Shown: one piece after another, positions 1 through 64,000 of the stretch
Position numbering within the stretch: position 1 is the stretch's first letter
How the letters are laid out: every line of letters begins with the position of its first letter
From: Chlorobiota bacterium
GTDB lineage: Bacteria > Bacteroidota > Ignavibacteria > OLB7
Length of the DNA: 64,000 nt
Direction: 5' to 3'
NCBI GenBank assembly: GCA_028287785.1
Contig: JAQBOZ010000019.1
Location: 1-64,000, forward strand
Program-made: the position numbers and the translations under genes
The notes under the pieces: generated by a model
Database searches by the model: none
What the model was told of the DNA's origin: nothing
Seen by the model: only the letters and a program-made list of their open reading frames with translations

Positions 1-1020
1 TCTTCGAATCGGTAATCGCGTTATCAGCGACGGTCGGGTTCGGATAGGAACCACTAAGATCACCGCCGGCAGTGCCGCTCGGCGGAAGGCTCGTCGGCGT
101 GCCGGTCAGCTTCGAGTAGCTGATGCCGTTCGCAACCTTTGCGTCCGTTACCGAACCATCGGCGATCTTCGAATCGGTAATCGCATTGTCAGCGACCGTC
201 GGGTTCGGATAGGAACCACTCAGGTCACCACCGGCAGTGCCGCTCGGTGGAAGGCTCGTCGGTGCACCGGTGAGCTTCGAGTAGCTGATGCCGTTCGCAA
301 TCTTCGAATCGGTAATCGCGTTATCAGCGACCGTCGGGTTCGGATAATTGCCGGTCAGATCACCACCGGCAGTGCCGCTCGGCGGAAGGCTCGTCGGCGT
401 GCCGGTCAGCTTCGAGTAGCTGATGCCGTTGGCAATCTTCGAATCGGTGATGGCGCCATCGACAACCTTGGAGGTCGAGACAGCACCGTCGGCGATCTTT
501 GCCGTCGAGATCGCGTTATTGGCAACCGTCGGGTTTGGATAGTTGCCGGCCAGATCACCGCCGGCAGTGCCGCTCGGCGGAAGGCTTGTCGGTGCGCCAC
601 TCAGCTTGCTGTAGCTGATGCCGTTGGCAACCTTTGCGTCGGTTACCGATCCGTCGGCGATCTTCGTCGTCGAGATCGCGCCATTGGCAACCGTCGGGTT
701 CGGATAGTTGCCGGTCAGGTCGCCGCCGGCGGCGCCGGAGGTCGGGATCGAGATATTCGGATCGAGCTTCGACTGGGTGATTGCCCCGTCGGCGATCTTC
801 GATGTCGTGATAGCGTTGGAGGCAACCGTCGGGTTCGGATAGGAACCACTGAGATCACCACCAGCCGTGCCGCTTGGCGGAAGCGATGCAGGCGCTCCAA
901 CCAGCTTTCCGTAGCTGATGCCGTTGGCGATCTTGTTGTTGGTGATAACGCCGTCGGCGATCGTCGGGTTCGGATAGTTGCCGGTCAGGTCGCCGCCGGC
1001 CGCGCCGCTTGGCGGAAGTG
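1..1020 (-). repeat. In-frame coding repeats (NYPNP units)
   Basis: Seven imperfect copies of a coding repeat lie inside the partial gene at 1-1831. On the plus strand each is marked by cgggttcggata or a close variant, near 48, 202, 340, 528, 690, 828 and 963. Spacing varies between roughly 135 and 190 bases because the short Ile/Asp/Lys segments (NAITDSKIADG and variants) differ in number. Copies are nearly identical at DNA level, which suggests recent expansion or gene conversion. Confidence 0.9.
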
Positions 1021-1831
1021 CCGCGGGAACGCCGGTCAGCTTCGAGTAGCTTACGCTTGCAATTTTGATATCGGTCACCGCCCCATCGGCGATCTTGTTG
1101 CTGGTGATGCCCTGCTCGGCCACGCCGATCTGCGGGTTTGCCGATGTCGGGTTCAGCACCACGATCGACTCATCGAGGTTGTTGATTCCCTTGATGCCGC
1201 CGCCGCCACCGTTGGCGGAGGAGATCATCAGCGTGTTGCCGGTCTTCGTGACCGTGGTTCCGCCGGTGCCCTGAATCTGAACGTCGCCGGTGGCGCCGTT
1301 GAGACTGGAAACGCCATTGCCGGCGATCGTCATCGTGCCACCCGCGTTCGTCACCGTTACCGTTCCGGAGCCGATCACGTTAAGGGCGCCGATCTGGCCG
1401 TTGATTCCGGTCACGACTTTCGCGTTCGACGAAAGCGAATCGGCAACGGCGGCGGATGCGGAGCGGACAGCGTACGGAGCCGACGCAAACGCGGTGCGCG
1501 GCGTAAGCTCGGGATTGCTCTCAACGCTCACGCCGAGAAAATAAGGATGATCGAATGTGAGGCTCGATGGGATCGGCGTAACCGCGCCGACCGTGACATT
1601 GAACACCCCACGGGCGAAACGGACGGTCTGCGTTTCGGAGAACAGGATATTGCCTCCGACCGCGGCGTCATACAGCTTCACCACAACGGTGCGATTACCG
1701 TCGATGACGGGTTTGCCATTCAGATCGGTAAGCACGCCCTGGTAATTGATCACTCTGGGAACTTGTGCTTTCGCCTCGTTCGTCGCAACAAGCGCGAGAA
1801 GGGCAAGCGCTGGTAAAATGGACCTCTTCAT
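1..1831 (-). CDS. Secreted repeat protein with tandem NYPNP repeats (C-terminus outside window)
   Basis: The reading frame runs on the minus strand from ATG at 1831 and is still open at base 1, so the C-terminus is missing. Residues 1-23 are a signal peptide (MKRSILPALALLALVATNEA, then KAQ). Next comes an N-terminal module starting VPRVINYQGVLTDLNGKPV and including LTPRTAFASAPYAVRSA, a module I recognise from many secreted bacterial proteins. A Gly/Thr/Asn-rich linker follows. From about position 1020 downward there are seven copies of a unit of the type ISYSKLTGTPTSLPPSG - TAGGDLTGNYPNPTVA - ITDSKIADG. Such repeats resemble fibre-like or trimeric shaft repeats. Cell-surface or extracellular location is likely; the function is unknown. 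No clear Shine-Dalgarno precedes the start, as is common in Bacteroidota-type genomes. A T9SS or S74-type C-terminus may lie beyond the edge. Confidence 0.85.
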   Translation of the reverse strand, partial: MKRSILPALALLALVATNEAKAQVPRVINYQGVLTDLNGKPVIDGNRTVVVKLYDAAVGGNILFSETQTVRFARGVFNVTVGAVTPIPSSLTFDHPYFLGVSVESNPELTPRTAFASAPYAVRSASAAVADSLSSNAKVVTGINGQIGALNVIGSGTVTVTNAGGTMTIAGNGVSSLNGATGDVQIQGTGGTTVTKTGNTLMISSANGGGGGIKGINNLDESIVVLNPTSANPQIGVAEQGITSNKIADGAVTDIKIASVSYSKLTGVPAALPPSGAAGGDLTGNYPNPTIADGVITNNKIANGISYGKLVGAPASLPPSGTAGGDLSGSYPNPTVASNAITTSKIADGAITQSKLDPNISIPTSGAAGGDLTGNYPNPTVANGAISTTKIADGSVTDAKVANGISYSKLSGAPTSLPPSGTAGGDLAGNYPNPTVANNAISTAKIADGAVSTSKVVDGAITDSKIANGISYSKLTGTPTSLPPSGTAGGDLTGNYPNPTVADNAITDSKIANGISYSKLTGAPTSLPPSGTAGGDLSGSYPNPTVADNAITDSKIADGSVTDAKVANGISYSKLTGTPTSLPPSGTAGGDLSGSYPNPTVADNAITDSK

Positions 1832-1930
1832 ATGCAGTTTTGGGTTGTTAAGTTGAAAGCAGCCGGAATGCGAATTGTCGATCACCGATCTCTGGACGAT
1901 GTTCGGGGACCATTCCGCAAGCCCGCACAA

Positions 1931-2476
1931 TTATTTCACGACCATCATTCGGATGGTCCGCACGATGCCGCCCGACATAAGCCTGGCGAGATACTGCCCT
2001 GATTCAAGATCCTTCGCACTGACCGTCACGACGATCGTCCCCGCCTCTCTTTCCCCGTCGATAAGGGTGCGCGCCTCATTTCCCACGGCATCATAGAGCT
2101 TCAGGGAAACATGCCCGCTCGCCGGGATATGGATTCGTAATTCCGTCGTCGAATGGAATGGGTTCGGGACGTTCTGATTGAGGACGACCTCGCTGCCGGC
2201 TCCGTTATCCGCGTATTCCTCGTGAACTCCGGCGATCTCCTCGTTGGAGAGCGTATACCAGAATCCCTGCCAGAGAATACCGATGTCGTCGCCGACCGGG
2301 CCAATCACCGGCTGTCCGGCTGTCCCCAGCATCAGATAGGTGCCGTCGGTGGCGGGAGCTCCGCCGCTTCCGAGCACTTCGGACTGGAGACTCACCTGCG
2401 CCCGGCCCACTGTCGGGAGGCAGAGCATCACGACGAACGCGCATGCGATCGGCACGATCCTCCAAAGGTGTTTCAT
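1931..2476 (-). CDS. Small T9SS-sorted secreted protein
   Basis: A 181-residue protein. Residues 1-26 are a signal peptide ending in VGRAQ. A short mature region (about 27-95) includes LMLGTAGQPVIGPVGDD and GILWQGFWYTL, a pattern seen in small extracellular proteins of Bacteroidota and Ignavibacteria. Residues 97-181 form a T9SS type A sorting domain: LNQNVPNPFHSTTELRIHIP, then LKLYDAVGNEARTL, SGQYLARLMSGG and a terminal Lys. It should be exported by Sec and then by the type IX system. The mature part is very small, so the specific function is not evident. It is transcribed away from the 1.35 kb non-coding stretch to its right and toward the repeat protein at 1-1831. Confidence 0.88.
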   Translation of the reverse strand: MKHLWRIVPIACAFVVMLCLPTVGRAQVSLQSEVLGSGGAPATDGTYLMLGTAGQPVIGPVGDDIGILWQGFWYTLSNEEIAGVHEEYADNGAGSEVVLNQNVPNPFHSTTELRIHIPASGHVSLKLYDAVGNEARTLIDGEREAGTIVVTVSAKDLESGQYLARLMSGGIVRTIRMMVVK

Positions 2477-3826
2477 ATATCGCCTCGTTGAAATTGACCG
2501 ATTGATTTCGGAACGGCGTACGTCATCCCCGCCCGCATTCGAGCATGGCTCAACACGGGAAATTCGGATCAGGGAAAAACAATCCCTTTCTCATTCAGGC
2601 AAGGTCAATTGCCCGGAGAATATTTTCCGACATCAATCAGTATGAATGAAGAAGCTTGAAACGGTAATGAATGGACCTCATTGACCGTTGTTCGAGACCA
2701 GTCACCAGCCCTGAATAATTATTCGAGGCCGGGATACCGGACGAAATACATCGTCGCGGCTTGTTCAGGAATTTATCTGACGAATTAATATTCGCCGGGA
2801 AATTCCAGCGTTACAACCGATATACCCTGCCATAATCGCGCCACACATAACCATCCGGATTATTTATTACCTCGTTTATCGCGATCAGGAAATCGATCGG
2901 GATAAGAAGCAGGTCAGGTGATCCATCTCCGTTGAGATATTTTCGGCGAGATCGGTTGGACACTCGATATCGCTGAAATCTCCGGAGATCAATCGCCCGG
3001 CACTCCAGCCGGCATGGATGGAATATTCGTACGCGGGATACATCAAAGAACGTGGTCGAGAACCGGTCTGCCCGATAATTCACTGAAGATATTCGAAGGG
3101 ATATCTCCCGATATCGAGCGGTTCTGCGACGGACAGCGTTGCGTCGAGCCTGGGCTCCGCAGATCTGGGTTGTCAAGCGTAGGACGTAGAGTTGCCGTAG
3201 ACCTCTGAAATCGATTCAAATGATCCAGGTACTGATGCCGCTAACGGAGATTGGGATAATTGCTGGTTTGACGGGAATCTGCGATCGCGTATATCCTGGA
3301 CGATCTACGCTTTAAAATCGATCGGAGATGCTCTACCACCGTCATCCGCACACATATCCTGGACGATAACGTGCTCGATGTTTTTCGACGATTCCCTGAC
3401 ACCCGCATATCCGCCAGCGAAGGGTTTCGGCAAAAGTCCTGGTTGAGATCCCTCCCCACGCGGGGAGTTGAGTATTGTCACGCACCGGAATTCTCTGGGA
3501 ATTCATAAGCATCTGGATGCCTGTTTCGATACGGCCATATCAATGGGCACCACGAACATACGAAAGGCGGGCACCGCGTGTCAAGTGGAGAGCATGAGAT
3601 TTTTTATTTACCCGGCGGATAAATATGAATATGAGATGAGGATGAGCAGTGATGCGAGAATTTCGCGAGGATTGTGGGTCGGGCCTGATATGTGGTGATC
3701 TGGTAACAGTCTTTGTCGATTGTGGAATATCGCGGTGATGGGGCGTCAATGGTATCGATCAAACGTTTTCGCGCTGCCTGACGCGCATTGCGGGCGTGCC
3801 CAGGCAATCTTATCCCGAATCGTGAT
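2477..3826. other. Long non-coding, apparently decayed region
   Basis: About 1.35 kb without a convincing gene. Base composition is visibly more AT-rich than the neighbours (runs such as aataattattcga and ttatttattacctcg). Short frames exist in all six directions but none has the local codon bias or a recognisable product. A 14-base direct repeat, atatcctggacgat, occurs at 3291-3304 and 3354-3367. A fragment near 2811-2960 resembles a decayed dockerin-like segment. I see no tRNA cloverleaf, transposase remnant or CRISPR here. Confidence 0.6.
2811..2960 (-). pseudogene. Possible remnant of a dockerin-like C-terminal segment
   Basis: On the minus strand a short frame ending at 2811 reads YLNGDGSPDLLLIPIDFLIA, then INEVINN. 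This resembles the calcium-binding dockerin pattern (NGDG, then P-x-D, then a hydrophobic L-I-x-I-N run) with a small insertion between the two halves. The frame upstream is rich in Arg and has no signal peptide or coherent domain, so if the match is real it is a fossil of a larger secreted protein. The resemblance is short and could be chance. Confidence 0.25.
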
Positions 3827-4342
3827 CTAGTTGCTGTAGGAGGCGCTTACAACAAGGGTTCCCGAGTAGGTGCCGGCATCCTGCACCGGGGCGGACTTCA
3901 CCGCGCCATCCACCCAGAGATAGAGCTGTCCAAGCCCGTCATCGGCCCGGCCATTGCCGCCATCGTTGTCGCTCAGGCTCAGCATCGTGGAGCCATCGGT
4001 CATCTCCGGCAGCGATGCTCCGCTCACCGATCCGCTTTTCGATGCAAGCAGCCCCTTTCCGCCGATCGCCACGCTGAGGCTTTTTCCCTCGACCGAGGTG
4101 AGCGTCACCGAGCCGGGGATGGAAACCACGATATCGTCCGACTCGCCGCCGCTCAGCGTCAGAGCCGCGCGGGAGCCGCTCCCCTTTCCTTCCGTGCCGC
4201 CGAAGCTCATGCGGTCGGTCACCATCGCCGATGCCGGCGTGACCACGGTGGCAAGGCAGCCGACTCTGGCAGTCTGAGCCGGAAGCGTTGCAACCGTGGC
4301 AAGAAGGGCGATCAGCGAGAGGAGGAGGATTCGAGCGTTCAT
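3827..4342 (-). CDS. DUF4402-like secreted protein
   Basis: I place the start at ATG 4342, which gives a clean signal peptide (MNARILLLSLIALLATVATL, PAQ) and a 171-residue protein; a longer frame reading upstream would put this peptide internally and is unlikely. The mature part is Gly/Ser/Asp-rich and beta-strand-like. It ends in YSGTLVVSASYSN, the typical terminal strand of DUF4402 proteins ('Y-x-G-x-hhV-x-Y-x-N'). DUF4402 proteins are small exported beta-sandwich proteins of unclear role, sometimes suggested to be pilin-like or surface-associated. The gene is monocistronic, with a decayed region downstream and a divergent glycosyltransferase 473 bases upstream. Confidence 0.82.
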   Translation of the reverse strand: MNARILLLSLIALLATVATLPAQTARVGCLATVVTPASAMVTDRMSFGGTEGKGSGSRAALTLSGGESDDIVVSIPGSVTLTSVEGKSLSVAIGGKGLLASKSGSVSGASLPEMTDGSTMLSLSDNDGGNGRADDGLGQLYLWVDGAVKSAPVQDAGTYSGTLVVSASYSN

Positions 4343-4815
4343 TGGAGTTGCCGTAGAGAGAAGCGTTGTTCCTGCTGGTCCGGGCGTCGAGGGAGGCCTT
4401 TGTAAACCGTTGTTGAAACAGACTTCTTCCAAGGAGATGCCAGCGCGGTTCACCGTCATCGTTGGCGGAAGGGTTGCAGCCACATCGTGCCATAAAAACA
4501 TCGATTTTAGATCATTTTCAAGGGTTTTAAAACCTCGCAACGATGCCGTGACCGCTGATGGAATGGCTGGTGAGCCGGCCCCGAATCGGTCGCCCGCTGT
4601 ACGATTTTCGGATGTTTGATTGGTTCCCGGACGGCCTGACGAGCGCGATTGGCGCCCATCTCCCGTTGTGTGGTTCCGGGATCGCGCAATTGCCATATCT
4701 TGGCCGGCACCCGATGAGCCGGCCGGACATCGCATATCCAGCGATGAATGGATTGCTCCGGCCGGGCTGACGGAAACCGGGTGATTCGGAATCGATCAAT
4801 CAGATCAGAGGGACC
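4343..4815. other. Divergent intergenic region
   Basis: 473 bases between the minus-strand DUF4402 gene and the plus-strand glycosyltransferase, so it should contain two divergent promoters. There is an inverted repeat, ggccggc - acccgatga - gccggcc, near 4700-4725. Short frames across it look like composition-driven noise. I see no RNA gene. Confidence 0.5.
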
Positions 4816-5976
4816 ATGTTCAAGAAAGTGCTTGTATTGTCGGCATCGGCAGGGGCGGGACATGTGCGGGCCGCCGAGGCTGTGGAACACGCGTTCAGGG
4901 AAATGGGAGCCGCGGAGGAGGTGATTCATATCGACGCGTTGCAGTATACCAACAGGATGTTCCGCGACCTCTACGCAAAGGCGTATCTGGACATCATGAA
5001 GACCGCGCCGGATGTCCTTGGCTGGCTGTACGACCAGCTCGACAAACCGTGGAAGAACGAGCGGCGACGGCTGGCGTTCGACAAGCTGAACACGCGGCGC
5101 CTGATCAAGATGCTCCGCAAGTACCAGCCGGAGGTGGTGGTCTGCACCCATTTTCTCCCGGCCGAGATCATCTCATGGCTCCGCGCCAAGGAAAGACTGA
5201 CCTGCCGGCAGGTCATCGTCGTCACCGATTTCGATGTTCACGCCATGTGGCTCTGCCATAACTACGAGCATTACTTCGTGGCGCTGGATGAGACCCGCGA
5301 GCATCTGAAGGAGCTGGGCATCCCGGCCGCGAAGCTCACGGTCTCCGGCATCCCGATCGATCCCTGTTTCTCCCAGCCGAAGGACCGGCGGATGATGCGC
5401 CTGAAGCATGGCATGGACCCGGAGCTTCCCGCGATCCTGGTCTCGGCCGGCGGTTATGGCGTCGGCCCCATCAACTACATGCTCCAGTCGCTCTCGAAGA
5501 TGGAGCATCCGGCGCAGATCATGGTGATGTGCGGGAAGAACGAGAAGCTGCTGGAGAAGATCACGGAGATGAAGAAGGAGATCGAGGCGACGAGCAGGAT
5601 CATCGTCAACCCGGTCGGCTATACGCGGGAGATGGATGAGTACATGGCCGCATCGGACATCGTGGTTGGAAAGCCGGGAGGGCTGACCACATCCGAGGCG
5701 CTTGCGATGGGGCTGGTCTTCGTGGTGGTCAACCCGATCCCCGGACAGGAGGAGCGGAACTCCGATCACCTGCTGGAAGAAGGGGCGGCTCTGCGCTGCA
5801 ACAACCTTCCGGTCCTCTCCTACAAGATCGACAGGCTTCTGGGCGACCCGGCGCATTTCGAGCAGATGCGCCAGAATGCGCTGCGGCTGGCAAGGCCGCG
5901 GGCCGCGTTTACGATTGTCGAGGAACTGCTGGCGATGAAGGAAGCCGGTGGCGAGCGATGGGGGATGTGCGATTGA
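4816..5976 (+). CDS. Processive diacylglycerol / MGDG-type glycosyltransferase (GT28)
   Basis: A 386-residue glycosyltransferase of the UgtP/MGD1 kind, which moves glucose or galactose from a UDP-sugar onto diacylglycerol to make membrane glycolipids. The N-terminal domain opens KKVLVLSASAGAGHVRAAEA (residues 3-22), the glycine-rich acceptor loop diagnostic of the family. The C-terminal UDP-sugar site is GKPGGLTTSEALAMG (about 285-299), followed by PIPGQEERN. Length fits the family (about 380-400). It acts at the cytoplasmic face of the inner membrane. MurG is a distant relative, but the SASAGAGH loop favours the lipid enzyme; whether it adds glucose or galactose cannot be read here. It converges on the PhyH gene, with a palindrome between them. 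Confidence 0.88.
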   Translation: MFKKVLVLSASAGAGHVRAAEAVEHAFREMGAAEEVIHIDALQYTNRMFRDLYAKAYLDIMKTAPDVLGWLYDQLDKPWKNERRRLAFDKLNTRRLIKMLRKYQPEVVVCTHFLPAEIISWLRAKERLTCRQVIVVTDFDVHAMWLCHNYEHYFVALDETREHLKELGIPAAKLTVSGIPIDPCFSQPKDRRMMRLKHGMDPELPAILVSAGGYGVGPINYMLQSLSKMEHPAQIMVMCGKNEKLLEKITEMKKEIEATSRIIVNPVGYTREMDEYMAASDIVVGKPGGLTTSEALAMGLVFVVVNPIPGQEERNSDHLLEEGAALRCNNLPVLSYKIDRLLGDPAHFEQMRQNALRLARPRAAFTIVEELLAMKEAGGERWGMCD

Positions 5977-6008
5977 ATATGACGGCACGGTCACGGTCGG
6001 CTGTAATT

Positions 6009-6037
6009 GTCGGGGTCGGTTTTAAACCGACCCCGAC
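6009..6037. repeat. Intergenic palindrome, family member 1
   Basis: A perfect 29-base inverted repeat: arm GTCGGGGTCGGTTT, one central T, then its exact complement. It lies between two convergent genes and could act as a bidirectional terminator or a REP-like element. It shares the GTCGGGG flank and GTTT/AAAC core with elements at 26744, 33533 and 52587, with compensatory changes in between. Confidence 0.8.
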
Positions 6038-6042
6038 GCGAA

Positions 6043-7137
6043 TCACCGTTTCCCCGGCTTCAGCATTCTGTATGCTGTCTCCGCCAGCCGCTTGAAAAAC
6101 GATTGCTCCCGGCTCACCGGAATCAGCGTATCCCCCAGCGGGCTTATCGTATGAAGGCCGGAGGCCTTGAGAGGAAGTGACTTGCCGTTGAAGATGTTCG
6201 GCACGCGGGCGCCCGAACGGATATCCGCGATATCGCGAAGATAGAACCGCCCGATATAGCTGTCGGAAAGCAGAGGCGTGTAATACATGCAGTCGTTGAA
6301 GTAGAAATGCGTCACCTGGCTGAACCGCGTTCTGCGGGGATCGAGAATCGGGTTCCCGCCGTGGAACAGATTGGCGGACCAGATCAACGCCTCCCCCTTT
6401 TTCAGGTGCACCTCCCTCCGCTCGATTCCCTGCTGGTTGTTGATATAATACTCGATGAACTCCTCGTAGCGACCGTAGTGATCGGCGCCGTGCGATTCCT
6501 CCCCCGGCGCCAGCACGCCGGATTTACCGATATCATACATCTCGAACGTCGGCAGGCGGTGGCTTCCGCTGTAGTAATGGAGCGGGCCGTTCGCCTCGTC
6601 CACATCCTCCAGAGCCACCCAGACGCCGCACATGAAGCCGGGGGGAAAGCTGCTGAAATGGATTGTGTCGCTGTGGGTTTTCTGCTGCGTGCCGACGGGA
6701 AAATTCAGCGTCTGAAACGGGATCGGCTCGCGCTGGTACAGGGCGCGGAGGATTGCGGTCACCTTCTGCGATATGGCAATTTCGCGGACCGCCGGTATCG
6801 ATTTCCATCCGTCGGTGATGCGGTTCCGCACCAGCTCCCCGCGCTTGTCAAAACAGAGATCGTGCACGGCGCTCATCGCGCTGTCGATCGTCGCCTCCGA
6901 TATTTCAGGATCGATGATGGCGTAGCCACATTCCGCGTAATGGCGCACAATCTCGCGCATCGGCGCATCGAGGCCGGCGGCGGACATCACGGCCTCGGTC
7001 AGTGGTAGTTCCGTCCAGGGAATATTCGGCACGAGAGTCGGCTCCAGATTGTCCGGCAGCGTATCGCTCTCATACTCTGCGCGCACGATTGATTTGATGG
7101 GATGATCAGGCCCGTTCCGGGAATCCCGCGATGGCAT
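6043..7137 (-). CDS. Phytanoyl-CoA dioxygenase (PhyH) family protein
   Basis: A 364-residue Fe(II)/2-oxoglutarate-dependent oxygenase of the PhyH family. The facial triad is visible: His155 and Asp157 in THSDTIHF, and distal His259 in NLFHGGNP. Arg270 in PRRTRFSQ is the expected 2-oxoglutarate carboxylate ligand. A GPLHYYSGSHRLP motif around 184-196 is typical for the fold. The substrate is unknown; members hydroxylate lipids, halogenate or modify secondary metabolites and osmolytes. It stands alone between a convergent lipid glycosyltransferase and the amidohydrolase operon, so context says little. There is no signal peptide, so it is cytoplasmic. Confidence 0.85.
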   Translation of the reverse strand: MPSRDSRNGPDHPIKSIVRAEYESDTLPDNLEPTLVPNIPWTELPLTEAVMSAAGLDAPMREIVRHYAECGYAIIDPEISEATIDSAMSAVHDLCFDKRGELVRNRITDGWKSIPAVREIAISQKVTAILRALYQREPIPFQTLNFPVGTQQKTHSDTIHFSSFPPGFMCGVWVALEDVDEANGPLHYYSGSHRLPTFEMYDIGKSGVLAPGEESHGADHYGRYEEFIEYYINNQQGIERREVHLKKGEALIWSANLFHGGNPILDPRRTRFSQVTHFYFNDCMYYTPLLSDSYIGRFYLRDIADIRSGARVPNIFNGKSLPLKASGLHTISPLGDTLIPVSREQSFFKRLAETAYRMLKPGKR

Positions 7138-7290
7138 TCCCGAATCGGACTTGAGGCCAAGCTACGCAATGCCGGAGAGAAATTGAGCTACCTGAACCGT
7201 ATCGAAATCTTTCGATCACGCGCGCCAACGGATAATCAGAGTCGTGGAACCGTCACGGTTGATATCGGCTTGCCACTCCCCATCGTGTAA

Positions 7291-8649
7291 TCACTTCGTG
7301 ACGCCGGGAACCCGCTTGAGGAACTCCTTGTACAGCTCCACATGCCGGCTCTCCAGTGGAACCATGTAGCCATCGATAAAGAGCTTCTGCACATGCGTCG
7401 TCGGCTCGAACGGATCGCCATCGGCCGCGAAGAGCGTGGCCTGCTTCCCCACCTCCAGCGAACCAAGCAGGCTGTCGATGCCGAAGATCCTGGCCGTATT
7501 GATCGTCACGGCGCGGAGCGCCTCATCCTTCCCCATGCCGTATGCCACCGCAAAGCCGGCCTGGTACGGCAGGTTGCGAACGTTCGCCGCCTCCGCGGTC
7601 CTCAACGCGACCTTGACGCCGGCGGCCTGGAGAAGACCGGGGTTCGCGTATGCCTTGTCGTAACGATCGGAGGCGCGACCCGGAATCGTAAGGACGGGGC
7701 CGACGATGCAGGGGATTCCCGCCGCCGCGATCCTATCGGCAAGGCGCCATCCCTCGGACACGCCCGTGAAGATCGCCTTCACCCTGTGCTCCTTCACCCA
7801 GGCCAGCGCCGAGTCGATGTCCCTGGCGGCATTCACCTCGATCAGCAGCGGCACCGTGCCGCGCACCACCGGCGCCAGCGCGATCAGCTCGGGAAGATAC
7901 TCGGGAGGGGGCTTCCCCGCCCCGTCGGCGCTGTAGGCGGAGTCGATCCGGCTGTAGAGTACCGCGCTCTCCCAGACATCCTTCAATCGCTTCTTTCCCT
8001 TCGCCACGCTCTTCTCGATATCCTCGTCGGAACGGTCGTCATACTCGCCATCGCGGCCGGAGCTGGGGAAGTTCATCACCACGCCCCTGAAGCTCCCCAC
8101 CTGCATCTGCGCGGGGGTATAGCCAAGCAGATTGATCACCGCCGCCGTCCCCGGAAAAAGCCCCCCTCCCGGAAACGTCAGCGCCGTGGTAACGCCGTTG
8201 ACGCGGGTCACCGGGATCTCCACGGAGTTCGGGTTGACGGCGGTCAGCGCCTGAACCTGCGGCGTAACCTCGCCAAGCTCATCGTCATCGCGAGCCTCCG
8301 GCTGCGAGCCGATCTCCACCAGGCCGAGCTGCGTTCCGGCATCGATCATCCCCGGATAGAGCGTCAGCCCCGCGCAGTCGATCACCTCGGCATCGCCGGG
8401 GATCGCCACATCGGCGCCAAGCGCGGCAATCCGTCCATCACGGATGATCAGCGTCCCGCGATCGATCGTCCCATGCGTGACGGTCTCGATCCGGGCGCCC
8501 TTCAGCGCAAAGGTCCCCTTGTGAACCTGGGCCGGAAGGCTCCCGGCGGAGAGAAGCGCGAGCAGGAGCAGAGAGAGAAAACGAGCTGGCATGATTGCGC
8601 CGATGGAATGGATATGATTGCGGCTGGCCGCGCGATACTGTTTCATCAT
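7291..8649 (-). CDS. Secreted amidohydrolase-like protein with degenerate metal site
   Basis: Start set at ATG 8649, preceded by AGGGGG at good distance and one base from the stop of the upstream amidohydrolase, so the two are translationally coupled. A later ATG (8592) would give the compact signal peptide MPARFLSLLLLALLSAGSLP-AQ; both remain possible. The protein (452 residues) has the amidohydrolase layout: a small beta-domain with GTLIIRDGRIAALGADV, then TLYPGMIDAGTQLGL, then a TIM-barrel-like body, and a C-terminal SLLGSLEVGKQATLF segment. The HxH motif expected after 'PGxID' is replaced by AGTQ, and the later metal-binding His and Asp motifs are not apparent. It is probably a non-catalytic partner of the neighbouring enzyme, located in the periplasm. 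Confidence 0.8.
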   Translation of the reverse strand: MMKQYRAASRNHIHSIGAIMPARFLSLLLLALLSAGSLPAQVHKGTFALKGARIETVTHGTIDRGTLIIRDGRIAALGADVAIPGDAEVIDCAGLTLYPGMIDAGTQLGLVEIGSQPEARDDDELGEVTPQVQALTAVNPNSVEIPVTRVNGVTTALTFPGGGLFPGTAAVINLLGYTPAQMQVGSFRGVVMNFPSSGRDGEYDDRSDEDIEKSVAKGKKRLKDVWESAVLYSRIDSAYSADGAGKPPPEYLPELIALAPVVRGTVPLLIEVNAARDIDSALAWVKEHRVKAIFTGVSEGWRLADRIAAAGIPCIVGPVLTIPGRASDRYDKAYANPGLLQAAGVKVALRTAEAANVRNLPYQAGFAVAYGMGKDEALRAVTINTARIFGIDSLLGSLEVGKQATLFAADGDPFEPTTHVQKLFIDGYMVPLESRHVELYKEFLKRVPGVTK

Positions 8650-8650
8650 C

Positions 8651-11548
8651 TCAATGCCCCCTGGAAGCGTTGAAGAGCTTTTCGGTGCCGTGCATGCATC
8701 GGTCCGCCTCGCCATGATAGATCGTCGCGGTTTCAACCGATGTCTTCGTGTCGATGTTCAGGCGCATGTCATCGGGATCGTTGGCGCGATCGAACCTGAC
8801 AACGCCATCGACGATGGTTTTCTGCGGGACGGCGTAGATCGAAAGGGGATGCGCCGAGAAGATCGCGATATCCGCCTCCTTGCCCACTTCGAGCGAGCCG
8901 ACGCGATCATCGATGCCAAGCTCCTTGGCCGGGTTGATCGTGATCAGCGCAAGCGCCTCATCCTCCGTCAGCCCACCATATTTCCTGGTCTTGGCGGCCT
9001 CGTGGTAGAGATGCCGGTCAAGCTCCGGGGAATCGGAGTTGATGGACGTGGTAACGCCGTTGCGGGTCAGGATCGATGCGTTGTAGGCCGTGGAGTAGTA
9101 GACCTCCAGCTTGTAGGCCCACCAGTCGGCGAAGACCGAGGCCATCGCCCCGAACTGCGCCAGCTCCGGCGCGATCTTGAAGCCCTCGTTCACATGCTGG
9201 AACACAAGCCGCTTGATGCCGAAGTCGCGGAAGACGTTCATCAGCATCACGATCTCATCGGCCCTGTAGGAATGGCAATGGACGATGATCTCTCCGCGAA
9301 GGATCGCGGCCAGCGTTTCCATCCGCAGATCGTACCTGGGGGGCGTGGCATGCGGGTCCTTCTTCCCATCCTTCTCGTACCGGCCCTGTGCCTCCATGTA
9401 GCGTTTTGCCTGCGTAAGCGACTGGCGAAGAACATCCTCCACCCCCATGCGGGTCGATGGATGAACGCCGAAGCCGCGACCGTGGACGCGCGTCGGGTTC
9501 TCCCCGAGCGCGAACTTGATCGTCCGTGGCGCTCCCTCCATCACCAGCCCTTCAGGGTCCACAGTGCCATAACGGTGCTTGATGGTCTCGCACTCCCCAC
9601 CGATCACATTTGCCGATCCGTGCATCACATGCGATGTGGTGACGCCGCCGGCCAGCGCGTGATAGATGGAGATATCGTAGGGATCGACCACATCGCCGAC
9701 CCAGACCTCCGGCGTTACCGGGTTGGTCCACTCGTTCACATCGTCGATGGCGATGTGGGAGTGCGCGTCGATGATCCCCGGCATCACGAACATGCCGGTT
9801 GCGTCGATGGTATCGGTTCCGGCGGGAGCGGAAAGCCCCTGCCCTATCCGCTCGATCTTGCCGTTTCGGACCAGCACATCGGTCCGCTCGAGCGTCCCCC
9901 TGGTCACCGTGAGCACGGTCCCGTTTCTGATCAGGAGATTGCCGCGTTTGCCGGCATCGCGCCGGTTCATCAGCGCCGGGTTCGGACGGAGCGTGTCGCC
10001 GGTCGCCACGATCAGCGATGAGTCCAGCGTCTTCGGCGCCTCCCCTTTCGGGGCGGGCTTCGCGCCATACTCGTACATCCGTCCATCCACGAAGACATAG
10101 CGGGTCTGCGACTTCGCATCGAAATAATTTCCGTTGGTCACCAGCAGATTGGCGGTCTTCCCCTGTTCCACGGTTCCCAGATTCTTCTCCAGACCCAGCA
10201 TCCGCGCGGCATCCGTGGTAAGAGCGGCCAGAGCATCATCCTCCGGCAGACCGTTTGCCACCAGCAGGCGGATGTTGTCGCGAATCTCATCGGCGCGCGC
10301 GCCGAACGTCGAGAAGCCGAAGCGGACCCCCTGCCGGTGGAGCCCGGCGGCGGTCAGATAGTACTGCCGACGGGACATCGCCTGCCGGCGTTTCAGCCCC
10401 TGGCGCTCCCCCGCGACATCCTTGTAGGTGAGGATGCGGGTATCATTGATGAAGAAGCTGTTCTGGCGGTTCGGGTCGCCGATCCTTGAGGAATCGGTGC
10501 TGACGCGGAGCGCGCTGTCCGCTCCGGCCTTCGAGCTGTCCTTTCTGGAGGAATCCGCGGGGGCGGCCTTCGACCGGTCGCGCGGGAGATCGAGCGAGAG
10601 GAAGAGGGGAACGTTCCGGCTCTTCAACTCCGGCGCGATATCCCACCCCTCCTTCAGCCCGGCGATCATGATCGGGAATTTGAGATCGGTCTGGAGCCTG
10701 AAGGCACGGCGAACCTCAAGGGCGCTCTCCGCGCGGAAGAGCACCGGCCTCTTGCCGTCGATCTCCGGGAAGAACGCCTGAAGCACGGGATCGAACTTGG
10801 GGCGCTCCATCCCGCCGGGGCTTTCGGCATACGTGGAGCCGAGCGATTTCCGCTGCTCCGCCTCGCGATACATCTGGCGCCATTTCGCCATGATCGCCAT
10901 CGTGGTGGCGGGATAGACATCCTGAGCGGGCGCAAACTGCGCGAAGAGCGATGCATCGCCGCGGATGACCATCTCCCCCGGAGTAGTGCCGCCAAGCGCC
11001 ACGATCGCCCCGCTGCCGGGGAGCATATCGCCGTACGGCACCACCTGCGCCACGGTAAAGCCGGCCATGCGGAGGGAATCGACGGAGCTGTCATCAGGGA
11101 CCAGCATGGTCCGCACATCGCGTTGCGGCTGGATGCCGGCGCGATCATACGGCGGATCGCCGGGGTGGGGAACCCTTTTCGGCTCCTCTCCCTTGGGAGG
11201 CTTCGGGATGCCGGCGTGGGAGAGCCCGTCGATAAAGCCGGCGTAGACCACCATGGAGTCCCCTTCGATCACCCTGGCATCGTACGGTATAGGCACGCTG
11301 GCGCCCACCGCCTCGATCACGCCGTTTCGGATCACCACGGTTCCCCGCTGAATCACTTTCCCCGGCCCCTGCACAATCCGTGCATTCCTGATGGCGAAGA
11401 CCCGGGTAACCGCGCCAACCGCCGGTTCATCCCCCCCGTTATTCTCCTGGGCAAACGCAACCCCCGACAGGGCAACCGACGCCAGCAGCGCGATAAACGC
11501 GGCGCGGCGCGCCGAAAAAACGAGACGAGTCCTGGAAGTTCGGTCCAT
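8651..11548 (-). CDS. Secreted double-domain amidohydrolase
   Basis: Start at ATG 11548 gives a signal peptide (MDRTSRTRLVFSARRAAFIA, LLASVALSGVAFAQ) and 965 residues. Two amidohydrolase-superfamily modules lie in tandem. The first (about 50-525) is degenerate: where HxH is expected it reads FIDGLSHAGI, and later positions lack the usual His and Asp ligands. A Ser/Asp/Lys-rich linker follows. The second (about 535-965) is complete: GIIDAHSHIAID (HxH, about 595-599), IIVHCHSYRADE, QHVNEGF and SINSDSPELDR, i.e. two first-shell His, two later His and the catalytic Asp of imidazolonepropionase-like enzymes. It should hydrolyse cyclic amide or dipeptide-like C-N bonds in the periplasm; the substrate is unknown. 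It is coupled to the second amidohydrolase downstream. Confidence 0.88.
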   Translation of the reverse strand: MDRTSRTRLVFSARRAAFIALLASVALSGVAFAQENNGGDEPAVGAVTRVFAIRNARIVQGPGKVIQRGTVVIRNGVIEAVGASVPIPYDARVIEGDSMVVYAGFIDGLSHAGIPKPPKGEEPKRVPHPGDPPYDRAGIQPQRDVRTMLVPDDSSVDSLRMAGFTVAQVVPYGDMLPGSGAIVALGGTTPGEMVIRGDASLFAQFAPAQDVYPATTMAIMAKWRQMYREAEQRKSLGSTYAESPGGMERPKFDPVLQAFFPEIDGKRPVLFRAESALEVRRAFRLQTDLKFPIMIAGLKEGWDIAPELKSRNVPLFLSLDLPRDRSKAAPADSSRKDSSKAGADSALRVSTDSSRIGDPNRQNSFFINDTRILTYKDVAGERQGLKRRQAMSRRQYYLTAAGLHRQGVRFGFSTFGARADEIRDNIRLLVANGLPEDDALAALTTDAARMLGLEKNLGTVEQGKTANLLVTNGNYFDAKSQTRYVFVDGRMYEYGAKPAPKGEAPKTLDSSLIVATGDTLRPNPALMNRRDAGKRGNLLIRNGTVLTVTRGTLERTDVLVRNGKIERIGQGLSAPAGTDTIDATGMFVMPGIIDAHSHIAIDDVNEWTNPVTPEVWVGDVVDPYDISIYHALAGGVTTSHVMHGSANVIGGECETIKHRYGTVDPEGLVMEGAPRTIKFALGENPTRVHGRGFGVHPSTRMGVEDVLRQSLTQAKRYMEAQGRYEKDGKKDPHATPPRYDLRMETLAAILRGEIIVHCHSYRADEIVMLMNVFRDFGIKRLVFQHVNEGFKIAPELAQFGAMASVFADWWAYKLEVYYSTAYNASILTRNGVTTSINSDSPELDRHLYHEAAKTRKYGGLTEDEALALITINPAKELGIDDRVGSLEVGKEADIAIFSAHPLSIYAVPQKTIVDGVVRFDRANDPDDMRLNIDTKTSVETATIYHGEADRCMHGTEKLFNASRGH

Positions 11549-11654
11549 GATGAAAAACTGGAGATGAAGTACGTACGGCGCACGCGGCGCCGGCAAGAGG
11601 TGCCGGAAACTGAAGAGCCGCAACTTACGTTTTTTGGGACAATCGGTGTCGGCG

Positions 11655-12071
11655 TCAGATAGAGTATTTCTCGACGATCGAACCGGGAATCCGTTCCGGT
11701 TTGCCCGAGGCGATCGCCACCATGATATAATCGAACCAGCCCCGCGAGGCGATCCCCCCATCCGCCGCGCGGACGATCTCGAAGCGGACCTTCACGCCGT
11801 GGCGGGCGATCTCATCGATCCAGGTGATCACCGTGAACCGATCGCCGAGACGAAGCGGTCGCCTGTATTCCACATGCGCCGTCCGGGTCACCCAGCTATA
11901 GCCGAGCGCGATAAACTCCTCCATCGGCATCCCGTAGCAGCGTTCCATCTGGTCATACCGCGCGGCAAGCACGTAGTCGAAATAGCGGCTGTTATGGACA
12001 TGCCGGTTCATGTCGATATCATCGGGACGGACCTGGAAATCGCTGCGGAAGCGGGAGCGTGGCTCTGGCAT
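11655..12071 (-). CDS. Acyl-CoA thioesterase (hotdog fold, 4HBT/YbgC-like)
   Basis: A 138-residue single hotdog-domain protein. The signature FQVRPDDIDMNRHVHNSRYFDYV (about 12-34) is the conserved 4HBT catalytic segment: Asp in 'DIDMNRHVHN' at the active site, then the long helix. The rest, HVEYRRPLRLGDRFTVITWI and further strands, fits YbgC/FadM-type thioesterases in length and order. It probably hydrolyses acyl-CoA or acyl-ACP in the cytoplasm. It is upstream of and co-oriented with the amidohydrolase genes, at a 106-base gap, and follows two small secreted-protein genes by 40 bases, so it may share a transcript. The exact acyl substrate cannot be inferred. Confidence 0.87.
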   Translation of the reverse strand: MPEPRSRFRSDFQVRPDDIDMNRHVHNSRYFDYVLAARYDQMERCYGMPMEEFIALGYSWVTRTAHVEYRRPLRLGDRFTVITWIDEIARHGVKVRFEIVRAADGGIASRGWFDYIMVAIASGKPERIPGSIVEKYSI

Positions 12072-12111
12072 ATGGGAGGGCCGATAGTCGTGGATGTTGT
12101 TGCTTCGGGAT

Positions 12112-12624
12112 CTATTCCATCGTCGTCTTTACCCCGGTCACGTCGAGCGATCCGGCGATGTGCGCGGCGATCGGATTGTAGGTGGCGCCCTGCCCCGCCG
12201 GGTAGCGGAGAACAAGCGTCCGGAAGCCCCCGGCGACCGCCACGGACTTGCTATAGAAGATATCATCCCCCTCGGTCCCGGAGATCACGAACCAGTTGCG
12301 CTTCAGGGTCTTGCAGGTGATCCTCCTTCCGGGCCTTCCGGTTTCGGTCGCGAAGCTCCGGGCCAGGCTTGTGCCCAATGGGTTGTTCTCTCCCCAGACC
12401 GTAAGCGTCGCCCGCCCATCCTTCGATGCGAAGACCTGGCAGTCGCCGTTGGGGGCCTCCCCTTTCGGATAGAGAAGCCCATCGGGATAGTCGATGCTGT
12501 AGGCACAGCCGGCGTTGCGATAGCGTTTGTAGCGGGCCTTCGCGGGCCCGGCCTGCGTCGTGGGATTCCCGGCGGCCATCAGCAGCACCGCGAGCGGAAC
12601 GAGCATTCCGAGGCATCGATTCAC
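12112..12624 (-). CDS. Small secreted protein of unknown function, PsbP-like
   Basis: A 170-residue protein with a signal peptide (MNRCLGMLVPLAVLLMAAG, then NPTTQA). The mature part contains AGCAYSIDYPDGLLYPKG and later WFVISGTEGDDIFYSKS and LRYPAGQGATYNPIAAHIAG. This is the pattern of small periplasmic proteins with a PsbP/Mog1-like fold ('Y-x-I-x-YP-x-x-h'). Two Cys in the mature part could form a disulfide. The start ATG overlaps the stop of the upstream gene (ATGA), so the two are co-translated. No specific role is evident. Confidence 0.75.
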   Translation of the reverse strand: MNRCLGMLVPLAVLLMAAGNPTTQAGPAKARYKRYRNAGCAYSIDYPDGLLYPKGEAPNGDCQVFASKDGRATLTVWGENNPLGTSLARSFATETGRPGRRITCKTLKRNWFVISGTEGDDIFYSKSVAVAGGFRTLVLRYPAGQGATYNPIAAHIAGSLDVTGVKTTME

Positions 12625-13007
12625 TGTTTCCTCCCTCCCGTCACCGCTCCGCCGGTTCCCCTCCGCACCTTGCTCTCCATCGATACCTCCGGCGCGGACG
12701 CGACCACCCTCCGCACCCTGCTCTGCATCGATACCGCATCGCCCCCGTGCCTCCGTACCACGCTTTTCATCGACGGCTGGACCGCCGATGTGGTTTTCAC
12801 GGTTCGGATGCTCGCGGTCCGCTTCACGGCGGTTTTCCCTGCGACAGCTTTCCCTGCAGTGGTCTTCTTTGCAGCAATCTTCTTTTTCGAGGTCCGCTTC
12901 ACGGCGGAAGCTCCGGTCCCGGAGGCGCCGTTGCCGGCCGATGAAGCGGTGGGCGGCAACAGAGCCGACAGTGCAAGCATGACGAACAGCATGGCGAACG
13001 TTTTCAT
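12621..13007 (-). CDS. Small basic secreted protein with SMxSxVRR repeats
   Basis: Start at ATG 13007 yields a signal peptide (MKTFAMLFVMLALSALLPPT, ASSA) and a 128-residue protein. The mature region is strongly basic and low in complexity: a Lys/Ala/Thr stretch (KRTSKKKIAAKKTTAGKAVA) and then three imperfect copies of SMKSVVRR / SMQSRVRR / SMESKVRR. I recognise no family. A basic, exported, disordered protein could bind polyanions (DNA, teichoic-like or LPS phosphate), but that is inference. It overlaps the next gene by four bases (ATGA), which supports it being real and translated. Confidence 0.68.
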   Translation of the reverse strand: MKTFAMLFVMLALSALLPPTASSAGNGASGTGASAVKRTSKKKIAAKKTTAGKAVAGKTAVKRTASIRTVKTTSAVQPSMKSVVRRHGGDAVSMQSRVRRVVASAPEVSMESKVRRGTGGAVTGGRKQ

Positions 13008-13242
13008 CGTTGATCGTGTTTGAAATGGGTCATCACCGACATGGATCAGGGGAAATGAAGGCGGAGCGAATATATCACCCGTTCGGGAGACCCGCACGGG
13101 ACAACGGGGCGGCTGGGAAGTTCGATCGGCGATAGCTTTTCTCCTATTCGAAGCACGTTTTCCTTACCTTTGTGCGGCTTCCTCCTCATCTTCCGACAGG
13201 CTATCGAACATTCCCTCCTCCCTCGGGATCAACAACTGAATC

Positions 13243-14268
13243 ATGAATATAGCAGTACTACTCGGCGGCACATCGCCGGAACGGCACGTTTCGATGGCGA
13301 GCGGCAAGGGCATCGCCGAGGCATTGAGCGCGGCCGGCCATACCGTATCGGTCTACGATGTGGCGCTTGGCGCCGATGCACTTATCGATCCGGCAACGCT
13401 CCGGGTTCCGGACCAACTTGCGCCGACCACCGATGAGCTGGGAAGCCTTGCAAGCCGCCAGATCATCCGCGCCATCGAGCTTCTCCCTGATGATATCGAC
13501 GTGGCGTTCATGGCGCTTCACGGCGCCCCCGGCGAGGATGGCACCGTCCAGTCGATTCTGGAACTGCGGGGCATCCCCTACACCGGCTCCGGCGTTCTGG
13601 CATCCGCGCTCGCGATGGACAAGGCCATGAGCAAGCGGATCTTTCAGCATTACGCCGTCCCTACCCCCCGCTGGTTCCAGCTGGAACGGGACGAAGCATC
13701 GTTCCCCGAACTCTGCTCCAGCGTCGACTATTACACGGCATACCCGGTGGTGGTAAAGCCGAACGACGGCGGATCGACCGTGGGGCTGACGATCGTCAAC
13801 GACCAGAACGGGCTGATGGACGCGTATCGCCTGGCCGGGCTGTATGGCAGGACCATCCTTTTCGAGGAGTTTATCGAGGGGCGCGAGCTTACGGTTGCCG
13901 TGCTGGGAGATGAGAGCCTGCCGATCGTGGAGATCCGGCCGAAGAGCGGCATCTACGATTACACGAACAAGTACACCGCCGGGCGGACCGAATACTTCTG
14001 CCCCGCGGTGATCCCCCGCGATCTGGAGGAGGAATTGCGCGAGCTGGCGCGGCGGGCACACACGGCCCTTGGCTGCACCGGCTACAGCCGGGTCGATTTC
14101 CGTCTCGACCCGGACGGGATGCCGTTCTGCCTGGAGGTGAATACGCTTCCGGGGATGACCGCCACCAGCCTGGTTCCAAAGGCCGCCGCCGCCGCCGGGC
14201 TTGGATACGGCGAGCTGTGCGAGCGGATCATCAGCCTTGCGCTGCATCCGGTCAAGGCGGAGGCATAG
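13243..14268 (+). CDS. ddl: D-alanine--D-alanine ligase
   Basis: A 341-residue ATP-grasp enzyme that joins two D-Ala in an ATP-dependent step of peptidoglycan precursor synthesis in the cytoplasm. Visible signatures: LLGGTSPERHVSMASG (residues 6-21, the D-Ala binding N-terminal motif), FMALHGAPGEDGTVQ with the catalytic HG-x-x-GEDG loop, YPVVVKPNDGGSTVGL (ATP-grasp lysine and glycine loop), and near the end YSRVDFRLDPDG and CLEVNTLPGMT (Mg2+ ligands and the product-binding loop). Length matches the family. It is the first plus-strand gene after a divergent pair of small secreted genes. A hairpin follows the stop. Confidence 0.95.
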   Translation: MNIAVLLGGTSPERHVSMASGKGIAEALSAAGHTVSVYDVALGADALIDPATLRVPDQLAPTTDELGSLASRQIIRAIELLPDDIDVAFMALHGAPGEDGTVQSILELRGIPYTGSGVLASALAMDKAMSKRIFQHYAVPTPRWFQLERDEASFPELCSSVDYYTAYPVVVKPNDGGSTVGLTIVNDQNGLMDAYRLAGLYGRTILFEEFIEGRELTVAVLGDESLPIVEIRPKSGIYDYTNKYTAGRTEYFCPAVIPRDLEEELRELARRAHTALGCTGYSRVDFRLDPDGMPFCLEVNTLPGMTATSLVPKAAAAAGLGYGELCERIISLALHPVKAEA

Positions 14269-14299
14269 CATCGATATGCCGGACCGCGCCGGGCTGAAG

Positions 14300-14318
14300 T
14301 AACCCCGCGAGGGGGTTA
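14300..14318 (+). terminator. Hairpin after ddl
   Basis: A 7-bp stem TAACCCC/GGGGTTA with a five-base loop 32 bases after the ddl stop, followed by the small palindrome AAACGTTT. There is no T-tract, so termination is uncertain. Confidence 0.35.
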
Positions 14319-14402
14319 AACGTTTATACGGGGGAACGGGTCGGAACCTCCTGGTTTACGATTCGATCCCCCCTTTCCATCAACTTTCTGCGTGGATGTA
14401 TT

Positions 14403-14894
14403 ATGAAACGACTTCTTTACTTATCCCTTGTCCTGACCCTTTTCTCAGCCGGAGCCGCGATCGCGCAGGAGCCGACGATCATTGCGATCTTCCCGCTGAA
14501 GAACCTTGGCGGCGAGGTGATCTACGATAGCCTGGGCTGGAAGTATGCGGATTCGCTGGAAGCGTATCTCAATTCCAAGGCGGAATCAGGAAAAATCTAC
14601 AAGATGATCGCCATGGATGACCTCCGCGATCAGATGCTGGCTCAGAACGTCGACATCAAAAGCCCGAGCTACGAAACCGATATCTGGAAGATCGTGAAGC
14701 TCCTCGGCGCCAAGAAGCTGATCTGGGGCACGTATCTGGTGAAGTACGACCGGGCGAACGTGGAACTGAAGGTCTATGACGTCAGGACGATGATGTACGA
14801 TATGGCCAACTTCGCCAAGGTTCGCGCCCCCTACACCGATGCCGTCTCCACGGTGACGGCCGGCGGGGACAAGATTCTTCCCGCGCTGAAGTAA
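14403..14894 (+). CDS. Secreted TolB-N/FlgO-like protein
   Basis: A 163-residue protein with a clear signal peptide (MKRLLYLSLVLTLFSAGAAI, AQ). The mature part starts PTIIAIFPLKNLGG, the 'I-A-h-x-P-h-x-N' first strand common to the TolB N-terminal, FlgO and CsgG-like group. It continues with a helix (YADSLEAYLNSKAE), then DDLRDQMLAQNVDI, and KLLGAKKLIWGTYLVKYD, matching the 'a-x-G-a-x-h-h-h-x-G-x-y' strand that these proteins share. Such domains sit in periplasmic or outer-membrane assemblies. It is a stand-alone domain with no propeller, so a scaffold or envelope role is likely but not shown. A strong hairpin terminator follows. Confidence 0.72.
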   Translation: MKRLLYLSLVLTLFSAGAAIAQEPTIIAIFPLKNLGGEVIYDSLGWKYADSLEAYLNSKAESGKIYKMIAMDDLRDQMLAQNVDIKSPSYETDIWKIVKLLGAKKLIWGTYLVKYDRANVELKVYDVRTMMYDMANFAKVRAPYTDAVSTVTAGGDKILPALK

Positions 14895-14937
14895 GGACAG
14901 CCGGAAGCCCGCATCATCCCACGCAACAGCTTATGAA

Positions 14938-14965
14938 GGGGAGCCTCCATGTTTGGATGCTCCCC
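14938..14965 (+). terminator. Intrinsic terminator
   Basis: Stem GGGGAGC/GCTCCCC extended by an inner TCCA/TGGA pairing, 43 bases after the stop of the secreted TolB-N-like gene. A modest T-rich tail (ttcgttcattatctt) follows. Confidence 0.65.
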
Positions 14966-15026
14966 TTCGTTCATTATCTTGGCGCCATAACAAATCTCCT
15001 CGCAGTCACACTCTCCCATAGACCCC

Positions 15027-17039
15027 ATGGCAAAGAAGAAATCGGTTCGCGCCGAATCCTCCCGTAACGGCTACGCGGGCGATACCGTTCCGGAATCATC
15101 GATCACCTCCGTCATGGTGGAGGATCGGGTCTTCCCGCCGGAGAGCGGTTTTTCCGCGGAGGCCCGCGTCAAATCGATCAAGGAGTACAGACGCCTGGCG
15201 AAACGCGCGGCGGCCGATCCGGAGAGCTTCTGGAGCGGCATCGCGGAGGAGTTGACATGGTTCCGTCCATGGAAAAACGTGCTGAAATGGAAGCCGCCGG
15301 CCGCGCGATGGTTCACCGGCGGGCGAACCAACATGAGCTATAACTGCCTGGACCGGCATCTGGACGGCTGGCGCCGCACCAAGGCCGCGATCATCTGGGA
15401 GGGGGAACCGGGGGAGGTCCGGACGCTGACCTACGGCCAGCTCCATCATGAAGTATCGAAGTTCGCCAATGTCCTCCGCTCGCTCGGCGTGAAGAAAGGG
15501 GAAACCGTGGCGATCTACATGGGGATGGTCCCGGAAGCCGCGATCGCCATGCTGGCCTGCGCGCGGATCGGCGCCATGCACAATGTGATCTTCGGAGGGT
15601 TCAGCGCGGAGGCGCTCCGCGAGCGGATCAACGACTCCAACGCGAAGGCGCTTATCACACAGGATGGCGCGTTCCGCCGGGGAACGGAAGTGCTGCTGAA
15701 GGACGCCGCCGATCGCGCGCTGGAAGGGACGCCGACCATCGCCAGCACGGTGGTCCTCCGCCGCACCGGAAGCGATGTGACGATGGCCGCCGGGCGCGAC
15801 CACTGGTGGCACGAGCTGATGGCCTCGGCATCCGCCGTCTGCCCCGCCGAGCCGCTGGACAGCGAGCATCCTCTCTACGTCCTCTATACCTCGGGATCGA
15901 CCGGCAAGCCGAAGGGAATCTATCACACCCTTGGCGGCAACATGGTCTGGAGCTACTATACCAGCAGGATGGTCTTCGATCTCCGCGATGAGGACATCTA
16001 CTGGTGTACCGCCGATATCGGCTGGGTGACGGGCCATGCGTACGTGGTGTACGGGCCGCTCCTCAACGGCGCCACCACGCTGATGTACGAGGGGGCGCCC
16101 AACTGGCCGGAGCCGGACAGGTTCTGGGATATCATCGAGCGTCATCGCGTCTCAATCTTCTATACCGCGCCGACCGCCATCCGCTCCTTTATGCGCTGGG
16201 GGGAAAGCCACCCCCGCCGGCACGATCTCACATCCCTCCGGCTTCTGGGCTCGGTCGGCGAGCCGATCAACCCGGAGGCGTGGATGTGGTATCGGAACGT
16301 CATCGGCGGGGACCGCTGCCCCATTGTCGATACATGGTGGCAGACGGAGACCGGCGGCATCATGATCGCGCCGCTGCCGGGCGCCACCCCAACCAAACCC
16401 GGCTCCGCGACGCTCCCCCTCCCCGGCATCGATGCCGATGTGGTCCGCAGGGATGGAACAAGCTGCAAGCCGAACGAGGGGGGATATCTGGTGGTGAAAT
16501 CCCCCTGGCCGTCGATGCTCAGGACGATCTACGGCGACGATGAGCGGTTCAGAAAAACCTACTGGAGCAACTACAGGGGATGGTATTTCACGGGCGATGG
16601 CGCGCGGCGCGATGCCGACGGATATTTCTGGATCATCGGGCGGGTTGATGATGTGGTGAACGTGGCGGGACACCGGCTGGGAACGGCGGAGATCGAGTCG
16701 GCACTGGTATCCCACCGGCAGGTCTCGGAGGCGGCGGTGGTGGCGCGCCCCGATGAGATCAAGGGAAATGCGCTGATCGCCTTTGTGACGCTGAAGGCGG
16801 AGTTCACGCCGTCGCCCGAACTGAAGGAGGAGCTGCGCGATCACGTCGGGCGGGAGATAGGGCATATCGCCAAGCCGGAGGAGATACGCTTTGCCGACGC
16901 GCTCCCGAAGACGCGCTCCGGAAAGATCATGCGGCGCCTGCTCCGGGAGATCGCGGTGAGCGGCGAAATCCACGGCGACATGACGACGCTGGAAGATCTC
17001 TCATCGCTCGAAAAGCTCCGCGACGGCGAGGAGGAGTAA
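15027..17039 (+). CDS. acs: Acetyl-CoA synthetase
   Basis: A 670-residue AMP-forming acetate--CoA ligase: acetate plus ATP plus CoA gives acetyl-CoA, AMP and PPi. Landmarks: the N-terminal ACAS region with [11 protein letters not shown] and [14 protein letters not shown], the phosphate loop [11 protein letters not shown] near residue 286, [31 protein letters not shown], the hinge [19 protein letters not shown], and the C-terminal [15 protein letters not shown] with the lysine that is commonly acetylated to switch the enzyme off. Length is normal (about 650) with a slightly longer N-terminus. It sits after a terminator and overlaps nothing; a small barrel-like secreted protein follows four bases after the stop. 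Confidence 0.95.
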
Positions 17040-17043
17040 CCCG

Positions 17044-17730
17044 ATGCCCCCCCCATTTTCCCGCGTGACGCCGGGGCCGGCATCGTGCCTGCTCCTGCTT
17101 CTGCTCCTCCTTCCATCGTCGCGGGCATCCGCGCAGACCGATTCGATGCCAAGGAAATGGTACGATACGCTCAAGGTCACCAGGCCCAGGTATGCGTACA
17201 AAACCGAGTCGGAGAAGCTGGCGCTGGCGGCGTTCGTCACCGTCGCCATCCCGGCCGGCATCGCGGTCGGGCTGACGAGCATCGTGCCGCCGGGGGTAAG
17301 CATTCTCCAGGAGGATGGCACGCTTCGCGCGGGGGTGATGATATCGATCGGCAGAGGCTTTGGAGGGGATACGGCGGCGATGATCTTCTTCCCGAAATTC
17401 CGCGTGCAGGCGGAGGGGGGCGTCTTCTTCCGTCGACACAACGAGCCGGTCCTGCGCGCGTCGCTGCTGTTCGACGACCCCATCGTCTCGGTGCACCCGC
17501 GACAATTCTACTGGTTCGGCGTGGCCGGCGGCGGCGGCATCGCCACCGACTTCTCCTCCATCGGCCCGTTTGCCGAGGGGTGGGTTGGGGTGATGAACCC
17601 GATGGGAATCCGCTTTATCCCTCTTTTCCCGATGCATCACTATGGCCTGCGCGCCCGTGCCGGCTACAATCCGGGCACCCGCACTCCCTGGTACGAACTC
17701 TCCCTGGGCGTCACATCCACCTTCTGGTAG
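17044..17730 (+). CDS. Secreted outer-membrane barrel-like protein
   Basis: A 228-residue protein with a leucine-rich signal peptide (LLLLLLLLPSSRASAQ). The mature part has alternating hydrophobic and polar strands (RAGVMISIGRGFGGD, FRVQAEGGVFFRRHN, FYWFGVAGGGGIATD, PFAEGWVGVMNPMG) and ends in Phe-Trp, the aromatic end typical of outer-membrane beta-barrels. I infer a small barrel of 8-10 strands, function unknown. The start lies four bases after the acs stop, so they are probably cotranscribed, although a functional link with acetate use is not evident. A GC-rich inverted repeat separates it from the convergent HU gene. Confidence 0.7.
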   Translation: MPPPFSRVTPGPASCLLLLLLLLPSSRASAQTDSMPRKWYDTLKVTRPRYAYKTESEKLALAAFVTVAIPAGIAVGLTSIVPPGVSILQEDGTLRAGVMISIGRGFGGDTAAMIFFPKFRVQAEGGVFFRRHNEPVLRASLLFDDPIVSVHPRQFYWFGVAGGGGIATDFSSIGPFAEGWVGVMNPMGIRFIPLFPMHHYGLRARAGYNPGTRTPWYELSLGVTSTFW

Positions 17731-17766
17731 GCGCCATATCCAGACAGCACGGCCCTTGAAACGGCA

Positions 17767-17795
17767 GAGCCGGCGTTCGCAGAGAGCGCCGGCTC
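17767..17795. terminator. Inverted repeat between convergent genes
   Basis: Nine-bp stem GAGCCGGCG/CGCCGGCTC with an 11-base loop, between the barrel-like gene (plus) and the HU gene (minus). It has no T-tract on either side, so it may be a weak bidirectional terminator. Confidence 0.45.
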
Positions 17796-17824
17796 GCACA
17801 TACGGTTCGGACCCCGACAGAGTA

Positions 17825-18283
17825 TTACTTCTTTCCCTTTCCAGCGGACTTCGTAGCGGCCTTTGCAGGAGCCTTCGCGGCGGCCTTTGCAGGAGCAGCC
17901 TTTGCAGGAGCGGCCTTCGCTGCCTTTGCAGGAGCAGCCTTTGCGGCGGTCTTCGCGGGAACAGCCTTTGCGGCGCCCTTCGTTGCACCCTTTGCGGCGG
18001 TCTTCTTCGAGCCGTTCACAAGATCCTTCAGTCCCTTGCCAGGAGAGAACTTCGGCACCTTGCGGGCAGCAACCTTGACCGGAGCGCCGGTCTGGGGGTT
18101 CTTGGCGGTACGGGCCGCGCGGCTGGATACCTTGAAGGTACCGAAGCCGACGATCTGCACGTCGTTCCCCTTCTTCAACTCCCCTTCGATCGCGCCGATC
18201 ATGCTGTTGAGAGCACGCTCCGCATGCGCCTTGCTGAGCTCACAGCTCGTTGCGATCGATTCAATAAGTTCGGCTTTGTTCAC
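17825..18283 (-). CDS. HU-family DNA-binding protein with histone-H1-like tail
   Basis: A 152-residue protein. Residues 1-90 are a standard HU/IHF domain: MNKAELIESIATSCELSKAH, VQIVGFGTFKVSSRAARTAK with the arm NPQTGAPVKV, and PKFSPGKGLKDLV. Residues 91-152 are an almost pure Ala/Lys/Pro tail of KAAPAK-type units, as in histone H1 and in the tailed HU proteins of some Actinobacteria and Deinococci. It would bend and compact the nucleoid, and the tail likely adds non-specific DNA binding and could be acetylated. The tail is encoded by tandem GC-rich repeats and could vary in length between strains. Transcribed alone. Confidence 0.92.
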   Translation of the reverse strand: MNKAELIESIATSCELSKAHAERALNSMIGAIEGELKKGNDVQIVGFGTFKVSSRAARTAKNPQTGAPVKVAARKVPKFSPGKGLKDLVNGSKKTAAKGATKGAAKAVPAKTAAKAAPAKAAKAAPAKAAPAKAAAKAPAKAATKSAGKGKK

Positions 18284-18494
18284 CTGAGTACATCTCCAAA
18301 TGATGAGTGTTGACTGGTCTGACGATCAGACGGCGCGAAAGTACCTTCCGCACAACGATTATGCAATAGATGATACCCCGCAACAGTAGATTTTATGCGG
18401 CTTCCAGGGGAGTTCGACACTTTGAGACACGATTGATGCCCCTGCAACCCGCGTGAAACCTGATGGCGACTCCCCCGCCCCGGCCGCAACCCGC

Positions 18495-19235
18495 CTAGAT
18501 TCCGGCCGGCAGCATGCCGATCACCCCGAACATCCGCCCGCTCAGTGCGCCGTCGCGACGATAGCTGTGCAGGCCCGGATCGCATATCGTACACCGTGGA
18601 TCCAGCTCGATGCGCGACCCGGAAACGCCCATCTCCAGAAGCTGGTCCAGCACGGCCCCCTTGTTGTCGAAGAGGTATTTCCCGTTCCCGATCGGCCTGC
18701 TGTACCGCTCGTCGAACGCGGCGGCAACATCCTCGCCGACCTCGTAACAACACCCCGACGCGGCCGCGCCGATGTAGATATGAAGATCCTCCGGCGACGA
18801 TCCGAACTCATCGCGCAGCCTCCCCACCGTCTTCGCCGCAATCCGCTTCGCCGTCCCCCGCCAGCCTGAGTGAACTCCCGCGACGATCATGGTCGCCGGA
18901 TCATGGATCAGCACCGGAACGCAGTCGGCAACGCTGATCGCAAGCAGCCATCCCGCCCCGGCCGTGATCAGCGCATCGCTCTCATCGGCACCATGGCCAT
19001 CGCTCACAACGCCGATCGTATCGCCATGCACCTGCCGTTGCGATGCAAGGCGCTCCGGCGCGAAGCCGAGCCGTTCCGCCAGCCGCGCCCGCATTGCATG
19101 GACGCGCTCGCCATCATCGCCGACGGAAAGCGACATATTGAACCCGTATGGGGGATTGCCCGTGCCGCGCGTGGTCATCGCGGCTCTGACAAGGGGGAAC
19201 TGCCTGAATATCTTCGGTTCGGTTATCAGCGACAT
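18495..19235 (-). CDS. pgeF: Peptidoglycan editing factor / laccase-domain protein PgeF
   Basis: A 246-residue YfiH/PgeF protein (multicopper polyphenol-oxidase fold, DUF152). In E. coli PgeF hydrolyses wrongly made UDP-MurNAc-L-Ser so that L-Ala stays in peptidoglycan. Metal and active-site motifs are present: SQRQVHGDTIGVV, SVADCVPVLIHDP (the Cys) and AGVHSGWRGTAKRI (the His), then CCYEVGEDVAAAF. Length is typical (about 240-250). It is cytoplasmic, with no signal peptide. It is preceded by a single-span membrane protein 46 bases upstream in the same orientation, so a shared transcript is possible. Confidence 0.9.
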   Translation of the reverse strand: MSLITEPKIFRQFPLVRAAMTTRGTGNPPYGFNMSLSVGDDGERVHAMRARLAERLGFAPERLASQRQVHGDTIGVVSDGHGADESDALITAGAGWLLAISVADCVPVLIHDPATMIVAGVHSGWRGTAKRIAAKTVGRLRDEFGSSPEDLHIYIGAAASGCCYEVGEDVAAAFDERYSRPIGNGKYLFDNKGAVLDQLLEMGVSGSRIELDPRCTICDPGLHSYRRDGALSGRMFGVIGMLPAGI

Positions 19236-19281
19236 GATTGGCCGGGATTCGATGTGGATTGGATAAGCCGTACGCGAGCGA

Positions 19282-20055
19282 TCATCTGGGCTTCAGCGCG
19301 GCATCGTGGGAAGCCTCCGCCGACTTCGGCAGCGTCGAGCGGATGAGGAAATGACCATCCTCTCCAAGCCGGGAATAGGAGATGGTCCAGAGCCGATGAT
19401 CGATCTCCTTTGTGGCAAACGCCCCCTTCTTCATCCAGATCTTCGTCAGCATCTCGTTCACCCAGTCGATCGCGTTGCTGTCGATCGCCAGGGTAAATTT
19501 CCGCGCCGTCGATTCCATCACAATGCTCCAGGCGTATTCGGGCGACGCGGGGGTTCTGGCAGCTCCCCTGGGCCTGGGAAGGGAGACCGCCGTATCGGGG
19601 GCCGGATGCGGGTTCGGCGGGGTGACATGCGGGATCACATCGATATAGGCGGCCTCGGAGATATCATCGGGACGGCCGAGAAGCTGGATGGTGGCGCGCG
19701 GCAGTTTCAGCGAGGTTCCCAGGTAGTTCGATTCCCGGTTGACGACACCCGACTCCCTGAACGTGAAGAAGTACGGCTTTTCCGCCAGCACCTGCTCTAT
19801 CGCGTTCCGGCCGATGCCGATCCCCTGGCGGGGATTCTCCGCCACCGCCATCACGGGCTTCCGCGCAGTCGTATCAGGCTTGACGGCCTGCGCGGCCACT
19901 GCCGGGGGCCCGGGCTTTCGCGCTTTGAAGATGAAAAGCCCCCCCGCCACCAGCACCACAAGCCCGATCGCGATATACCACACCTTCGCCCCTCCCCCCC
20001 CTTCTTCCGGTTTTCCTGGTTCAGAGCGTGAAGGCTGCTGGCCTGTATCGTACAT
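19282..20055 (-). CDS. Single-span membrane protein of unknown function
   Basis: A 257-residue protein. After a short Gly/Pro/Glu-rich cytoplasmic segment there is one transmembrane helix (VWYIAIGLVVLVAGGLFIF, about residues 25-43) and then a Pro/Ala-rich linker. A C-terminal globular part (about 75-257) includes GRNAIEQVLAEKPYFFTFR, TIQLLGRPDDISEAAYIDVI and an Ala/Pro-rich insertion. The globular region has hydrophobic strands and could be a periplasmic domain. I recognise no family. It lies between comEC and pgeF, all on the minus strand. Confidence 0.7.
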   Translation of the reverse strand: MYDTGQQPSRSEPGKPEEGGGGAKVWYIAIGLVVLVAGGLFIFKARKPGPPAVAAQAVKPDTTARKPVMAVAENPRQGIGIGRNAIEQVLAEKPYFFTFRESGVVNRESNYLGTSLKLPRATIQLLGRPDDISEAAYIDVIPHVTPPNPHPAPDTAVSLPRPRGAARTPASPEYAWSIVMESTARKFTLAIDSNAIDWVNEMLTKIWMKKGAFATKEIDHRLWTISYSRLGEDGHFLIRSTLPKSAEASHDAALKPR

Positions 20056-20136
20056 GGGAGCTATCCGGATTGATGATCATGTCATTGCCATGGATGCGCG
20101 CCGAATCTACGAAGCGCGCCGGCACTTCGCCAAGGA

Positions 20137-22197
20137 TCACCGCCCCGTCTCCGCAGTTCCGGCAATCCCTTCCCCCCGATCGGCATCATCCCGCCACTCC
20201 ACCGAACGCCAGACACCATCGTACGCCAGGACAACGCCCCGGTCCAGCGCGGTTCCCAGCGGCACCAGGAGCATCGGCTCTTTATCGACCATCACCATCA
20301 AAATGGTTCTGGCGGCGCTCTTCGAGATGATCACCGGCAACCCGGCCAATGCCACCTCCCGCGGCATGTCGTTGATGACAAACGCACCATCGCCCGCCGC
20401 ATCTTTTATGGTATCGATATCAACCTCCCTGACGAATCCGGCGCCGATCCTCCGTCGCAGCTCCTCGCGATCGCGCCCCTCCAGGGCGCTGTCGCCGGCA
20501 CGACCGGATGAATAGCAGGTCAGCGTATCTCCCAGCCGCACGGCGGGCACGATGCCGTTGCGCGCATGGAGAAGAAAGAGAAGGCGCCCCCGCAGGAGCG
20601 GATCGGAGCCGCGCCGCATGGCAATCAGCAGCCCGGCAAGGAGCATCACGGCGACCATGCGGCAGATCAACTCCGCCGGAGCGCGACTCAGCGCAAGCCA
20701 AACGATGCCGGCAAGGAGAAGCGCTCCCCCCGCAATACCGATTCCCACGGCATCCAGCCCGGCGACCGGAAGCGATGCGCCCCACCCCACGATCCTCTCC
20801 ACCAGCACGACCGCCAGATACGCGGTCCCGCCGAACCACGCCGCCAGATGCGATGAGACAAGCCCCGCGAACGTTCCGGCGGCACCCGCCCCCAGCGCGA
20901 TCGACGTGAGCGGAAGCGCCGGCATGTTGATAAGAAGGGAGATCACCGGGAGGTAGCCGAAATGGTAGAGGACAAAGGGGAGCGTGAACAACTGAGCGGA
21001 GATCGAGAGGAGGAGCCACCGCGCCGGCAGCAGCAGAAACGCCCGATGCCGGAGCCCGCCAACCTTCGCGAACAGGGGGCGCTCCAGCCCCGGATAGATG
21101 ATGATGATCCCCGCCACCGAGGCAAAGGAGAGCTGAAACCCGGCGGTAAAGAGCGCGGACGGGTTGAGAAGAAGGATGAGCATCGCGGCGAACGCGAGCG
21201 TGTTGAGAGGACGCGATATGCGGCTGCCGACGCGCGCCCCCATGAACGCCGCCGCCATTACCGCGGCGCGGAGAATCGATGGATCGGCCCCGGTAGCCAG
21301 CACATACAGGCCGAGGAGTGGAACAAAGAGAAGGAACTGCATCGCCCTGCTCGGAATCCAGGAGAGGGCCATGAAGAGGACAAGCGCTATCAGCCCGACA
21401 TTGAAGCCGCTGACCGCCAGCAGATGAATCGTCCCGGTCCGCATGAACGCGTCGCGGCTCCCGGAGTCCACATACTCCCGCTCGCCGATCAGCAGCGCCC
21501 GGAGAATGCCCCCCTCCGCCCCGCCGACATGGCTCCCGGCGAAGGCGCGCGCCCGGTCACGGATCGGATCGACAAGCAGATCGGTGAGCGCGCGGTCGCC
21601 ACGGCTGATGATGTCGATCGATGAGGCATGGCGGAGCAGGATGGTCATGCCGATACCGCGTGCATGGAGCAGGGCTCGGGAGTCGATACCGCCGGGATTC
21701 AACGGCCCCGACGGGAAGAGCGCATCGCCGGCAAGGCCGATATGATCTCCATTGCGCGGAAGAAGCGCCGGGTTGAAGCCGCTTGAATCGACAAGGCGGA
21801 CCAGCGCGGTCATGGCCGGATGCGCCACCGAATTGCGGTAGATGACGGAGTCCACGGCAATCGAAAACTCGACGCGATATTCCCTGACGACCGGATCGCC
21901 CGTCACCCTGCCGATCACCTCCGCATCACTGATCATCGCCCCGTCCAGCCCTTCGGTGGCATGTGAGGATCGCACAGTGCCGTGGAGCCCTCCGGCGACC
22001 GCGACCGAGAGAAGCAGCGGAATTCCCAGCCCCGCGCGGCCGGTGAGAAGAAGCATCGCAAGCCATGCCAGCAACGGGACAAGCAGAGCGATCAGCATCC
22101 CCACGCTCGGCGCCAGCCATTCCGTGACGGCAATGCCGGCGGCAAACGGCACTGTCAGTTTCAGCGCGGGATAATACTTCCAGCCCGGTTCGAGCAT
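20137..22197 (-). CDS. comEC: ComEC/Rec2 DNA-uptake channel (no beta-lactamase domain)
   Basis: Start at ATG 22197 gives a 686-residue polytopic membrane protein. It has an N-terminal DUF4131-like portion with early membrane spans, then an OB-fold-like segment (about 95-215, with GDHIGLAGDALFPSGPLNPG). The ComEC core follows, with the family signature GTIHLLAVSGFNVGLIALVL and ATGADPSILRAAVMAA, and about ten further hydrophobic spans. ComEC forms the inner-membrane channel for single-stranded DNA in natural transformation. The metallo-beta-lactamase domain found in many Firmicutes and Proteobacteria homologues is absent; the tail is only a short hydrophilic region. This is the form seen in many Bacteroidota. 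A separate comF-like gene lies at 51868. Confidence 0.88.
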   Translation of the reverse strand: MLEPGWKYYPALKLTVPFAAGIAVTEWLAPSVGMLIALLVPLLAWLAMLLLTGRAGLGIPLLLSVAVAGGLHGTVRSSHATEGLDGAMISDAEVIGRVTGDPVVREYRVEFSIAVDSVIYRNSVAHPAMTALVRLVDSSGFNPALLPRNGDHIGLAGDALFPSGPLNPGGIDSRALLHARGIGMTILLRHASSIDIISRGDRALTDLLVDPIRDRARAFAGSHVGGAEGGILRALLIGEREYVDSGSRDAFMRTGTIHLLAVSGFNVGLIALVLFMALSWIPSRAMQFLLFVPLLGLYVLATGADPSILRAAVMAAAFMGARVGSRISRPLNTLAFAAMLILLLNPSALFTAGFQLSFASVAGIIIIYPGLERPLFAKVGGLRHRAFLLLPARWLLLSISAQLFTLPFVLYHFGYLPVISLLINMPALPLTSIALGAGAAGTFAGLVSSHLAAWFGGTAYLAVVLVERIVGWGASLPVAGLDAVGIGIAGGALLLAGIVWLALSRAPAELICRMVAVMLLAGLLIAMRRGSDPLLRGRLLFLLHARNGIVPAVRLGDTLTCYSSGRAGDSALEGRDREELRRRIGAGFVREVDIDTIKDAAGDGAFVINDMPREVALAGLPVIISKSAARTILMVMVDKEPMLLVPLGTALDRGVVLAYDGVWRSVEWRDDADRGEGIAGTAETGR

Positions 22198-22422
22198 GAT
22201 CGGGAAGATTTGATGATGGTGTTCCGCATGGCCGCGAGCGACATCGCCGACGGCTCTGTCCGGCTCCGCCGCGGAGCAATTCGGAAAGGTCGGGGAATAT
22301 GGCGACTGATGATGCAAGATGCAACCGACTACCTGATCATTTGGCGGTTAGACAATCTCTCCCGATGTTTACCGTCTACGGCCAACCGTCAGTATGGAAT
22401 CTTACACAGGCACCGAACAAGC

Positions 22423-22731
22423 ATGACAGAAGTTGCACAGCAGGACGCGGTTATCACACGGGTGATGCAGATCATCGATAATGATGTTCGTCCGTATATA
22501 GAGATGGATGGCGGCACGATCGAGTTCGTCCGTTACGAGGAGAACATCGTGTACGTGCGGCTGGCCGGGGCGTGCGGCTCCTGCCCATCCTCCACCATCA
22601 CATTGAAGGGGGGCGTGGAGCGGGCCATCCGGCGGCGCATACCGGAGGTGCGGGCCGTGGAGATGGATGGGCTTCAGGCGTTCGGAACCAACCGCGACCA
22701 GCTTGTGGAGCCGACCAGAATCCAGCTCTGA
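22423..22731 (+). CDS. NifU-like (Nfu) iron-sulfur scaffold protein
   Basis: Start at ATG 22423 gives a 102-residue protein made of just the NifU C-terminal domain: IIDNDVRPYIEMDGGTIEFV, then LAGACGSCPSSTITLKGGVE with the CxxC motif, then IRRRIPEVRAVEMDG. Nfu proteins carry a 4Fe-4S cluster, bridged between two monomers through CxxC, to apo-enzymes. Length and motifs are standard, including the usual N-terminal helix. It is monocistronic, divergent from comEC and followed by a strong terminator. Confidence 0.93.
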   Translation: MTEVAQQDAVITRVMQIIDNDVRPYIEMDGGTIEFVRYEENIVYVRLAGACGSCPSSTITLKGGVERAIRRRIPEVRAVEMDGLQAFGTNRDQLVEPTRIQL

Positions 22732-22764
22732 GGACCGCGTTCGCCGCGCCGGATATCGCATAGG

Positions 22765-22787
22765 AAAGCCCCTGTCCGGGGCTTTTT
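22765..22787 (+). terminator. Intrinsic terminator of the Nfu gene
   Basis: Stem AAAGCCCC/GGGGCTTT with a five-base loop, followed by a run of T, 33 bases after the stop. Confidence 0.85.
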
Positions 22788-22903
22788 CGTTGTTCGGCGT
22801 TTCGAGATCGCGAACGGCGGCATCCACCCTTCCCTTTCATCGAATCACATCGTTCGGATCCGAGTCTTACAGCTCCCGGCGGGCATCCCCGTCGCGCCGG
22901 GCC

Positions 22904-24160
22904 TCAATCATTGTACCGTCGCAACTGCGGATAGAGCCACGCGGTAAGCGCCACGAAGATGATCGTTGCCACGCCGCCGGTCGCAACCGAGACGATGGCG
23001 CCGGTCGCGCCGCCGATCCATCCCGCCAGCAGACCCGCTTCCAGATTGCCAAGCTGTGGCCCCCCCATGAAGAAGATCATATTCACCGCCGTCATCCTCC
23101 CCCGGATATAATCGGGCGTTTCCCGCTGCCGGATGGTGACGCGAAGCACGGTGCTGATGGAATCGCCGATGCCGACCAGCCCAAGCAGCAGCAGCGACAG
23201 AAGGAAGTTGTGGGAGAAGGCGTAGATCGCCGTGGCGGCCCCGTAGGCGGCCACCGAGCCGAGAAGAAGCCGCCCCTTCCGCCGTATCTCACCGAAGAGC
23301 GACATCCCGAAGCCAGCCGCCAGCGAGCCGACCGATTCAGCCGCATACAGTATTCCGAGCCCTCTTGCCCCCACATGGAGAATATCCTGCGCGAAGATCG
23401 GCAGCAGCGCGGTGGCCGAGGAGAAGAACGTGGCGAAGAAATCGAGGAGCATCGTGGAGAGGATCATCGGGCTGTGGCGAACGAACCGGAGCCCCTCCAC
23501 CAGCGACGCGAAGTCCACCTTCGTGGTGGTGGTCTCCCGATGTTCCCGCATCCGCATCAGCATCAGCGCGCCGATCACCGCGAGAAACGTGGCGGCGTTG
23601 ATCCAGTAGACCGCTATCACGCCGTAGGCATCGATCACCAGACCGCTCAGCGCGGGGCCCAGGATCATCGACGCCTGAAACATCATCGTGTTCAGCGAGA
23701 TGGCGTTGGTCAGATCCTCCGGCGGAACCAGGTTCGGGATCAGCGACTGGCGCGCCGGCCCGTCGAACGCCCCGGCCGCCGCCGTCACCGCCGTCAGTAT
23801 CAGCACAACCCATGTCGATGTGTTCCCCAGCCCGGCGGCAAGCGCCAGGCCGATGGCGGAGAGCATCATCACCGATTGCGTGAAGAAGAGGATCTTCCTG
23901 CGGTTGTAGACATCGGCCACCACGCCGCCGAAGAGGGAGAAGATCACGATGGGGATCACCCTGAAAAGCCCTATAAGGCCGAGCATTTTCGCGGAGTGGG
24001 TGACCTGGTAGATCTGCCAGTTGATCGCCACGTTCTGCATCTGAGAACCGGCAACCGAGACGATCTGCCCAAGCCAGAGATAGCGGAAATCGCTGTGGCG
24101 AAGCGCCGGGAAGCGCCGTGCCAGCAGGCCGGAGGGCTTGTTGTCGGGGTCTGAAGTCAT
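22904..24160 (-). CDS. MFS transporter (MFS_3/EntS-like)
   Basis: Start at ATG 24160, giving 418 residues with about 12 transmembrane spans. The N-terminal half carries FRYLWLGQIVSVAGSQMQN and the loop GGVVADVYNRRKIL, typical of the MFS_3 group that includes the enterobactin exporter EntS. The second half has the corresponding spans and ends in a basic tail. It probably exports a small molecule with proton motive force; the substrate is unknown. It is monocistronic, convergent with the Nfu gene and divergent from a small secreted-protein gene. Confidence 0.86.
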   Translation of the reverse strand: MTSDPDNKPSGLLARRFPALRHSDFRYLWLGQIVSVAGSQMQNVAINWQIYQVTHSAKMLGLIGLFRVIPIVIFSLFGGVVADVYNRRKILFFTQSVMMLSAIGLALAAGLGNTSTWVVLILTAVTAAAGAFDGPARQSLIPNLVPPEDLTNAISLNTMMFQASMILGPALSGLVIDAYGVIAVYWINAATFLAVIGALMLMRMREHRETTTTKVDFASLVEGLRFVRHSPMILSTMLLDFFATFFSSATALLPIFAQDILHVGARGLGILYAAESVGSLAAGFGMSLFGEIRRKGRLLLGSVAAYGAATAIYAFSHNFLLSLLLLGLVGIGDSISTVLRVTIRQRETPDYIRGRMTAVNMIFFMGGPQLGNLEAGLLAGWIGGATGAIVSVATGGVATIIFVALTAWLYPQLRRYND

Positions 24161-24515
24161 GCGTTCAACATCACCATTTGAGCGCCATAGTACGAACTGG
24201 CCGCGCACGGAACTGCAAAGAGTTATTTCCAACCGGGTTCATCGCCGGTGAAGCCGGCATCGATGCATGCGCCGGGAGGCAATTGTTGCTATTTTATCCC
24301 CTCCGTTCGCGACGGCCGCATGGCGGACCCCGCAACGGCTCCGCTGATAACCCGGTTGTCTACAACTACGACGGCCCCCGGTTCGTCCCCGAAGGGGCTG
24401 CTCCGGGAGAGCACAACCCGGTGGAGCCGCTCCCCGCTAAACCGACGGCGACGTAGAGAGTCAATCGGGACCGGTCGTCATCCTGTCGGCATCAACCAAT
24501 AATCAATCAGATCAT
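24161..24515. other. Divergent intergenic region
   Basis: 355 bases between the MFS gene (minus) and a secreted-protein gene (plus). It must hold two divergent promoters. I see short inverted repeats (tccccgaagggg near 24390-24402) but no small gene or RNA that I can support. Confidence 0.5.
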
Positions 24516-25040
24516 ATGCGTCTGGCATTCGGACTACTCGCTCTTCTCCTGACCATCCCCGCCGCATCGCGGGCTCAGGAGCTCGTCACCCGCACGCAGG
24601 ACAGCACCCTGACACAGAAATGGACCAGCGAATTCGGCTACAGCTTTATGCTGCCGGCGAAGGCGAAGCTCAACGCGATAGGCTCCACCATCAACGTCGC
24701 GGGGAAAACGCAGCTTACCAACTTCATCCTGCCGGGGGGCGCCGGGGCCATCCGCATTCAGAATTTCGCCGAGGGGCAGATGGTTCCGAAGGGATACAAG
24801 CTGATGGACAGCATCCATATCTTCGATGTCGATTCCGCGGGGACCAACGGGATGATCCATCGCCGCACCTATATCCTCCGCGATATCGCCGTGCTGGTCG
24901 ACATCCTCCTGACCGACAAGGGGGCAAAGGAATATGGCGATCATCTGCGCGGGATTTTCGACAGCTTCATGCCGCCCGAGGGTTCGGAGAAGGCGCTCCA
25001 GCAGTGGCGCTACGGTCGCAACAATGTGCAGAAGTACTGA
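24516..25040 (+). CDS. Small secreted protein, PsbP-like
   Basis: A 174-residue protein with a signal peptide (MRLAFGLLALLLTIPAASRA, Q). The mature region has TSEFGYSFMLPAKAKLNAIG, then FILPGGAGAIRIQNFAEGQM, and ends with a helix IFDSFMPPEGSEKALQQW. This is the layout of PsbP-like periplasmic proteins: a starting strand with an 'F-x-h-x-P' turn and a closing helix 'h-x-x-I-h-x-S-F'. It is followed at 100 bases by a related-looking gene in the same direction, so the pair could be a tandem duplication that diverged. Role unknown. Confidence 0.75.
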   Translation: MRLAFGLLALLLTIPAASRAQELVTRTQDSTLTQKWTSEFGYSFMLPAKAKLNAIGSTINVAGKTQLTNFILPGGAGAIRIQNFAEGQMVPKGYKLMDSIHIFDVDSAGTNGMIHRRTYILRDIAVLVDILLTDKGAKEYGDHLRGIFDSFMPPEGSEKALQQWRYGRNNVQKY

Positions 25041-25140
25041 GCGATCCCGACGGAACCGGCCGTTGACGCGATCGTCGCGGCCATTCCAGCCTCTGCGTTC
25101 GTGCTCCAATCGACAGACGACAGACAATCATCAGCGCGAT

Positions 25141-25728
25141 ATGATGCTCATCGATCCCATCCTTCAACGTATCGGCCGCGCCGGGGCGCTTCTGCTCCTC
25201 CTCTGCTCCCCGGCACTGCGCGCCCAGCCCCCGAAGCCGCCGGCCCCCACGCCCAACCCGCTGACCGTTCAAACGGTGGAAAGCTCGAAGGGATATATGG
25301 CCCGTATTCCCGCCGAGGCGATGCTGGATTCGTCCGCGAGCGGCTGGAGCCCCAGGGGGCTCTATGAGAAACGGGTCTACCGGATTCCGAAGGCGGGGAT
25401 CATTCAGATTATCGTGACGGTGAGGCCGCAGGCGATCCCGCCGAACGCGCTGAAGGATGGCGGATATACCTACACGCTTTCCGACTCGGCGACAAGCCAG
25501 GGAACCGCGTTCATCAAAACCTATTATCTGCCGACACGGGCGGTGCGGATGGAGGTGATCCCGACGGGGATCGCGATGCGAAGGTATATCGAGGGACGTG
25601 ATGATATCTTCAAATCGTTCCGGTGGAAGCCGGGAGCGGCAACCGATGTGATCGACACCGATCCCCCTCCTCCCGATCCCAATCAGAAATATCAGTTGTA
25701 CGATTCCGACGGCAACAAGGTCAACTGA
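25141..25728 (+). CDS. Small secreted protein, PsbP-like neighbour
   Basis: Start at ATG 25141 gives 195 residues with a signal peptide (MMLIDPILQRIGRAGALLLL, then LCSPALRAQ) and a Pro-rich linker PPKPPAPTPNP. The body shows KGYMARIPAEAMLDSSASGW, RIPKAGIIQIIVTVRPQAIP, TAFIKTYYLPTRAVRMEVIP and DDIFKSFRWKPG, the same order of strands and closing 'I-F-x-S-F' helix as the gene at 24516. Function unknown. It converges on the epimerase gene 18 bases away. Confidence 0.72.
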   Translation: MMLIDPILQRIGRAGALLLLLCSPALRAQPPKPPAPTPNPLTVQTVESSKGYMARIPAEAMLDSSASGWSPRGLYEKRVYRIPKAGIIQIIVTVRPQAIPPNALKDGGYTYTLSDSATSQGTAFIKTYYLPTRAVRMEVIPTGIAMRRYIEGRDDIFKSFRWKPGAATDVIDTDPPPPDPNQKYQLYDSDGNKVN

Positions 25729-25746
25729 GCGTTCCGGGGGCCGGGT

Positions 25747-26688
25747 TTACGCAAGCCCGGCCCTGATGCGATAAAACTCCAGCGTCCGCTCCAGCCCATC
25801 GCGCAGCCCGGTCGTGGGCATCCATCCCAGCTCCCTCCCCGCCCTTCCGAAATCGCATACCGACCGCATCTGCTCGCCGGGCTTTGCCGGCCCATGCTCC
25901 TCGGCAAACGGCTCACCAAGCAGGCTGTTGAGCGTCCTGAACAGCTCGTTGACGCTCGTCTCCACGCCGGACGCGATGTTGAAGGTGCCGGAGCCAGCCC
26001 CATTGAGATGCTCGATCGCCGCCAGATTGGCGCGCACCACGTCATCGACGTAAACATAGTCACGCGTCTGCTCCCCCGAGCCGTTGATGACCGGCGCAAG
26101 GCCGTTGAACATCCTGTCACAGAAGATCGCGATCACCCCCGCCTCCCCGTGCGGGTTCTGGCGCGGCCCGTAGACGTTGGTATAGCGGAACACCACCGAA
26201 TCGATCCCATGCACATGACGATAGTAGTGGAGATATTTCTCGACCGCCAGTTTGGTGATGCCGTACGGGGAAATCGGGTCCGTGGGATGATTCTCATCGG
26301 CCGGGAAACGCTCCTGTTCGCCGTAGACGCAGCCGCCACTTGATGCGAAGATCACGCGGCGGACGCCGTTGTTCAACGCCGACTGAAGAAGATTCAGCGA
26401 GCCGATCACATTCTGTTCGGCATCGAACTGAGGGTCGCGAACGGAGACGCGGACATCGAGCTGGGCGGCGTGATGATTGAGGAGATCGACTCCCTCTTCG
26501 CTGAAGATCCGTTCCACTTCATCGCGATCCCGGATATCGGCCTGATAGAACGTCGCATCGGGGTTGATGTTGGAGAGATCGCCGGTCGAGAGATTATCGA
26601 TGATCGTGACCTGGTGCCCGGCCGCGATATAGGCGTCGGCAACCTGCGAAGCGATAAAACCGGCGCCGCCGGTGATGAGGATCTTCAT
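25747..26688 (-). CDS. NAD-dependent sugar-nucleotide epimerase (GalE-like extended SDR)
   Basis: A 313-residue extended short-chain dehydrogenase. The Rossmann motif is ILITGGAGFIASQVAD (residues 3-18), followed by IIDNLSTGD. The active site shows IFASSGGCVYGEQERFP (Ser) and PYGITKLAVEKYLHYY (the Tyr-x-x-x-Lys pair). It likely interconverts UDP-glucose/UDP-galactose or a related pair for envelope polysaccharide. Length is near that of GalE-type proteins of FCB bacteria (about 310). It lies between the PsbP-like pair and purD; a palindrome is present just upstream of it. Confidence 0.88.
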   Translation of the reverse strand: MKILITGGAGFIASQVADAYIAAGHQVTIIDNLSTGDLSNINPDATFYQADIRDRDEVERIFSEEGVDLLNHHAAQLDVRVSVRDPQFDAEQNVIGSLNLLQSALNNGVRRVIFASSGGCVYGEQERFPADENHPTDPISPYGITKLAVEKYLHYYRHVHGIDSVVFRYTNVYGPRQNPHGEAGVIAIFCDRMFNGLAPVINGSGEQTRDYVYVDDVVRANLAAIEHLNGAGSGTFNIASGVETSVNELFRTLNSLLGEPFAEEHGPAKPGEQMRSVCDFGRAGRELGWMPTTGLRDGLERTLEFYRIRAGLA

Positions 26689-26743
26689 GCCGTGGAAAGG
26701 TTTGGTGAACGTGGATGTCGTATCGGAGATGTCTGTACGGATT

Positions 26744-26772
26744 GTCGGGGATGGTTTTAAACCATCCCCGAC
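26744..26772. repeat. Intergenic palindrome, family member 2
   Basis: A perfect 29-base inverted repeat: arm GTCGGGGATGGTTT, central T, then the exact complement. It includes the last codons and stop of purD and lies upstream of the epimerase gene. It differs from the element at 6009 by AT instead of TC in one arm and the matching change in the other. Confidence 0.8.
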
Positions 26773-28073
26773 CGCCGCGCGCCGATATCGTTCCGATGAA
26801 ACGCTCCGGCAAACGAAACCATCCCGACCGCCCGGTAGGCCAGCTCCAGCGCATCCTCCAGCCCCCGATCGCCGTCGGTGATGGCCGTCACCCCAAGCAC
26901 GCGACCGCCGCTCGTCACCAGCCTGTCGCCATCCAGCGTTGTTCCGGCGTGGAAGACGACAGTCCCGCCAAGTGATTCCGCGCGATCGATCCCGGTGATC
27001 TCATCCCCCTTCCGATAGCTGCCCGGATATCCTGCCGATGCCAGCACCACGCATACGGCCGCGCCGCGCGAACGGATCTCGCCGAGTTCGCCGAGCTTTC
27101 CGGTGGACGCCGCCATAAGAAGCTCGATGAAATCAGCATCGATCAGCGGCAGGACCACCTGGGTCTCGGGATCGCCGAAACGGCTGTTGAACTCCACCAC
27201 GCGCGGCCGGTCCTGATCGATCATCACCCCCACGTAGAGACATCCCGAGTACGGCGTCCCCTCCTCCCGCATCCCCGCCAGCGTCGGCTCGATGATCTCG
27301 CCGGCGATGCGGTCGAGGAGTGCCGGCGTGACGATCGGAGCGGGGGCATAGGCGCCCATGCCGCCGGTGTTCGGGCCGGTATCGCCATCTCCAACGCGTT
27401 TATGATCCTGCGATGGGGCCAGCATCCGGTAGCCGGCTCCGTCGGTAATGACGAGGATCGATGCCTCCTCGCCCGTCATAAACTCCTCGATCACCACGCT
27501 CGATCCGGCCGTGCCGAAGCTGCTTCCGCTCAACATCCCCTCGGTCGCCTCCAGCGCCTCATCGACCGTCGCGGCGATCACCACCCCCTTTCCGGCGGCA
27601 AGCCCGCTCGCCTTGATCACGATCGGCATCGAGGAGGCGGAGATAGAGGCACGCGCCTCGTCGAGCTGCTCCGATGTGAAGGTCCGCGATGCTGCGGTGG
27701 GGATCATATGCCGATGCATGAAATCCTTTGCAAACGCCTTGTCCCATTCCAGTCGCGCGGCAGCCTTCGATGGCCCGAATGTGACAAATCCCGCATCCCG
27801 CAACGCATCCGAGACGCCGGCGGCCAGCGGCGCCTCCGGGCCGACCACCACCAGATCGGCGGCCAGCTCGCGGGCAAGAGCCACCACATCCTCCGGGCTC
27901 TCGATATCGGCGCTTCGCAGTTCCGCCAGCCGCGCGATGCCGGGATTGCCGGGGGCGCAGACCAGCCGTCCAAGCAGCGGAGACTGCGCCAGCTTCCAGG
28001 CGATGGCATGCTCGCGCGCGCCCGAGCCCAGAAGAAGAATGGTCATCTGCCGCCGTGTGGAATCGTTCATCAT
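26757..28073 (-). CDS. purD: Phosphoribosylamine--glycine ligase
   Basis: Start at ATG 28073 is supported by a strong GGAGGAG about eight bases upstream; a second ATG follows immediately and a third lies at 28046, where most family members begin (TILLLGSGAREHAIAWKLAQ). The protein is about 438 residues. It catalyses the second step of purine synthesis: phosphoribosylamine plus glycine plus ATP. Signatures: GSGAREHA at the N-terminus, DLVVVGPEAPLAAGV, IVIKASGLAAGKGV (ATP-grasp lysine), AYAPAPIVTP and VEFNSRFGDPETQVVLP (the PurD signature). With guaB nearby it contributes to purine nucleotide supply. A palindrome overlaps its 3' end. Confidence 0.95.
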   Translation of the reverse strand: MMNDSTRRQMTILLLGSGAREHAIAWKLAQSPLLGRLVCAPGNPGIARLAELRSADIESPEDVVALARELAADLVVVGPEAPLAAGVSDALRDAGFVTFGPSKAAARLEWDKAFAKDFMHRHMIPTAASRTFTSEQLDEARASISASSMPIVIKASGLAAGKGVVIAATVDEALEATEGMLSGSSFGTAGSSVVIEEFMTGEEASILVITDGAGYRMLAPSQDHKRVGDGDTGPNTGGMGAYAPAPIVTPALLDRIAGEIIEPTLAGMREEGTPYSGCLYVGVMIDQDRPRVVEFNSRFGDPETQVVLPLIDADFIELLMAASTGKLGELGEIRSRGAAVCVVLASAGYPGSYRKGDEITGIDRAESLGGTVVFHAGTTLDGDRLVTSGGRVLGVTAITDGDRGLEDALELAYRAVGMVSFAGAFHRNDIGARRSGMV

Positions 28074-28131
28074 GCTCTGGTCTCCTCCCCGGTTGATCGC
28101 CGGGAGAGCGGGTTGTGGAATACGGTTGGGA

Positions 28132-29568
28132 TTAGATGCGGAGAGAGTAGGCAAGGATGCGGGCCAGCCGCTCGGTCAGATGCCGCTGGTCGTGTTCCCG
28201 CGCCAGCCCCTCGTTGCCGACCGGAAGCTGCTCTTCCCGCCATTGCGTATAGAGCACATGGATGGCCGCGGCGATACCGTCGACATTCTCGGGATCGACG
28301 AACGTGGCCGCGCCATACTCGTTCAGGACGGTTCTGACGATCCCCTCCGGGGCCAGGGCAAGGATCGGCCTGCGCGAGCCGATATACTCGTAGACCTTTC
28401 CCGGCGTGATCGATGGGTCGTAGATCGTCAGCCAGAGGACATCGCTCGCCAGCAGGTTGCGTACCGCCTGATGATGCTCCACATAGCCGGTCGTGACAAG
28501 GGCGGAGGATACGCCGAGCTGCGCGGCCATCTTCCGGAAGCTCTCCTGGAACGTGCCGATGAAGCAGACCTCGATCTCATCGCGCGTCTCCGGGTATTGC
28601 GCGAAGATCTTCGCGAGCGCCATGAAGAAGAACTTCGGCGTGCGGCGGGCATCGAACAGGCCGCTGTAGGTGAAGCGCATCTTGCGGGAGCGCGGGAGCG
28701 GGAAGCGGTTTGCAAGGCGGAAATCCTGCGGATCGTAGCCGCTCGGGATGATATGAACCGCCTCGTGCGTAAGGAACGGATAGCGGGCGATCAGCTTCTC
28801 CTTGATCTTCCGGTTCACCACCACCACGCCGTCGGAGTTCTTCAGCACCGCCTCCTCCAGCCCCGCCGCGTACCCGCGATGCAGCGGCGTTGCGTAGAAG
28901 TAGTTCCGGTTATCGAGCCACGGATCGCGGTAATCGACCACCAGCGGGATGCCGAGCTGCTTCTGCAGTTCCTGGCCGATGAGGAAGGAGGTAAACGGCG
29001 GCGCGGTGGCAAGGATCGCGTCGAAATGCTCGTGCTTCGCCAGCTCCAGCGCGCGCTTCAGCGCGTACCGTTTCCAGCCGATCTTGTTGTCCGGCTGGAG
29101 GAAGACATGGGTAAGGCCGCTCAGCATTCTCCTGCGCCCGTCCGGCGGCATCTTGATGGTCCCCTTGCGACGGAAGAGCCGCAATGGATCGAGCGTGCCG
29201 GTCCTCTCGATCTTCACCCCCGCCTCCAGCACCTCCTCCAGCAGCGAGTAATCGTAGGCGAAATAGCCCACGTCACCCACGGTCAGCACGGTCGGCTCCC
29301 AGCCGTAGTTGCGGAGATACTTCGTGAACTTGGCGATCCTGAGCACGCCGCTCAACCCCATCGGCGGATAGTAGTAGGCGATCACCAGCAATTTTCTCCG
29401 CCGGGCCACCGGATCGGCCTGACGCGGCGCACCGATGCTCCTGGCCCGATATCCCGGCTCCGACGGGTCAAGGCGGTCCGCCTCCACCCGTTCTTCCTGC
29501 TCGGGATGATCGTTATGGAACGCCCCCGGTTCGATGTTCTGGTCGTCGTTGTTCACGGATAAAGGCAA
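28132..29568 (-). CDS. Glycosyltransferase family 4-like protein
   Basis: The longest frame starts at a TTG (29568); a GTG at 29556 in frame is an alternative and no Shine-Dalgarno decides. An N-terminal acidic, probably disordered extension of about 57 residues comes first. The GT-B fold then starts RRKLLVIAYYYPPMGLSGV, with PLVVDYRDPWLDN in the middle. The donor domain has FTYSGLFDARRTPKFFF and ITPGKVYEYIGSRRPILALA. It resembles the GT4 enzymes with an N-terminal 'YYPP' motif used in capsule, O-antigen or surface glycan assembly. The cytoplasmic acceptor and sugar are unknown. Confidence 0.82.
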   Translation of the reverse strand: MPLSVNNDDQNIEPGAFHNDHPEQEERVEADRLDPSEPGYRARSIGAPRQADPVARRRKLLVIAYYYPPMGLSGVLRIAKFTKYLRNYGWEPTVLTVGDVGYFAYDYSLLEEVLEAGVKIERTGTLDPLRLFRRKGTIKMPPDGRRRMLSGLTHVFLQPDNKIGWKRYALKRALELAKHEHFDAILATAPPFTSFLIGQELQKQLGIPLVVDYRDPWLDNRNYFYATPLHRGYAAGLEEAVLKNSDGVVVVNRKIKEKLIARYPFLTHEAVHIIPSGYDPQDFRLANRFPLPRSRKMRFTYSGLFDARRTPKFFFMALAKIFAQYPETRDEIEVCFIGTFQESFRKMAAQLGVSSALVTTGYVEHHQAVRNLLASDVLWLTIYDPSITPGKVYEYIGSRRPILALAPEGIVRTVLNEYGAATFVDPENVDGIAAAIHVLYTQWREEQLPVGNEGLAREHDQRHLTERLARILAYSLRI

Positions 29569-29666
29569 GGGATTTCAGACGGAACGAAATGGGCTTTCAG
29601 CCCGGATGGCGCGGAACGCCGCGAGAGCCATGATGACCCTCGGGCGTCCGGTCCGCGAAAACGGGA

Positions 29667-30740
29667 TCAGATAATGATGAGATCCTTCGGGGCGCGGGTG
29701 AGAACCCGGCAACCGTTCCCGGTGATCACCACGTCATCCTCGATACGGACGCCGCAGCGGTTGGGAATATAAATGCCAGGCTCGATCGTGACAACCATTC
29801 CAGGCTTCAGAATCTGCCCCTCGCCACGGAAGGAGATGCCCGGCCCCTCGTGCACGTCGATGCCGAGCCCGTGCCCCGTGCCATGGCCGAACTCCGCGCC
29901 ATAGCCGGCGGCGGCGATCTCATCCCGGCAGACATCGTCCAGCTCCTTGCCGGTCATCCCGGCGCGGGCCGCGGCCACCCCCTTGATCTGCGAACGGAGG
30001 ACGATATCGTAGATGGAGCGCGCTTCATCATTCGGCTTCCCGACCGCGAACGTGCGGGTCATATCGGAGTTGAACCCGTTGTGAATGCAGCCGAAATCGA
30101 GCGTGACCATCTCCCCTTTCCTGATCTTCTTCGTGCTGGCGCGACCATGCGGCAGCGCCCCGCGCGCGCCGGAGGCGACGATGATGCCGAACGCATCCCC
30201 CTCCGAGCCGAACTTCTTGCCGAGATAGCTGATCTCCATCGCCACCTCGTTCTCCCGCATCCCCGGCTTCACGATCGCGAGAATCTCCTTGTAGACCTTT
30301 GCCGCCATGTCGGCCGCCTTCTTGATCGAGGCAACCTCGCTGTCGGTCTTGATCATGGTGAGATCCTCCACCATCGAGCCGGTCTTCTCCAGCTTGACGC
30401 GCCTGAACGCCTTCTTCAGCCCCTCCAGGGCCGCCACCGTAACATACGTCTCCTGAAACCCCACGCTCATCCCCGGAGCCACAATCCCATCGGCCACCAG
30501 ACGCTGGTACGGCGCGGGCTCGATGATCCCCTCCACCCCCGGAAGAAGCTCACCGGCGATCTGCTCCTGATAGCGGAAATCGGTGATGAACACCGCGCGT
30601 CCCGCCGATGTCACCAGCAGGATGCCGGCGCTTCCGGAGAAGCCGGTCAGATACCGGATGTGGGTAAGACGGGTGATGAGGATCGCGTCGAGCGATGCCT
30701 CCTTCAGTTGATCGCTGAGCTGAGTAAGTCGGTTGGACAT
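29667..30740 (-). CDS. Xaa-Pro aminopeptidase / prolidase-like M24 metallopeptidase
   Basis: Start at ATG 30740 gives 357 residues. An N-terminal creatinase-like domain (about 1-125, with LITRLTHIRYLTGFSGSAGI) is followed by the M24 pita-bread domain. The five metal ligands are visible: the Asp pair in LDFGCIHNGFNSDMTRTF, the His in GHGTGHGLGIDVHEGPG, and two Glu in VVTIEPGIYIP and RIEDDVVITGNG. It would cleave an N-terminal residue next to proline or an Xaa-Pro dipeptide in the cytoplasm. Length (about 355) matches the short PepQ/YpdF-type enzymes rather than long PepP. It sits upstream of the GT4 gene on the same strand. Confidence 0.92.
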   Translation of the reverse strand: MSNRLTQLSDQLKEASLDAILITRLTHIRYLTGFSGSAGILLVTSAGRAVFITDFRYQEQIAGELLPGVEGIIEPAPYQRLVADGIVAPGMSVGFQETYVTVAALEGLKKAFRRVKLEKTGSMVEDLTMIKTDSEVASIKKAADMAAKVYKEILAIVKPGMRENEVAMEISYLGKKFGSEGDAFGIIVASGARGALPHGRASTKKIRKGEMVTLDFGCIHNGFNSDMTRTFAVGKPNDEARSIYDIVLRSQIKGVAAARAGMTGKELDDVCRDEIAAAGYGAEFGHGTGHGLGIDVHEGPGISFRGEGQILKPGMVVTIEPGIYIPNRCGVRIEDDVVITGNGCRVLTRAPKDLIII

Positions 30741-30896
30741 GATGCTGAGGCTCCGTTGAAAAAGCTGATTGGCCGATATAACGCCGGAAACGCTCCGGGA
30801 TGTCCGGCGTATTCGCCCGCGCCGGGCGGAGGTTGCACTGAAACCCGCGCCCGTCCGCATTCAATGCCGCCACGAAGTGGCCTCCCGTCAGGGGCC

Positions 30897-32360
30897 CTAA
30901 TAATAATTGGGCGACTGCTTGGTGACCGTGATATCGTGCGGGTGCGATTCCCGCAGGCCGGCGGCGGTCATCTTGGTGAACTGGGTGTCCCGCTTCATCT
31001 CGTCGATGCCGTGACAGCCGCAGTATCCCATCGCCGCGCGAAGTCCGCCGATCATCTGATGCACCACCTCCGCCAGCGGCCCCTTCGATGGCACGCGCCC
31101 CTCGATCCCCTCCGGCACCAGCTTCGGCAGGCTGTCCTCGACATCCTGGAAATAACGATCGGCGGAGCCCTGCACCATTGCGCCGAGCGAGCCCATTCCC
31201 CTGTACGCCTTGTAGGAGCGCCCTTCCAGGAGGATCTTCTCCCCCGGCGCCTCATCCACCCCGGCGAACATCCCGCCGATCATCACGATATCAGCCCCCG
31301 CCGCGATCGCCTTGGCGATATCGCCGGTCTGCTTGATCCCCCCGTCGGCGATGACCGGCACTCCATGCTCCCTGGCAACCTCCGCCACGTCCATCACCGC
31401 CGTAAGCTGCGGCACCCCGACCCCCGCGATCACGCGGGTGGTGCAGATGGAGCCCGGCCCGATTCCCACCTTCACGCCATCGACGCCCGCCTCGATCAGC
31501 GCCAGCGCCGCGGCTGCGGTGGCGATATTGCCGGCGATCACCTGGAGTTCCGGGAACTTCTCCTTTACCATCCGCGCCGTCTCGATCACCCGCTGCTGAT
31601 GCCCGTGCGCCGTATCGACGATCACCAGGTCAACCCCCGAACGGACCAGCGCCGCGACGCGATCCACCGTATCCGGCGTAACGCCGACTGCGGCGCCCAC
31701 GCGAAGGCGACCATGTTCATCCTTGGATGCATGGGGGTACTGCCGTTTCTTCCGGATATCCTTGAAGGTGATCAGCCCCTTCAGCAATCCCTCCGCGTCG
31801 ACAACCGGGAGCTTCTCGATGCCATGCTTCTGGAGGATCAGCTCCGCCCCCTCCAGGGTGGTCCCGACAGGCGCCGTGATCAGGTTGGCCGATGTCATCA
31901 CCTCGCTGATCGGCAGGTTCAGATCCGGCTGGAACCGGAGATCGCGGTTGGTGACGATGCCGACCAGCTTTCCGGTCTCGTCGACGATCGGGACGCCGCT
32001 GATCGAAAACTTCTTCATCAACATCAGCGCATCGGCCACGCGGCTCATCAGCCCGAGCGTGATCGGGTCCAGGATCATTCCGCTCTCCGAGCGTTTAACC
32101 CGCTGCACCTGCTCCGCCTGCTCCTCGATCGTCATGTTCTTATGGATGATGCCGATGCCCCCCTCGCGCGCCAGGGCCATCGCCATGGCCGCCTCGGTGA
32201 CGGTGTCCATCGCCGCCGAGACAAGTGGGATATGGAGCCTGATGCCGCGTGTGATGTTGGAGGAGAGATCGACTTCGCGCGGGAGAACATCGCTGTAGCG
32301 GGGGACCAGCAGCACGTCGTCGTAGGTAAGTCCTTCGCCGAGAATCTTCGGGAAGCTCAT
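30897..32360 (-). CDS. guaB: Inosine-5'-monophosphate dehydrogenase
   Basis: Start at ATG 32360, giving 487 residues, the normal length. It oxidises IMP to XMP with NAD+, the committed step to GMP. Visible: N-terminal [17 protein letters not shown], two CBS domains (about 95-205, with [19 protein letters not shown] and [20 protein letters not shown]) for nucleotide sensing, [11 protein letters not shown], the catalytic loop [15 protein letters not shown] with the active Cys near 304, [30 protein letters not shown] and the flap region [15 protein letters not shown]. It has no obvious operon partner; the M24 peptidase is downstream. Confidence 0.96.
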
Positions 32361-32584
32361 AGAAGATTGGGAGAACGTTGATGGAAAGGCCCCCAGGGGT
32401 GCCGGGAAGAATAAAGCTATAAAGTTACCCAACCGCCGACCATCACGCAAGAATGCGGACGTGTCGATACATGTATGATACACCGGATGCCGCGGAATCC
32501 GGGCGGGGCGGCGATGAGGGAACCGGATGGCGAATAGGGATCGCCCGCTGTCGCCATCTTTTTCAGTAGATTCACGTTCATACA

Positions 32585-33496
32585 ATGGCCGACAGACGAT
32601 ATACGATCAACGCGTTCACGGTGAAGCTGGAGGTTCCCCCCTCCATCTCCACCGGCCCCCTCGACACGACTCCCTCCGACCGGGAGCTGGAGCGCGATGT
32701 CATGGATCTGCTCGGCTTCTTCGAGAAGTTCGATGTCCACGCCACCTTCTTCACATCGGACGCCATCACGTCCCGTATTCCGCGCCTGATCAGGACCATC
32801 AGCGATGCCGGGCACGAGGCCGCGATCCTCTCGCCAAGGTTCCTCTCACCGCTCGACCAGCTTCTTCGCTTCCGCGAGGAGATCGCAACCGCGAAGTCCC
32901 GTCTGGAGGAGGCTCTGGGGCATGAAGTGATCGGCTGCCGCCTGACGCCGATCACCTCCGGCTGGCGCTCGCCCGCGATGATCGAAACGCTTGTGCAGGA
33001 GGGGTTCATCTACAGCTCGAGCACATTTCCGAAGCAGAGCATCCGCCCGCTTCTCCTCTCCGGGACCGGCAAGGCACATCGACTTCAGACACCGTCCGGG
33101 ACGCTGTGGGAGCTTCCGCTGACAAGCTGGCGACCGTTCGGCATCGGGATGCCGTCGATCAGGGCGGCCGGCGGGCCATCGCTGAGCGTCAACCCGGCGT
33201 GGATCGTGGCGCGCGGCGTGGAGGGGATGAACCGTCACGGCGAGCCGGCGATCCTCTACATTCACTCATGGGGGCTGAGCACGGCCGACCCCGACTATGG
33301 CTCGCTGCCGTTGCGCGAACGGCTGCTCCGCTACGGCCCGCGCGAGGAGATCATCGGCAAGCTGACCAAAATCTTCCGCTCCTACAGGTTCGGCAGCATC
33401 CGGGAGGCGTTTGCCTCACGGCTGATCACCGAATCGAGCCGGCCGTCCAATCCGCGCCGCACAAGCATTGTCCGTCTGAATCCTGATGCGTTGTGA
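32585..33496 (+). CDS. Degenerate polysaccharide-deacetylase-like protein
   Basis: A 303-residue protein related to the NodB/PDA family, closest to the DUF3473-carrying XrtA/PEP-CTERM-associated deacetylases. The layout is preserved: [12 protein letters not shown] in place of the first strand with the metal-binding Asp pair, [38 protein letters not shown] in place of the His-box 'GHEhxxHxxxH', and [20 protein letters not shown] with YSSST, as in this subfamily. A C-terminal part with [14 protein letters not shown] follows. The Asp-Asp and His-box ligands appear to be missing, so it is likely not a metal-dependent deacetylase but a glycan-binding or regulatory relative. It starts 224 bases from guaB, divergently. 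Confidence 0.78.
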
Positions 33497-33498
33497 GG

Positions 33499-33553
33499 GT
33501 AAGGGCACGTTTCGTAATGGCGCGTTTTGTAAGGGCACGTTTGAAACGTGCCC
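33499..33553. repeat. Intergenic palindrome, family member 3, with a preceding half copy
   Basis: A perfect palindrome with arm GGGCACGTTT and central G lies at 33533-33553 and is flanked by GTAA on one side and CGAC on the other. A partial copy (gtaagggcacgttt) precedes it at 33499, so the unit gtaagggcacgttt occurs twice, 30 bases apart. It lies between the deacetylase-like gene and nuoE. Confidence 0.75.
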
Positions 33554-33674
33554 CGACGGAGCGTTGTAACCGCGTCGCAACGACTGCAACGAACAGTCGC
33601 AGAACGGCCCTTGTTTTCTTCGTAGCTTTGCGGATTATCCGAACTCATACAATCGATCATTTCTGATTCCTGGT

Positions 33675-34190
33675 ATGCACGATACTCATTCGAACGAGGT
33701 AATGGAGGAGATCCCCGGACCAATCGAGTTTACAGCGGAGGAGCGCGAGCGTTTCGAGCGGCTGAAGAAACTCTATCCGACGCCAAAATCGGCCATCATG
33801 CCGGTTCTCTGGATGGCTCAGAAGAAGTGGGGATGGCTTTCGACGGGTGTGATGAAATATGTGGCGGAGCTTCTTGAACTCCCCTACTCGCATGTGTTCG
33901 GCGTGGCGTCGTTCTATACCATGTATTTCAAGAAGCCGATGGGGCAGTTTCACGTACAGGTATGCACCAACGTGAGCTGCATGCTCAGAGGCGGGGAGCG
34001 GCTGTACGATCATGTCTCCAAACGCTATGGAATCGGGCATAACCAGCGGACGCAGGATGGGAAATTCTCGCTTGAGGAAGTGGAGTGCATGGGAGCCTGC
34101 GGAGGCGCGCCGATGGTGGTCATCAACGAGGATTACCACGAAAATGTGACGGTTGAGCAACTGGACCAGCTTCTTGCCGGGCTCGGTTGA
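33675..34190 (+). CDS. nuoE: NADH-quinone oxidoreductase subunit E (24 kDa), stand-alone
   Basis: A 171-residue thioredoxin-like [2Fe-2S] subunit of respiratory complex I. The four cluster ligands are present: Cys97 and Cys102 in VCTNVSCMLRGG, and Cys138 and Cys142 in VECMGACGGAPMV. The N-terminal helical region (LKKLYPTPKSAIMPVLWMAQ) and the YSHVFGVASFYTMYF segment are typical. NuoE transfers electrons from the FMN in NuoF and acts on the cytoplasmic arm. No nuoF or other nuo gene is next to it; the following gene is a T9SS protein. The complex is therefore split in this genome, or this copy serves another NAD(P)H-linked enzyme such as a hydrogenase or formate dehydrogenase. Confidence 0.93.
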   Translation: MHDTHSNEVMEEIPGPIEFTAEERERFERLKKLYPTPKSAIMPVLWMAQKKWGWLSTGVMKYVAELLELPYSHVFGVASFYTMYFKKPMGQFHVQVCTNVSCMLRGGERLYDHVSKRYGIGHNQRTQDGKFSLEEVECMGACGGAPMVVINEDYHENVTVEQLDQLLAGLG

Positions 34191-34430
34191 ACGATGATGG
34201 CCGCGATCGGGCGGAGCATCGTATTCTGTAACGAAACAGCCGTCCGCCGAATTTCATAGGATAGCATACCGATATGAAATGTGGCATGCCTTCTGTATAA
34301 GGAAGTTTAAAGAGATTCTACACATTCCTTGCGGTCGGTGATGAAACATTTCCCCGCAAGACCAGTCTAGAGGATGTGGTTGACGTTTCGAGACCCCTGA
34401 TGAACTAATCCCTTGTTGAATGGTGGCATT

Positions 34431-35264
34431 ATGAAACAGCTTACTACTTCACATTTACGCATCGCACAATACGCTCTGAGCACACTGGTAGTGGCCCTGC
34501 TGTCGCCGTTTATCCTGCATGGGAGGATTGCTCCTCTCAGCATGAAACACGCTGTCGGCGTTGGGACCGGCACCACGGGGACATATACCGTCAAACTGAG
34601 CGATTATCCCGCGCTGGCATCGGTGGGGGGATCGGTTCGCCTTTCCAGCACCGATCAGCTTGCGTTGAACCCCGATCATCTGGCGCATCGCACGGCATCG
34701 AAGGCCTATCCCATCGCTCTGACGCGTGTCGCCAGAACAGGACGGGATGCGTTCTCAGCAGTCTCCACCTACTGCGGCCCCTCCTGCGATGGCCGCGCGG
34801 CGGAATACGATGCAACCATGCGGGAGTTCGTCTGCGAGACCGGCGCAACATTCAAGGTTGATGGAAAGCCCTCGGTAAAGCCCGGCATCCCGATCACGGA
34901 GGGGCTGAAAACGTTCCCCGCGATCTACAACGCCGATGCCGGCACCGTTACGCTCCAGAACGTATCGTCGATGAAGGTCAGCGAGTCGGACGAAATCCCC
35001 TCGAAGCTCTTCCTCGACCAGAACTACCCGAACCCGTTCAACCCGACCACGATGATCCGTTACGGACTTCCGAACGGCACAAACGTCAAGATTTCGATCC
35101 ACTCGCTGCTCGGGAACCAGATCAGGGTTGTGATGGATGGATGGCAGGATGCGGGGAACTACACGTACGATTTCTCCGCGCAGGACCTTCCCTCCGGCGT
35201 TTATTTCTATCGCATGCAGACCGACCTTGGAACGCTTACGCGCAGGATGACGGTTTCGAAGTAA
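34431..35264 (+). CDS. T9SS protein with a Rieske-like domain lacking its histidine ligands
   Basis: Start at ATG 34431 (an in-frame TTG at 34413 is less likely); 277 residues. A signal-type hydrophobic segment (ALSTLVVALLSPFIL) comes first. Residues about 45-185 follow a Rieske fold: TVKLSDYPALASVGGSVRLS, IALTRVARTGRDAFSAVSTY, then CGPSCDG where a Rieske protein has box 1 (CTHxGC), MREFVCETGATFKVDG where it has box 2 (CxCHG), and VKPGIPITEGLKTFPAIYNA. The Cys of each box is near-aligned but both His are absent, so a Rieske-type 2Fe-2S cluster is unlikely. The last 80 residues are a T9SS type A sorting domain (LDQNYPNPFNPTTMIRYGLP to VSK). Extracellular; function unknown. Confidence 0.75.
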   Translation: MKQLTTSHLRIAQYALSTLVVALLSPFILHGRIAPLSMKHAVGVGTGTTGTYTVKLSDYPALASVGGSVRLSSTDQLALNPDHLAHRTASKAYPIALTRVARTGRDAFSAVSTYCGPSCDGRAAEYDATMREFVCETGATFKVDGKPSVKPGIPITEGLKTFPAIYNADAGTVTLQNVSSMKVSESDEIPSKLFLDQNYPNPFNPTTMIRYGLPNGTNVKISIHSLLGNQIRVVMDGWQDAGNYTYDFSAQDLPSGVYFYRMQTDLGTLTRRMTVSK

Positions 35265-35312
35265 CCGTACAGGAGCCCGAACCGATAGAGCGATATGGAT
35301 AGAATAGAGAAT

Positions 35313-35350
35313 GGGGCAACGCTGCGGATCAGCGTTGCCCCATTTCTTTT
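35313..35350 (+). terminator. Strong intrinsic terminator
   Basis: A perfect 12-bp stem (GGGGCAACGCTG and its complement) with a five-base loop, followed by ATTTCTTTT, 49 bases after the T9SS gene stop. It separates it from the convergent small membrane protein. Confidence 0.9.
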
Positions 35351-35400
35351 ACAGCTCCCGACAGACGCGACGGTGGCAGGCTCTCCTCTCCGGCCCGACC

Positions 35401-35676
35401 TCAACCTGCCGCCATCAGAGCGCCGAAGAAGAGCGTGAAGGAGATGCCGAGAAGCCCGCCAACCAGCAGGCTCCGCACCATCATCATCCGTGGCAGCGTC
35501 GGAGCGCTCGGATGCAGCCAGCGGCGGTTAAGGAACATCAGCGCCACCGCAGTGATACCGAGCCCTGAAATACCGAAGTAGCCCTGCCGCGGAAACACCA
35601 CGATATGGACAACCGACATCGCCACCGCGATCAGCCCCAGCACGCCAAGCAATATGAAACCGTTCCGCCTGTGCAT
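35401..35676 (-). CDS. Small membrane protein of unknown function
   Basis: A 91-residue protein with three predicted transmembrane helices: GFILLGVLGLIAVAMSVVHI (about 6-25), FGISGLGITAVALMFLN (about 34-50) and SLLVGGLLGISFTLFFGALM (about 69-88). The basic stretch NRRWLHPSAPTLPR joins helices two and three. It lies 62 bases downstream of rny on the same strand and may share its transcript. I recognise no family; the gene could also be an accessory envelope protein. Confidence 0.65.
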   Translation of the reverse strand: MHRRNGFILLGVLGLIAVAMSVVHIVVFPRQGYFGISGLGITAVALMFLNRRWLHPSAPTLPRMMMVRSLLVGGLLGISFTLFFGALMAAG

Positions 35677-35737
35677 ATCGTGGACATCCGGCGTGATCGA
35701 GCGGGGAGTTCAGCCGTCCGCCCGATCACGCCATTGA

Positions 35738-37381
35738 TTATTTCGCGAAGGAGACCGAACGCCTCTCGCGGATCACCGTTACCTTGATCTGACCGGGATA
35801 TTCCATCTCCTGCTGGATCTTGTGGGCGATATCGTGCGAAAGCTGATCGGCAAAAAGATCATCCACCCGATCCGGCTCCACCATCACCCGCACCTCGCGA
35901 CCGGCCTGGATGGCATAGGTCTTGGCGACCCCCTCGAACGAGCGCGCCAGCGTTTCCAGCGTCTCCAGCCGCTTCACATAGGCCTCCAGCGATTCCCTCC
36001 GCGCGCCCGGACGGGCACCGGAGATGGCGTCGGCGGCCTGCACCAGCACCGCGATCGGCGTTTCCATCTCGATATCCTCGTGATGCGCGCCGATGGCATT
36101 GCAGACCACGGGATGCTCCTTGTACCGCTTGGCGATATCGTAGCCGAGCAGGGCGTGAGGCCCCTCGATATTCCTGTCCACGCACTTTCCCATGTCGTGC
36201 ATCAGCCCGGCACGTTTCGCGTGGTTGACATCCAGACCAAGCTCGCGCGCCATGATCGAGCAGAGGTAGGCCACCTCGATCGAGTGGCTCAGCACGTTCT
36301 GTCCGTAGCTGGAGCGGTACTTCATCCTGCCGATCAGCTTGATGATCTCCGCGTGAACGTTGTTGATCCCCAGCTCCAGGCAGGCGTTGTTTCCCACCCT
36401 GATGATCTCCTCCTCCAGCTCCTTCCGCACCTTGTCGACGATCTCCTCGATGCGCGCCGGGTGGATGCGACCATCCTGCATCAGCCGCTCCAGCGCGATC
36501 TTCGCCACCTCGCGACGGAATGGATCGAAGCCGGAGATGATCACCGCTTCCGGTGTATCGTCGACAATCACGTCGATGCCCGTGGCCGCCTCGAACGCGC
36601 GGATATTCCGCCCCTCGCGGCCGATGATCCTCCCCTTCATATCCTCGCTCGCCAGGTTGACGACCGAAACCGTCGTCTCCACGGAATGATCGGAGGCAGT
36701 CCGCTGGATTGCCTGGACGATCACCCGCTGCGCCTCCCGTTTTGCGTCCAGCTTGAGCTGGTCCCGCACCGTCTTCAGTTCCTGGGCGCACTCCAGCTTG
36801 GCATCGTTCACCATGTTCTCGATCAGGAACTTGCGGGCGTCCTCCTTGGACATGCCGCTTATCCGTTCCAGGCGATGATTCTGCTCGGCCAGAAGCTCAT
36901 CGGCCATCTTCTTCTGCTGGTCGATGGTCGCCTTTACGTTATCCATCTGCTTCCGCTGCTGCTCGATCGCCTTGCTCTTTTCCTCGACCAGCTCCATCTT
37001 CTTCTGCATTTCCTTCTGCTGTACCAGAAGCTCCTTCTCTCTGCGTGTCGCGGTCTCCAGTTTCTTGTTGAGGTTCTTTTCGATATTCTCTTCGCGGAGT
37101 TTGAGCTGCCGTTCGAAGTTCTGCAGCTTCTCCTTACGCCTGGTGCTTTCCTCCTCCAGCGCGCGCTTCCGTTTCATCGATTCATCCTTTACCTCCAGCA
37201 TCTTCTCCCGAAGGACGTTTTCGGAATCCTTCTGGGCATCCTCGATGATTTCCTTTGCGCGAGCATCGGCGGCACGGACCCGCTCGGTACCGGTTTTGTT
37301 GACACTGATGAAGTAGCCTGCCACGAACCCGGCAACCGCGGCAACTACGGTGATTATGACTAGGATTATTATTGAGTCCAT
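35738..37381 (-). CDS. rny: Ribonuclease Y
   Basis: A 547-residue membrane-anchored endoribonuclease that starts mRNA decay. Residues 1-28 are one transmembrane helix (IIILVIITVVAAVAGFVAGY). About 30-210 form a long charged coiled coil (KEIIEDAQKDSENVLREKML and more). A KH domain carries GRIIGREGRNIRAFEAATGI. The HD domain has AGLMHDMGKCVDRN (HD metal pair) and VCNAIGAHHEDIE. Length is slightly above the B. subtilis enzyme. It follows the 6S-like RNA and zapA on the minus strand, a gene order I know from Bacteroidota. Confidence 0.96.
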   Translation of the reverse strand: MDSIIILVIITVVAAVAGFVAGYFISVNKTGTERVRAADARAKEIIEDAQKDSENVLREKMLEVKDESMKRKRALEEESTRRKEKLQNFERQLKLREENIEKNLNKKLETATRREKELLVQQKEMQKKMELVEEKSKAIEQQRKQMDNVKATIDQQKKMADELLAEQNHRLERISGMSKEDARKFLIENMVNDAKLECAQELKTVRDQLKLDAKREAQRVIVQAIQRTASDHSVETTVSVVNLASEDMKGRIIGREGRNIRAFEAATGIDVIVDDTPEAVIISGFDPFRREVAKIALERLMQDGRIHPARIEEIVDKVRKELEEEIIRVGNNACLELGINNVHAEIIKLIGRMKYRSSYGQNVLSHSIEVAYLCSIMARELGLDVNHAKRAGLMHDMGKCVDRNIEGPHALLGYDIAKRYKEHPVVCNAIGAHHEDIEMETPIAVLVQAADAISGARPGARRESLEAYVKRLETLETLARSFEGVAKTYAIQAGREVRVMVEPDRVDDLFADQLSHDIAHKIQQEMEYPGQIKVTVIRERRSVSFAK

Positions 37382-37699
37382 AAGATCATTGCTCTAATTC
37401 CCGAATCGGTTCAAAAAAGGTTAAACATGGTCGAGAGAGATGCCATTGAACCTCTCGATCGTGTTCCACCCTTTTCCGCGCGTGTTTCGGGGCGGAGACA
37501 ACGAGGCTTGGAGAACTGCAACTGATGAAATGGATGGACTGGGGAGGGTGATCGTGGAATCGCTGGTATGACGTACTGCTGATGAACGATCGTGACCGAA
37601 CGCCCGAACGGGCTTCCCCGTAACGGCATCCGCTGGCGGGTTGAAGGCCCGTCATGGAATTGCGTTCCGGAAAAAAGGAAAACCGCCGCACACGCTCGC

Positions 37700-37897
37700 C
37701 GTGAGGATATCGAAGTCACCAGACATCGAATCTCCCGTTGGCAAGGTCTAGAACCCTGTATTAAAACACGGTGGGTAGCTGCCAGTACATCGCTCACTTC
37801 CAACGGCGCATTCTCCGGAACATAAGCTCCACAAGAAGAGGCACATCCCTTTCGGGAGCAAGGCCTGTGATTGATGTTCTGAGTCAACTTCCCAATT
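37700..37897 (-). ncRNA. ssrS: 6S RNA (ssrS) candidate
   Basis: The interval between zapA and rny on the minus strand can fold as a long rod. Its 5' segment GAAGTTGACTCAGAACATC pairs, with a few bulges, with the 3' segment GATGTCTGGTGACTTC (plus strand 37712-37726). Inside are a hairpin CCC-GAAA-GGG with AGGC/GCCT and GAACAT/ATGTTC stems, and a second hairpin ACCC...GUGU-UUUA-AUAC...GGGU. The length is about 195 nt, as for 6S RNA, and the location between zapA and rny is where 6S RNA sits in Bacteroidota. A TATAGT element lies just upstream. 6S RNA binds RNA polymerase and mimics an open promoter. Ends are estimated; the family call rests on structure and context, not a covariance search. Confidence 0.7.
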
Positions 37898-38065
37898 TCG
37901 CAAACTATAGGTTCAATTATTGCGAATCACGACGAGCGTGGCGGGCAGCTTTCACACTTTCATCAGCATGTCAAAGAAGAGCCGGGAGCCCGGGAAACAT
38001 GGGCTGCCACGGCGATCGACAACGGAAGGGATCTTCGACCGGAATATCCCGGAAGTATATCTGTC

Positions 38066-38353
38066 TTAAAGCTCGAGCTGCAGCAGCTCCTCCACCGTAG
38101 AGGTCAGGGAGTCGAGTCGACGGACGAGCTCGCCCGATTCGCGACCGGCACGATCCTGCTCGGTCATCAGAAGTTCCGCGGTGTTGAGCGCCGCCAGAAC
38201 CGCGATCGTTGCGATCGGCTGCGTGGGAGACTTGCTGGATACATATCGCATCTGCTCGTTGATCATCCCGGCCGCCTCCTGAATACGAGCCGCGTCATCG
38301 CCGCGGAGCTTGTATTCAGAGCCATGTATCTGTACTGTGATTGTCTCCGCCAT
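38066..38353 (-). CDS. zapA: Cell division protein ZapA
   Basis: A 95-residue ZapA protein. The N-terminal head has ITVQIHGSEYKLRGDDAARI, a helix follows (QEAAGMINEQMRYVSS), then the typical IATIAVLAALNTAELLMTEQ and a C-terminal coiled coil with a leucine-rich end (LDSLTSTVEELLQLEL). ZapA cross-links FtsZ filaments at the Z-ring in the cytoplasm. Its position upstream of the 6S-like RNA and rny supports the assignment. Confidence 0.93.
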   Translation of the reverse strand: MAETITVQIHGSEYKLRGDDAARIQEAAGMINEQMRYVSSKSPTQPIATIAVLAALNTAELLMTEQDRAGRESGELVRRLDSLTSTVEELLQLEL

Positions 38354-38642
38354 CGAGCTTTCGGGACTAATAAACGTAATCTATGAAGATCAAGACTACA
38401 GGATATTGAAAAGGAATATCTCTCGTTATCGAATCTTCCCGCCTTCCCCTCAACATCCCCGGTCTCCAATCGAACCACCCGTGTGGGCGGCCTTCCACTA
38501 TCTGAGAATCAGCGATCACCCAGTCCCGCGTGAGTGCTTCAAGATCGTCGGCAAGGACAATCGACACGTGTCAATGATGCCCAACCGACCTCCAGTGATC
38601 TCGAACTATCAGCAGGACGTTTTGTTTGTTTGATAATTATAC
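38354..38642. other. Region between lptB terminator and zapA
   Basis: About 290 bases upstream of zapA on its coding side. A 66-codon frame (38367-38567, minus) lies here, with no recognisable product and no good start signal. I take it as noise but it is close to zapA. Promoter of zapA expected here. Confidence 0.4.
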
Positions 38643-38678
38643 AAAAAAGGGGGTGCCAATCAAACATCGGACACCCCC
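38643..38678 (-). terminator. Terminator of the htrA-lptB unit
   Basis: Read on the minus strand: stem GGGGGTG/CACCCCC with a 16-base loop, then TTTTTTG. It lies 31 bases past the stop of lptB. Confidence 0.85.
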
Positions 38679-38708
38679 GCGAGAAAACTAATCGGCCGGA
38701 AGTCCATC

Positions 38709-39518
38709 CTAACCGCCGTATCGCTCCAGCTTGAAGTTCTCTCCAAGATAGCGTTTGCGGACCTCGGGATCGTTGGCGAGCGTCTCCGTGTGACCGCTCC
38801 GGAAGATGCCGCCGTCGATGAGAATATAGGCGCGATCGGTGATCGAGAGGGTTTCGTGGACGTTATGATCGGTGATCAGAATGCCGATGCCCCGCTGCCG
38901 CAGCTTCTGGATGATCTGCATGATCTCCTCCACCGCCAGCGGATCGATGCCGGCAAACGGCTCATCCAGCAGGATGAACTTCGGGTTTGTCGCCAGTGTC
39001 CTGGCGATCTCCGTCCGCCGCCGCTCACCGCCGGAGAGCATGTAGCCCATGTTCTTGCGGATGTGCGTGATGGAAAGCTCCTCCAGCAGCTCGTCCGTCC
39101 GCTCCCGGCGCTTCCGCCGGGGATAGCCGATCAGCTCCAGGATCGCCAGGATGTTCCCCTCCACGCTCATCTTCCTGAACACGGACGCATCCTGCGGCAG
39201 ATAGCCTATCCCCCGCCGCGCCCGCCGGTACATGGCGATGTTGTCGATCCGCCGGTCATCGAGAAACACCCGCCCCTCGGTGGGGCGCACGATCCCGACG
39301 ATCATGTAGAAGGTCGTGGTCTTGCCGGCGCCGTTCGGCCCCAGAAGCCCCACCACCTCCCCCTGCTCCACATGGAGGGAGACATCACGGACCACGCGAT
39401 TTTTCTTGTAGCTCTTGATGAGATGATCCGCCCGGAGGATCGAATGATCCGGTGAGGGGATCACCTGAGCCGGCTCCGCGACAACGTCCGGAGCGATGGT
39501 GTTGGCATCGTTCATCAA
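38709..39518 (-). CDS. lptB: LPS export ABC transporter ATP-binding protein
   Basis: A 269-residue ATPase of the LptB type, energising the LptBFGC complex that extracts lipopolysaccharide from the inner membrane. Walker A is GPNGAGKTT (residues 60-68), the Q-loop region [20 protein letters not shown] is diagnostic for LptB, the signature is [18 protein letters not shown] and Walker [20 protein letters not shown]. An N-terminal extension of about 30 residues precedes the usual start ([15 protein letters not shown]). The ATG overlaps the stop of the protease gene (ATGA), so they are coupled. No lptA/C is adjacent. Confidence 0.93.
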
Positions 39519-40726
39519 CCGGGCCGCCTGGTTAGGGTGATCGTTTTTTCCATTTCCTTTCCATCGCGCAGGATCTTCAGCCGGAGCGTATCGCCGACCC
39601 TTGAATCGTAGAGCAGCGTGGACGCGCCATCCTCGGTCTTGACCATCTCGCCGTTGATCGCGGTGATAACATCCCCGAACTCCAGCCCCGCCCTGCTTGC
39701 CGGCGAGTCCGGCGCCAGCTCCACGACCACCACGCCGTCGGTGGTTCCCAGCTTGAAATAGCGGGCCGCGCGCTCGTCGATCTGCTGATATCGCATTCCG
39801 GTCCAGAAGTCACGATCGATCTTCCCATTCTTCCTCAACTGCTCGATGATCCCCCGCGCCCTGTCGATCGGGATGGCAAACCCGATGCCGATCGATCCGG
39901 CCCCCTGCCCGGTGCGGGCGGTTGAATAGATGGTGGCGTTGACGCCGATCACCTGCCCGAGCGAGTTGACCAGGGGGCCACCGGAATTGCCGGAGGAGAT
40001 CGCGGCATCGGTCTGGAGCATTCCGCGGTAGATCCGCTGCTCCTGCGGGCTCAGGTTCACCCCCGTGTTGGAGATCACCCCAACCGTCACCGTCGGCTTG
40101 GAGTTGATATCGAACAGCCCGAACGGGTTGCCGAGCGCGATCGCCCATTCGCCGACAATCACATCGCTGGAGCTGCCGAGGTCGACGAAGGGAAAGTTCG
40201 AACCGTTGATCTTCAGCAGCGCGATATCGCTTGTGCGGTCGGAGCCGACCAGCTTGGCGTCATACTTCTTGCCGTCGGTCATCGTCACAATCACCTTGGA
40301 GGCGCTTCCGGCCACGTGATCGTTGGTGACCACATAGCCATCCTGGGAGATGATAAAGCCGGAGCCGAGCGCGTGGATCTCCTGCTTGTAGGTCTGCGCG
40401 CGCTGCCCGCCGAAAAAGCGCTGAAACATTGGATCGTCGGAGAATTCGTCAAGGAATGGGTCGCGATAGCGCACCTCCTGGACTTCCGTGACGTTGATGC
40501 CGACAACCGCCGGCGCCACATGCTCCACCGCGCGGGTGATGGCATTGCGGCGCGTGTTGCTGATATCGTCATCGAGCTGCGCCTTTTTCACAGGAACAGG
40601 CGTGCGATCGGCATCGATGCGAGCGTTGGAGGCGGCGCCCTTTTCCCCCGCCTTGCAGGCGTAGAGGGCGGAGGAAACCGCGAGTATGGAGAGGAACGTG
40701 CGTGTGAACGTGCTTGAGGACATCAT
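39515..40726 (-). CDS. HtrA/DegP-family serine protease, lipoprotein
   Basis: A 403-residue periplasmic quality-control protease. A lipobox (SSALYAC, Cys24) after a short hydrophobic segment suggests membrane anchoring. The trypsin-like domain has the triad His137 (VVTNDHVAG), Asp167 ([10 protein letters not shown]) and Ser248 ([12 protein letters not shown]), plus [13 protein letters not shown]. One C-terminal PDZ domain follows ([20 protein letters not shown], then [10 protein letters not shown]). Single-PDZ and lipidation make it DegS-like in architecture rather than DegP-like. It starts with two ATG codons and overlaps lptB, suggesting joint expression under envelope stress. Confidence 0.93.
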
Positions 40727-41031
40727 TGTTGGATATGCTGTTCAGGTTGTCCTGCCGATCATCGGGATGCCGTTGCTTCGGACGGGGAGCCACATCAGTG
40801 AATTGGAGCATCCGCATGAACGTCATGTTCAGAAGCGTCAAAGATACTCACGACACGGTTGAATGTACCCCTCGTTTCTTCCCTCGATCGTCATTCAAAT
40901 CAAATTCCGGCAACGGTAACCAGGGCGTACCGTCCCGCCGCCGCAAATGTTGCAACGATTTGCCCAGGGGGCCGGCGCGGGCACTTTAGATTTTATTTCC
41001 GGCGGTTGCTGTGTTATTTTCTTTTCCATAT
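40727..41031. other. Divergent promoter region
   Basis: 305 bases between the htrA-type gene (minus) and the GT2 gene (plus). The end near the GT2 start is AT-rich (gattttatttccgg, gtgttattttcttttcc), consistent with a promoter. No gene or RNA seen. Confidence 0.5.
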
Positions 41032-42168
41032 ATGGACTCATCCAATCCTTTCGGTCGTGCCGACCGGCAGCCCGTTACTACTCCTCAGCCACAGTCGAGC
41101 GAACGTCCCGAGCATCGCCATGCCGATTCAGGCGTGGGGAATGCCGTGGACCGCTCCAGCATGTACGATACCGGGGACGGAGCGGGATCGTCCGCGCTGC
41201 TCCCCGATCGTGAGCTGACGGGCCAGTGGCCCGCAAACCCCATGGTCAGCGTTGTCATCCCGCTGATGAACGAATCGGGATCGCTGCCGGAGCTTTCCGA
41301 GCGGCTTCAGAAGACGCTTGAGGAGATGACCGGCGGCGCCTACGAGGTCTACTTCATCGACGATGGCTCAACCGATAACTCCTACGAGATCCTCCGTGAG
41401 GTGAACCGCCGGAATCCCAGGCTCAAGGCCATCCGCTTCCGGACGAACTACGGCAAATCGGCGGCGCTTGCCGTCGGGTTCGAGCGGGTGAAAAGCCCCT
41501 TCGTCTTCACGATGGACGCGGATCTTCAGGACGACCCGAACGAGCTGCCGCACCTGCTTGAGACGCTCCAGGGGGGCTACGATCTGGTCTCCGGCTGGAA
41601 GAAGACGCGGCACGATCCCTGGCACAAGACGCTGCCGTCGAAGCTCTTCAACGGCGTGGTCCAGATGGTGACCGGGCTCCACATCCACGATTTCAACTGC
41701 GGGCTGAAGGGATATCGCCACGAGGTGCTCCCCCTTCTGGCGGTGTACGGCGAAATGCACCGCTACCTTCCGGCGCAGGCCCACTGGCAGGGCTTCCGTG
41801 TGACCGAGCAGGCGGTACAGCATCATCCGCGGAAATACGGCGTCTCCAAGTTCGGCATGAGCCGGTTCGTGAAGGGGTTTCTCGATCTCCTTACGCTGGT
41901 GCTGACCATCAAGTATGCCCGCCGCCCACTGCACGTCTTCGGGACCGTCGGCATCATTACCGCGACGGTCGGCTTCCTGGTGGACCTCTGGCTTACCATC
42001 GAGTGGTTCCTTGGAATGACATCGCTGACCAATCGCCCACTGGCGCTTCTGGGCGTCCTGCTGATCATCGTCGGCGTGCAACTCATATCGATAGGTCTGG
42101 TCGGGGAGATGATCGCGAAGAACTCCCTGAGCAACGACCAGTACTCCATCCGCGAATCACTCGAATGA
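41032..42168 (+). CDS. Glycosyltransferase family 2 (DPM1/GtrB-like), membrane-bound
   Basis: ATG 41032 is preferred over an in-frame GTG at 41011; the product is 378 residues. A 70-residue disordered N-terminus precedes the GT-A domain: VSVVIPLMNESGSLPELSER, YEVYFIDDGSTDNSYEIL and the catalytic DADLQDDPNELP (about 161-172), then DFNCGLKGYRHEVL and the Arg/Lys-rich motif QHHPRKYGVSKFG. Two C-terminal helices follow (VFGTVGIITATVGFLVDLWL and LLGVLLIIVGVQLISIGLVG). Such enzymes transfer a sugar from a nucleotide donor to polyprenyl phosphate for cell-surface glycans. Its stop overlaps the next gene's start (ATGA). Confidence 0.9.
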   Translation: MDSSNPFGRADRQPVTTPQPQSSERPEHRHADSGVGNAVDRSSMYDTGDGAGSSALLPDRELTGQWPANPMVSVVIPLMNESGSLPELSERLQKTLEEMTGGAYEVYFIDDGSTDNSYEILREVNRRNPRLKAIRFRTNYGKSAALAVGFERVKSPFVFTMDADLQDDPNELPHLLETLQGGYDLVSGWKKTRHDPWHKTLPSKLFNGVVQMVTGLHIHDFNCGLKGYRHEVLPLLAVYGEMHRYLPAQAHWQGFRVTEQAVQHHPRKYGVSKFGMSRFVKGFLDLLTLVLTIKYARRPLHVFGTVGIITATVGFLVDLWLTIEWFLGMTSLTNRPLALLGVLLIIVGVQLISIGLVGEMIAKNSLSNDQYSIRESLE

Positions 42169-42986
42169 CAAGACTCCACGGCGGAACATTCAGGCTTCTC
42201 ACGGCTGCCGGCCTCCTCCTGATCGCGTGTTCGCTGCGGGCCGGCGCGCAGACGGATGATGGCCACACACCGGTAGAGCCATCCGGCGGTATCAGGGTCC
42301 ATGCCGGGATAGGCGTGCATACGATGTGGATCAACGGCGATGTACAGGCGCAACGGGAAATCAGCCCTCCCAACCCCGAGCTTCCCGGCGGCGGCATCAC
42401 CGGCATCAGCCCCGGCATTCACGCGCAGGTGGAGATTCTGCCGAATTCCGATTCCCGGTTCCGCTTCCCGATCTCCGTCGATGCGTTTTTCCTCAGCGGC
42501 AAGACGACCTATGCCCTCCCACCCCTGCCGGGACAGGCCGTGAAGCCCCTCGAACGCCTCCTCCTGAGCCACACCGCCAACATCTTCGGGATTGGCGCCG
42601 GGCTGATGTACTCCATCATCAAAAAGCCGAACATCTACGTCAGCGGTCAGGCGACGCTGAATTATATCCCCCCGACCGATTACGTGGCGCGGCAATACAG
42701 AGCGATCGACGACAGCACGATCGTGCAGGTGGTGCTTCATCCCGACACCAGCGGCCATGTACGCGGCGGCGCCTTTATTCAGGCGGGCGTCCAGGTCGAT
42801 TTCTTCGAGCCGTTGCTGCTCGATTTCAGCGTGGGCTACGGGGCCGTCAACATCCTCGGCAGAGACACCGATCCGAATACGAGACGGAACCTCCTGATCG
42901 TGGACAGCGATAAAGGCCCGAAGGCCGATCCCGAGTTTATCATCGGCTATATCGGCATCGGCTTCAGCGTGATCTGGAAATTCTGA
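42165..42986 (+). CDS. Outer-membrane barrel-like secreted protein
   Basis: Start at ATG 42165, overlapping the GT2 stop by four bases. 273 residues with a signal peptide (RLLTAAGLLLIACSLRAGAQ; the Cys is not in a perfect lipobox). The mature part shows barrel-like strands: GGIRVHAGIGVHTMWINGDV, GISPGIHAQVEILPNSD, FRFPISVDAFFLSGKTTYAL, FGIGAGLMYSIIKKPNIYVS, RGGAFIQAGVQVDFFEPLLL and a C-terminal GYIGIGFSVIWKF ending in an aromatic residue. Likely a 10-12 stranded outer-membrane barrel of unknown role. Coupling to a polyprenyl-sugar transferase may mean a joint role in surface glycan work. Confidence 0.75.
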   Translation: MTRLHGGTFRLLTAAGLLLIACSLRAGAQTDDGHTPVEPSGGIRVHAGIGVHTMWINGDVQAQREISPPNPELPGGGITGISPGIHAQVEILPNSDSRFRFPISVDAFFLSGKTTYALPPLPGQAVKPLERLLLSHTANIFGIGAGLMYSIIKKPNIYVSGQATLNYIPPTDYVARQYRAIDDSTIVQVVLHPDTSGHVRGGAFIQAGVQVDFFEPLLLDFSVGYGAVNILGRDTDPNTRRNLLIVDSDKGPKADPEFIIGYIGIGFSVIWKF

Positions 42987-43200
42987 AAAAGCCGACCGAA
43001 TCCCCGCATATCGGGCCACGGTTGCCACAACTCACGGCTTCCGTAGATTGGGAGTGTGAAGTTCCGCGTCCGGGCGCACGGGCCTTCAGGCCGGATTATT
43101 CGAATCGATGGAGCACCGGCAGATGAAACGGCTTCCGATATCGTCTACAGCAACATTCTCGAACCGACACTAGCATTACTACCTGGAAAACGGACAGAAG

Positions 43201-44052
43201 ATGGCGATGCAGACAGGGATCAAACAGACCGGCGCGAACGGCGGCGCAACCTTCAAGGAGATTGTCGACCGGGAGGGATCAATCCCCGCCAGGGAGAAAT
43301 ACCTCTGGGGATACATGTACGGCCTGGCGCGCGAGTTCATGATCCCCTATCTCGAAGCGAAGGGGATTCCGATCAGAAACGCATCGATCATCGAGATCGG
43401 CTGCGCGGAGGGGGGAAATCTCTGCGCGATGGCGGAGCACGGCGCGCGCGAGCTGGCCGGCACCGATATCGCCGTGGAACGGCTGGAGAGCGCCGATATC
43501 TTCGCCCGGCTTCTCGGGATCGATGTCACTTACAGCTCGCACGATATCATCGGCGAGCCGCCGCAGCCGGAGTGGGAGAATCATTTCGATGTGGCGTTCC
43601 TCCGCGATGTGATCGAGCATCTGGATGACGCCACGATCGCTCTCAGGAACATCCGCCGCGTCCTGAAGCCGGGGGGAGCGCTCTATGTCACCTTCCCCCC
43701 TTACTACTCTCCGTTCGGCGGGCATCAGCATCTGCTTGGAAACACCGCCGGAAAGTTCCCCTTCATGCACCTTCTCCCCGGCCTCATCTTCCGCCCGTTG
43801 ATCGCATCAGGCATCGAGCGGAACAGGATCGAGGTGGAGCGCCTTCGGGAGATCAGGATGACCACCAGCAAGTTCCACCGCGCGGCGCGCGATGCCGGGT
43901 TCGCCATCGCCGACGAGAAGCTCTATTTCATCCGGCCCGTCTTCAAGATGAAGTTCGGTCTCCGCCCGATCGGCGCTGGAATCGTCAAGGGAATCCCCGG
44001 CCTGCGCGATGTCCTGGCGCTGGAAGCCGGATATATCCTGAAGAAGGTCTAG
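43201..44052 (+). CDS. SAM-dependent methyltransferase, class I
   Basis: A 283-residue Rossmann methyltransferase. Motif I is IIEIGCAEGGNLCAMAEHG (about 63-81), followed by AGTDIAVERLE, and motif post-I/IV FDVAFLRDVIEHLDDATIAL and LKPGGALYVTFPPYYSP, a pattern typical of Methyltransf_11/23 enzymes working on sugars or small metabolites. The insertion GHQHLLGNTAGKFPFMHLLP is as expected for the sugar/O-methyltransferase subgroup. The substrate is unknown. It is seven bases upstream of a second methyltransferase, so they form an operon. Confidence 0.85.
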   Translation: MAMQTGIKQTGANGGATFKEIVDREGSIPAREKYLWGYMYGLAREFMIPYLEAKGIPIRNASIIEIGCAEGGNLCAMAEHGARELAGTDIAVERLESADIFARLLGIDVTYSSHDIIGEPPQPEWENHFDVAFLRDVIEHLDDATIALRNIRRVLKPGGALYVTFPPYYSPFGGHQHLLGNTAGKFPFMHLLPGLIFRPLIASGIERNRIEVERLREIRMTTSKFHRAARDAGFAIADEKLYFIRPVFKMKFGLRPIGAGIVKGIPGLRDVLALEAGYILKKV

Positions 44053-44059
44053 CCGCCCC

Positions 44060-44938
44060 GTGGATCATCCTGTTCAACCGGAATCATCGAAGCGAGAAAA
44101 CGGAAGCATGTTCACCAGCGAAACCCCGAACGGTATCAAGAAGCGATTCGAGTACATCTCGTCGCTTCTGGCGAAGTTCCGGCCGAAGACCGTTCTCGAC
44201 TTCGGCTCAGGCACCGGCACGAACCTGACAATCCCGCTGGCGGAGATATTCCCGGACACCCGCTTCCTCGGCGTCGATAGCGACAGCTCCAGCGTGGACT
44301 ATGCCAACAGCGTCAACACCTCCGTAAACCTCTCATTCGCGCTGATAGACCAGGTGAAGCAGCAGGGCCCGTACGATCTGATCATCGCCTCCGAAGTAAT
44401 CGAACATGTGGATGAGCCGGGTGAGCTTCTCCTCTTCCTTCGGGAAAACCTCACCCCGAAGGGAAAGCTGATCCTGACGATGCCGAACGGCTACGGCCCG
44501 TTCGAGATGACCGCGTTTGTGGAATCGCTCCTCTTCGTCAGCGGCATCCATACGCTCCTCCACAGGATTGCCGGGCTTCTTCTCGGCAAGAAGGTGAGCC
44601 GCCCCACCAAGGCGGATACGCTGGCGGTGAGCCCGCATGTGAATTTCTTTTCGTTCGGGAGAATCAGGGGGCTGATCGGCCAGTCGAGCTACGATATTCT
44701 GGAGTACCGACCGCGCACATTCGTCTGCGGCCTTGGGTTCCATCAGCTTCTGTTCAACGAATCCGCCCGGCTCTGGAACGCCCGCGTCGCGGACTCCCTG
44801 CCGCCACAGGCCAACAGCGGCTGGATGTTCGTGCTGGAGAAGAATGGAAAGGGGGCACCGGCGGAGATCCCCTATCGGCGAGGGCTGTACGAGCGGGTGC
44901 GGAAGAAGCTGAACGCCAGGCGCTGGGGGCTGGCATAA
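44060..44938 (+). CDS. SAM-dependent methyltransferase, class I (second of a pair)
   Basis: The frame opens with GTG at 44060, seven bases after the previous stop; an ATG at 44108 is an alternative. Up to 292 residues. Motif I is TVLDFGSGTGTNLTIPLAEI (about 44-63), then FLGVDSDSSSVDYANS, YDLIIASEVIEHVDEPGELL and LTPKGKLILTMPNGYGPFEM. The C-terminal half has a hydrophobic, helical insertion (VESLLFVSGIHTLLHRIAGL) and FFSFGRIRGLIGQSSYDI, as in polysaccharide-associated methyltransferases. Together with the neighbour it may modify the same glycan or lipid. Confidence 0.83.
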   Translation: MDHPVQPESSKRENGSMFTSETPNGIKKRFEYISSLLAKFRPKTVLDFGSGTGTNLTIPLAEIFPDTRFLGVDSDSSSVDYANSVNTSVNLSFALIDQVKQQGPYDLIIASEVIEHVDEPGELLLFLRENLTPKGKLILTMPNGYGPFEMTAFVESLLFVSGIHTLLHRIAGLLLGKKVSRPTKADTLAVSPHVNFFSFGRIRGLIGQSSYDILEYRPRTFVCGLGFHQLLFNESARLWNARVADSLPPQANSGWMFVLEKNGKGAPAEIPYRRGLYERVRKKLNARRWGLA

Positions 44939-45043
44939 GGGCAAAAATCTGGTATCCTGCAACGATGGCTAACATTCCCGCCCCTCGTGGGTTGATGCGG
45001 AAACGATCCCCTCGTCGCGATCGATTTCCAACATAATCCGCGC

Positions 45044-47836
45044 ATGCCCATGCCTCCTCTCCGTCGTCTCCTCGTATCAGTGATAGTCCTTCTGGCAGCA
45101 TCATCCATGTGCGGATGGGGACAACGGCGGGAGGATATACGGGTTTCTCCCATCGATGTCTCCACCTCGCGTGTGCCGGAACAGGGACGATTTCAATCGG
45201 CCGCAGCAATCAAGGGGACCACACTCGTGGCATGGGGAACATCCCGCCTGCTGCCCGACGACAGCATCGCATTCCCCATCCGCTACCAGCTATTCAACGG
45301 CAGCTTCCCCGCAACCACCGACCGACCACTGACAACCGACCCCGCCCGACCGTTTGGATATACCATCGTCATGCCGGTGGAGAACGCTTTTCTCGTTCTC
45401 TGGAATGACAATCGAAAAGATTCAGGCGGGATCTACATGCAGCGGGTTGCGGGAAATGGGAATTTCCTTGGAGGCGAAATCCGAATTGGGAAGGGAACAA
45501 TCATCCCGGATTCATCGGTCGGCATCTGGGGGCTGCCGAATCGCACGGGAGGCTCGCTGCTGATCTGGAGGGATGGAAGTGATACCAACCTTCATGGAAT
45601 AAGGGTTGATCGCGACGGACAGCCGAACGAGAACGAGCAGATAATTGCGAAAAATATGGATCGAATATTGACATTCGATTCCCTCCCCGGAACCTATATG
45701 CTGATGAACGGTCGCAACGGGGTTCTGGTCGATGATCGTGGGGATGTTGATTTACGAACAACGCGCATCGAAAATCCCAGCGCTTTTTATTTCGGCGGGG
45801 ACACATCGCTGACCGTAATTCAGGGGGATACGCTCCGATATTATCATTCCATATTCGACCCGATTCCATATAGAACCTTGACCGTACCGGCCATTGATTC
45901 GGGCGTTCCAGGCATGACGGCGGTTCAAAAAAAGAGCGACGGCACCATACAGGTCTTTTTCGGCAGGGTCAGCGTCACGGGAACGCAGATGAGCCTGGGA
46001 CAGGTCGTTGTCCGATTTTATCGTGTCGATATCTTTCCGAACGACAGCATCAGCGCGCCGGTTTCCGTGATCGATGACCGATGGAAAAACGGGAGCACCA
46101 TATATTCACTCGAATCCTATTCAATCTCAGCGTTTCAGAGAGCCTCGGGCCGGGAAGGATCAAGTGGCACCCATCTGTTCAAACTCGACTGGACAGCGGT
46201 GGGATATATACATGACCATCCGCAGCCGGAATCTCAATTTGCGACCTATTACTCCATCGGCAGGAATGGGGCAATCACCACGTCGGACTCCGCATTTATC
46301 AGCAACGGATATACGGCGCAGCAGAACGGATCGATAAAGCGGATCGATGATACCACCGCCAGCAGCGTAAGCATCACCATTGCGAAAAAAAACATCGTGC
46401 TTCATGCCACCTCGGCATTGCTGACCAATGCGGTTGCCCGGACAAACCCCGGCCTGCTCGTCAGCAATAATGCGTTGATCGCCACCTGGGAGGAGCCAGG
46501 CAGATCCTTTGATTGCCGACGCTGGCTACCGGCAACCGGCACGCCGGCGCAACGGATAAGCAGAGTGCATCTACCGGATATTCAGGAGCCCAATATATTC
46601 CAGATGCAATCGATCCGGAAAACTCTTTCCCACGAAGACTATCTGTATAACCGGCCCGGTATGAGCGGGATCATGTCGGAGCAGCGCATCGAGGATTACG
46701 GCGTTTATTACTACACCACGGCATCGTACGGATATGAGCAATTATCATGGGGGATGGTCTCATTTCTCATGGCGACCGACACCGGCTGGAATACGCCCAT
46801 ATCGCTTAGCGATACCACTATCTATCCTCCCCTTGCGGCATCACACTCCATTCAGGAAGCGTTCTGCGGATACGATCCAAATTCCAACGAAGTATGCATG
46901 CGCGTCTGGAGAAGTGTGGCGGATCGCTCCTCACCGCTGACCATTCTCAGCGCCGGTCCCAACAGCAACAACTGGCATGTCGACAACCTGGATACGATGT
47001 TGAAATATGGGCCGGCGCCCGTCCAGACCGATTATCGCCGGTTTATGATATATGGTGATACGGCCGGCAGAATATATGATGGCAATTCCCTCTTCGATCA
47101 AATCAGCTTTTCCACGATCCGCCCATCATTCTGCTTCAGAGCCCTTGGCTCACATTTCATACGATTATTCTGGCTCGACAGCATCTCAACCGATCTTCAG
47201 ATCGAATTATATGATTTCGACCATACGCTCCTGGCAAGCCGGGCCATTTCCCGCGCCCAGCGAAATCAATTCCCCCTGTTTATCCAGAACCCGCGGGATT
47301 TCTCCTGGGCACTCTACTGGAGCGCACAGGACGGCGTTCATATAACCCTGCTGGGGAATGATCTCCGCGTTATCATACCAGATACATTGATCAGCGCGGG
47401 CGGTTTGAAAACCGGGGTCTCCGCCGTATTTCGAGGGGATACGCTTTTTGCTGTCTGGGAGGATCATCGCAATGGGAAAGCCGATATTTATGGAAATTAT
47501 CTCCCCTTCCCACGGCGGTCGGCCTCGGTGAATGATCAGAGTTTTCCCGGCTCCGGAATATCAGGCGATAGCTCCCGGAACATATCGTTCTCCATGTATC
47601 CCAACCCCGCCCGCGCAATCATCAACATCGATATGATTGCGTCGATGAGCGATGACGCGGATATCGCCATCGTCAACACGCTCGGCCAGGTGATCCGCTC
47701 CGTCCATCGCGAGGCCGAGCCGGGCACGCGACATCGATTTACGATTGCGACGGGAGACATTCCCGCAGGCGCTTATTTCCTCCACTACCACATCGGGCTT
47801 GTCAGTGGGGCAATACCGCTGCAGATCCGACCTTGA
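45044..47836 (+). CDS. Large T9SS-sorted secreted protein
   Basis: A 930-residue protein with a signal peptide (RRLLVSVIVLLAASSMCGWG, Q). The body is beta-rich with repeats of the type 'VAWGTSRLLPDDS', 'FLVLWNDNRKDSGGIYMQRV', 'GGSLLIWRDGSDTNLHGI' and, near the end, 'LFAVWEDHRNGKADIYGNYL'. These WND/WED-R-x-G motifs resemble bladed-propeller sequences with an 'h-h-x-W-x-D-x-R' strand that I associate with sialidase-like and BNR-type propellers. The last 80 residues are a T9SS sorting domain (FSMYPNPARAIINIDM, then GDIPAGAYFLHYHIG). The gene is visibly lower in GC than its neighbours and uses more AT-ending codons, suggesting transfer or relaxed selection. Confidence 0.83.
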   Translation: MPMPPLRRLLVSVIVLLAASSMCGWGQRREDIRVSPIDVSTSRVPEQGRFQSAAAIKGTTLVAWGTSRLLPDDSIAFPIRYQLFNGSFPATTDRPLTTDPARPFGYTIVMPVENAFLVLWNDNRKDSGGIYMQRVAGNGNFLGGEIRIGKGTIIPDSSVGIWGLPNRTGGSLLIWRDGSDTNLHGIRVDRDGQPNENEQIIAKNMDRILTFDSLPGTYMLMNGRNGVLVDDRGDVDLRTTRIENPSAFYFGGDTSLTVIQGDTLRYYHSIFDPIPYRTLTVPAIDSGVPGMTAVQKKSDGTIQVFFGRVSVTGTQMSLGQVVVRFYRVDIFPNDSISAPVSVIDDRWKNGSTIYSLESYSISAFQRASGREGSSGTHLFKLDWTAVGYIHDHPQPESQFATYYSIGRNGAITTSDSAFISNGYTAQQNGSIKRIDDTTASSVSITIAKKNIVLHATSALLTNAVARTNPGLLVSNNALIATWEEPGRSFDCRRWLPATGTPAQRISRVHLPDIQEPNIFQMQSIRKTLSHEDYLYNRPGMSGIMSEQRIEDYGVYYYTTASYGYEQLSWGMVSFLMATDTGWNTPISLSDTTIYPPLAASHSIQEAFCGYDPNSNEVCMRVWRSVADRSSPLTILSAGPNSNNWHVDNLDTMLKYGPAPVQTDYRRFMIYGDTAGRIYDGNSLFDQISFSTIRPSFCFRALGSHFIRLFWLDSISTDLQIELYDFDHTLLASRAISRAQRNQFPLFIQNPRDFSWALYWSAQDGVHITLLGNDLRVIIPDTLISAGGLKTGVSAVFRGDTLFAVWEDHRNGKADIYGNYLPFPRRSASVNDQSFPGSGISGDSSRNISFSMYPNPARAIINIDMIASMSDDADIAIVNTLGQVIRSVHREAEPGTRHRFTIATGDIPAGAYFLHYHIGLVSGAIPLQIRP

Positions 47837-47919
47837 TGTGCCGGGAAGATTTGTATTTTCGCAACGGTCCGGATGAGCTGGTCAGCCCGGAAAAATATCC
47901 ACACCGTTGAGAAGCGCCC

Positions 47920-48237
47920 GTGAAGCCAGAGGGAACCGATGATGGCGGGAAGAAATTTCCACCCGAACTCCAGAGCATGTCGACAAAAACCCCCGAGAAG
48001 AATGCCACTGAGCGATTCGGCGGCCGAAGACGGCGTGGCTGGATGTATCTGCTGCGATCGGCGGGGATCATGCTGGTATGCTCTGTTCCGGCCGGGCTGC
48101 TGATCGGGTGGTTGATACGGCGCTTTGGCGTGGCGGATCGTTATGGGAATATGATCTTTATCGCCCTTGGAGTCTGCGGGCTGGGCTTTATCACGTTCAG
48201 CCTGTATCGAATATTCCGCGGCGATCCCGACATATGA
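47920..48237 (+). CDS. Small AtpZ/AtpI-like membrane protein
   Basis: Opens with GTG at 47920 (an ATG at 47977 is an alternative); 105 or 86 residues. A charged N-terminus is followed by two transmembrane helices (SAGIMLVCSVPAGLLIGWLI and MIFIALGVCGLGFITFSLYR), separated by RRFGVADRYGN. Length and the two-helix hairpin resemble the AtpZ/AtpI group that assists F1Fo ATP synthase assembly or ion uptake, but no atp gene is near and a clear signature is missing, so this is a tentative assignment. Its stop abuts the stop of the convergent DnaQ-Cho gene. Confidence 0.55.
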   Translation: MKPEGTDDGGKKFPPELQSMSTKTPEKNATERFGGRRRRGWMYLLRSAGIMLVCSVPAGLLIGWLIRRFGVADRYGNMIFIALGVCGLGFITFSLYRIFRGDPDI

Positions 48238-49947
48238 TCATTCGCCTGAATCGTCGGCAACGGTCTTCTTCCGCTCCCCGCGCAATTCGGTTATCACACG
48301 TTCCATCACGTGTTCCGCGCTCCCCCCTTCCTCCACATAGATAAATCGCCCCGCATCCCGGTAGAGATGGAGATAGCTGGCGATGATCTTGATCTCATCG
48401 ATCTCCTCGCGACGGCAGTGCGATGGCGCGGTGGCCCCGTCGAAATAATGGCGCTCCACCAGCTTCGCGAGCTTTGCCGCCGGCGGGCGCGTGCCGATCA
48501 CCACCTGGGCCGCCAGACGCCCGAACCGCACAAGGAAGATCTCCCGTTTCCTCTCCTCGGCCGCGGGAAGAACGATGATCACATTGTTCCGGTTGATCGA
48601 TTCGGCAATCCGCTCCTCGCGCCTGAAGATCTTCCGCAGCTCGTTGATACGGTTCCGCAGTTGCGCCGCCTCCTCGAACTCCAGCGCCTCCGCGTGGCCG
48701 GTCATCTTCCGCTCCAGCAGCGATATGATTCCGGTGTCGGCGCCGGAAAGAAAACCCCTGACGCGATCCACCTCCAGAGCGTAATCGCCGGCGCTCTGCA
48801 ACATCGCGCATGGCGCGCCGCAACGCTTGATCTGATAGTAGAAACAGGGGGCCAGGTTCTCATTCGGGATGATATCCCCGGCGCACTCGCGAAGGCCGAA
48901 TGACTGGTTGATGGTCTCGATCATCGCCTCCACCGCGTCCCGGTTCCGGAACGGGCCGAAATACTCGGCGCCGTCCGGCTCGATCTCCAGCGAAAAATCG
49001 ACGCGCGGATAGGCGTTGCCGGTGGTCAGCCGGAGGAATGCGTAGCGACGGTAACGCTTCTGCATGGTGTTGTATTTCGGCTGATGCTCCTTGATCAGCC
49101 GCGATTCCAGCAGCAGCGCGCCAAGCTCCGACCCGGTTTCCACCACCTCGATCTTCCTGACCCGCCCCACCATTTCGCGGATCTTGCTGGTGTGGATGGC
49201 CCCGTGACGGAAATAGCTACCCACCCTATCGCGAAGGCTCTTCGCCTTGCCGATATAGAGGACCTCACCACGCGCGGCGATCATCCTGTAAACCCCCGGC
49301 TTGGCCGGAAGAGCCGAGAGCACCGGCTCAAGCGCCTTGATATGTTTCGGCAGCTCCCGGAAGTTCGCCATCGTCTGGTACTGGATCGCAAGGAGATCCT
49401 CCACCGTCTCGCAATCGTGCTCCTCCTGAAGCAGCTCGATCATCTGAATCAGCGCCAGCGCGGTGGCACGGGCATCCCCCAGCGCGTGATGCCTCCCCTG
49501 CACCTTGATCCCGAGATGCGCCGTCAGATGCCCCAGCCCCCATCGCTTCTGCGCCGGCAGCAGCCTGCGCGCAAGCCGCGCCGTGCAGAGCTTCGCATGC
49601 CGCAACTCGTCGACGCCGTGGCGACGGAATGATGATTGAAGAAAGTTGTAGTCGAACGATACGTTGTGGGCAACGAAAATCGCGTCATCGGTGATCCACT
49701 CCCTGATCTGCGGAAACACCTCTCCTCCCTTCGGTGCCGCGAACACCATGGCGTTGGTGATCCCGGTCATCTTCTGAATCTCGTTCGGGATGAACTGCTC
49801 GGGATTCACCAGCATCCGCCGCTCGTCCACAATCTCGCCGCCGCGCACGTAGACGCACGCAACCTCGGTGATGCGGTTCTTGTCGGGGGAAAGCCCCGTG
49901 GTCTCTATATCGGTAACAACGAATGTAGCGTCGGTCAACAACGGCAT
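48238..49947 (-). CDS. DnaQ-like exonuclease fused to a Cho/UvrC GIY-YIG endonuclease
   Basis: Start at ATG 49947 gives 569 residues. Residues about 8-165 are a DEDDh exonuclease of the DNA polymerase III epsilon type: VVTDIETTGLS (Asp13, Glu15), FVAHNVSFDYNFLQSSFRRH, LGHLTAHLGI and HHALGDARATALAL (catalytic His and last Asp). Residues about 215-300 are a GIY-YIG nuclease: LPAKPGVYRMIAARGEVLYI, GKAKSLRDRVGSYF, TGSELGALLLESRLIKEHQP. The UvrC-like middle part follows, with CFYYQIKRCGAPC and a UvrB-binding-like helix (ALEFEEAAQLRNRINELRKI). No RNase-H-like or HhH domain is visible at the end. Family knowledge: this DnaQ-Cho fusion is found in several phyla and may take part in DNA repair; a UvrC-like 3' incision followed by trimming is an inference. 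Confidence 0.9.
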   Translation of the reverse strand: MPLLTDATFVVTDIETTGLSPDKNRITEVACVYVRGGEIVDERRMLVNPEQFIPNEIQKMTGITNAMVFAAPKGGEVFPQIREWITDDAIFVAHNVSFDYNFLQSSFRRHGVDELRHAKLCTARLARRLLPAQKRWGLGHLTAHLGIKVQGRHHALGDARATALALIQMIELLQEEHDCETVEDLLAIQYQTMANFRELPKHIKALEPVLSALPAKPGVYRMIAARGEVLYIGKAKSLRDRVGSYFRHGAIHTSKIREMVGRVRKIEVVETGSELGALLLESRLIKEHQPKYNTMQKRYRRYAFLRLTTGNAYPRVDFSLEIEPDGAEYFGPFRNRDAVEAMIETINQSFGLRECAGDIIPNENLAPCFYYQIKRCGAPCAMLQSAGDYALEVDRVRGFLSGADTGIISLLERKMTGHAEALEFEEAAQLRNRINELRKIFRREERIAESINRNNVIIVLPAAEERKREIFLVRFGRLAAQVVIGTRPPAAKLAKLVERHYFDGATAPSHCRREEIDEIKIIASYLHLYRDAGRFIYVEEGGSAEHVMERVITELRGERKKTVADDSGE

Positions 49948-50271
49948 TGTGCTCGGCCTGTAGTAATCATGCTGGCGCCCCCGGCCTCCAAGATACGTAC
50001 GACGTTCATCTTCCCGATGCAATGTCCCCGGTCGCACCATCGTTCCCGCCCTCCGTCCGGGTCATCTGGATGGGAAAATGGAGCGATTGCACCGCCTGGG
50101 ATTGCTTCTGTTTCCTCAGGAGTCGATATCTTTGGGCTTCTACCAACATGCCCTGAACGGGCCTCGATTCCTGGGATGCACGCCCGGTCCATCAGGAACC
50201 TTCGGGGCAACTCACGCAGATCGCATTCGGCACTACTTGAATTCAACCCATTCACTGGAGTTAAACATCCT
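49948..50271. other. Divergent intergenic region
   Basis: 324 bases between the DnaQ-Cho gene (minus) and a lipoprotein gene (plus), holding divergent promoters. Short frames here have no recognisable product. A GGAG precedes the lipoprotein start. Confidence 0.5.
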
Positions 50272-51318
50272 ATGAAACGAAGCCTCCTGGCTCTTGTTCC
50301 GGCTATCACAATCGCGGCGCTGATGGTCGGCTGCAAAGGAAAAGTCGATGATCAGCCCCCCGTCGTAAAGGGCTATACCACCTTTACCGATGAGCTGGCG
50401 AAGTTCTCGGTCCGCTATCCGTCCGACTGGAAGCCAGCAAACCAGGCCGGCACGCAGGTGGATATCTACTCCCGCACCTCCGTGGCCGACGCGTTCTCCT
50501 CCTTCAAGCCGAACAAGGAGCGGGGCGCCAAGATCGAGATCCGCTCGGTAAAGGGGGATCAGGCGGCGATGGACAGCTCCATCAGCGAGCTTCACGCGCA
50601 GTTCACCGATGCCTCGGTCTTCAAGGCGCCGGAGAAGACATCCATCAACGGCATGCCCGCGACAAAGCTCAGCTACGGCTTCGAGGTGGAGGATACCAAG
50701 TTCCAGGCAGAGCGCTACTATGTGGTGACCGAGGGCTCGATGACGTATCTGGAGACGGCGGTGATCGGCGAATACGCCAACTACGCGGCGATCTTCGATA
50801 CCGCCCGCGCAAGCTTCAAGCCGGGCGTGTTCTCCATAACCCGGACCAGCACCGACACATCCAATGCCGGCGGCGCCGTCCGTGATTCCCAGATCGTCGA
50901 GGTCGCCTCGCCCGATCTGAAGCCGTTCTCCAACCCGAATTTCCAGATCAGCTATCCCGGCAACTTCTCGCCCACCACGCGCGCCGGAAAGAAGCTGGCC
51001 GATGTCTCCTTCAGCGGCCTCCGTAACGATTCCTACTTCCAGGTCGGCGTGGACAAGCTCCCCGACGGCGTTACGCTCGATAAGGTCGTGGAGAGCAACA
51101 AGGGTCGCTTCGGCGGCCATCCGGCGGCAAAAACCACGCTCGGTGGACAGCCGGCCTACATCTTCAGCTATCAGGGGGCGAAGGATGTCTCCAGCCGCGC
51201 CTACTTCATGGCGGCGGGGGGCAAGCTCTATCAGATCACCGCCAACTGGTATAAGCCGCAGGAGGCAAACTACCTCCCGGCGTTCGAGAAGGCGCTCCAG
51301 AGCTTCAAGGCGAAATAA
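50272..51318 (+). CDS. Lipoprotein with two PsbP-like domains
   Basis: Start at ATG 50272 with GGAG about 11 bases upstream; 348 residues. The lipobox LMVGC (Cys21 region) places it in an envelope membrane. Two repeats of a PsbP-like domain follow: DELAKFSVRYPSDWKPANQA, then later NPNFQISYPGNFSPTTRAGK, each followed by NKERGAKIEIRSV or SYFQVGVDKLP and closing with ETAVIGEYANYAAIFDTARA or ITANWYKPQEANYLPAFEKA, ending in SFKAK. PsbP-like domains bind ligands or assist larger assemblies in other systems; no specific role is known here. It is the largest of several PsbP-like exported proteins in this window. Confidence 0.8.
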   Translation: MKRSLLALVPAITIAALMVGCKGKVDDQPPVVKGYTTFTDELAKFSVRYPSDWKPANQAGTQVDIYSRTSVADAFSSFKPNKERGAKIEIRSVKGDQAAMDSSISELHAQFTDASVFKAPEKTSINGMPATKLSYGFEVEDTKFQAERYYVVTEGSMTYLETAVIGEYANYAAIFDTARASFKPGVFSITRTSTDTSNAGGAVRDSQIVEVASPDLKPFSNPNFQISYPGNFSPTTRAGKKLADVSFSGLRNDSYFQVGVDKLPDGVTLDKVVESNKGRFGGHPAAKTTLGGQPAYIFSYQGAKDVSSRAYFMAAGGKLYQITANWYKPQEANYLPAFEKALQSFKAK

Positions 51319-51502
51319 CAGCCCCGCGCGATGCCCCGGAAGCGCTCGCGCGGCGGGCAACTCCGGGGATATCGAACGTTCATTTCAGGCAAACGGCATC
51401 CGTGACCATCGCGTCGCGGATGCCGTCGCCGTTTCAGGCCGGTGGCGCGATAACCGTGTTGCGGCATAAGGCCCTCCACCATTATGTTCGCTGCTTCACG
51501 GT

Positions 51503-51527
51503 GTGCGCGGGGCGATGCCCCGCGCAC
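51503..51527. repeat. Perfect 25-base palindrome
   Basis: Arm GTGCGCGGGGC, spacer GAT, exact complement. A second small hairpin, GCCCC-GCT-GGGGC, follows ten bases later (about 51537-51549). It lies between the lipoprotein and the 126-bp tandem repeat. Confidence 0.7.
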
Positions 51528-51570
51528 CAGGGATTGCGCCCCGCTGGGGCTTGAGAAGATTCTTCCACCA

Positions 51571-51846
51571 ACGCAGCCGATGACGTTGTTCAACTTCCCA
51601 ACGCGAGCTGTTCAACAACGATCAGATGCAAGGCGGCCGAGCCGGCGTGAATGAGGCGTCCTCCCGGACGCCACCGTGAGCGAACGGTGAAGGCCAATGA
51701 CGCAGATGACGTTGTTCAATTTCCCAAGACGCGGGCTGTTCAACAACGATCAGATGCAAGGCGGCCGAGCCGGCGTGAATGGGGCGTCCTCCCGGACGCC
51801 GCAGTGAGCGACGGTGAAGGCCAACGCCGCAGATGACGTTGTTCAA
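51571..51846. repeat. 126-bp tandem direct repeat (2.1 copies)
   Basis: The unit, marked by gatgacgttgttcaa at 51579, 51705 and 51832 (spacing 126 and 127), is repeated almost exactly twice and begins a third time just before comF. Each copy contains ttcaacaacgatcagatgca, ggcggccgagccggcgtgaa and the hairpin gcgtcc-tccc-ggacgc. A gttgttcaa/ttcaacaac inverted pair lies within each unit. It is non-coding in my view (stops interrupt in most frames), and ends 20 bases upstream of the comF start. Confidence 0.88.
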
Positions 51847-51867
51847 CAGTGTGCCGGGAATATCACC

Positions 51868-52578
51868 ATGAAGCGCTATCTCCACCGTATCGGCTCCGAT
51901 CTCTTCAACCTGATCGCGCCATCGCTCTGCCCGTCGTGCGATGCGCCGCTGACCCCAGCCGAACGCTTCTACTGCGACGCGTGCCGCTCGTCGCTGGAGC
52001 CGGCGCCATTCCCCAGGGATATCTTCTCCGAGGTCGCGGGAAATTTTCCGGGTGATGAGCTTGCGCTGGAAGCCGTCGGGTCGCTCTACCGGTTCGATCC
52101 CGACAGCCCCGTGCAGAGGCTGATTCATGCGCTCAAATACCACGGCTGCTACAGGCTGGGAGTGGAGATGGGACGGGAGCTTGCGACGGGGCTGCGGATG
52201 TTCCGGGCGTTTGCGGGAATCGATCTGGTGGTTCCGGTCCCGCTGCATCGAGCGCGGGAGCGGGAACGGGGATATAATCAGGCGGAGGCGATCGCCAGAG
52301 GGCTGGCCGGGGCCATGCCGAATGTGAGGATGGAACGGGCGCTCGCCCGGCGACGGCATACCATCAGCCAGACGACGCTGGGAGCAGGGGCGCGGCGGGC
52401 CAACGTCATCAATCTCTTCAGGGCAACGGGCGTGGATGTGAAGGGGAGAAGGGTGCTCCTCTGCGATGATGTCTGCACAACCGGCGCAACGCTCAACGCC
52501 TGCGCCGAGCAGCTTCTGGTTGTCGGCGCCGCATCCGTCCTGGCCGCCACCGTCGCGAAGGATGGGACGCCACTGTAA
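51868..52578 (+). CDS. ComF-family amidophosphoribosyltransferase-like protein
   Basis: Start at ATG 51868 gives 236 residues. A zinc-ribbon-like N-terminus (LCPSCDAPLTPAERFYCDAC, four Cys) is followed by LIHALKYHGCYRLGVEMG and VPVPLHRARERERGYNQAEA, the ComF/GntX signature. The PRPP-binding loop is VLLCDDVCTTGATLNACAEQ. ComF links to DNA uptake in naturally competent bacteria; in the window comEC is also present, far away. Reading upstream in frame passes through the tandem repeat, but no start codon there is convincing. Confidence 0.9.
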   Translation: MKRYLHRIGSDLFNLIAPSLCPSCDAPLTPAERFYCDACRSSLEPAPFPRDIFSEVAGNFPGDELALEAVGSLYRFDPDSPVQRLIHALKYHGCYRLGVEMGRELATGLRMFRAFAGIDLVVPVPLHRARERERGYNQAEAIARGLAGAMPNVRMERALARRRHTISQTTLGAGARRANVINLFRATGVDVKGRRVLLCDDVCTTGATLNACAEQLLVVGAASVLAATVAKDGTPL

Positions 52579-52586
52579 CGAGCCGA

Positions 52587-52605
52587 GGGACGTTTCAAAC
52601 GTCCC
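52587..52605. repeat. Intergenic palindrome, family member 4
   Basis: A perfect 19-base palindrome (arm GGGACGTTT, central C) followed by CCTTAC, between the comF gene (plus) and the first of the propeller genes (minus). It shares the CGTTT core and the CCCTTAC-type flank with the element at 33533. Confidence 0.75.
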
Positions 52606-52626
52606 CTTACAACGTCCCCCGACCGA

Positions 52627-55317
52627 TTATCGGATCAGCAGAAGCATCCTCGATTCAACCGATCCTCCTCTCTGCAACCGGCAGCAGTAGGCCCCGGCGG
52701 GAAGATCCCCCGCGTTCCATGTGACCTCGTGGCTTCCCTCCTCGAACCTTCCCGATGTCGCGATCCCCACTTCGCGCCCTTCCATGTCGAACACCCGTAT
52801 GGTGACGTCGCACGCCGACGGCAGATCGAAGCGGATGACCGTCGATCCGGTGAACGGGTTTGGCGATGGCCCCCGGAGCGATATCGCGGCGGTCGCGGTC
52901 GGGGCTCTCTCCACCGAGAGCGGGGCCAGATCCCATCGACCGAAATAGTACGATGGCTTCAACCCCGCCAGCCCGAACTTCCCCGAAGCATAAAGGCCGC
53001 CGGTCGTGATGCCGATCGACACGATCTCATCGTCGGTGCCGCTCCCGAGCGGAGCCCAGCGCCTGCCGTCCCACCGGGCGATATTCGTTGCGCTGTCGCC
53101 GCCGGCCAGCATGAAATGGCCCGCCGCGTAGATAATATCGTCCCCGCCGAACGCGATCGAGTTGATATAGGGCAGGATGTTCTTCCCCCCCACGCCGGCT
53201 CCCAGCCCATGCCAGGCCGCCCCATCCCACCGGGCCAGATAGCCGATGCTGTCCCCTCCCACCGCCGTGAAGAAGCCGCCGATATAGAGATCATTCCCCT
53301 TGAAGGTGACGGCATTCACCTGGTCGTTTGCTCCCAGCCCCACATCCTTCCAGTGCGCGCCATCCCACCGGGCAATCCTGCCGGATGATGTGGTATCGAT
53401 GCCGCTGAACGTCCCCCCGATATAGGGGACGCCGGAGGGGTTTACCGCGATCGCCAGGACCGCCCCGTCAACGCCGGCATCCATGGAGTGCCATTCCCCC
53501 TTTGCCATATCCCAGCGCGCGATTCCCGATACGGTCTGCCTTGAACGGCCCACCTGATCGATCTGCCCCCCCACGTACAGATCGTTCCCGTAGGCCGCCA
53601 GCCCGTAGACGATCGGGGTAATCCCCTTGATCACCGAGTAGGCGCCGGAATCGAGCGGGAACCAGGTATCGGAAAGGGAGTTCCACCGCGCCACGTTCTT
53701 TGCCCTGACCGTGCCGACCATGCTGAACTGGCCCCCCACGTACAGATCGTCGCCGCTGAAGGCCATCGCGTTGACGATGTTGGCAATCCCCTCGACCACC
53801 AGCGTCCAGCGGGTCCCATCCCACTTCACGATCGTCGAACGCCCCGTGGCGCTGGCGCGATCGTACCCGCCGGCAACATAGACTTCATTGCCGTGTATCG
53901 TCATCGCCGTCACCGGCCCCACCACCCCCGCGCCGAAGGGGAACCAGCGTTGCGTGGGGATATCCCATCGCGCCATCCTTGCCCTGATTCTCTTATCAAC
54001 GGTGTGGAACACCCCGCCCACATAGATCGAATTGCCCGACCTCACCATCACGTTGGAATAGCCATCAAACCCCGGCGGCGTGTAGTTCGGCGATTGAGAG
54101 TAGTTGAGCGGCAGCGGCTGGAAATAGTTGTCGACCTTCCCGCCGTGCAGCACGCCCCAGAAGCCGGGATACCTCGGAGGTGGTGCTCCGCCGGTGCTGT
54201 ATGCCAGGTAGCCGCGGAACGTCCCGGTCATGTAGACCTCGAAATCCGTCAACTCGATATATCGAACCTGTGCCTCCACCCAGAGCCCGGCATAGGGAGT
54301 CCATGCGCTCCCGTTCCATGTGGCGATATTGATGGTATCGGCGCTCCCCTTCAGACCGAACGCCCCCCCGGCGTACACGTTCTTCGCATCCACCGCGATG
54401 GCGTTGACCGAGCCGTAGACGCCGCCGCCAAGCGGGTTCCAGCTCTTCGTGTCATCGTTCCAGCGGGTGATGCTCCGGCTTGCCACGGTCCCCGCATGGA
54501 GAAACGCGCCGCCAACGTAGACATCCCTGCCGCGCGTCGCGATTGCCAGCACATCGCCATCCACGCCGTTCGCCGCTCCGGTTCCAAGCGCGCTCCAGAC
54601 CCCGTCCCTGGTGCGCCGGGCGATATTGTTGGCCGCGATCCCACCGATCGTTTCAAAGCTCCCACCGAAATAGGTGTAGTTGCTGTCCACCCTGATCACC
54701 GATACCACCGCGTATCCCGAACTCGTTGCCCCGCCGATCGGGGACCATTGCCCGGTCGATGGGTTCCACTGAGCCAGATTCTCCGCCCCCACCCCCCCGG
54801 CGTGATGAAACTCCCCCCCCGCGTACAGCCGGTCGCCCTCGATGCCGATCGCGTAAACCGGGCCATCCACCCCGTCGCCGAGCGGAGCCCAGAAGGCGCC
54901 GTTCCAGCGGGCGATATGCCGGGCCTTGACCTCGTTGAGCCGCGTGAACGATCCGCCCACGTAGATGTCATCGCCGATGACGGCCATCGAGTAGATATCG
55001 CCATCCATGATGAAATCACCGAACCGGTCATCCCATCTGGCATCATCGGGAACGGAGGAAAGGAGCGATGCCCCGGCCGATGATTTCTCCGGCACGAACC
55101 GCGGCGCCGCGCCGGGCCGGCTGGCAAGCATCCAGCCTGAAGGATCGATCGCCGACGATGCCATCCCCTTCTTCAGCGTTCCGTCCGGGTTGAGCAGTTC
55201 ACCCAGCGGGACGCGCCGGGCTTCCTCCTGCGCCTGGAGCGGGGCGGCCCCAAGCAGAGCCGCGCCCATCAGAGCCATCAGAAGAAGCATCAGCCCATAT
55301 CGGTTGCGGCTGGTCAT
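52627..55317 (-). CDS. Giant T9SS propeller-repeat protein, fourth in cassette
   Basis: Start at ATG 55317 chosen for its signal peptide (MTSRNRYGLMLLLMALMGAA, then LLGAAPLQAQ); ATG 55350 is an alternative. 896 residues. An N-terminal segment (VPLGELLNPDGTLKKGMASS, then IDPSGWMLASR and WDDRFGDFIMDGDIYSMAVI) is shared with its neighbours. About 14 repeats of roughly 45-60 residues follow, each of the form 'ARWDGxxWxxLGxGVxGxVxAI - VxGNDLYVGGxFxxxG'. The last 80 residues are a T9SS domain (SPNPFTGSTVIRFDLPSACD, then GSHEVTWNAGDLPAGAYCCR, ending RMLLLIR). The repeats probably form beta-propellers exposed outside the cell. Last gene of the operon, 68 bases after the previous stop. Confidence 0.88.
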   Translation of the reverse strand: MTSRNRYGLMLLLMALMGAALLGAAPLQAQEEARRVPLGELLNPDGTLKKGMASSAIDPSGWMLASRPGAAPRFVPEKSSAGASLLSSVPDDARWDDRFGDFIMDGDIYSMAVIGDDIYVGGSFTRLNEVKARHIARWNGAFWAPLGDGVDGPVYAIGIEGDRLYAGGEFHHAGGVGAENLAQWNPSTGQWSPIGGATSSGYAVVSVIRVDSNYTYFGGSFETIGGIAANNIARRTRDGVWSALGTGAANGVDGDVLAIATRGRDVYVGGAFLHAGTVASRSITRWNDDTKSWNPLGGGVYGSVNAIAVDAKNVYAGGAFGLKGSADTINIATWNGSAWTPYAGLWVEAQVRYIELTDFEVYMTGTFRGYLAYSTGGAPPPRYPGFWGVLHGGKVDNYFQPLPLNYSQSPNYTPPGFDGYSNVMVRSGNSIYVGGVFHTVDKRIRARMARWDIPTQRWFPFGAGVVGPVTAMTIHGNEVYVAGGYDRASATGRSTIVKWDGTRWTLVVEGIANIVNAMAFSGDDLYVGGQFSMVGTVRAKNVARWNSLSDTWFPLDSGAYSVIKGITPIVYGLAAYGNDLYVGGQIDQVGRSRQTVSGIARWDMAKGEWHSMDAGVDGAVLAIAVNPSGVPYIGGTFSGIDTTSSGRIARWDGAHWKDVGLGANDQVNAVTFKGNDLYIGGFFTAVGGDSIGYLARWDGAAWHGLGAGVGGKNILPYINSIAFGGDDIIYAAGHFMLAGGDSATNIARWDGRRWAPLGSGTDDEIVSIGITTGGLYASGKFGLAGLKPSYYFGRWDLAPLSVERAPTATAAISLRGPSPNPFTGSTVIRFDLPSACDVTIRVFDMEGREVGIATSGRFEEGSHEVTWNAGDLPAGAYCCRLQRGGSVESRMLLLIR

Positions 55318-55385
55318 CGTTTCTCTATGATCGTTCATCGATTCGTTCATTGTTCGGATAATCGTCGGTTGCGGAAATGGCCCCG

Positions 55386-58300
55386 TTACCGGGAGCCGAG
55401 CACGATGATCTTCTGCGTTTCAGTTGCGCCGCCGCTTCGCAGCCGGCAGTAGTAGACGCCGCTCGGATACCGCGAAGAGTTCCATCGCACAGTGTGTTCC
55501 CCCGCCTCGCGCCTCCCCGAGAGGAGCGTCTCCAGCGCCTCCCCCCGGCTGTCGAACATCGTCAGCGTAACATCGGCGGGATGCCGAAGCTGGAAGGTGA
55601 TGCTTGCCGATGCCGATGCGGGGTTGGGCGATCCCGGTCCCAGCGCGATCCCGTCGTCCGCCGCCGCAGCCGGCGCCGGCTGGAAGACCGACGCGATTCC
55701 CTGCCGTGTCCAGTGCGCCAGGTAAAACGCGGAGCGCCCGCCGCAGTTGGTGAAATCCCCCCCCGCGAACAGCTCGTTCCCCCGCGCGGCCATCGCGAAG
55801 ACCCTGCCGTCGCGATAATCGGTGAACGCCCCGCGACCCAGGTTTCTCCACTGTCTGCCATCCCATCGGGCCATATACTGGGTGATCAGATTGCCGATGA
55901 AGAGGAATGATCCGCCGACATAGACATCGCTGTCGCCAATGGCGATCGAGTAGACCGAGCCGCTGTAGACGCCATCGTAGAACGTCCCCAGATTGCTCCA
56001 GCGCGTCCCGTCCCAGTGCCCGAACCGGCGCAGCAGAGTGTTCCCCGCCGCCTCGAAATCGCCACCGGCGTAGAGATCGCCCTTGGGGCCGACCGCGATG
56101 GTGTAGACCGCGTTGTTCAATCCTCCGCCCACATCGTACCATGCGGACCCATCCCAGCGGGCGATGTTCTGCGCCCCCACGCCGCCGATCCCCGGGAATA
56201 TGCCGGCCACGTAGATCCCGCCGTTGTATGTGGCGATCGAGTTCACATAGGTGAAGTAGCTGGCCCCTTCCACCTCACCGATGCCGGACCAGGTGCCGGC
56301 CGCGATATTCCAACGCGCAAGGCGCCGCGCCCGCAGTTGCCCCGCCAGTGAAAAGGCGCCGCCCACATAGAGATCGTTCCCGGAAAGAGAGAGCGCATAG
56401 ACATACGGCAGCGCCCCGGAGACGCCGCCACCGACCGCCGACCAGTCCGTCCCATCCCAGTAGCCGATGCCGTTGAGCTGAAGGCTGTCCACGCGGCTGA
56501 ACTCCCCGCCGACGTAGACCCCGCCGCGATCGTCGATGGCGATCGCGCGGATGATGCCGTCCATCACCCCACGCACGGGAAGCCAGCGCTCGCCATTCCA
56601 GTGGGCGATGCCGGCCGTCCTCATCCCCCCCACGACGCTGAAGTAGCCGGCCGCGTAGAGATCCTTTCCCCGCACCGCCATCGTCAGCACCTTGCCGTAG
56701 AGGCCATTCTGCGAATCGGCCCCAAGCGATGACCAGTCGCCGCCATGCCCGCCGATTGCCACGGGAACCACCGAGGCAACGTGACGCGCGAGCAATCCCC
56801 CAGTGATGTTGAAATCGCCACCGACGTAGAGTGTCTTCCCGGCGAATGTCAGGGCCCGCGCGAACCCATTCCCGCCGTTCGTGGAATCGATCCCGATCGG
56901 CTCCCAGCCGGCCGCCGAGACGCGGGCGACATGGCCGACCGATTTCCCATTGACTTTCGTGAACTCGCCGCCAACGTAGATGCCGTTCCCCGACTGATCG
57001 GTCGTGATGGAGTAGCCGGGCGCGCCCGGCTGCGCGCCCGCCGGATCGGGCGAATCCCACCGGCTCCCGTTCCACCGGGCCAGATAGCGAAGAGCGGCAT
57101 CCCCGGCCCGCGTAAACTCGCCTCCCGCGTAGAGCGCGCCATGCGCGTGGAGCGTGGTGACGATTCCGTTCACGCCGTTCAGCGTCCCCCCGATCAGCGG
57201 ATTCCATCGCGTCCCATCCCAGCGGGCGATGTTGTTGGCCGGGATCGTATCGGCAAGCTGAAAGTTGCCCCCCACGTAGATATCACTCCCCGATCCCGCG
57301 ATCGCCAGCACGTAATGCGAGCTGGTCTTGCTCCCCACGCCCCCCGCCAGCGCGCTCCATGCCGATGTTCCGGGGCTCCATCGGGCGATGCCGTTCGCCA
57401 CCACGCTTCCGGCGGTGGTAAAACTCCCGCCGACGTAGAGATCCGGGCCGATCGCGGCAAGCGCATAGACAAACGGGTTGGCCCCACCCACCCCCCCGGC
57501 GGGCTCCGACCATGCGGCGCCGTCCCATTTCGCCAGGCTGTGCGCCGCGACGCCGGACGCGCTCTGGAAATATCCACCGGCATAAAGATCGCTTCCGATC
57601 ACCGCCAGCGAACGGACGAACGAGCCGGCGCTGTCGATTCCGCTCCCCAGCGGATACCAGCGGCTGGCGATGCTGTTCCAGCGAGCAACCCGCGGCGAAC
57701 GGACGCCGCCGACCACCGTGAAATCGCCGCCGACGTAGAGGTCATCACCCGACACCGCAACGGCGTACACCGGGCCGTCGGTGCCGTTGGAGCTTCCGGC
57801 GGCGACCGTAGTATCGGCGACAAGCTGGTGCCACGCCTCATCCTTCCACGACGCGATATGGTGCGATGACACATTCCCGGCCACCGTAAAATGTCCTCCG
57901 GCATAGACCTCTCCATCATCCGCCACCGCGATCGCGAACACAAAGGGGAGCGTCTCGGGGCCACGGTTCAGATCGTGCTCATCAACCGGCGGCGACGCCA
58001 GCCGGCCGTTCCCGACCGTCCAGTCCCCCACCCACTGCGTCATGCCGTTGATGCTCAGCCCCATCCCCGCGCTCATCGCCGACCACGACCCGCCATTCCA
58101 CCGGGCGATGCAGTTGGCCGTCAGGCCGGATGTGGTGGAGAACCTTCCACCGACATAGAGATGATTCCTGAAGGGGGTCATCGCGTAGACGATGCCGTCG
58201 AACCCGCCTGGGATCTCGTGCCATGCCGTGCCGTCCCATCGCGCCAGATAGGGGGCGGCCACCCCGCCCGCCGTCCTGAAGTTCCCCCCGGCATGAAGCT

Positions 58301-59384
58301 CGCCGTTGAAGAACGAGACGGCACGCACCGTGTCATCGGCCCCGGTGCCGAGCGGATACCAGCGCGATTCGCCGATGCTCCAGCGGGCGATATTGTTGAC
58401 AGCGAGCGGGCCGATCTTCTTGAACGCCCCCCCCACGTACAGATCATCGCCGTTGATGGCGATGCCGTAGATGCTGCCGGTGGTATCGGTTCCAAGCGCA
58501 TTCCATCTGCTCCCGTCGAAGCGGGCGATATGCCTGATCTTCCGATCCTTGTACACATAATCGAAATCGCCGGCGGCGTAGACATTGGAACCGCTGACCG
58601 CGATGGCGTAGATATCCCCCCCGCGCACAATCGGCAGAAACCCGCGCTGGGCAAACAGCACTTTCTGGAGCCCGGTGTCCAGCGCGCTCCAGGTCTGCGA
58701 GAAGGTGTTCCACCGGGCGATGCCGTTCACCGTAAGCTCCCCCGCGGTTTCGAAGATGCCGCCGACGTAGAGATCGTGCCCGGATACCGCCAGCGCGTGC
58801 ACGCCCCCCCCGGTGCCCCCCCCAAGCGGATACCACCGGCGGGAACGTCGGTTCCACCGCGCCACGTTGTACGCCGCGATATTCCCTATCAGATTGAACC
58901 GGCCACCGATGTAGATATCGTCATCGATGACGGCCACGGAATAGACGATCCCGGCCGCCCCCGGAAAGCCGAACAGATCGTCCCATCCATCATCCCCCTC
59001 GATCGGCTTGATGAAGTTGCGCGTGGTGTCTCTGGTGGAATCGGCGGTGCTGTCGGCGGAGAGGAGTCTGCGGAACCGTGGCGACCCGTCGGGCGCGGTG
59101 GAAAGGCCCCAGCCGCGGGCATCGAGGCTGCCGCTGAAGCCGGAGCGCAGGTTCAGCGTTCCATCGGGATTCAGATAGCGCTCGATTGCCGGAGTGCCCG
59201 GGATGGAATCGGCCCGCGCGGTATCCCCCTGCGCCCGCAACGTGGCGGATGCGGCAAAAAGCAATGCCAGCAGCAGAAGGGAGCCACGAAGCCGGGCGAT
59301 GGCCGGTGGCGTCAGATATGGTATAAGTGATCGTAGCATTAGCTCTGATTGGTTCGGGCTCTCCCCGATATCATTATGAGTCAT
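55386..59384 (-). CDS. Giant T9SS propeller-repeat protein, third in cassette
   Basis: Start set at ATG 59384, which overlaps the stop of the upstream paralogue (ATGA); ATG 59339 gives a shorter, cleaner signal peptide (SLLLLALLFAASATLRAQ in both). 1332 residues with the start used. The shared N-terminal segment includes IERYLNPDGTLNLRSGFSGS and GWDDLFGFPGAAGIVYSVAV. About 21 repeats follow (motifs YVGGIFETAGE, YAGGEFTRAGD, YVGGNFQLADT and others), the longest array of the four. The C-terminal T9SS domain (SPNPASASASITFQLRHPAD to IVLGSR) has a Cys in YYCRLRSGG. The protein has no other recognisable domain. Confidence 0.88.
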   Translation of the reverse strand: MTHNDIGESPNQSELMLRSLIPYLTPPAIARLRGSLLLLALLFAASATLRAQGDTARADSIPGTPAIERYLNPDGTLNLRSGFSGSLDARGWGLSTAPDGSPRFRRLLSADSTADSTRDTTRNFIKPIEGDDGWDDLFGFPGAAGIVYSVAVIDDDIYIGGRFNLIGNIAAYNVARWNRRSRRWYPLGGGTGGGVHALAVSGHDLYVGGIFETAGELTVNGIARWNTFSQTWSALDTGLQKVLFAQRGFLPIVRGGDIYAIAVSGSNVYAAGDFDYVYKDRKIRHIARFDGSRWNALGTDTTGSIYGIAINGDDLYVGGAFKKIGPLAVNNIARWSIGESRWYPLGTGADDTVRAVSFFNGELHAGGNFRTAGGVAAPYLARWDGTAWHEIPGGFDGIVYAMTPFRNHLYVGGRFSTTSGLTANCIARWNGGSWSAMSAGMGLSINGMTQWVGDWTVGNGRLASPPVDEHDLNRGPETLPFVFAIAVADDGEVYAGGHFTVAGNVSSHHIASWKDEAWHQLVADTTVAAGSSNGTDGPVYAVAVSGDDLYVGGDFTVVGGVRSPRVARWNSIASRWYPLGSGIDSAGSFVRSLAVIGSDLYAGGYFQSASGVAAHSLAKWDGAAWSEPAGGVGGANPFVYALAAIGPDLYVGGSFTTAGSVVANGIARWSPGTSAWSALAGGVGSKTSSHYVLAIAGSGSDIYVGGNFQLADTIPANNIARWDGTRWNPLIGGTLNGVNGIVTTLHAHGALYAGGEFTRAGDAALRYLARWNGSRWDSPDPAGAQPGAPGYSITTDQSGNGIYVGGEFTKVNGKSVGHVARVSAAGWEPIGIDSTNGGNGFARALTFAGKTLYVGGDFNITGGLLARHVASVVPVAIGGHGGDWSSLGADSQNGLYGKVLTMAVRGKDLYAAGYFSVVGGMRTAGIAHWNGERWLPVRGVMDGIIRAIAIDDRGGVYVGGEFSRVDSLQLNGIGYWDGTDWSAVGGGVSGALPYVYALSLSGNDLYVGGAFSLAGQLRARRLARWNIAAGTWSGIGEVEGASYFTYVNSIATYNGGIYVAGIFPGIGGVGAQNIARWDGSAWYDVGGGLNNAVYTIAVGPKGDLYAGGDFEAAGNTLLRRFGHWDGTRWSNLGTFYDGVYSGSVYSIAIGDSDVYVGGSFLFIGNLITQYMARWDGRQWRNLGRGAFTDYRDGRVFAMAARGNELFAGGDFTNCGGRSAFYLAHWTRQGIASVFQPAPAAAADDGIALGPGSPNPASASASITFQLRHPADVTLTMFDSRGEALETLLSGRREAGEHTVRWNSSRYPSGVYYCRLRSGGATETQKIIVLGSR

Positions 59385-62182
59385 CGTTCCAGGAGAAGCA
59401 TTGTCGCCCTGGTGCCGTCGGCGGTTCGAAGCCGGCAATAATATACTCCCGCCGGATATCCATCACCGTTCCATTCGGCACGATGGTCTCCGCGTTCCAT
59501 CGTTGCCGAAAGGAGCTTCGCCACCTCCCGGCCACGCATGTCATAAATTCGGAGATCGGCCTGGCCGGCGCGCGCCAGCGTGAAGTCTATCGATGTGGTC
59601 CCCGTGAAGGGGTTTGGCGAGCCTGCAAGCCCCCCTGCGGCGGCATGAGGCAGGTCCGTGCGAACGTCGAGCTCGGGAGCCAGCCACCGGCCAAAATAGA
59701 TCGATGTCTTCGCTCCCGCCTCAACGAATCTTCCGCCGGCGTAGAGGCCGCCGTCGCCAACCGCGATCGCGAAAATCTGGTTGTCGGCGCCGCTCCCCAT
59801 CGGATGCCAGCGTGAGCCGTCCCAGCGGGCGATATTGCTGGCGCTGTCGGCCCCGGCCACTGTGAAGAATCCCCCGGCATAGAGCGTGCTTCCACTCATC
59901 GCGAGCGAGTTGATCATCGGGAAGGAGAAGCCCCCGAGGCCATCGCCAAGCCTGTTCCAGCGCGTCCCGTCCCATTGCGCGATATGCCCCACGGTATCGC
60001 GGCCGATGGTCTTGAAATCGCCGCCAACATAGAGCCTCTCACCATCGGCGAGCAGCGATACCACGTCGTCGTTGATCCCCCCGTTTCCGAGCCTTCCCCA
60101 GTGATCGCCGTCCCATCGCGCCAGATACCTGACGCTGGTGTCCGGCGCCGAGAAATGCCCGCCGATATAGACGGTGCCGGACGGGGTCACCGCCACGGCA
60201 TTGATATTTCCGTACACGCCCCTGTCCATCGCCGACCACGTCCCGGCGCCGATGCTCCAGTGCGCGACGTTGTTCACGGCGATCCGCGCCGCGCCCGCCT
60301 GATCGAACACCCCGCCGGCATAGAGATCATCGCCGTGGATGGCGATCGACGCAACCGATGCGTGCGCGCTGTCGGTTGGACGGTAGTTGTGGAGCAGGCC
60401 GGAGTCGAGCGCCGATATCTGGCCGCTGCTCAGCCGAAGCCGGGCGATATTGACCGCCGGCATCGAGTCCAGGGTGAAGAACTGGCCGCCGAAATAGAGG
60501 TCATCCCCGTCCAGGGCCATCGCGTTGATTGTCCCCTTGATCCCCCGCTTGATCTGTGTCAGCCGCACGCCGTCCCACTTCAGAATGGTGGAGGCATCCT
60601 GCCCGTTCGGCCGCTTGTAGACGCCCGCGATCAATGTCTCCCCCGGACGAGTCGCGATGGCATGGACCGGCCCCGTCACCTTCACCCCCAGCGCATTCCA
60701 CTCACCGCGGTCCACGTGGTTCTGAATATTGTTGAAGAGCCTGGGGAGATCGTACCGGGCGATCCTCCCCCGAATTGCCCCGCCGGCCACCCTGTAGCTT
60801 CCGCCGACGTAGAGCGATGTTCCGCTCATGAACATCGCATCGATATAACCGTCGGTCCCGGAATGTTCATTGAAATCGAGCTGATGCCAGACCGGGCTCC
60901 AGACCGATCCCCACCCCACCGTGTCACGATCCCAGTAGCCCACATAGTTGGCGACCGTGCGCCCCCCGGTCAGCCCCGGCGAGATAACGCGGAACGCGCC
61001 GGAGGCAAAGATGAAATCGCGATAGACGGTGATCGCGTGGACGTTCCCCTCGGCCGATGATGTGCCCCCCGGATAGGCAAGCGTCGTCAGCGCGCCGGTC
61101 GCCTCGATGTAGTACCCGATGTTGGCCGCCGCGTCGCTCCCGATCCTGTCGAACCTGCCGCCGATATAAATCCGTTGCGGCCCCACGCCGATCGCATTCA
61201 CATACCCCCGCACTCCGGCGCCGATCGCGCTCCAGGCCCTCGTGGTCATGTCCCAGCGCGCGAGATTGGAGGCCGGATCACCCGCGACCGAGCGGAACGC
61301 GCCGCCCACATAGACGTTGGTATTTTTTATCGCGATCGCCATCACATCCCCATCGGTCCCGTTCCCCTCCGTTCCGGGAAGCGCGGCCCAGCTGTTGGTC
61401 ACCATGCTGAACCGGGCGATGTTGTTCGCGGTGATGCCGCCGGCGGTGGTAAAACTCCCGCCGACGTAGAGATCGGTCCCGTTGACGGTGATCGCTGAAA
61501 CGTACGAGTAGCCATCGGCGGCAAGGCCGCTCCCGAGCGGCAGCCAGCGACCGGCGGTGAGGCTCCAGACGGCGATATTGCTGGCACCGATCCCCCCGGC
61601 AAGAGTGAATTGTCCCCCCACGTAGAGGTTGTCCCCCACCACCGCCAGCGCGTTGACGTTGCCGTTCACGCCATCCCCCAGCGGAAGCCAGGAACTGCCG
61701 TTCCAGCGCGCCACGCGGTGCGCCGTCTGCTTGTCCAGCTCATCGAACCCGCCGCCGATAAAGACATCCTCGCCGTTCGCGGCAATCGCATAGACATCCC
61801 CGTCCATATGAAAATTTCCAAACCCGTCATCCCAGTACTCATCCCCCGGCACCGATGCAAGGCTGTAGGAATCCCCCCCGCCGGAAGCGATCGGATAGAA
61901 ATGAGGCACGCCGGAGAGATCGGTTTCCATCCTCCAGCCGCGCGTGTCGACCGCGCCGTCGTAGCCGAGCGATGTGTTGAACGTCCCGTCCGGCTTGAGA
62001 AGCTGGCCGATGGGACGCCCGGCATCGGAGCTTACCGGCTGCGCGGAGAGCGTGATGCCACGCAGCAGCAGAGCCACCGCAAACAGCACATTCACGGCAA
62101 CCGCTATCCCGCGCGGGGCCAATGGATGGCCCGTGCAACGCCGGGCGATCGACTTCATGGTGATCATTGGAAATCGGAACAT
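59381..62182 (-). CDS. Giant T9SS propeller-repeat protein, second in cassette
   Basis: Start at ATG 62182, sharing bases with the stop of the preceding paralogue (TGATG) and with GGAGGG eight bases upstream. 933 residues. The signal-type hydrophobic segment is GIAVAVNVLFAVALLLRGIT at about 25-44, preceded by a basic n-region. The shared N-terminal segment is IGQLLKPDGTFNTSLGYDGA, DTRGWRMETD and YWDDGFGNFHMDGDVYAIAA. About 14 repeats follow (YVGGQFTLAGG, YVGGSFTTAGG, YVGGDFKTIGR). The T9SS domain starts SPNPFTGTTSIDFTLARAGQ and ends MLLLER, again with YYCRLR. Surface or released protein of unknown function. Confidence 0.9.
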   Translation of the reverse strand: MFRFPMITMKSIARRCTGHPLAPRGIAVAVNVLFAVALLLRGITLSAQPVSSDAGRPIGQLLKPDGTFNTSLGYDGAVDTRGWRMETDLSGVPHFYPIASGGGDSYSLASVPGDEYWDDGFGNFHMDGDVYAIAANGEDVFIGGGFDELDKQTAHRVARWNGSSWLPLGDGVNGNVNALAVVGDNLYVGGQFTLAGGIGASNIAVWSLTAGRWLPLGSGLAADGYSYVSAITVNGTDLYVGGSFTTAGGITANNIARFSMVTNSWAALPGTEGNGTDGDVMAIAIKNTNVYVGGAFRSVAGDPASNLARWDMTTRAWSAIGAGVRGYVNAIGVGPQRIYIGGRFDRIGSDAAANIGYYIEATGALTTLAYPGGTSSAEGNVHAITVYRDFIFASGAFRVISPGLTGGRTVANYVGYWDRDTVGWGSVWSPVWHQLDFNEHSGTDGYIDAMFMSGTSLYVGGSYRVAGGAIRGRIARYDLPRLFNNIQNHVDRGEWNALGVKVTGPVHAIATRPGETLIAGVYKRPNGQDASTILKWDGVRLTQIKRGIKGTINAMALDGDDLYFGGQFFTLDSMPAVNIARLRLSSGQISALDSGLLHNYRPTDSAHASVASIAIHGDDLYAGGVFDQAGAARIAVNNVAHWSIGAGTWSAMDRGVYGNINAVAVTPSGTVYIGGHFSAPDTSVRYLARWDGDHWGRLGNGGINDDVVSLLADGERLYVGGDFKTIGRDTVGHIAQWDGTRWNRLGDGLGGFSFPMINSLAMSGSTLYAGGFFTVAGADSASNIARWDGSRWHPMGSGADNQIFAIAVGDGGLYAGGRFVEAGAKTSIYFGRWLAPELDVRTDLPHAAAGGLAGSPNPFTGTTSIDFTLARAGQADLRIYDMRGREVAKLLSATMERGDHRAEWNGDGYPAGVYYCRLRTADGTRATMLLLER

Positions 62183-64000
62183 CAGCGTCCCTCCATCACA
62201 ATCATCGTCAGTGTCTCCATCGTTCCGCCGCTCCTGAGTTGGTAATAGTAGACGCCATCCGGAATATCGCCGGGCTCCCATCTGACCTGATGCTCGCCCG
62301 CCCCTTCCATCCCATCCAGCAGCGTGGCAACCACCCGGCCGCGGGCATCGAACACCCGGAGGCTTGTTGCGCCCTCCCGTTCCAGCGTGAAGCTGATGGT
62401 GGTGAACGCGCCGCATGGGTTGGGGCTGTTTCCGCCGAGCATGGCCGAACCGGATGCCGGAGGAACGCGGTCGCGCGATTCCCTGACACCGGAGGCCGCG
62501 CTCTTGGTCCAATGCCCGAAATAACAGGAAGATCTTCTTCCGATGCTGGTGAAGTTCCCGCCGGCATACAGCTCCATCTCATCCGCCGCCAGCGCGTAGA
62601 TCTCACCGGCAGTGTAGTCGAGCGAGGGGGCCGCGCCGATATTCCGCCACGTGGTCCCATCCCAGCGGATCAGCCGCTCCGATCGCACATCGGCGAGCGT
62701 CGAGAAGTTCCCGCCGATGTAGAGATCCTCCCTGCCGACCGCGATGGCATAGATCGCGCCGCCGCTGAAGACGCCGAAGCCGCCGGACCATCGCGTCCCG
62801 TCCCACCGGGCAAGGTTTCTGATGGTGGTATCCGCCGTGGCCTGAAAATCACCGCCGACGTAGACCTCGCCGTTTCTGCCGGCCGCCACCGCGAAGATGC
62901 TGTTGTTGAATCCCGCCCCCATCGCCCGCCACGCCGTCCCGTCCCAGCGGATGATATTCTCCGAGGAGACGCCCCCCGCGGCCGGGAAATATCCCGCCAC
63001 GTAGAGATCGGCCCCATAGGCGGCGAGCGACGTAACGTAGGTGAACTGCGGCCCGCCGCCGACGCCGCCGGCCATCGAGTTCCATGATCCCGAGGAGATA
63101 TTCCATCGGGCGATATGGTTCGACCGGACGCCCCCCGCCGTGGAGAAGCCGCCGCCGGCATAGAGGTCATCCCCGATGATCGCCACGGCGTAGGCATACG
63201 GAACGCCGCCGCCAAGCCCTTCCCTCAGCGCCGACCATCGGGCGCCGTCCCAGTGGGCGATGCCGTTGACGGCAAGATCGCCGACCTTCGTGAACTCGCC
63301 CCCGACATAGGCGCCACCGTTCGTGTCGACCGCGATCGAGCGAACCACGCCGTTGAACTCCTCCCCCACCGGAAGCCATTGCTCCCCATCCCAGTGTGCG
63401 ATGTTCCCCGTGCGAAGCCCGCCGACCACCGTAAACGCGCCGCCGATATAGATATCCCTCCCACGCATCCCGATGGCATATACCTGGCCGTACACGCCGT
63501 TGCGCGAATCGCTTCCAAGCGATGACCAGACATTGTTTCCATATGATGCGATAAACCGGGAGGATCCCCCACCGGCGGTTGTGAAGTCCCCGCCGGCATA
63601 CAGAGCATTCCCCCCGGCCGCCAGAGCGCGGATGAACCCATTGGCGCCGTTGAGCTCCCCGGCTCCCAGCGTGCTCCACCTGCTTCCGTCCCAGCGGGCG
63701 ATGTGCGTCATCGACGCATCGTTCAAGCTGTTCCTCGTGAACTCACCGCCGATGAAGACATCACTTCCCATCGCCACGATGCCGTGAACGGGGCCGTTCA
63801 GCGCGATGGCCGGCCCCCTCCAGCCCCCGCCCGCCGACCAGATGGCGAGGTTGCGCGATGCCCTGCCGCCGGCACTGGAGAACTCTCCGCCGGCCCAGAG
63901 ATCGCCCCGGCTGTCGAACGCCAGCGCGCTCACAAGGCCGTCCATGCCGTTGCCGCCGGTGGAATCCGTCAGCGCGCTCCACCCGCCCGATTCGCTCCAG
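62182..64000 (-). CDS. Giant T9SS propeller-repeat protein, first in cassette (N-terminus outside window)
   Basis: The frame is open at base 64000, reading WSESGGWSALTDSTGGNGMD at the edge, so only the C-terminal 605 or so residues are in the window. Ten repeats are seen here (WAGGEFSSAGG, FIGGEFTRNSL, YAGGDFTTAGG, YIGGAFTVVGG and others), with WD-x-x-R/A-W between them. The end is a T9SS domain: SPNPCGAFTTISFTLEREGA, GEHQVRWEPGDIPDGVYYYQ and a terminus MEGR. Its stop overlaps the next gene's start by one base (TGATG). Confidence 0.9.
   Translation of the reverse strand, partial: WSESGGWSALTDSTGGNGMDGLVSALAFDSRGDLWAGGEFSSAGGRASRNLAIWSAGGGWRGPAIALNGPVHGIVAMGSDVFIGGEFTRNSLNDASMTHIARWDGSRWSTLGAGELNGANGFIRALAAGGNALYAGGDFTTAGGGSSRFIASYGNNVWSSLGSDSRNGVYGQVYAIGMRGRDIYIGGAFTVVGGLRTGNIAHWDGEQWLPVGEEFNGVVRSIAVDTNGGAYVGGEFTKVGDLAVNGIAHWDGARWSALREGLGGGVPYAYAVAIIGDDLYAGGGFSTAGGVRSNHIARWNISSGSWNSMAGGVGGGPQFTYVTSLAAYGADLYVAGYFPAAGGVSSENIIRWDGTAWRAMGAGFNNSIFAVAAGRNGEVYVGGDFQATADTTIRNLARWDGTRWSGGFGVFSGGAIYAIAVGREDLYIGGNFSTLADVRSERLIRWDGTTWRNIGAAPSLDYTAGEIYALAADEMELYAGGNFTSIGRRSSCYFGHWTKSAASGVRESRDRVPPASGSAMLGGNSPNPCGAFTTISFTLEREGATSLRVFDARGRVVATLLDGMEGAGEHQVRWEPGDIPDGVYYYQLRSGGTMETLTMIVMEGR

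Follow-up and report, generated by a model that had tools for sequence, protein, structure and literature searches.

A four-gene array of long and short multi-propeller proteins with type IX secretion tails in a Chlorobiota bacterium

Here we describe four adjacent paralogous genes, A to D, of a Chlorobiota bacterium, which encode predicted surface proteins of two or three seven-bladed propellers each. The alternating order of the long (L) and short (S) types, L-S-L-S, is best read, from sequence comparison, as a single duplication of a two-gene unit, L then S. The parts of the system are already known, namely Rax2/Kelch-like rings, cargo of the type IX secretion system (T9SS) and chains of several rings, as in WRAP or PorZ; unusual are the triple ring, the putative four-gene operon and the duplicated ordered pair. 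The array offers a clean case of propeller proteins growing by whole rings (7, 14, 21 blades), and likewise of a paralogous gene pair that was retained in fixed order and then duplicated as a unit.

Array organization

The window, i.e., the whole stretch of 64,000 nucleotides that was analysed, is the first 64 kb of the 168-kb contig C10, so that gene D, which is cut by the window edge with about 1819 bases inside, could be completed from the contig. Four neighbouring minus-strand open reading frames (ORFs) follow each other in the transcription order D, C, B, A, and the array is complete in this genome. The features are as follows, with P1 to P3 denoting the successive propellers of a protein.

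C10:62182-66060 (62182..64000 in the window), minus strand: gene D (L-type), first transcribed, 1292 aa
about 64554 to 63484 (P2) and about 63483-62461 (P3), with P1 beyond the window edge, minus strand: propellers of D, 21 blades
62209..62424, minus strand: T9SS type A C-terminal sorting domain of D, profile match
62182..62184, minus strand: D/C junction TGATG, the TGA of D and the ATG of C sharing one base
59381..62182, minus strand: gene C (S-type), 933 aa
about 61795-60668 (P1) and about 60667-59642 (P2), minus strand: propellers of C, 14 blades
59411-59617, minus strand: T9SS tail of C
59381..59384, minus strand: C/B junction ATGA, stop-start overlap of four bases
55386..59384, minus strand: gene B (L-type), 1332 aa
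about 58946-57771 (P1), 57770-56691 (P2) and 56690-55665 (P3), minus strand: propellers of B, 21 blades
55401-55628, minus strand: T9SS tail of B
55318..55385, minus strand: B/A intergenic gap, 68 nt
52627..55317, minus strand: gene A (S-type), 896 aa
about 54996-53914 (P1) and 53913-52882 (P2), minus strand: propellers of A, 14 blades
52660-52863, minus strand: T9SS tail of A
51814..52578, plus strand: comF-like phosphoribosyltransferase gene, convergent downstream flank

The gene sizes and the close linkage are those of the original prediction, which had described four adjacent minus-strand genes for proteins of 896 to about 1330 residues, joined by TGATG and ATGA overlaps and a gap of at most 70 bases. 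A Shine-Dalgarno-like sequence, GGAGGG, lies upstream of the D/C junction, and the B/A gap shrinks to 35 nt if gene A uses the upstream ATG at 55350. The prediction that the four proteins are made together holds as far as the tight spacing is compatible with one operon, but no minus-strand sigma-70 promoter was recognised before D, where the lone promoter-like match faces the nnr gene, and no terminator was recognised after A. Rfam gave no match to a structured RNA in the window. Several long ORFs, up to 479 aa, lie opposite the array (window 52729-63525, plus strand); given the G+C content of 65% these are most likely shadow frames and not genes.

Domain plan and secretion

All four proteins share a common plan of signal peptide, short conserved N-terminal segment, blades and type A T9SS sorting domain. 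Read by eye, the signal peptides end in VSAQ (D), LSAQ (C), LRAQ (B) and LQAQ (A), and such AQ-type ends match the Q-rule of Bacteroidetes (PMC5837995). The N-terminal segment, L-x-P-D-G-T ... D-x-x-G-W ... W-D-D-x-F-G, originally noticed as shared, is invariant in 4/4 proteins. A PF18962/TIGR04183 sorting domain, likewise foreseen, closes each of the four chains, with TIGR04183 scores of 24.2-32.3 bits, in every case above the cut-off of 23. A-D thus combine the two marks of T9SS type A cargo, a signal peptide and a C-terminal TIGR04183 domain above cut-off. The T9SS carries proteins with such a tail across the outer membrane, after which they are as a rule attached to lipopolysaccharide at the surface or set free. 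The genome encodes about 150 T9SS tails of this type and the T9SS translocon gene SprA. Secretion of A-D is well supported by these sequence features, and would take place via the T9SS.

The Rax2 family PF12768 matches A (E = 4e-29), B (2e-38), C (4e-28) and D (7e-47), the complete proteins scoring 99 to 160.4 bits against a cut-off of 28.8, and all 16 Rax2 matches of the genome fall within these four genes. Besides the propeller and sorting-tail matches, no other domains were found in A-D with Pfam and NCBIfam.

Fold and predicted structure

The AlphaFold model of A shows four strands per blade (mean pLDDT 82); the relative placing of its rings is not trusted because the pTM is 0.61. The three-ring part of B was modelled with a pLDDT of 74 and a pTM of 0.48, so that the inter-propeller geometry is not confident in either model. 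The best Foldseek matches of A were the tandem double seven-bladed propellers BT4663 and BT4673, and those of B were the multi-propeller proteins megalin, BT4663 and, lower down, PorZ, all with low TM-scores. The closest solved relatives by sequence profile in the PDB are Kelch domains. By sequence and AlphaFold model, the blades fall into the Kelch/Rax2-like class. Blade counts of 14, 21, 14 and 21 in A, B, C and D, together with blades of four strands each in the AlphaFold model of A, agree with seven-bladed propellers, ring closure being drawn from heptad statistics and not from coordinates. The propeller fold, claimed originally from the repeat pattern, is well supported by the Rax2/Kelch profile matches, the predicted four-stranded blades and the Foldseek propeller matches.

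Blade counts and growth by whole rings

Blades were counted with a profile hidden Markov model (HMM) built from the blades themselves, which is 42 residues long with the consensus VYAIAVDGGDLYVGGSFTTAGGVSANNIARWDGSTWSALGSG. The earlier repeat numbers of 14, 21, 14 and at least 10 for A to D were recovered, the last becoming 21 with D completed, and in the array order D-C-B-A the counts run 21-14-21-14, i.e., three or two seven-bladed propellers per protein. One degenerate blade in A (residues ~354-400) scores about 0 bits.

A census of 63 proteins was drawn from sister genera, other families of the class, one Ignavibacteria genome, Chloroflexota and two Flavobacterium genomes; incomplete frames with <6 blades were left out, and a degenerate blade was placed by position in the first gene of locus L066 and in A. 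Fourteen blades were found in 47 proteins, seven in 7, 21 in 2 (B and D only) and 12 or 13 in 7, the last group probably consisting mostly of proteins in which one degenerate blade was overlooked (weak or overlapping match, or gap). Multiples of seven thus occur in 56/63 homologues where one in seven is expected, with p about 1e-39, a value that overstates independence because the census proteins are related. It follows that the units gained or lost were whole seven-bladed rings. Propellers within one protein share 27-37% identity, and per-position blade identity is mostly far under 60%.

Independent gain and loss of repeats, by which the original prediction had explained the differing numbers, is ruled out by the heptad counts and by the blade-by-blade orthology of B with D and of A with C; the counts move in sevens, and the 21-14-21-14 series comes from a duplicated long-short pair.

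Paralogy and duplication of the pair

That A-D are paralogues was borne out by pairwise identities of 50% for B/D, 44% for A/C and 35-36% for all cross-pairs. In a ring-by-ring tree the first propeller of B groups with the first of D, the second with the second and the third with the third, and the rings of A pair with those of C in the same manner (96-100 SH-aLRT each). These sister relations, with the order long-short-long-short, indicate that one ancestral L-S pair was duplicated. P1 and P2 of B and D found no supported counterpart in the propeller tree, and among the genomes compared the third ring of the L-type occurs only in the window genome.

Unrelated singletons throughout the related genomes, which the original prediction had listed as an outcome against itself, were not what was found: arrays of two or three genes occur in the sister genera. 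G002, G003 and G004 hold three-gene arrays and further pairs, with orthologous L-then-S neighbours. The S-type clade (A, C, array gene 3 and pair gene 2) is supported at 95/94 for the first ring and 83/91 for the last ring, and at 97 in an enlarged quick tree. The L-type clade (B, D and array gene 2) is supported at 96/96 in the last-propeller tree, and the grouping of array gene 2 with B and D has no support in the first-propeller tree. The L-then-S order thus appears to predate the split of the window genus from G002, G003 and G004. The pairing is not strict, since at two sister-family loci (L064 and L065) the S-type gene is preceded by a gene that is not clearly L-type.

Recent gene conversion among the paralogues was considered and rejected: the longest shared DNA is 35 bases (B/C), the other pairs share 15-19 bases and the sister genes have no long tract. 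At one locus of G002 (L063:8300-13903) array genes 2 and 3 share a reading frame and are divided by a single stop codon (935 and 932 aa).

Genomic setting and distribution

Bounded by a divergent nnr gene upstream (start at 66428 of C10) and the convergent comF-like gene downstream, the array comprises four members and no more. In G003 and G002 (L084, L088) the comF and nnr homologues adjoin on one strand with no array between them, and the arrays of G002-G004 sit elsewhere. Most likely, therefore, the 13.4-kb block, which splits the comF-nnr neighbourhood of the window genome, came to its present site by movement or insertion. Its location between comF and nnr is new. Genome G001, of the same genus, yielded no comparable array, and its nnr has other neighbours; the array is accordingly dispensable. 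A foreign origin by composition is ruled out by the GC3 of the array, 78-80%, which equals that of the housekeeping neighbours.

Throughout the class, proteins with two Rax2/Kelch-like propellers are widespread, and many of them carry T9SS tails. Two or three propeller genes stand side by side at L131, L132, L139 and L150 in other families (genomes G068, G111 and G070), where they apparently arose by separate duplications; the notion that propeller arrays are confined to one family is thereby ruled out. The term undescribed system, proposed originally for the cassette, is too strong in view of these widespread proteins and of the adjacent pairs in other families. In two loci of other families of the class (L133:1212-5990 and L132:2143-6027), double Rax2-like propellers are joined in one chain with Ig-like repeats of the ASH/HYDIN type and a T9SS tail, and these are likely head-stalk-anchor surface proteins.

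Relation to known systems

A-D likewise possess the blade signature of Rax2 (PF12768) and Kelch, a GG doublet with a conserved Trp. Fungal Rax2 is a membrane cortical-marker protein, whereas A-D come from a bacterial genome, carry a C-terminal T9SS tail and consist of two or three complete propellers. The signal peptide and sorting domain are shared with T9SS type A cargo in general, from which A-D differ as four propeller paralogues in one array. The sensor domains BT4663 and BT4673 of hybrid two-component systems resemble A in having two serial seven-bladed propellers, at TM-scores of 0.2-0.3. Those sensors are periplasmic and include transmembrane and kinase parts; a search for sensor, transmembrane and kinase parts in A-D found none, and A-D have T9SS tails instead. 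PorZ of Porphyromonas gingivalis has tandem propellers and a T9SS C-terminal domain on the surface (PMC5121618), as predicted for A-D, but there is no family-level match, and A-D are four paralogues, two of them with three propellers. WRAP proteins are recently amplified WD40 propellers whose 14 blades form two 7-bladed rings (PMC9218822), and in them, as in A-D, the blades of a single chain number a multiple of seven. The blades of WRAP, however, are almost identical to each other, and a median blade identity >60% would be expected of propellers amplified as recently; the propellers within one protein of A-D share 27-37%, which shows that their amplification is old. Among the titles listed in searches of an open-access library, none dealt with such propeller proteins in T9SS organisms.

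Proposed function

A-D are probably sticky or ligand-binding cell-surface proteins, and we regard it as fairly likely that they are co-expressed, T9SS-exported binding or adhesion proteins working as L-S pairs. The locus would form one operon of two tandem copies of the ancestral unit, each with its L-type gene ahead of its S-type gene, so that all four proteins would be made together. Export would proceed through the inner membrane via Sec and through the outer membrane via the type IX system, which recognises the C-terminal domain; the proteins would then be anchored at the surface or released. The propeller faces may bind an extracellular ligand (polysaccharide, matrix or a protein of another cell), with several propellers per chain adding avidity and the diverged second pair widening the range of ligands; L and S of one unit would most likely act together.

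Two observations lean towards ligand binding by the rings. One is the head-stalk-anchor plan of the related double propellers, which is adhesin-like. The other concerns blade positions 16, 23, 24 and 27, which lie where the second strand ends, in the loop after it and where the third strand begins: they are kept between matching blades of the paralogues but vary among blades (z 4.6-6.4). This conservation may hint at a specific binding surface; it is a hint and not proof, because shared ancestry alone yields some such excess. Only the conserved gene order suggests the partnership of L and S. A multi-component assembly, as the original prediction had it, would be compatible with this order, which is no proof of partnership. 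We put forward tentatively that the pair is an obligate two-protein, T9SS-exported surface complex of a triple- and a double-propeller protein, a new class of paired adhesin or receptor; if so, the duplication gave two complexes with different specificity. An L-S partnership among T9SS cargo is testable, in a poorly studied bacterial group with few surface proteins of known roles.

A-D might instead be stand-alone surface binders, independent tandem duplicates whose adjacency stems from local duplication in a lineage rich in T9SS cargo. Double-propeller genes that stand alone are common in the class, the pair of G111 (L139) shares a clade with the single genes of its family, as in ordinary local duplication, and G001 lives without the array, all of which speaks for this account. 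It is doubtful all the same: the L and S types split before the sister genera did and the L-then-S order is kept in G002, G003 and G004, which dates the L-S adjacency further back than a simple recent duplication would.

The large, regular and repetitive chains, with no other domain and a very regular heptad architecture, would also suit a structural surface matrix or coat whose propellers pack into a sheet or filament and bind no ligand. We consider this improbable, as there are only four copies, which are considerably diverged, and as the conserved positions that are particular to each blade, near one edge, point to specific binding.

It is very improbable that A-D help the sortase as PorZ-like accessory proteins in the attachment machinery of the T9SS. 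PorZ (5m11) is among the Foldseek matches of B (E 2.3e-10) and is itself a propeller-bearing T9SS surface component (PMC5121618, PMC8545088); however, no PorZ-named model appears among the Pfam/NCBIfam matches up to E = 1, the fold match is common to many unrelated propellers, and G001 has SprA yet no array. Secreted enzymes, e.g., polysaccharide hydrolases or lyases on tandem propellers, are the least probable of all: xyloglucanases of the GH74 type, with tandem seven-bladed propellers, are in the Foldseek list of B, but neither Pfam nor NCBIfam gives an enzyme family match, and the columns conserved family-wide are structural Gly, Phe, Trp and Ala, with no invariant acidic residue.

Further genes of the window

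Two genes near the array deserve mention. The first (window 45044-47836, plus strand) encodes a T9SS cargo protein of 930 aa without other Pfam domain. The second (window 48238-50040, minus strand) encodes a fusion protein of 600 aa in which a DnaQ-like exonuclease is combined with a UvrC-like GIY-YIG nuclease and with a UVR motif.
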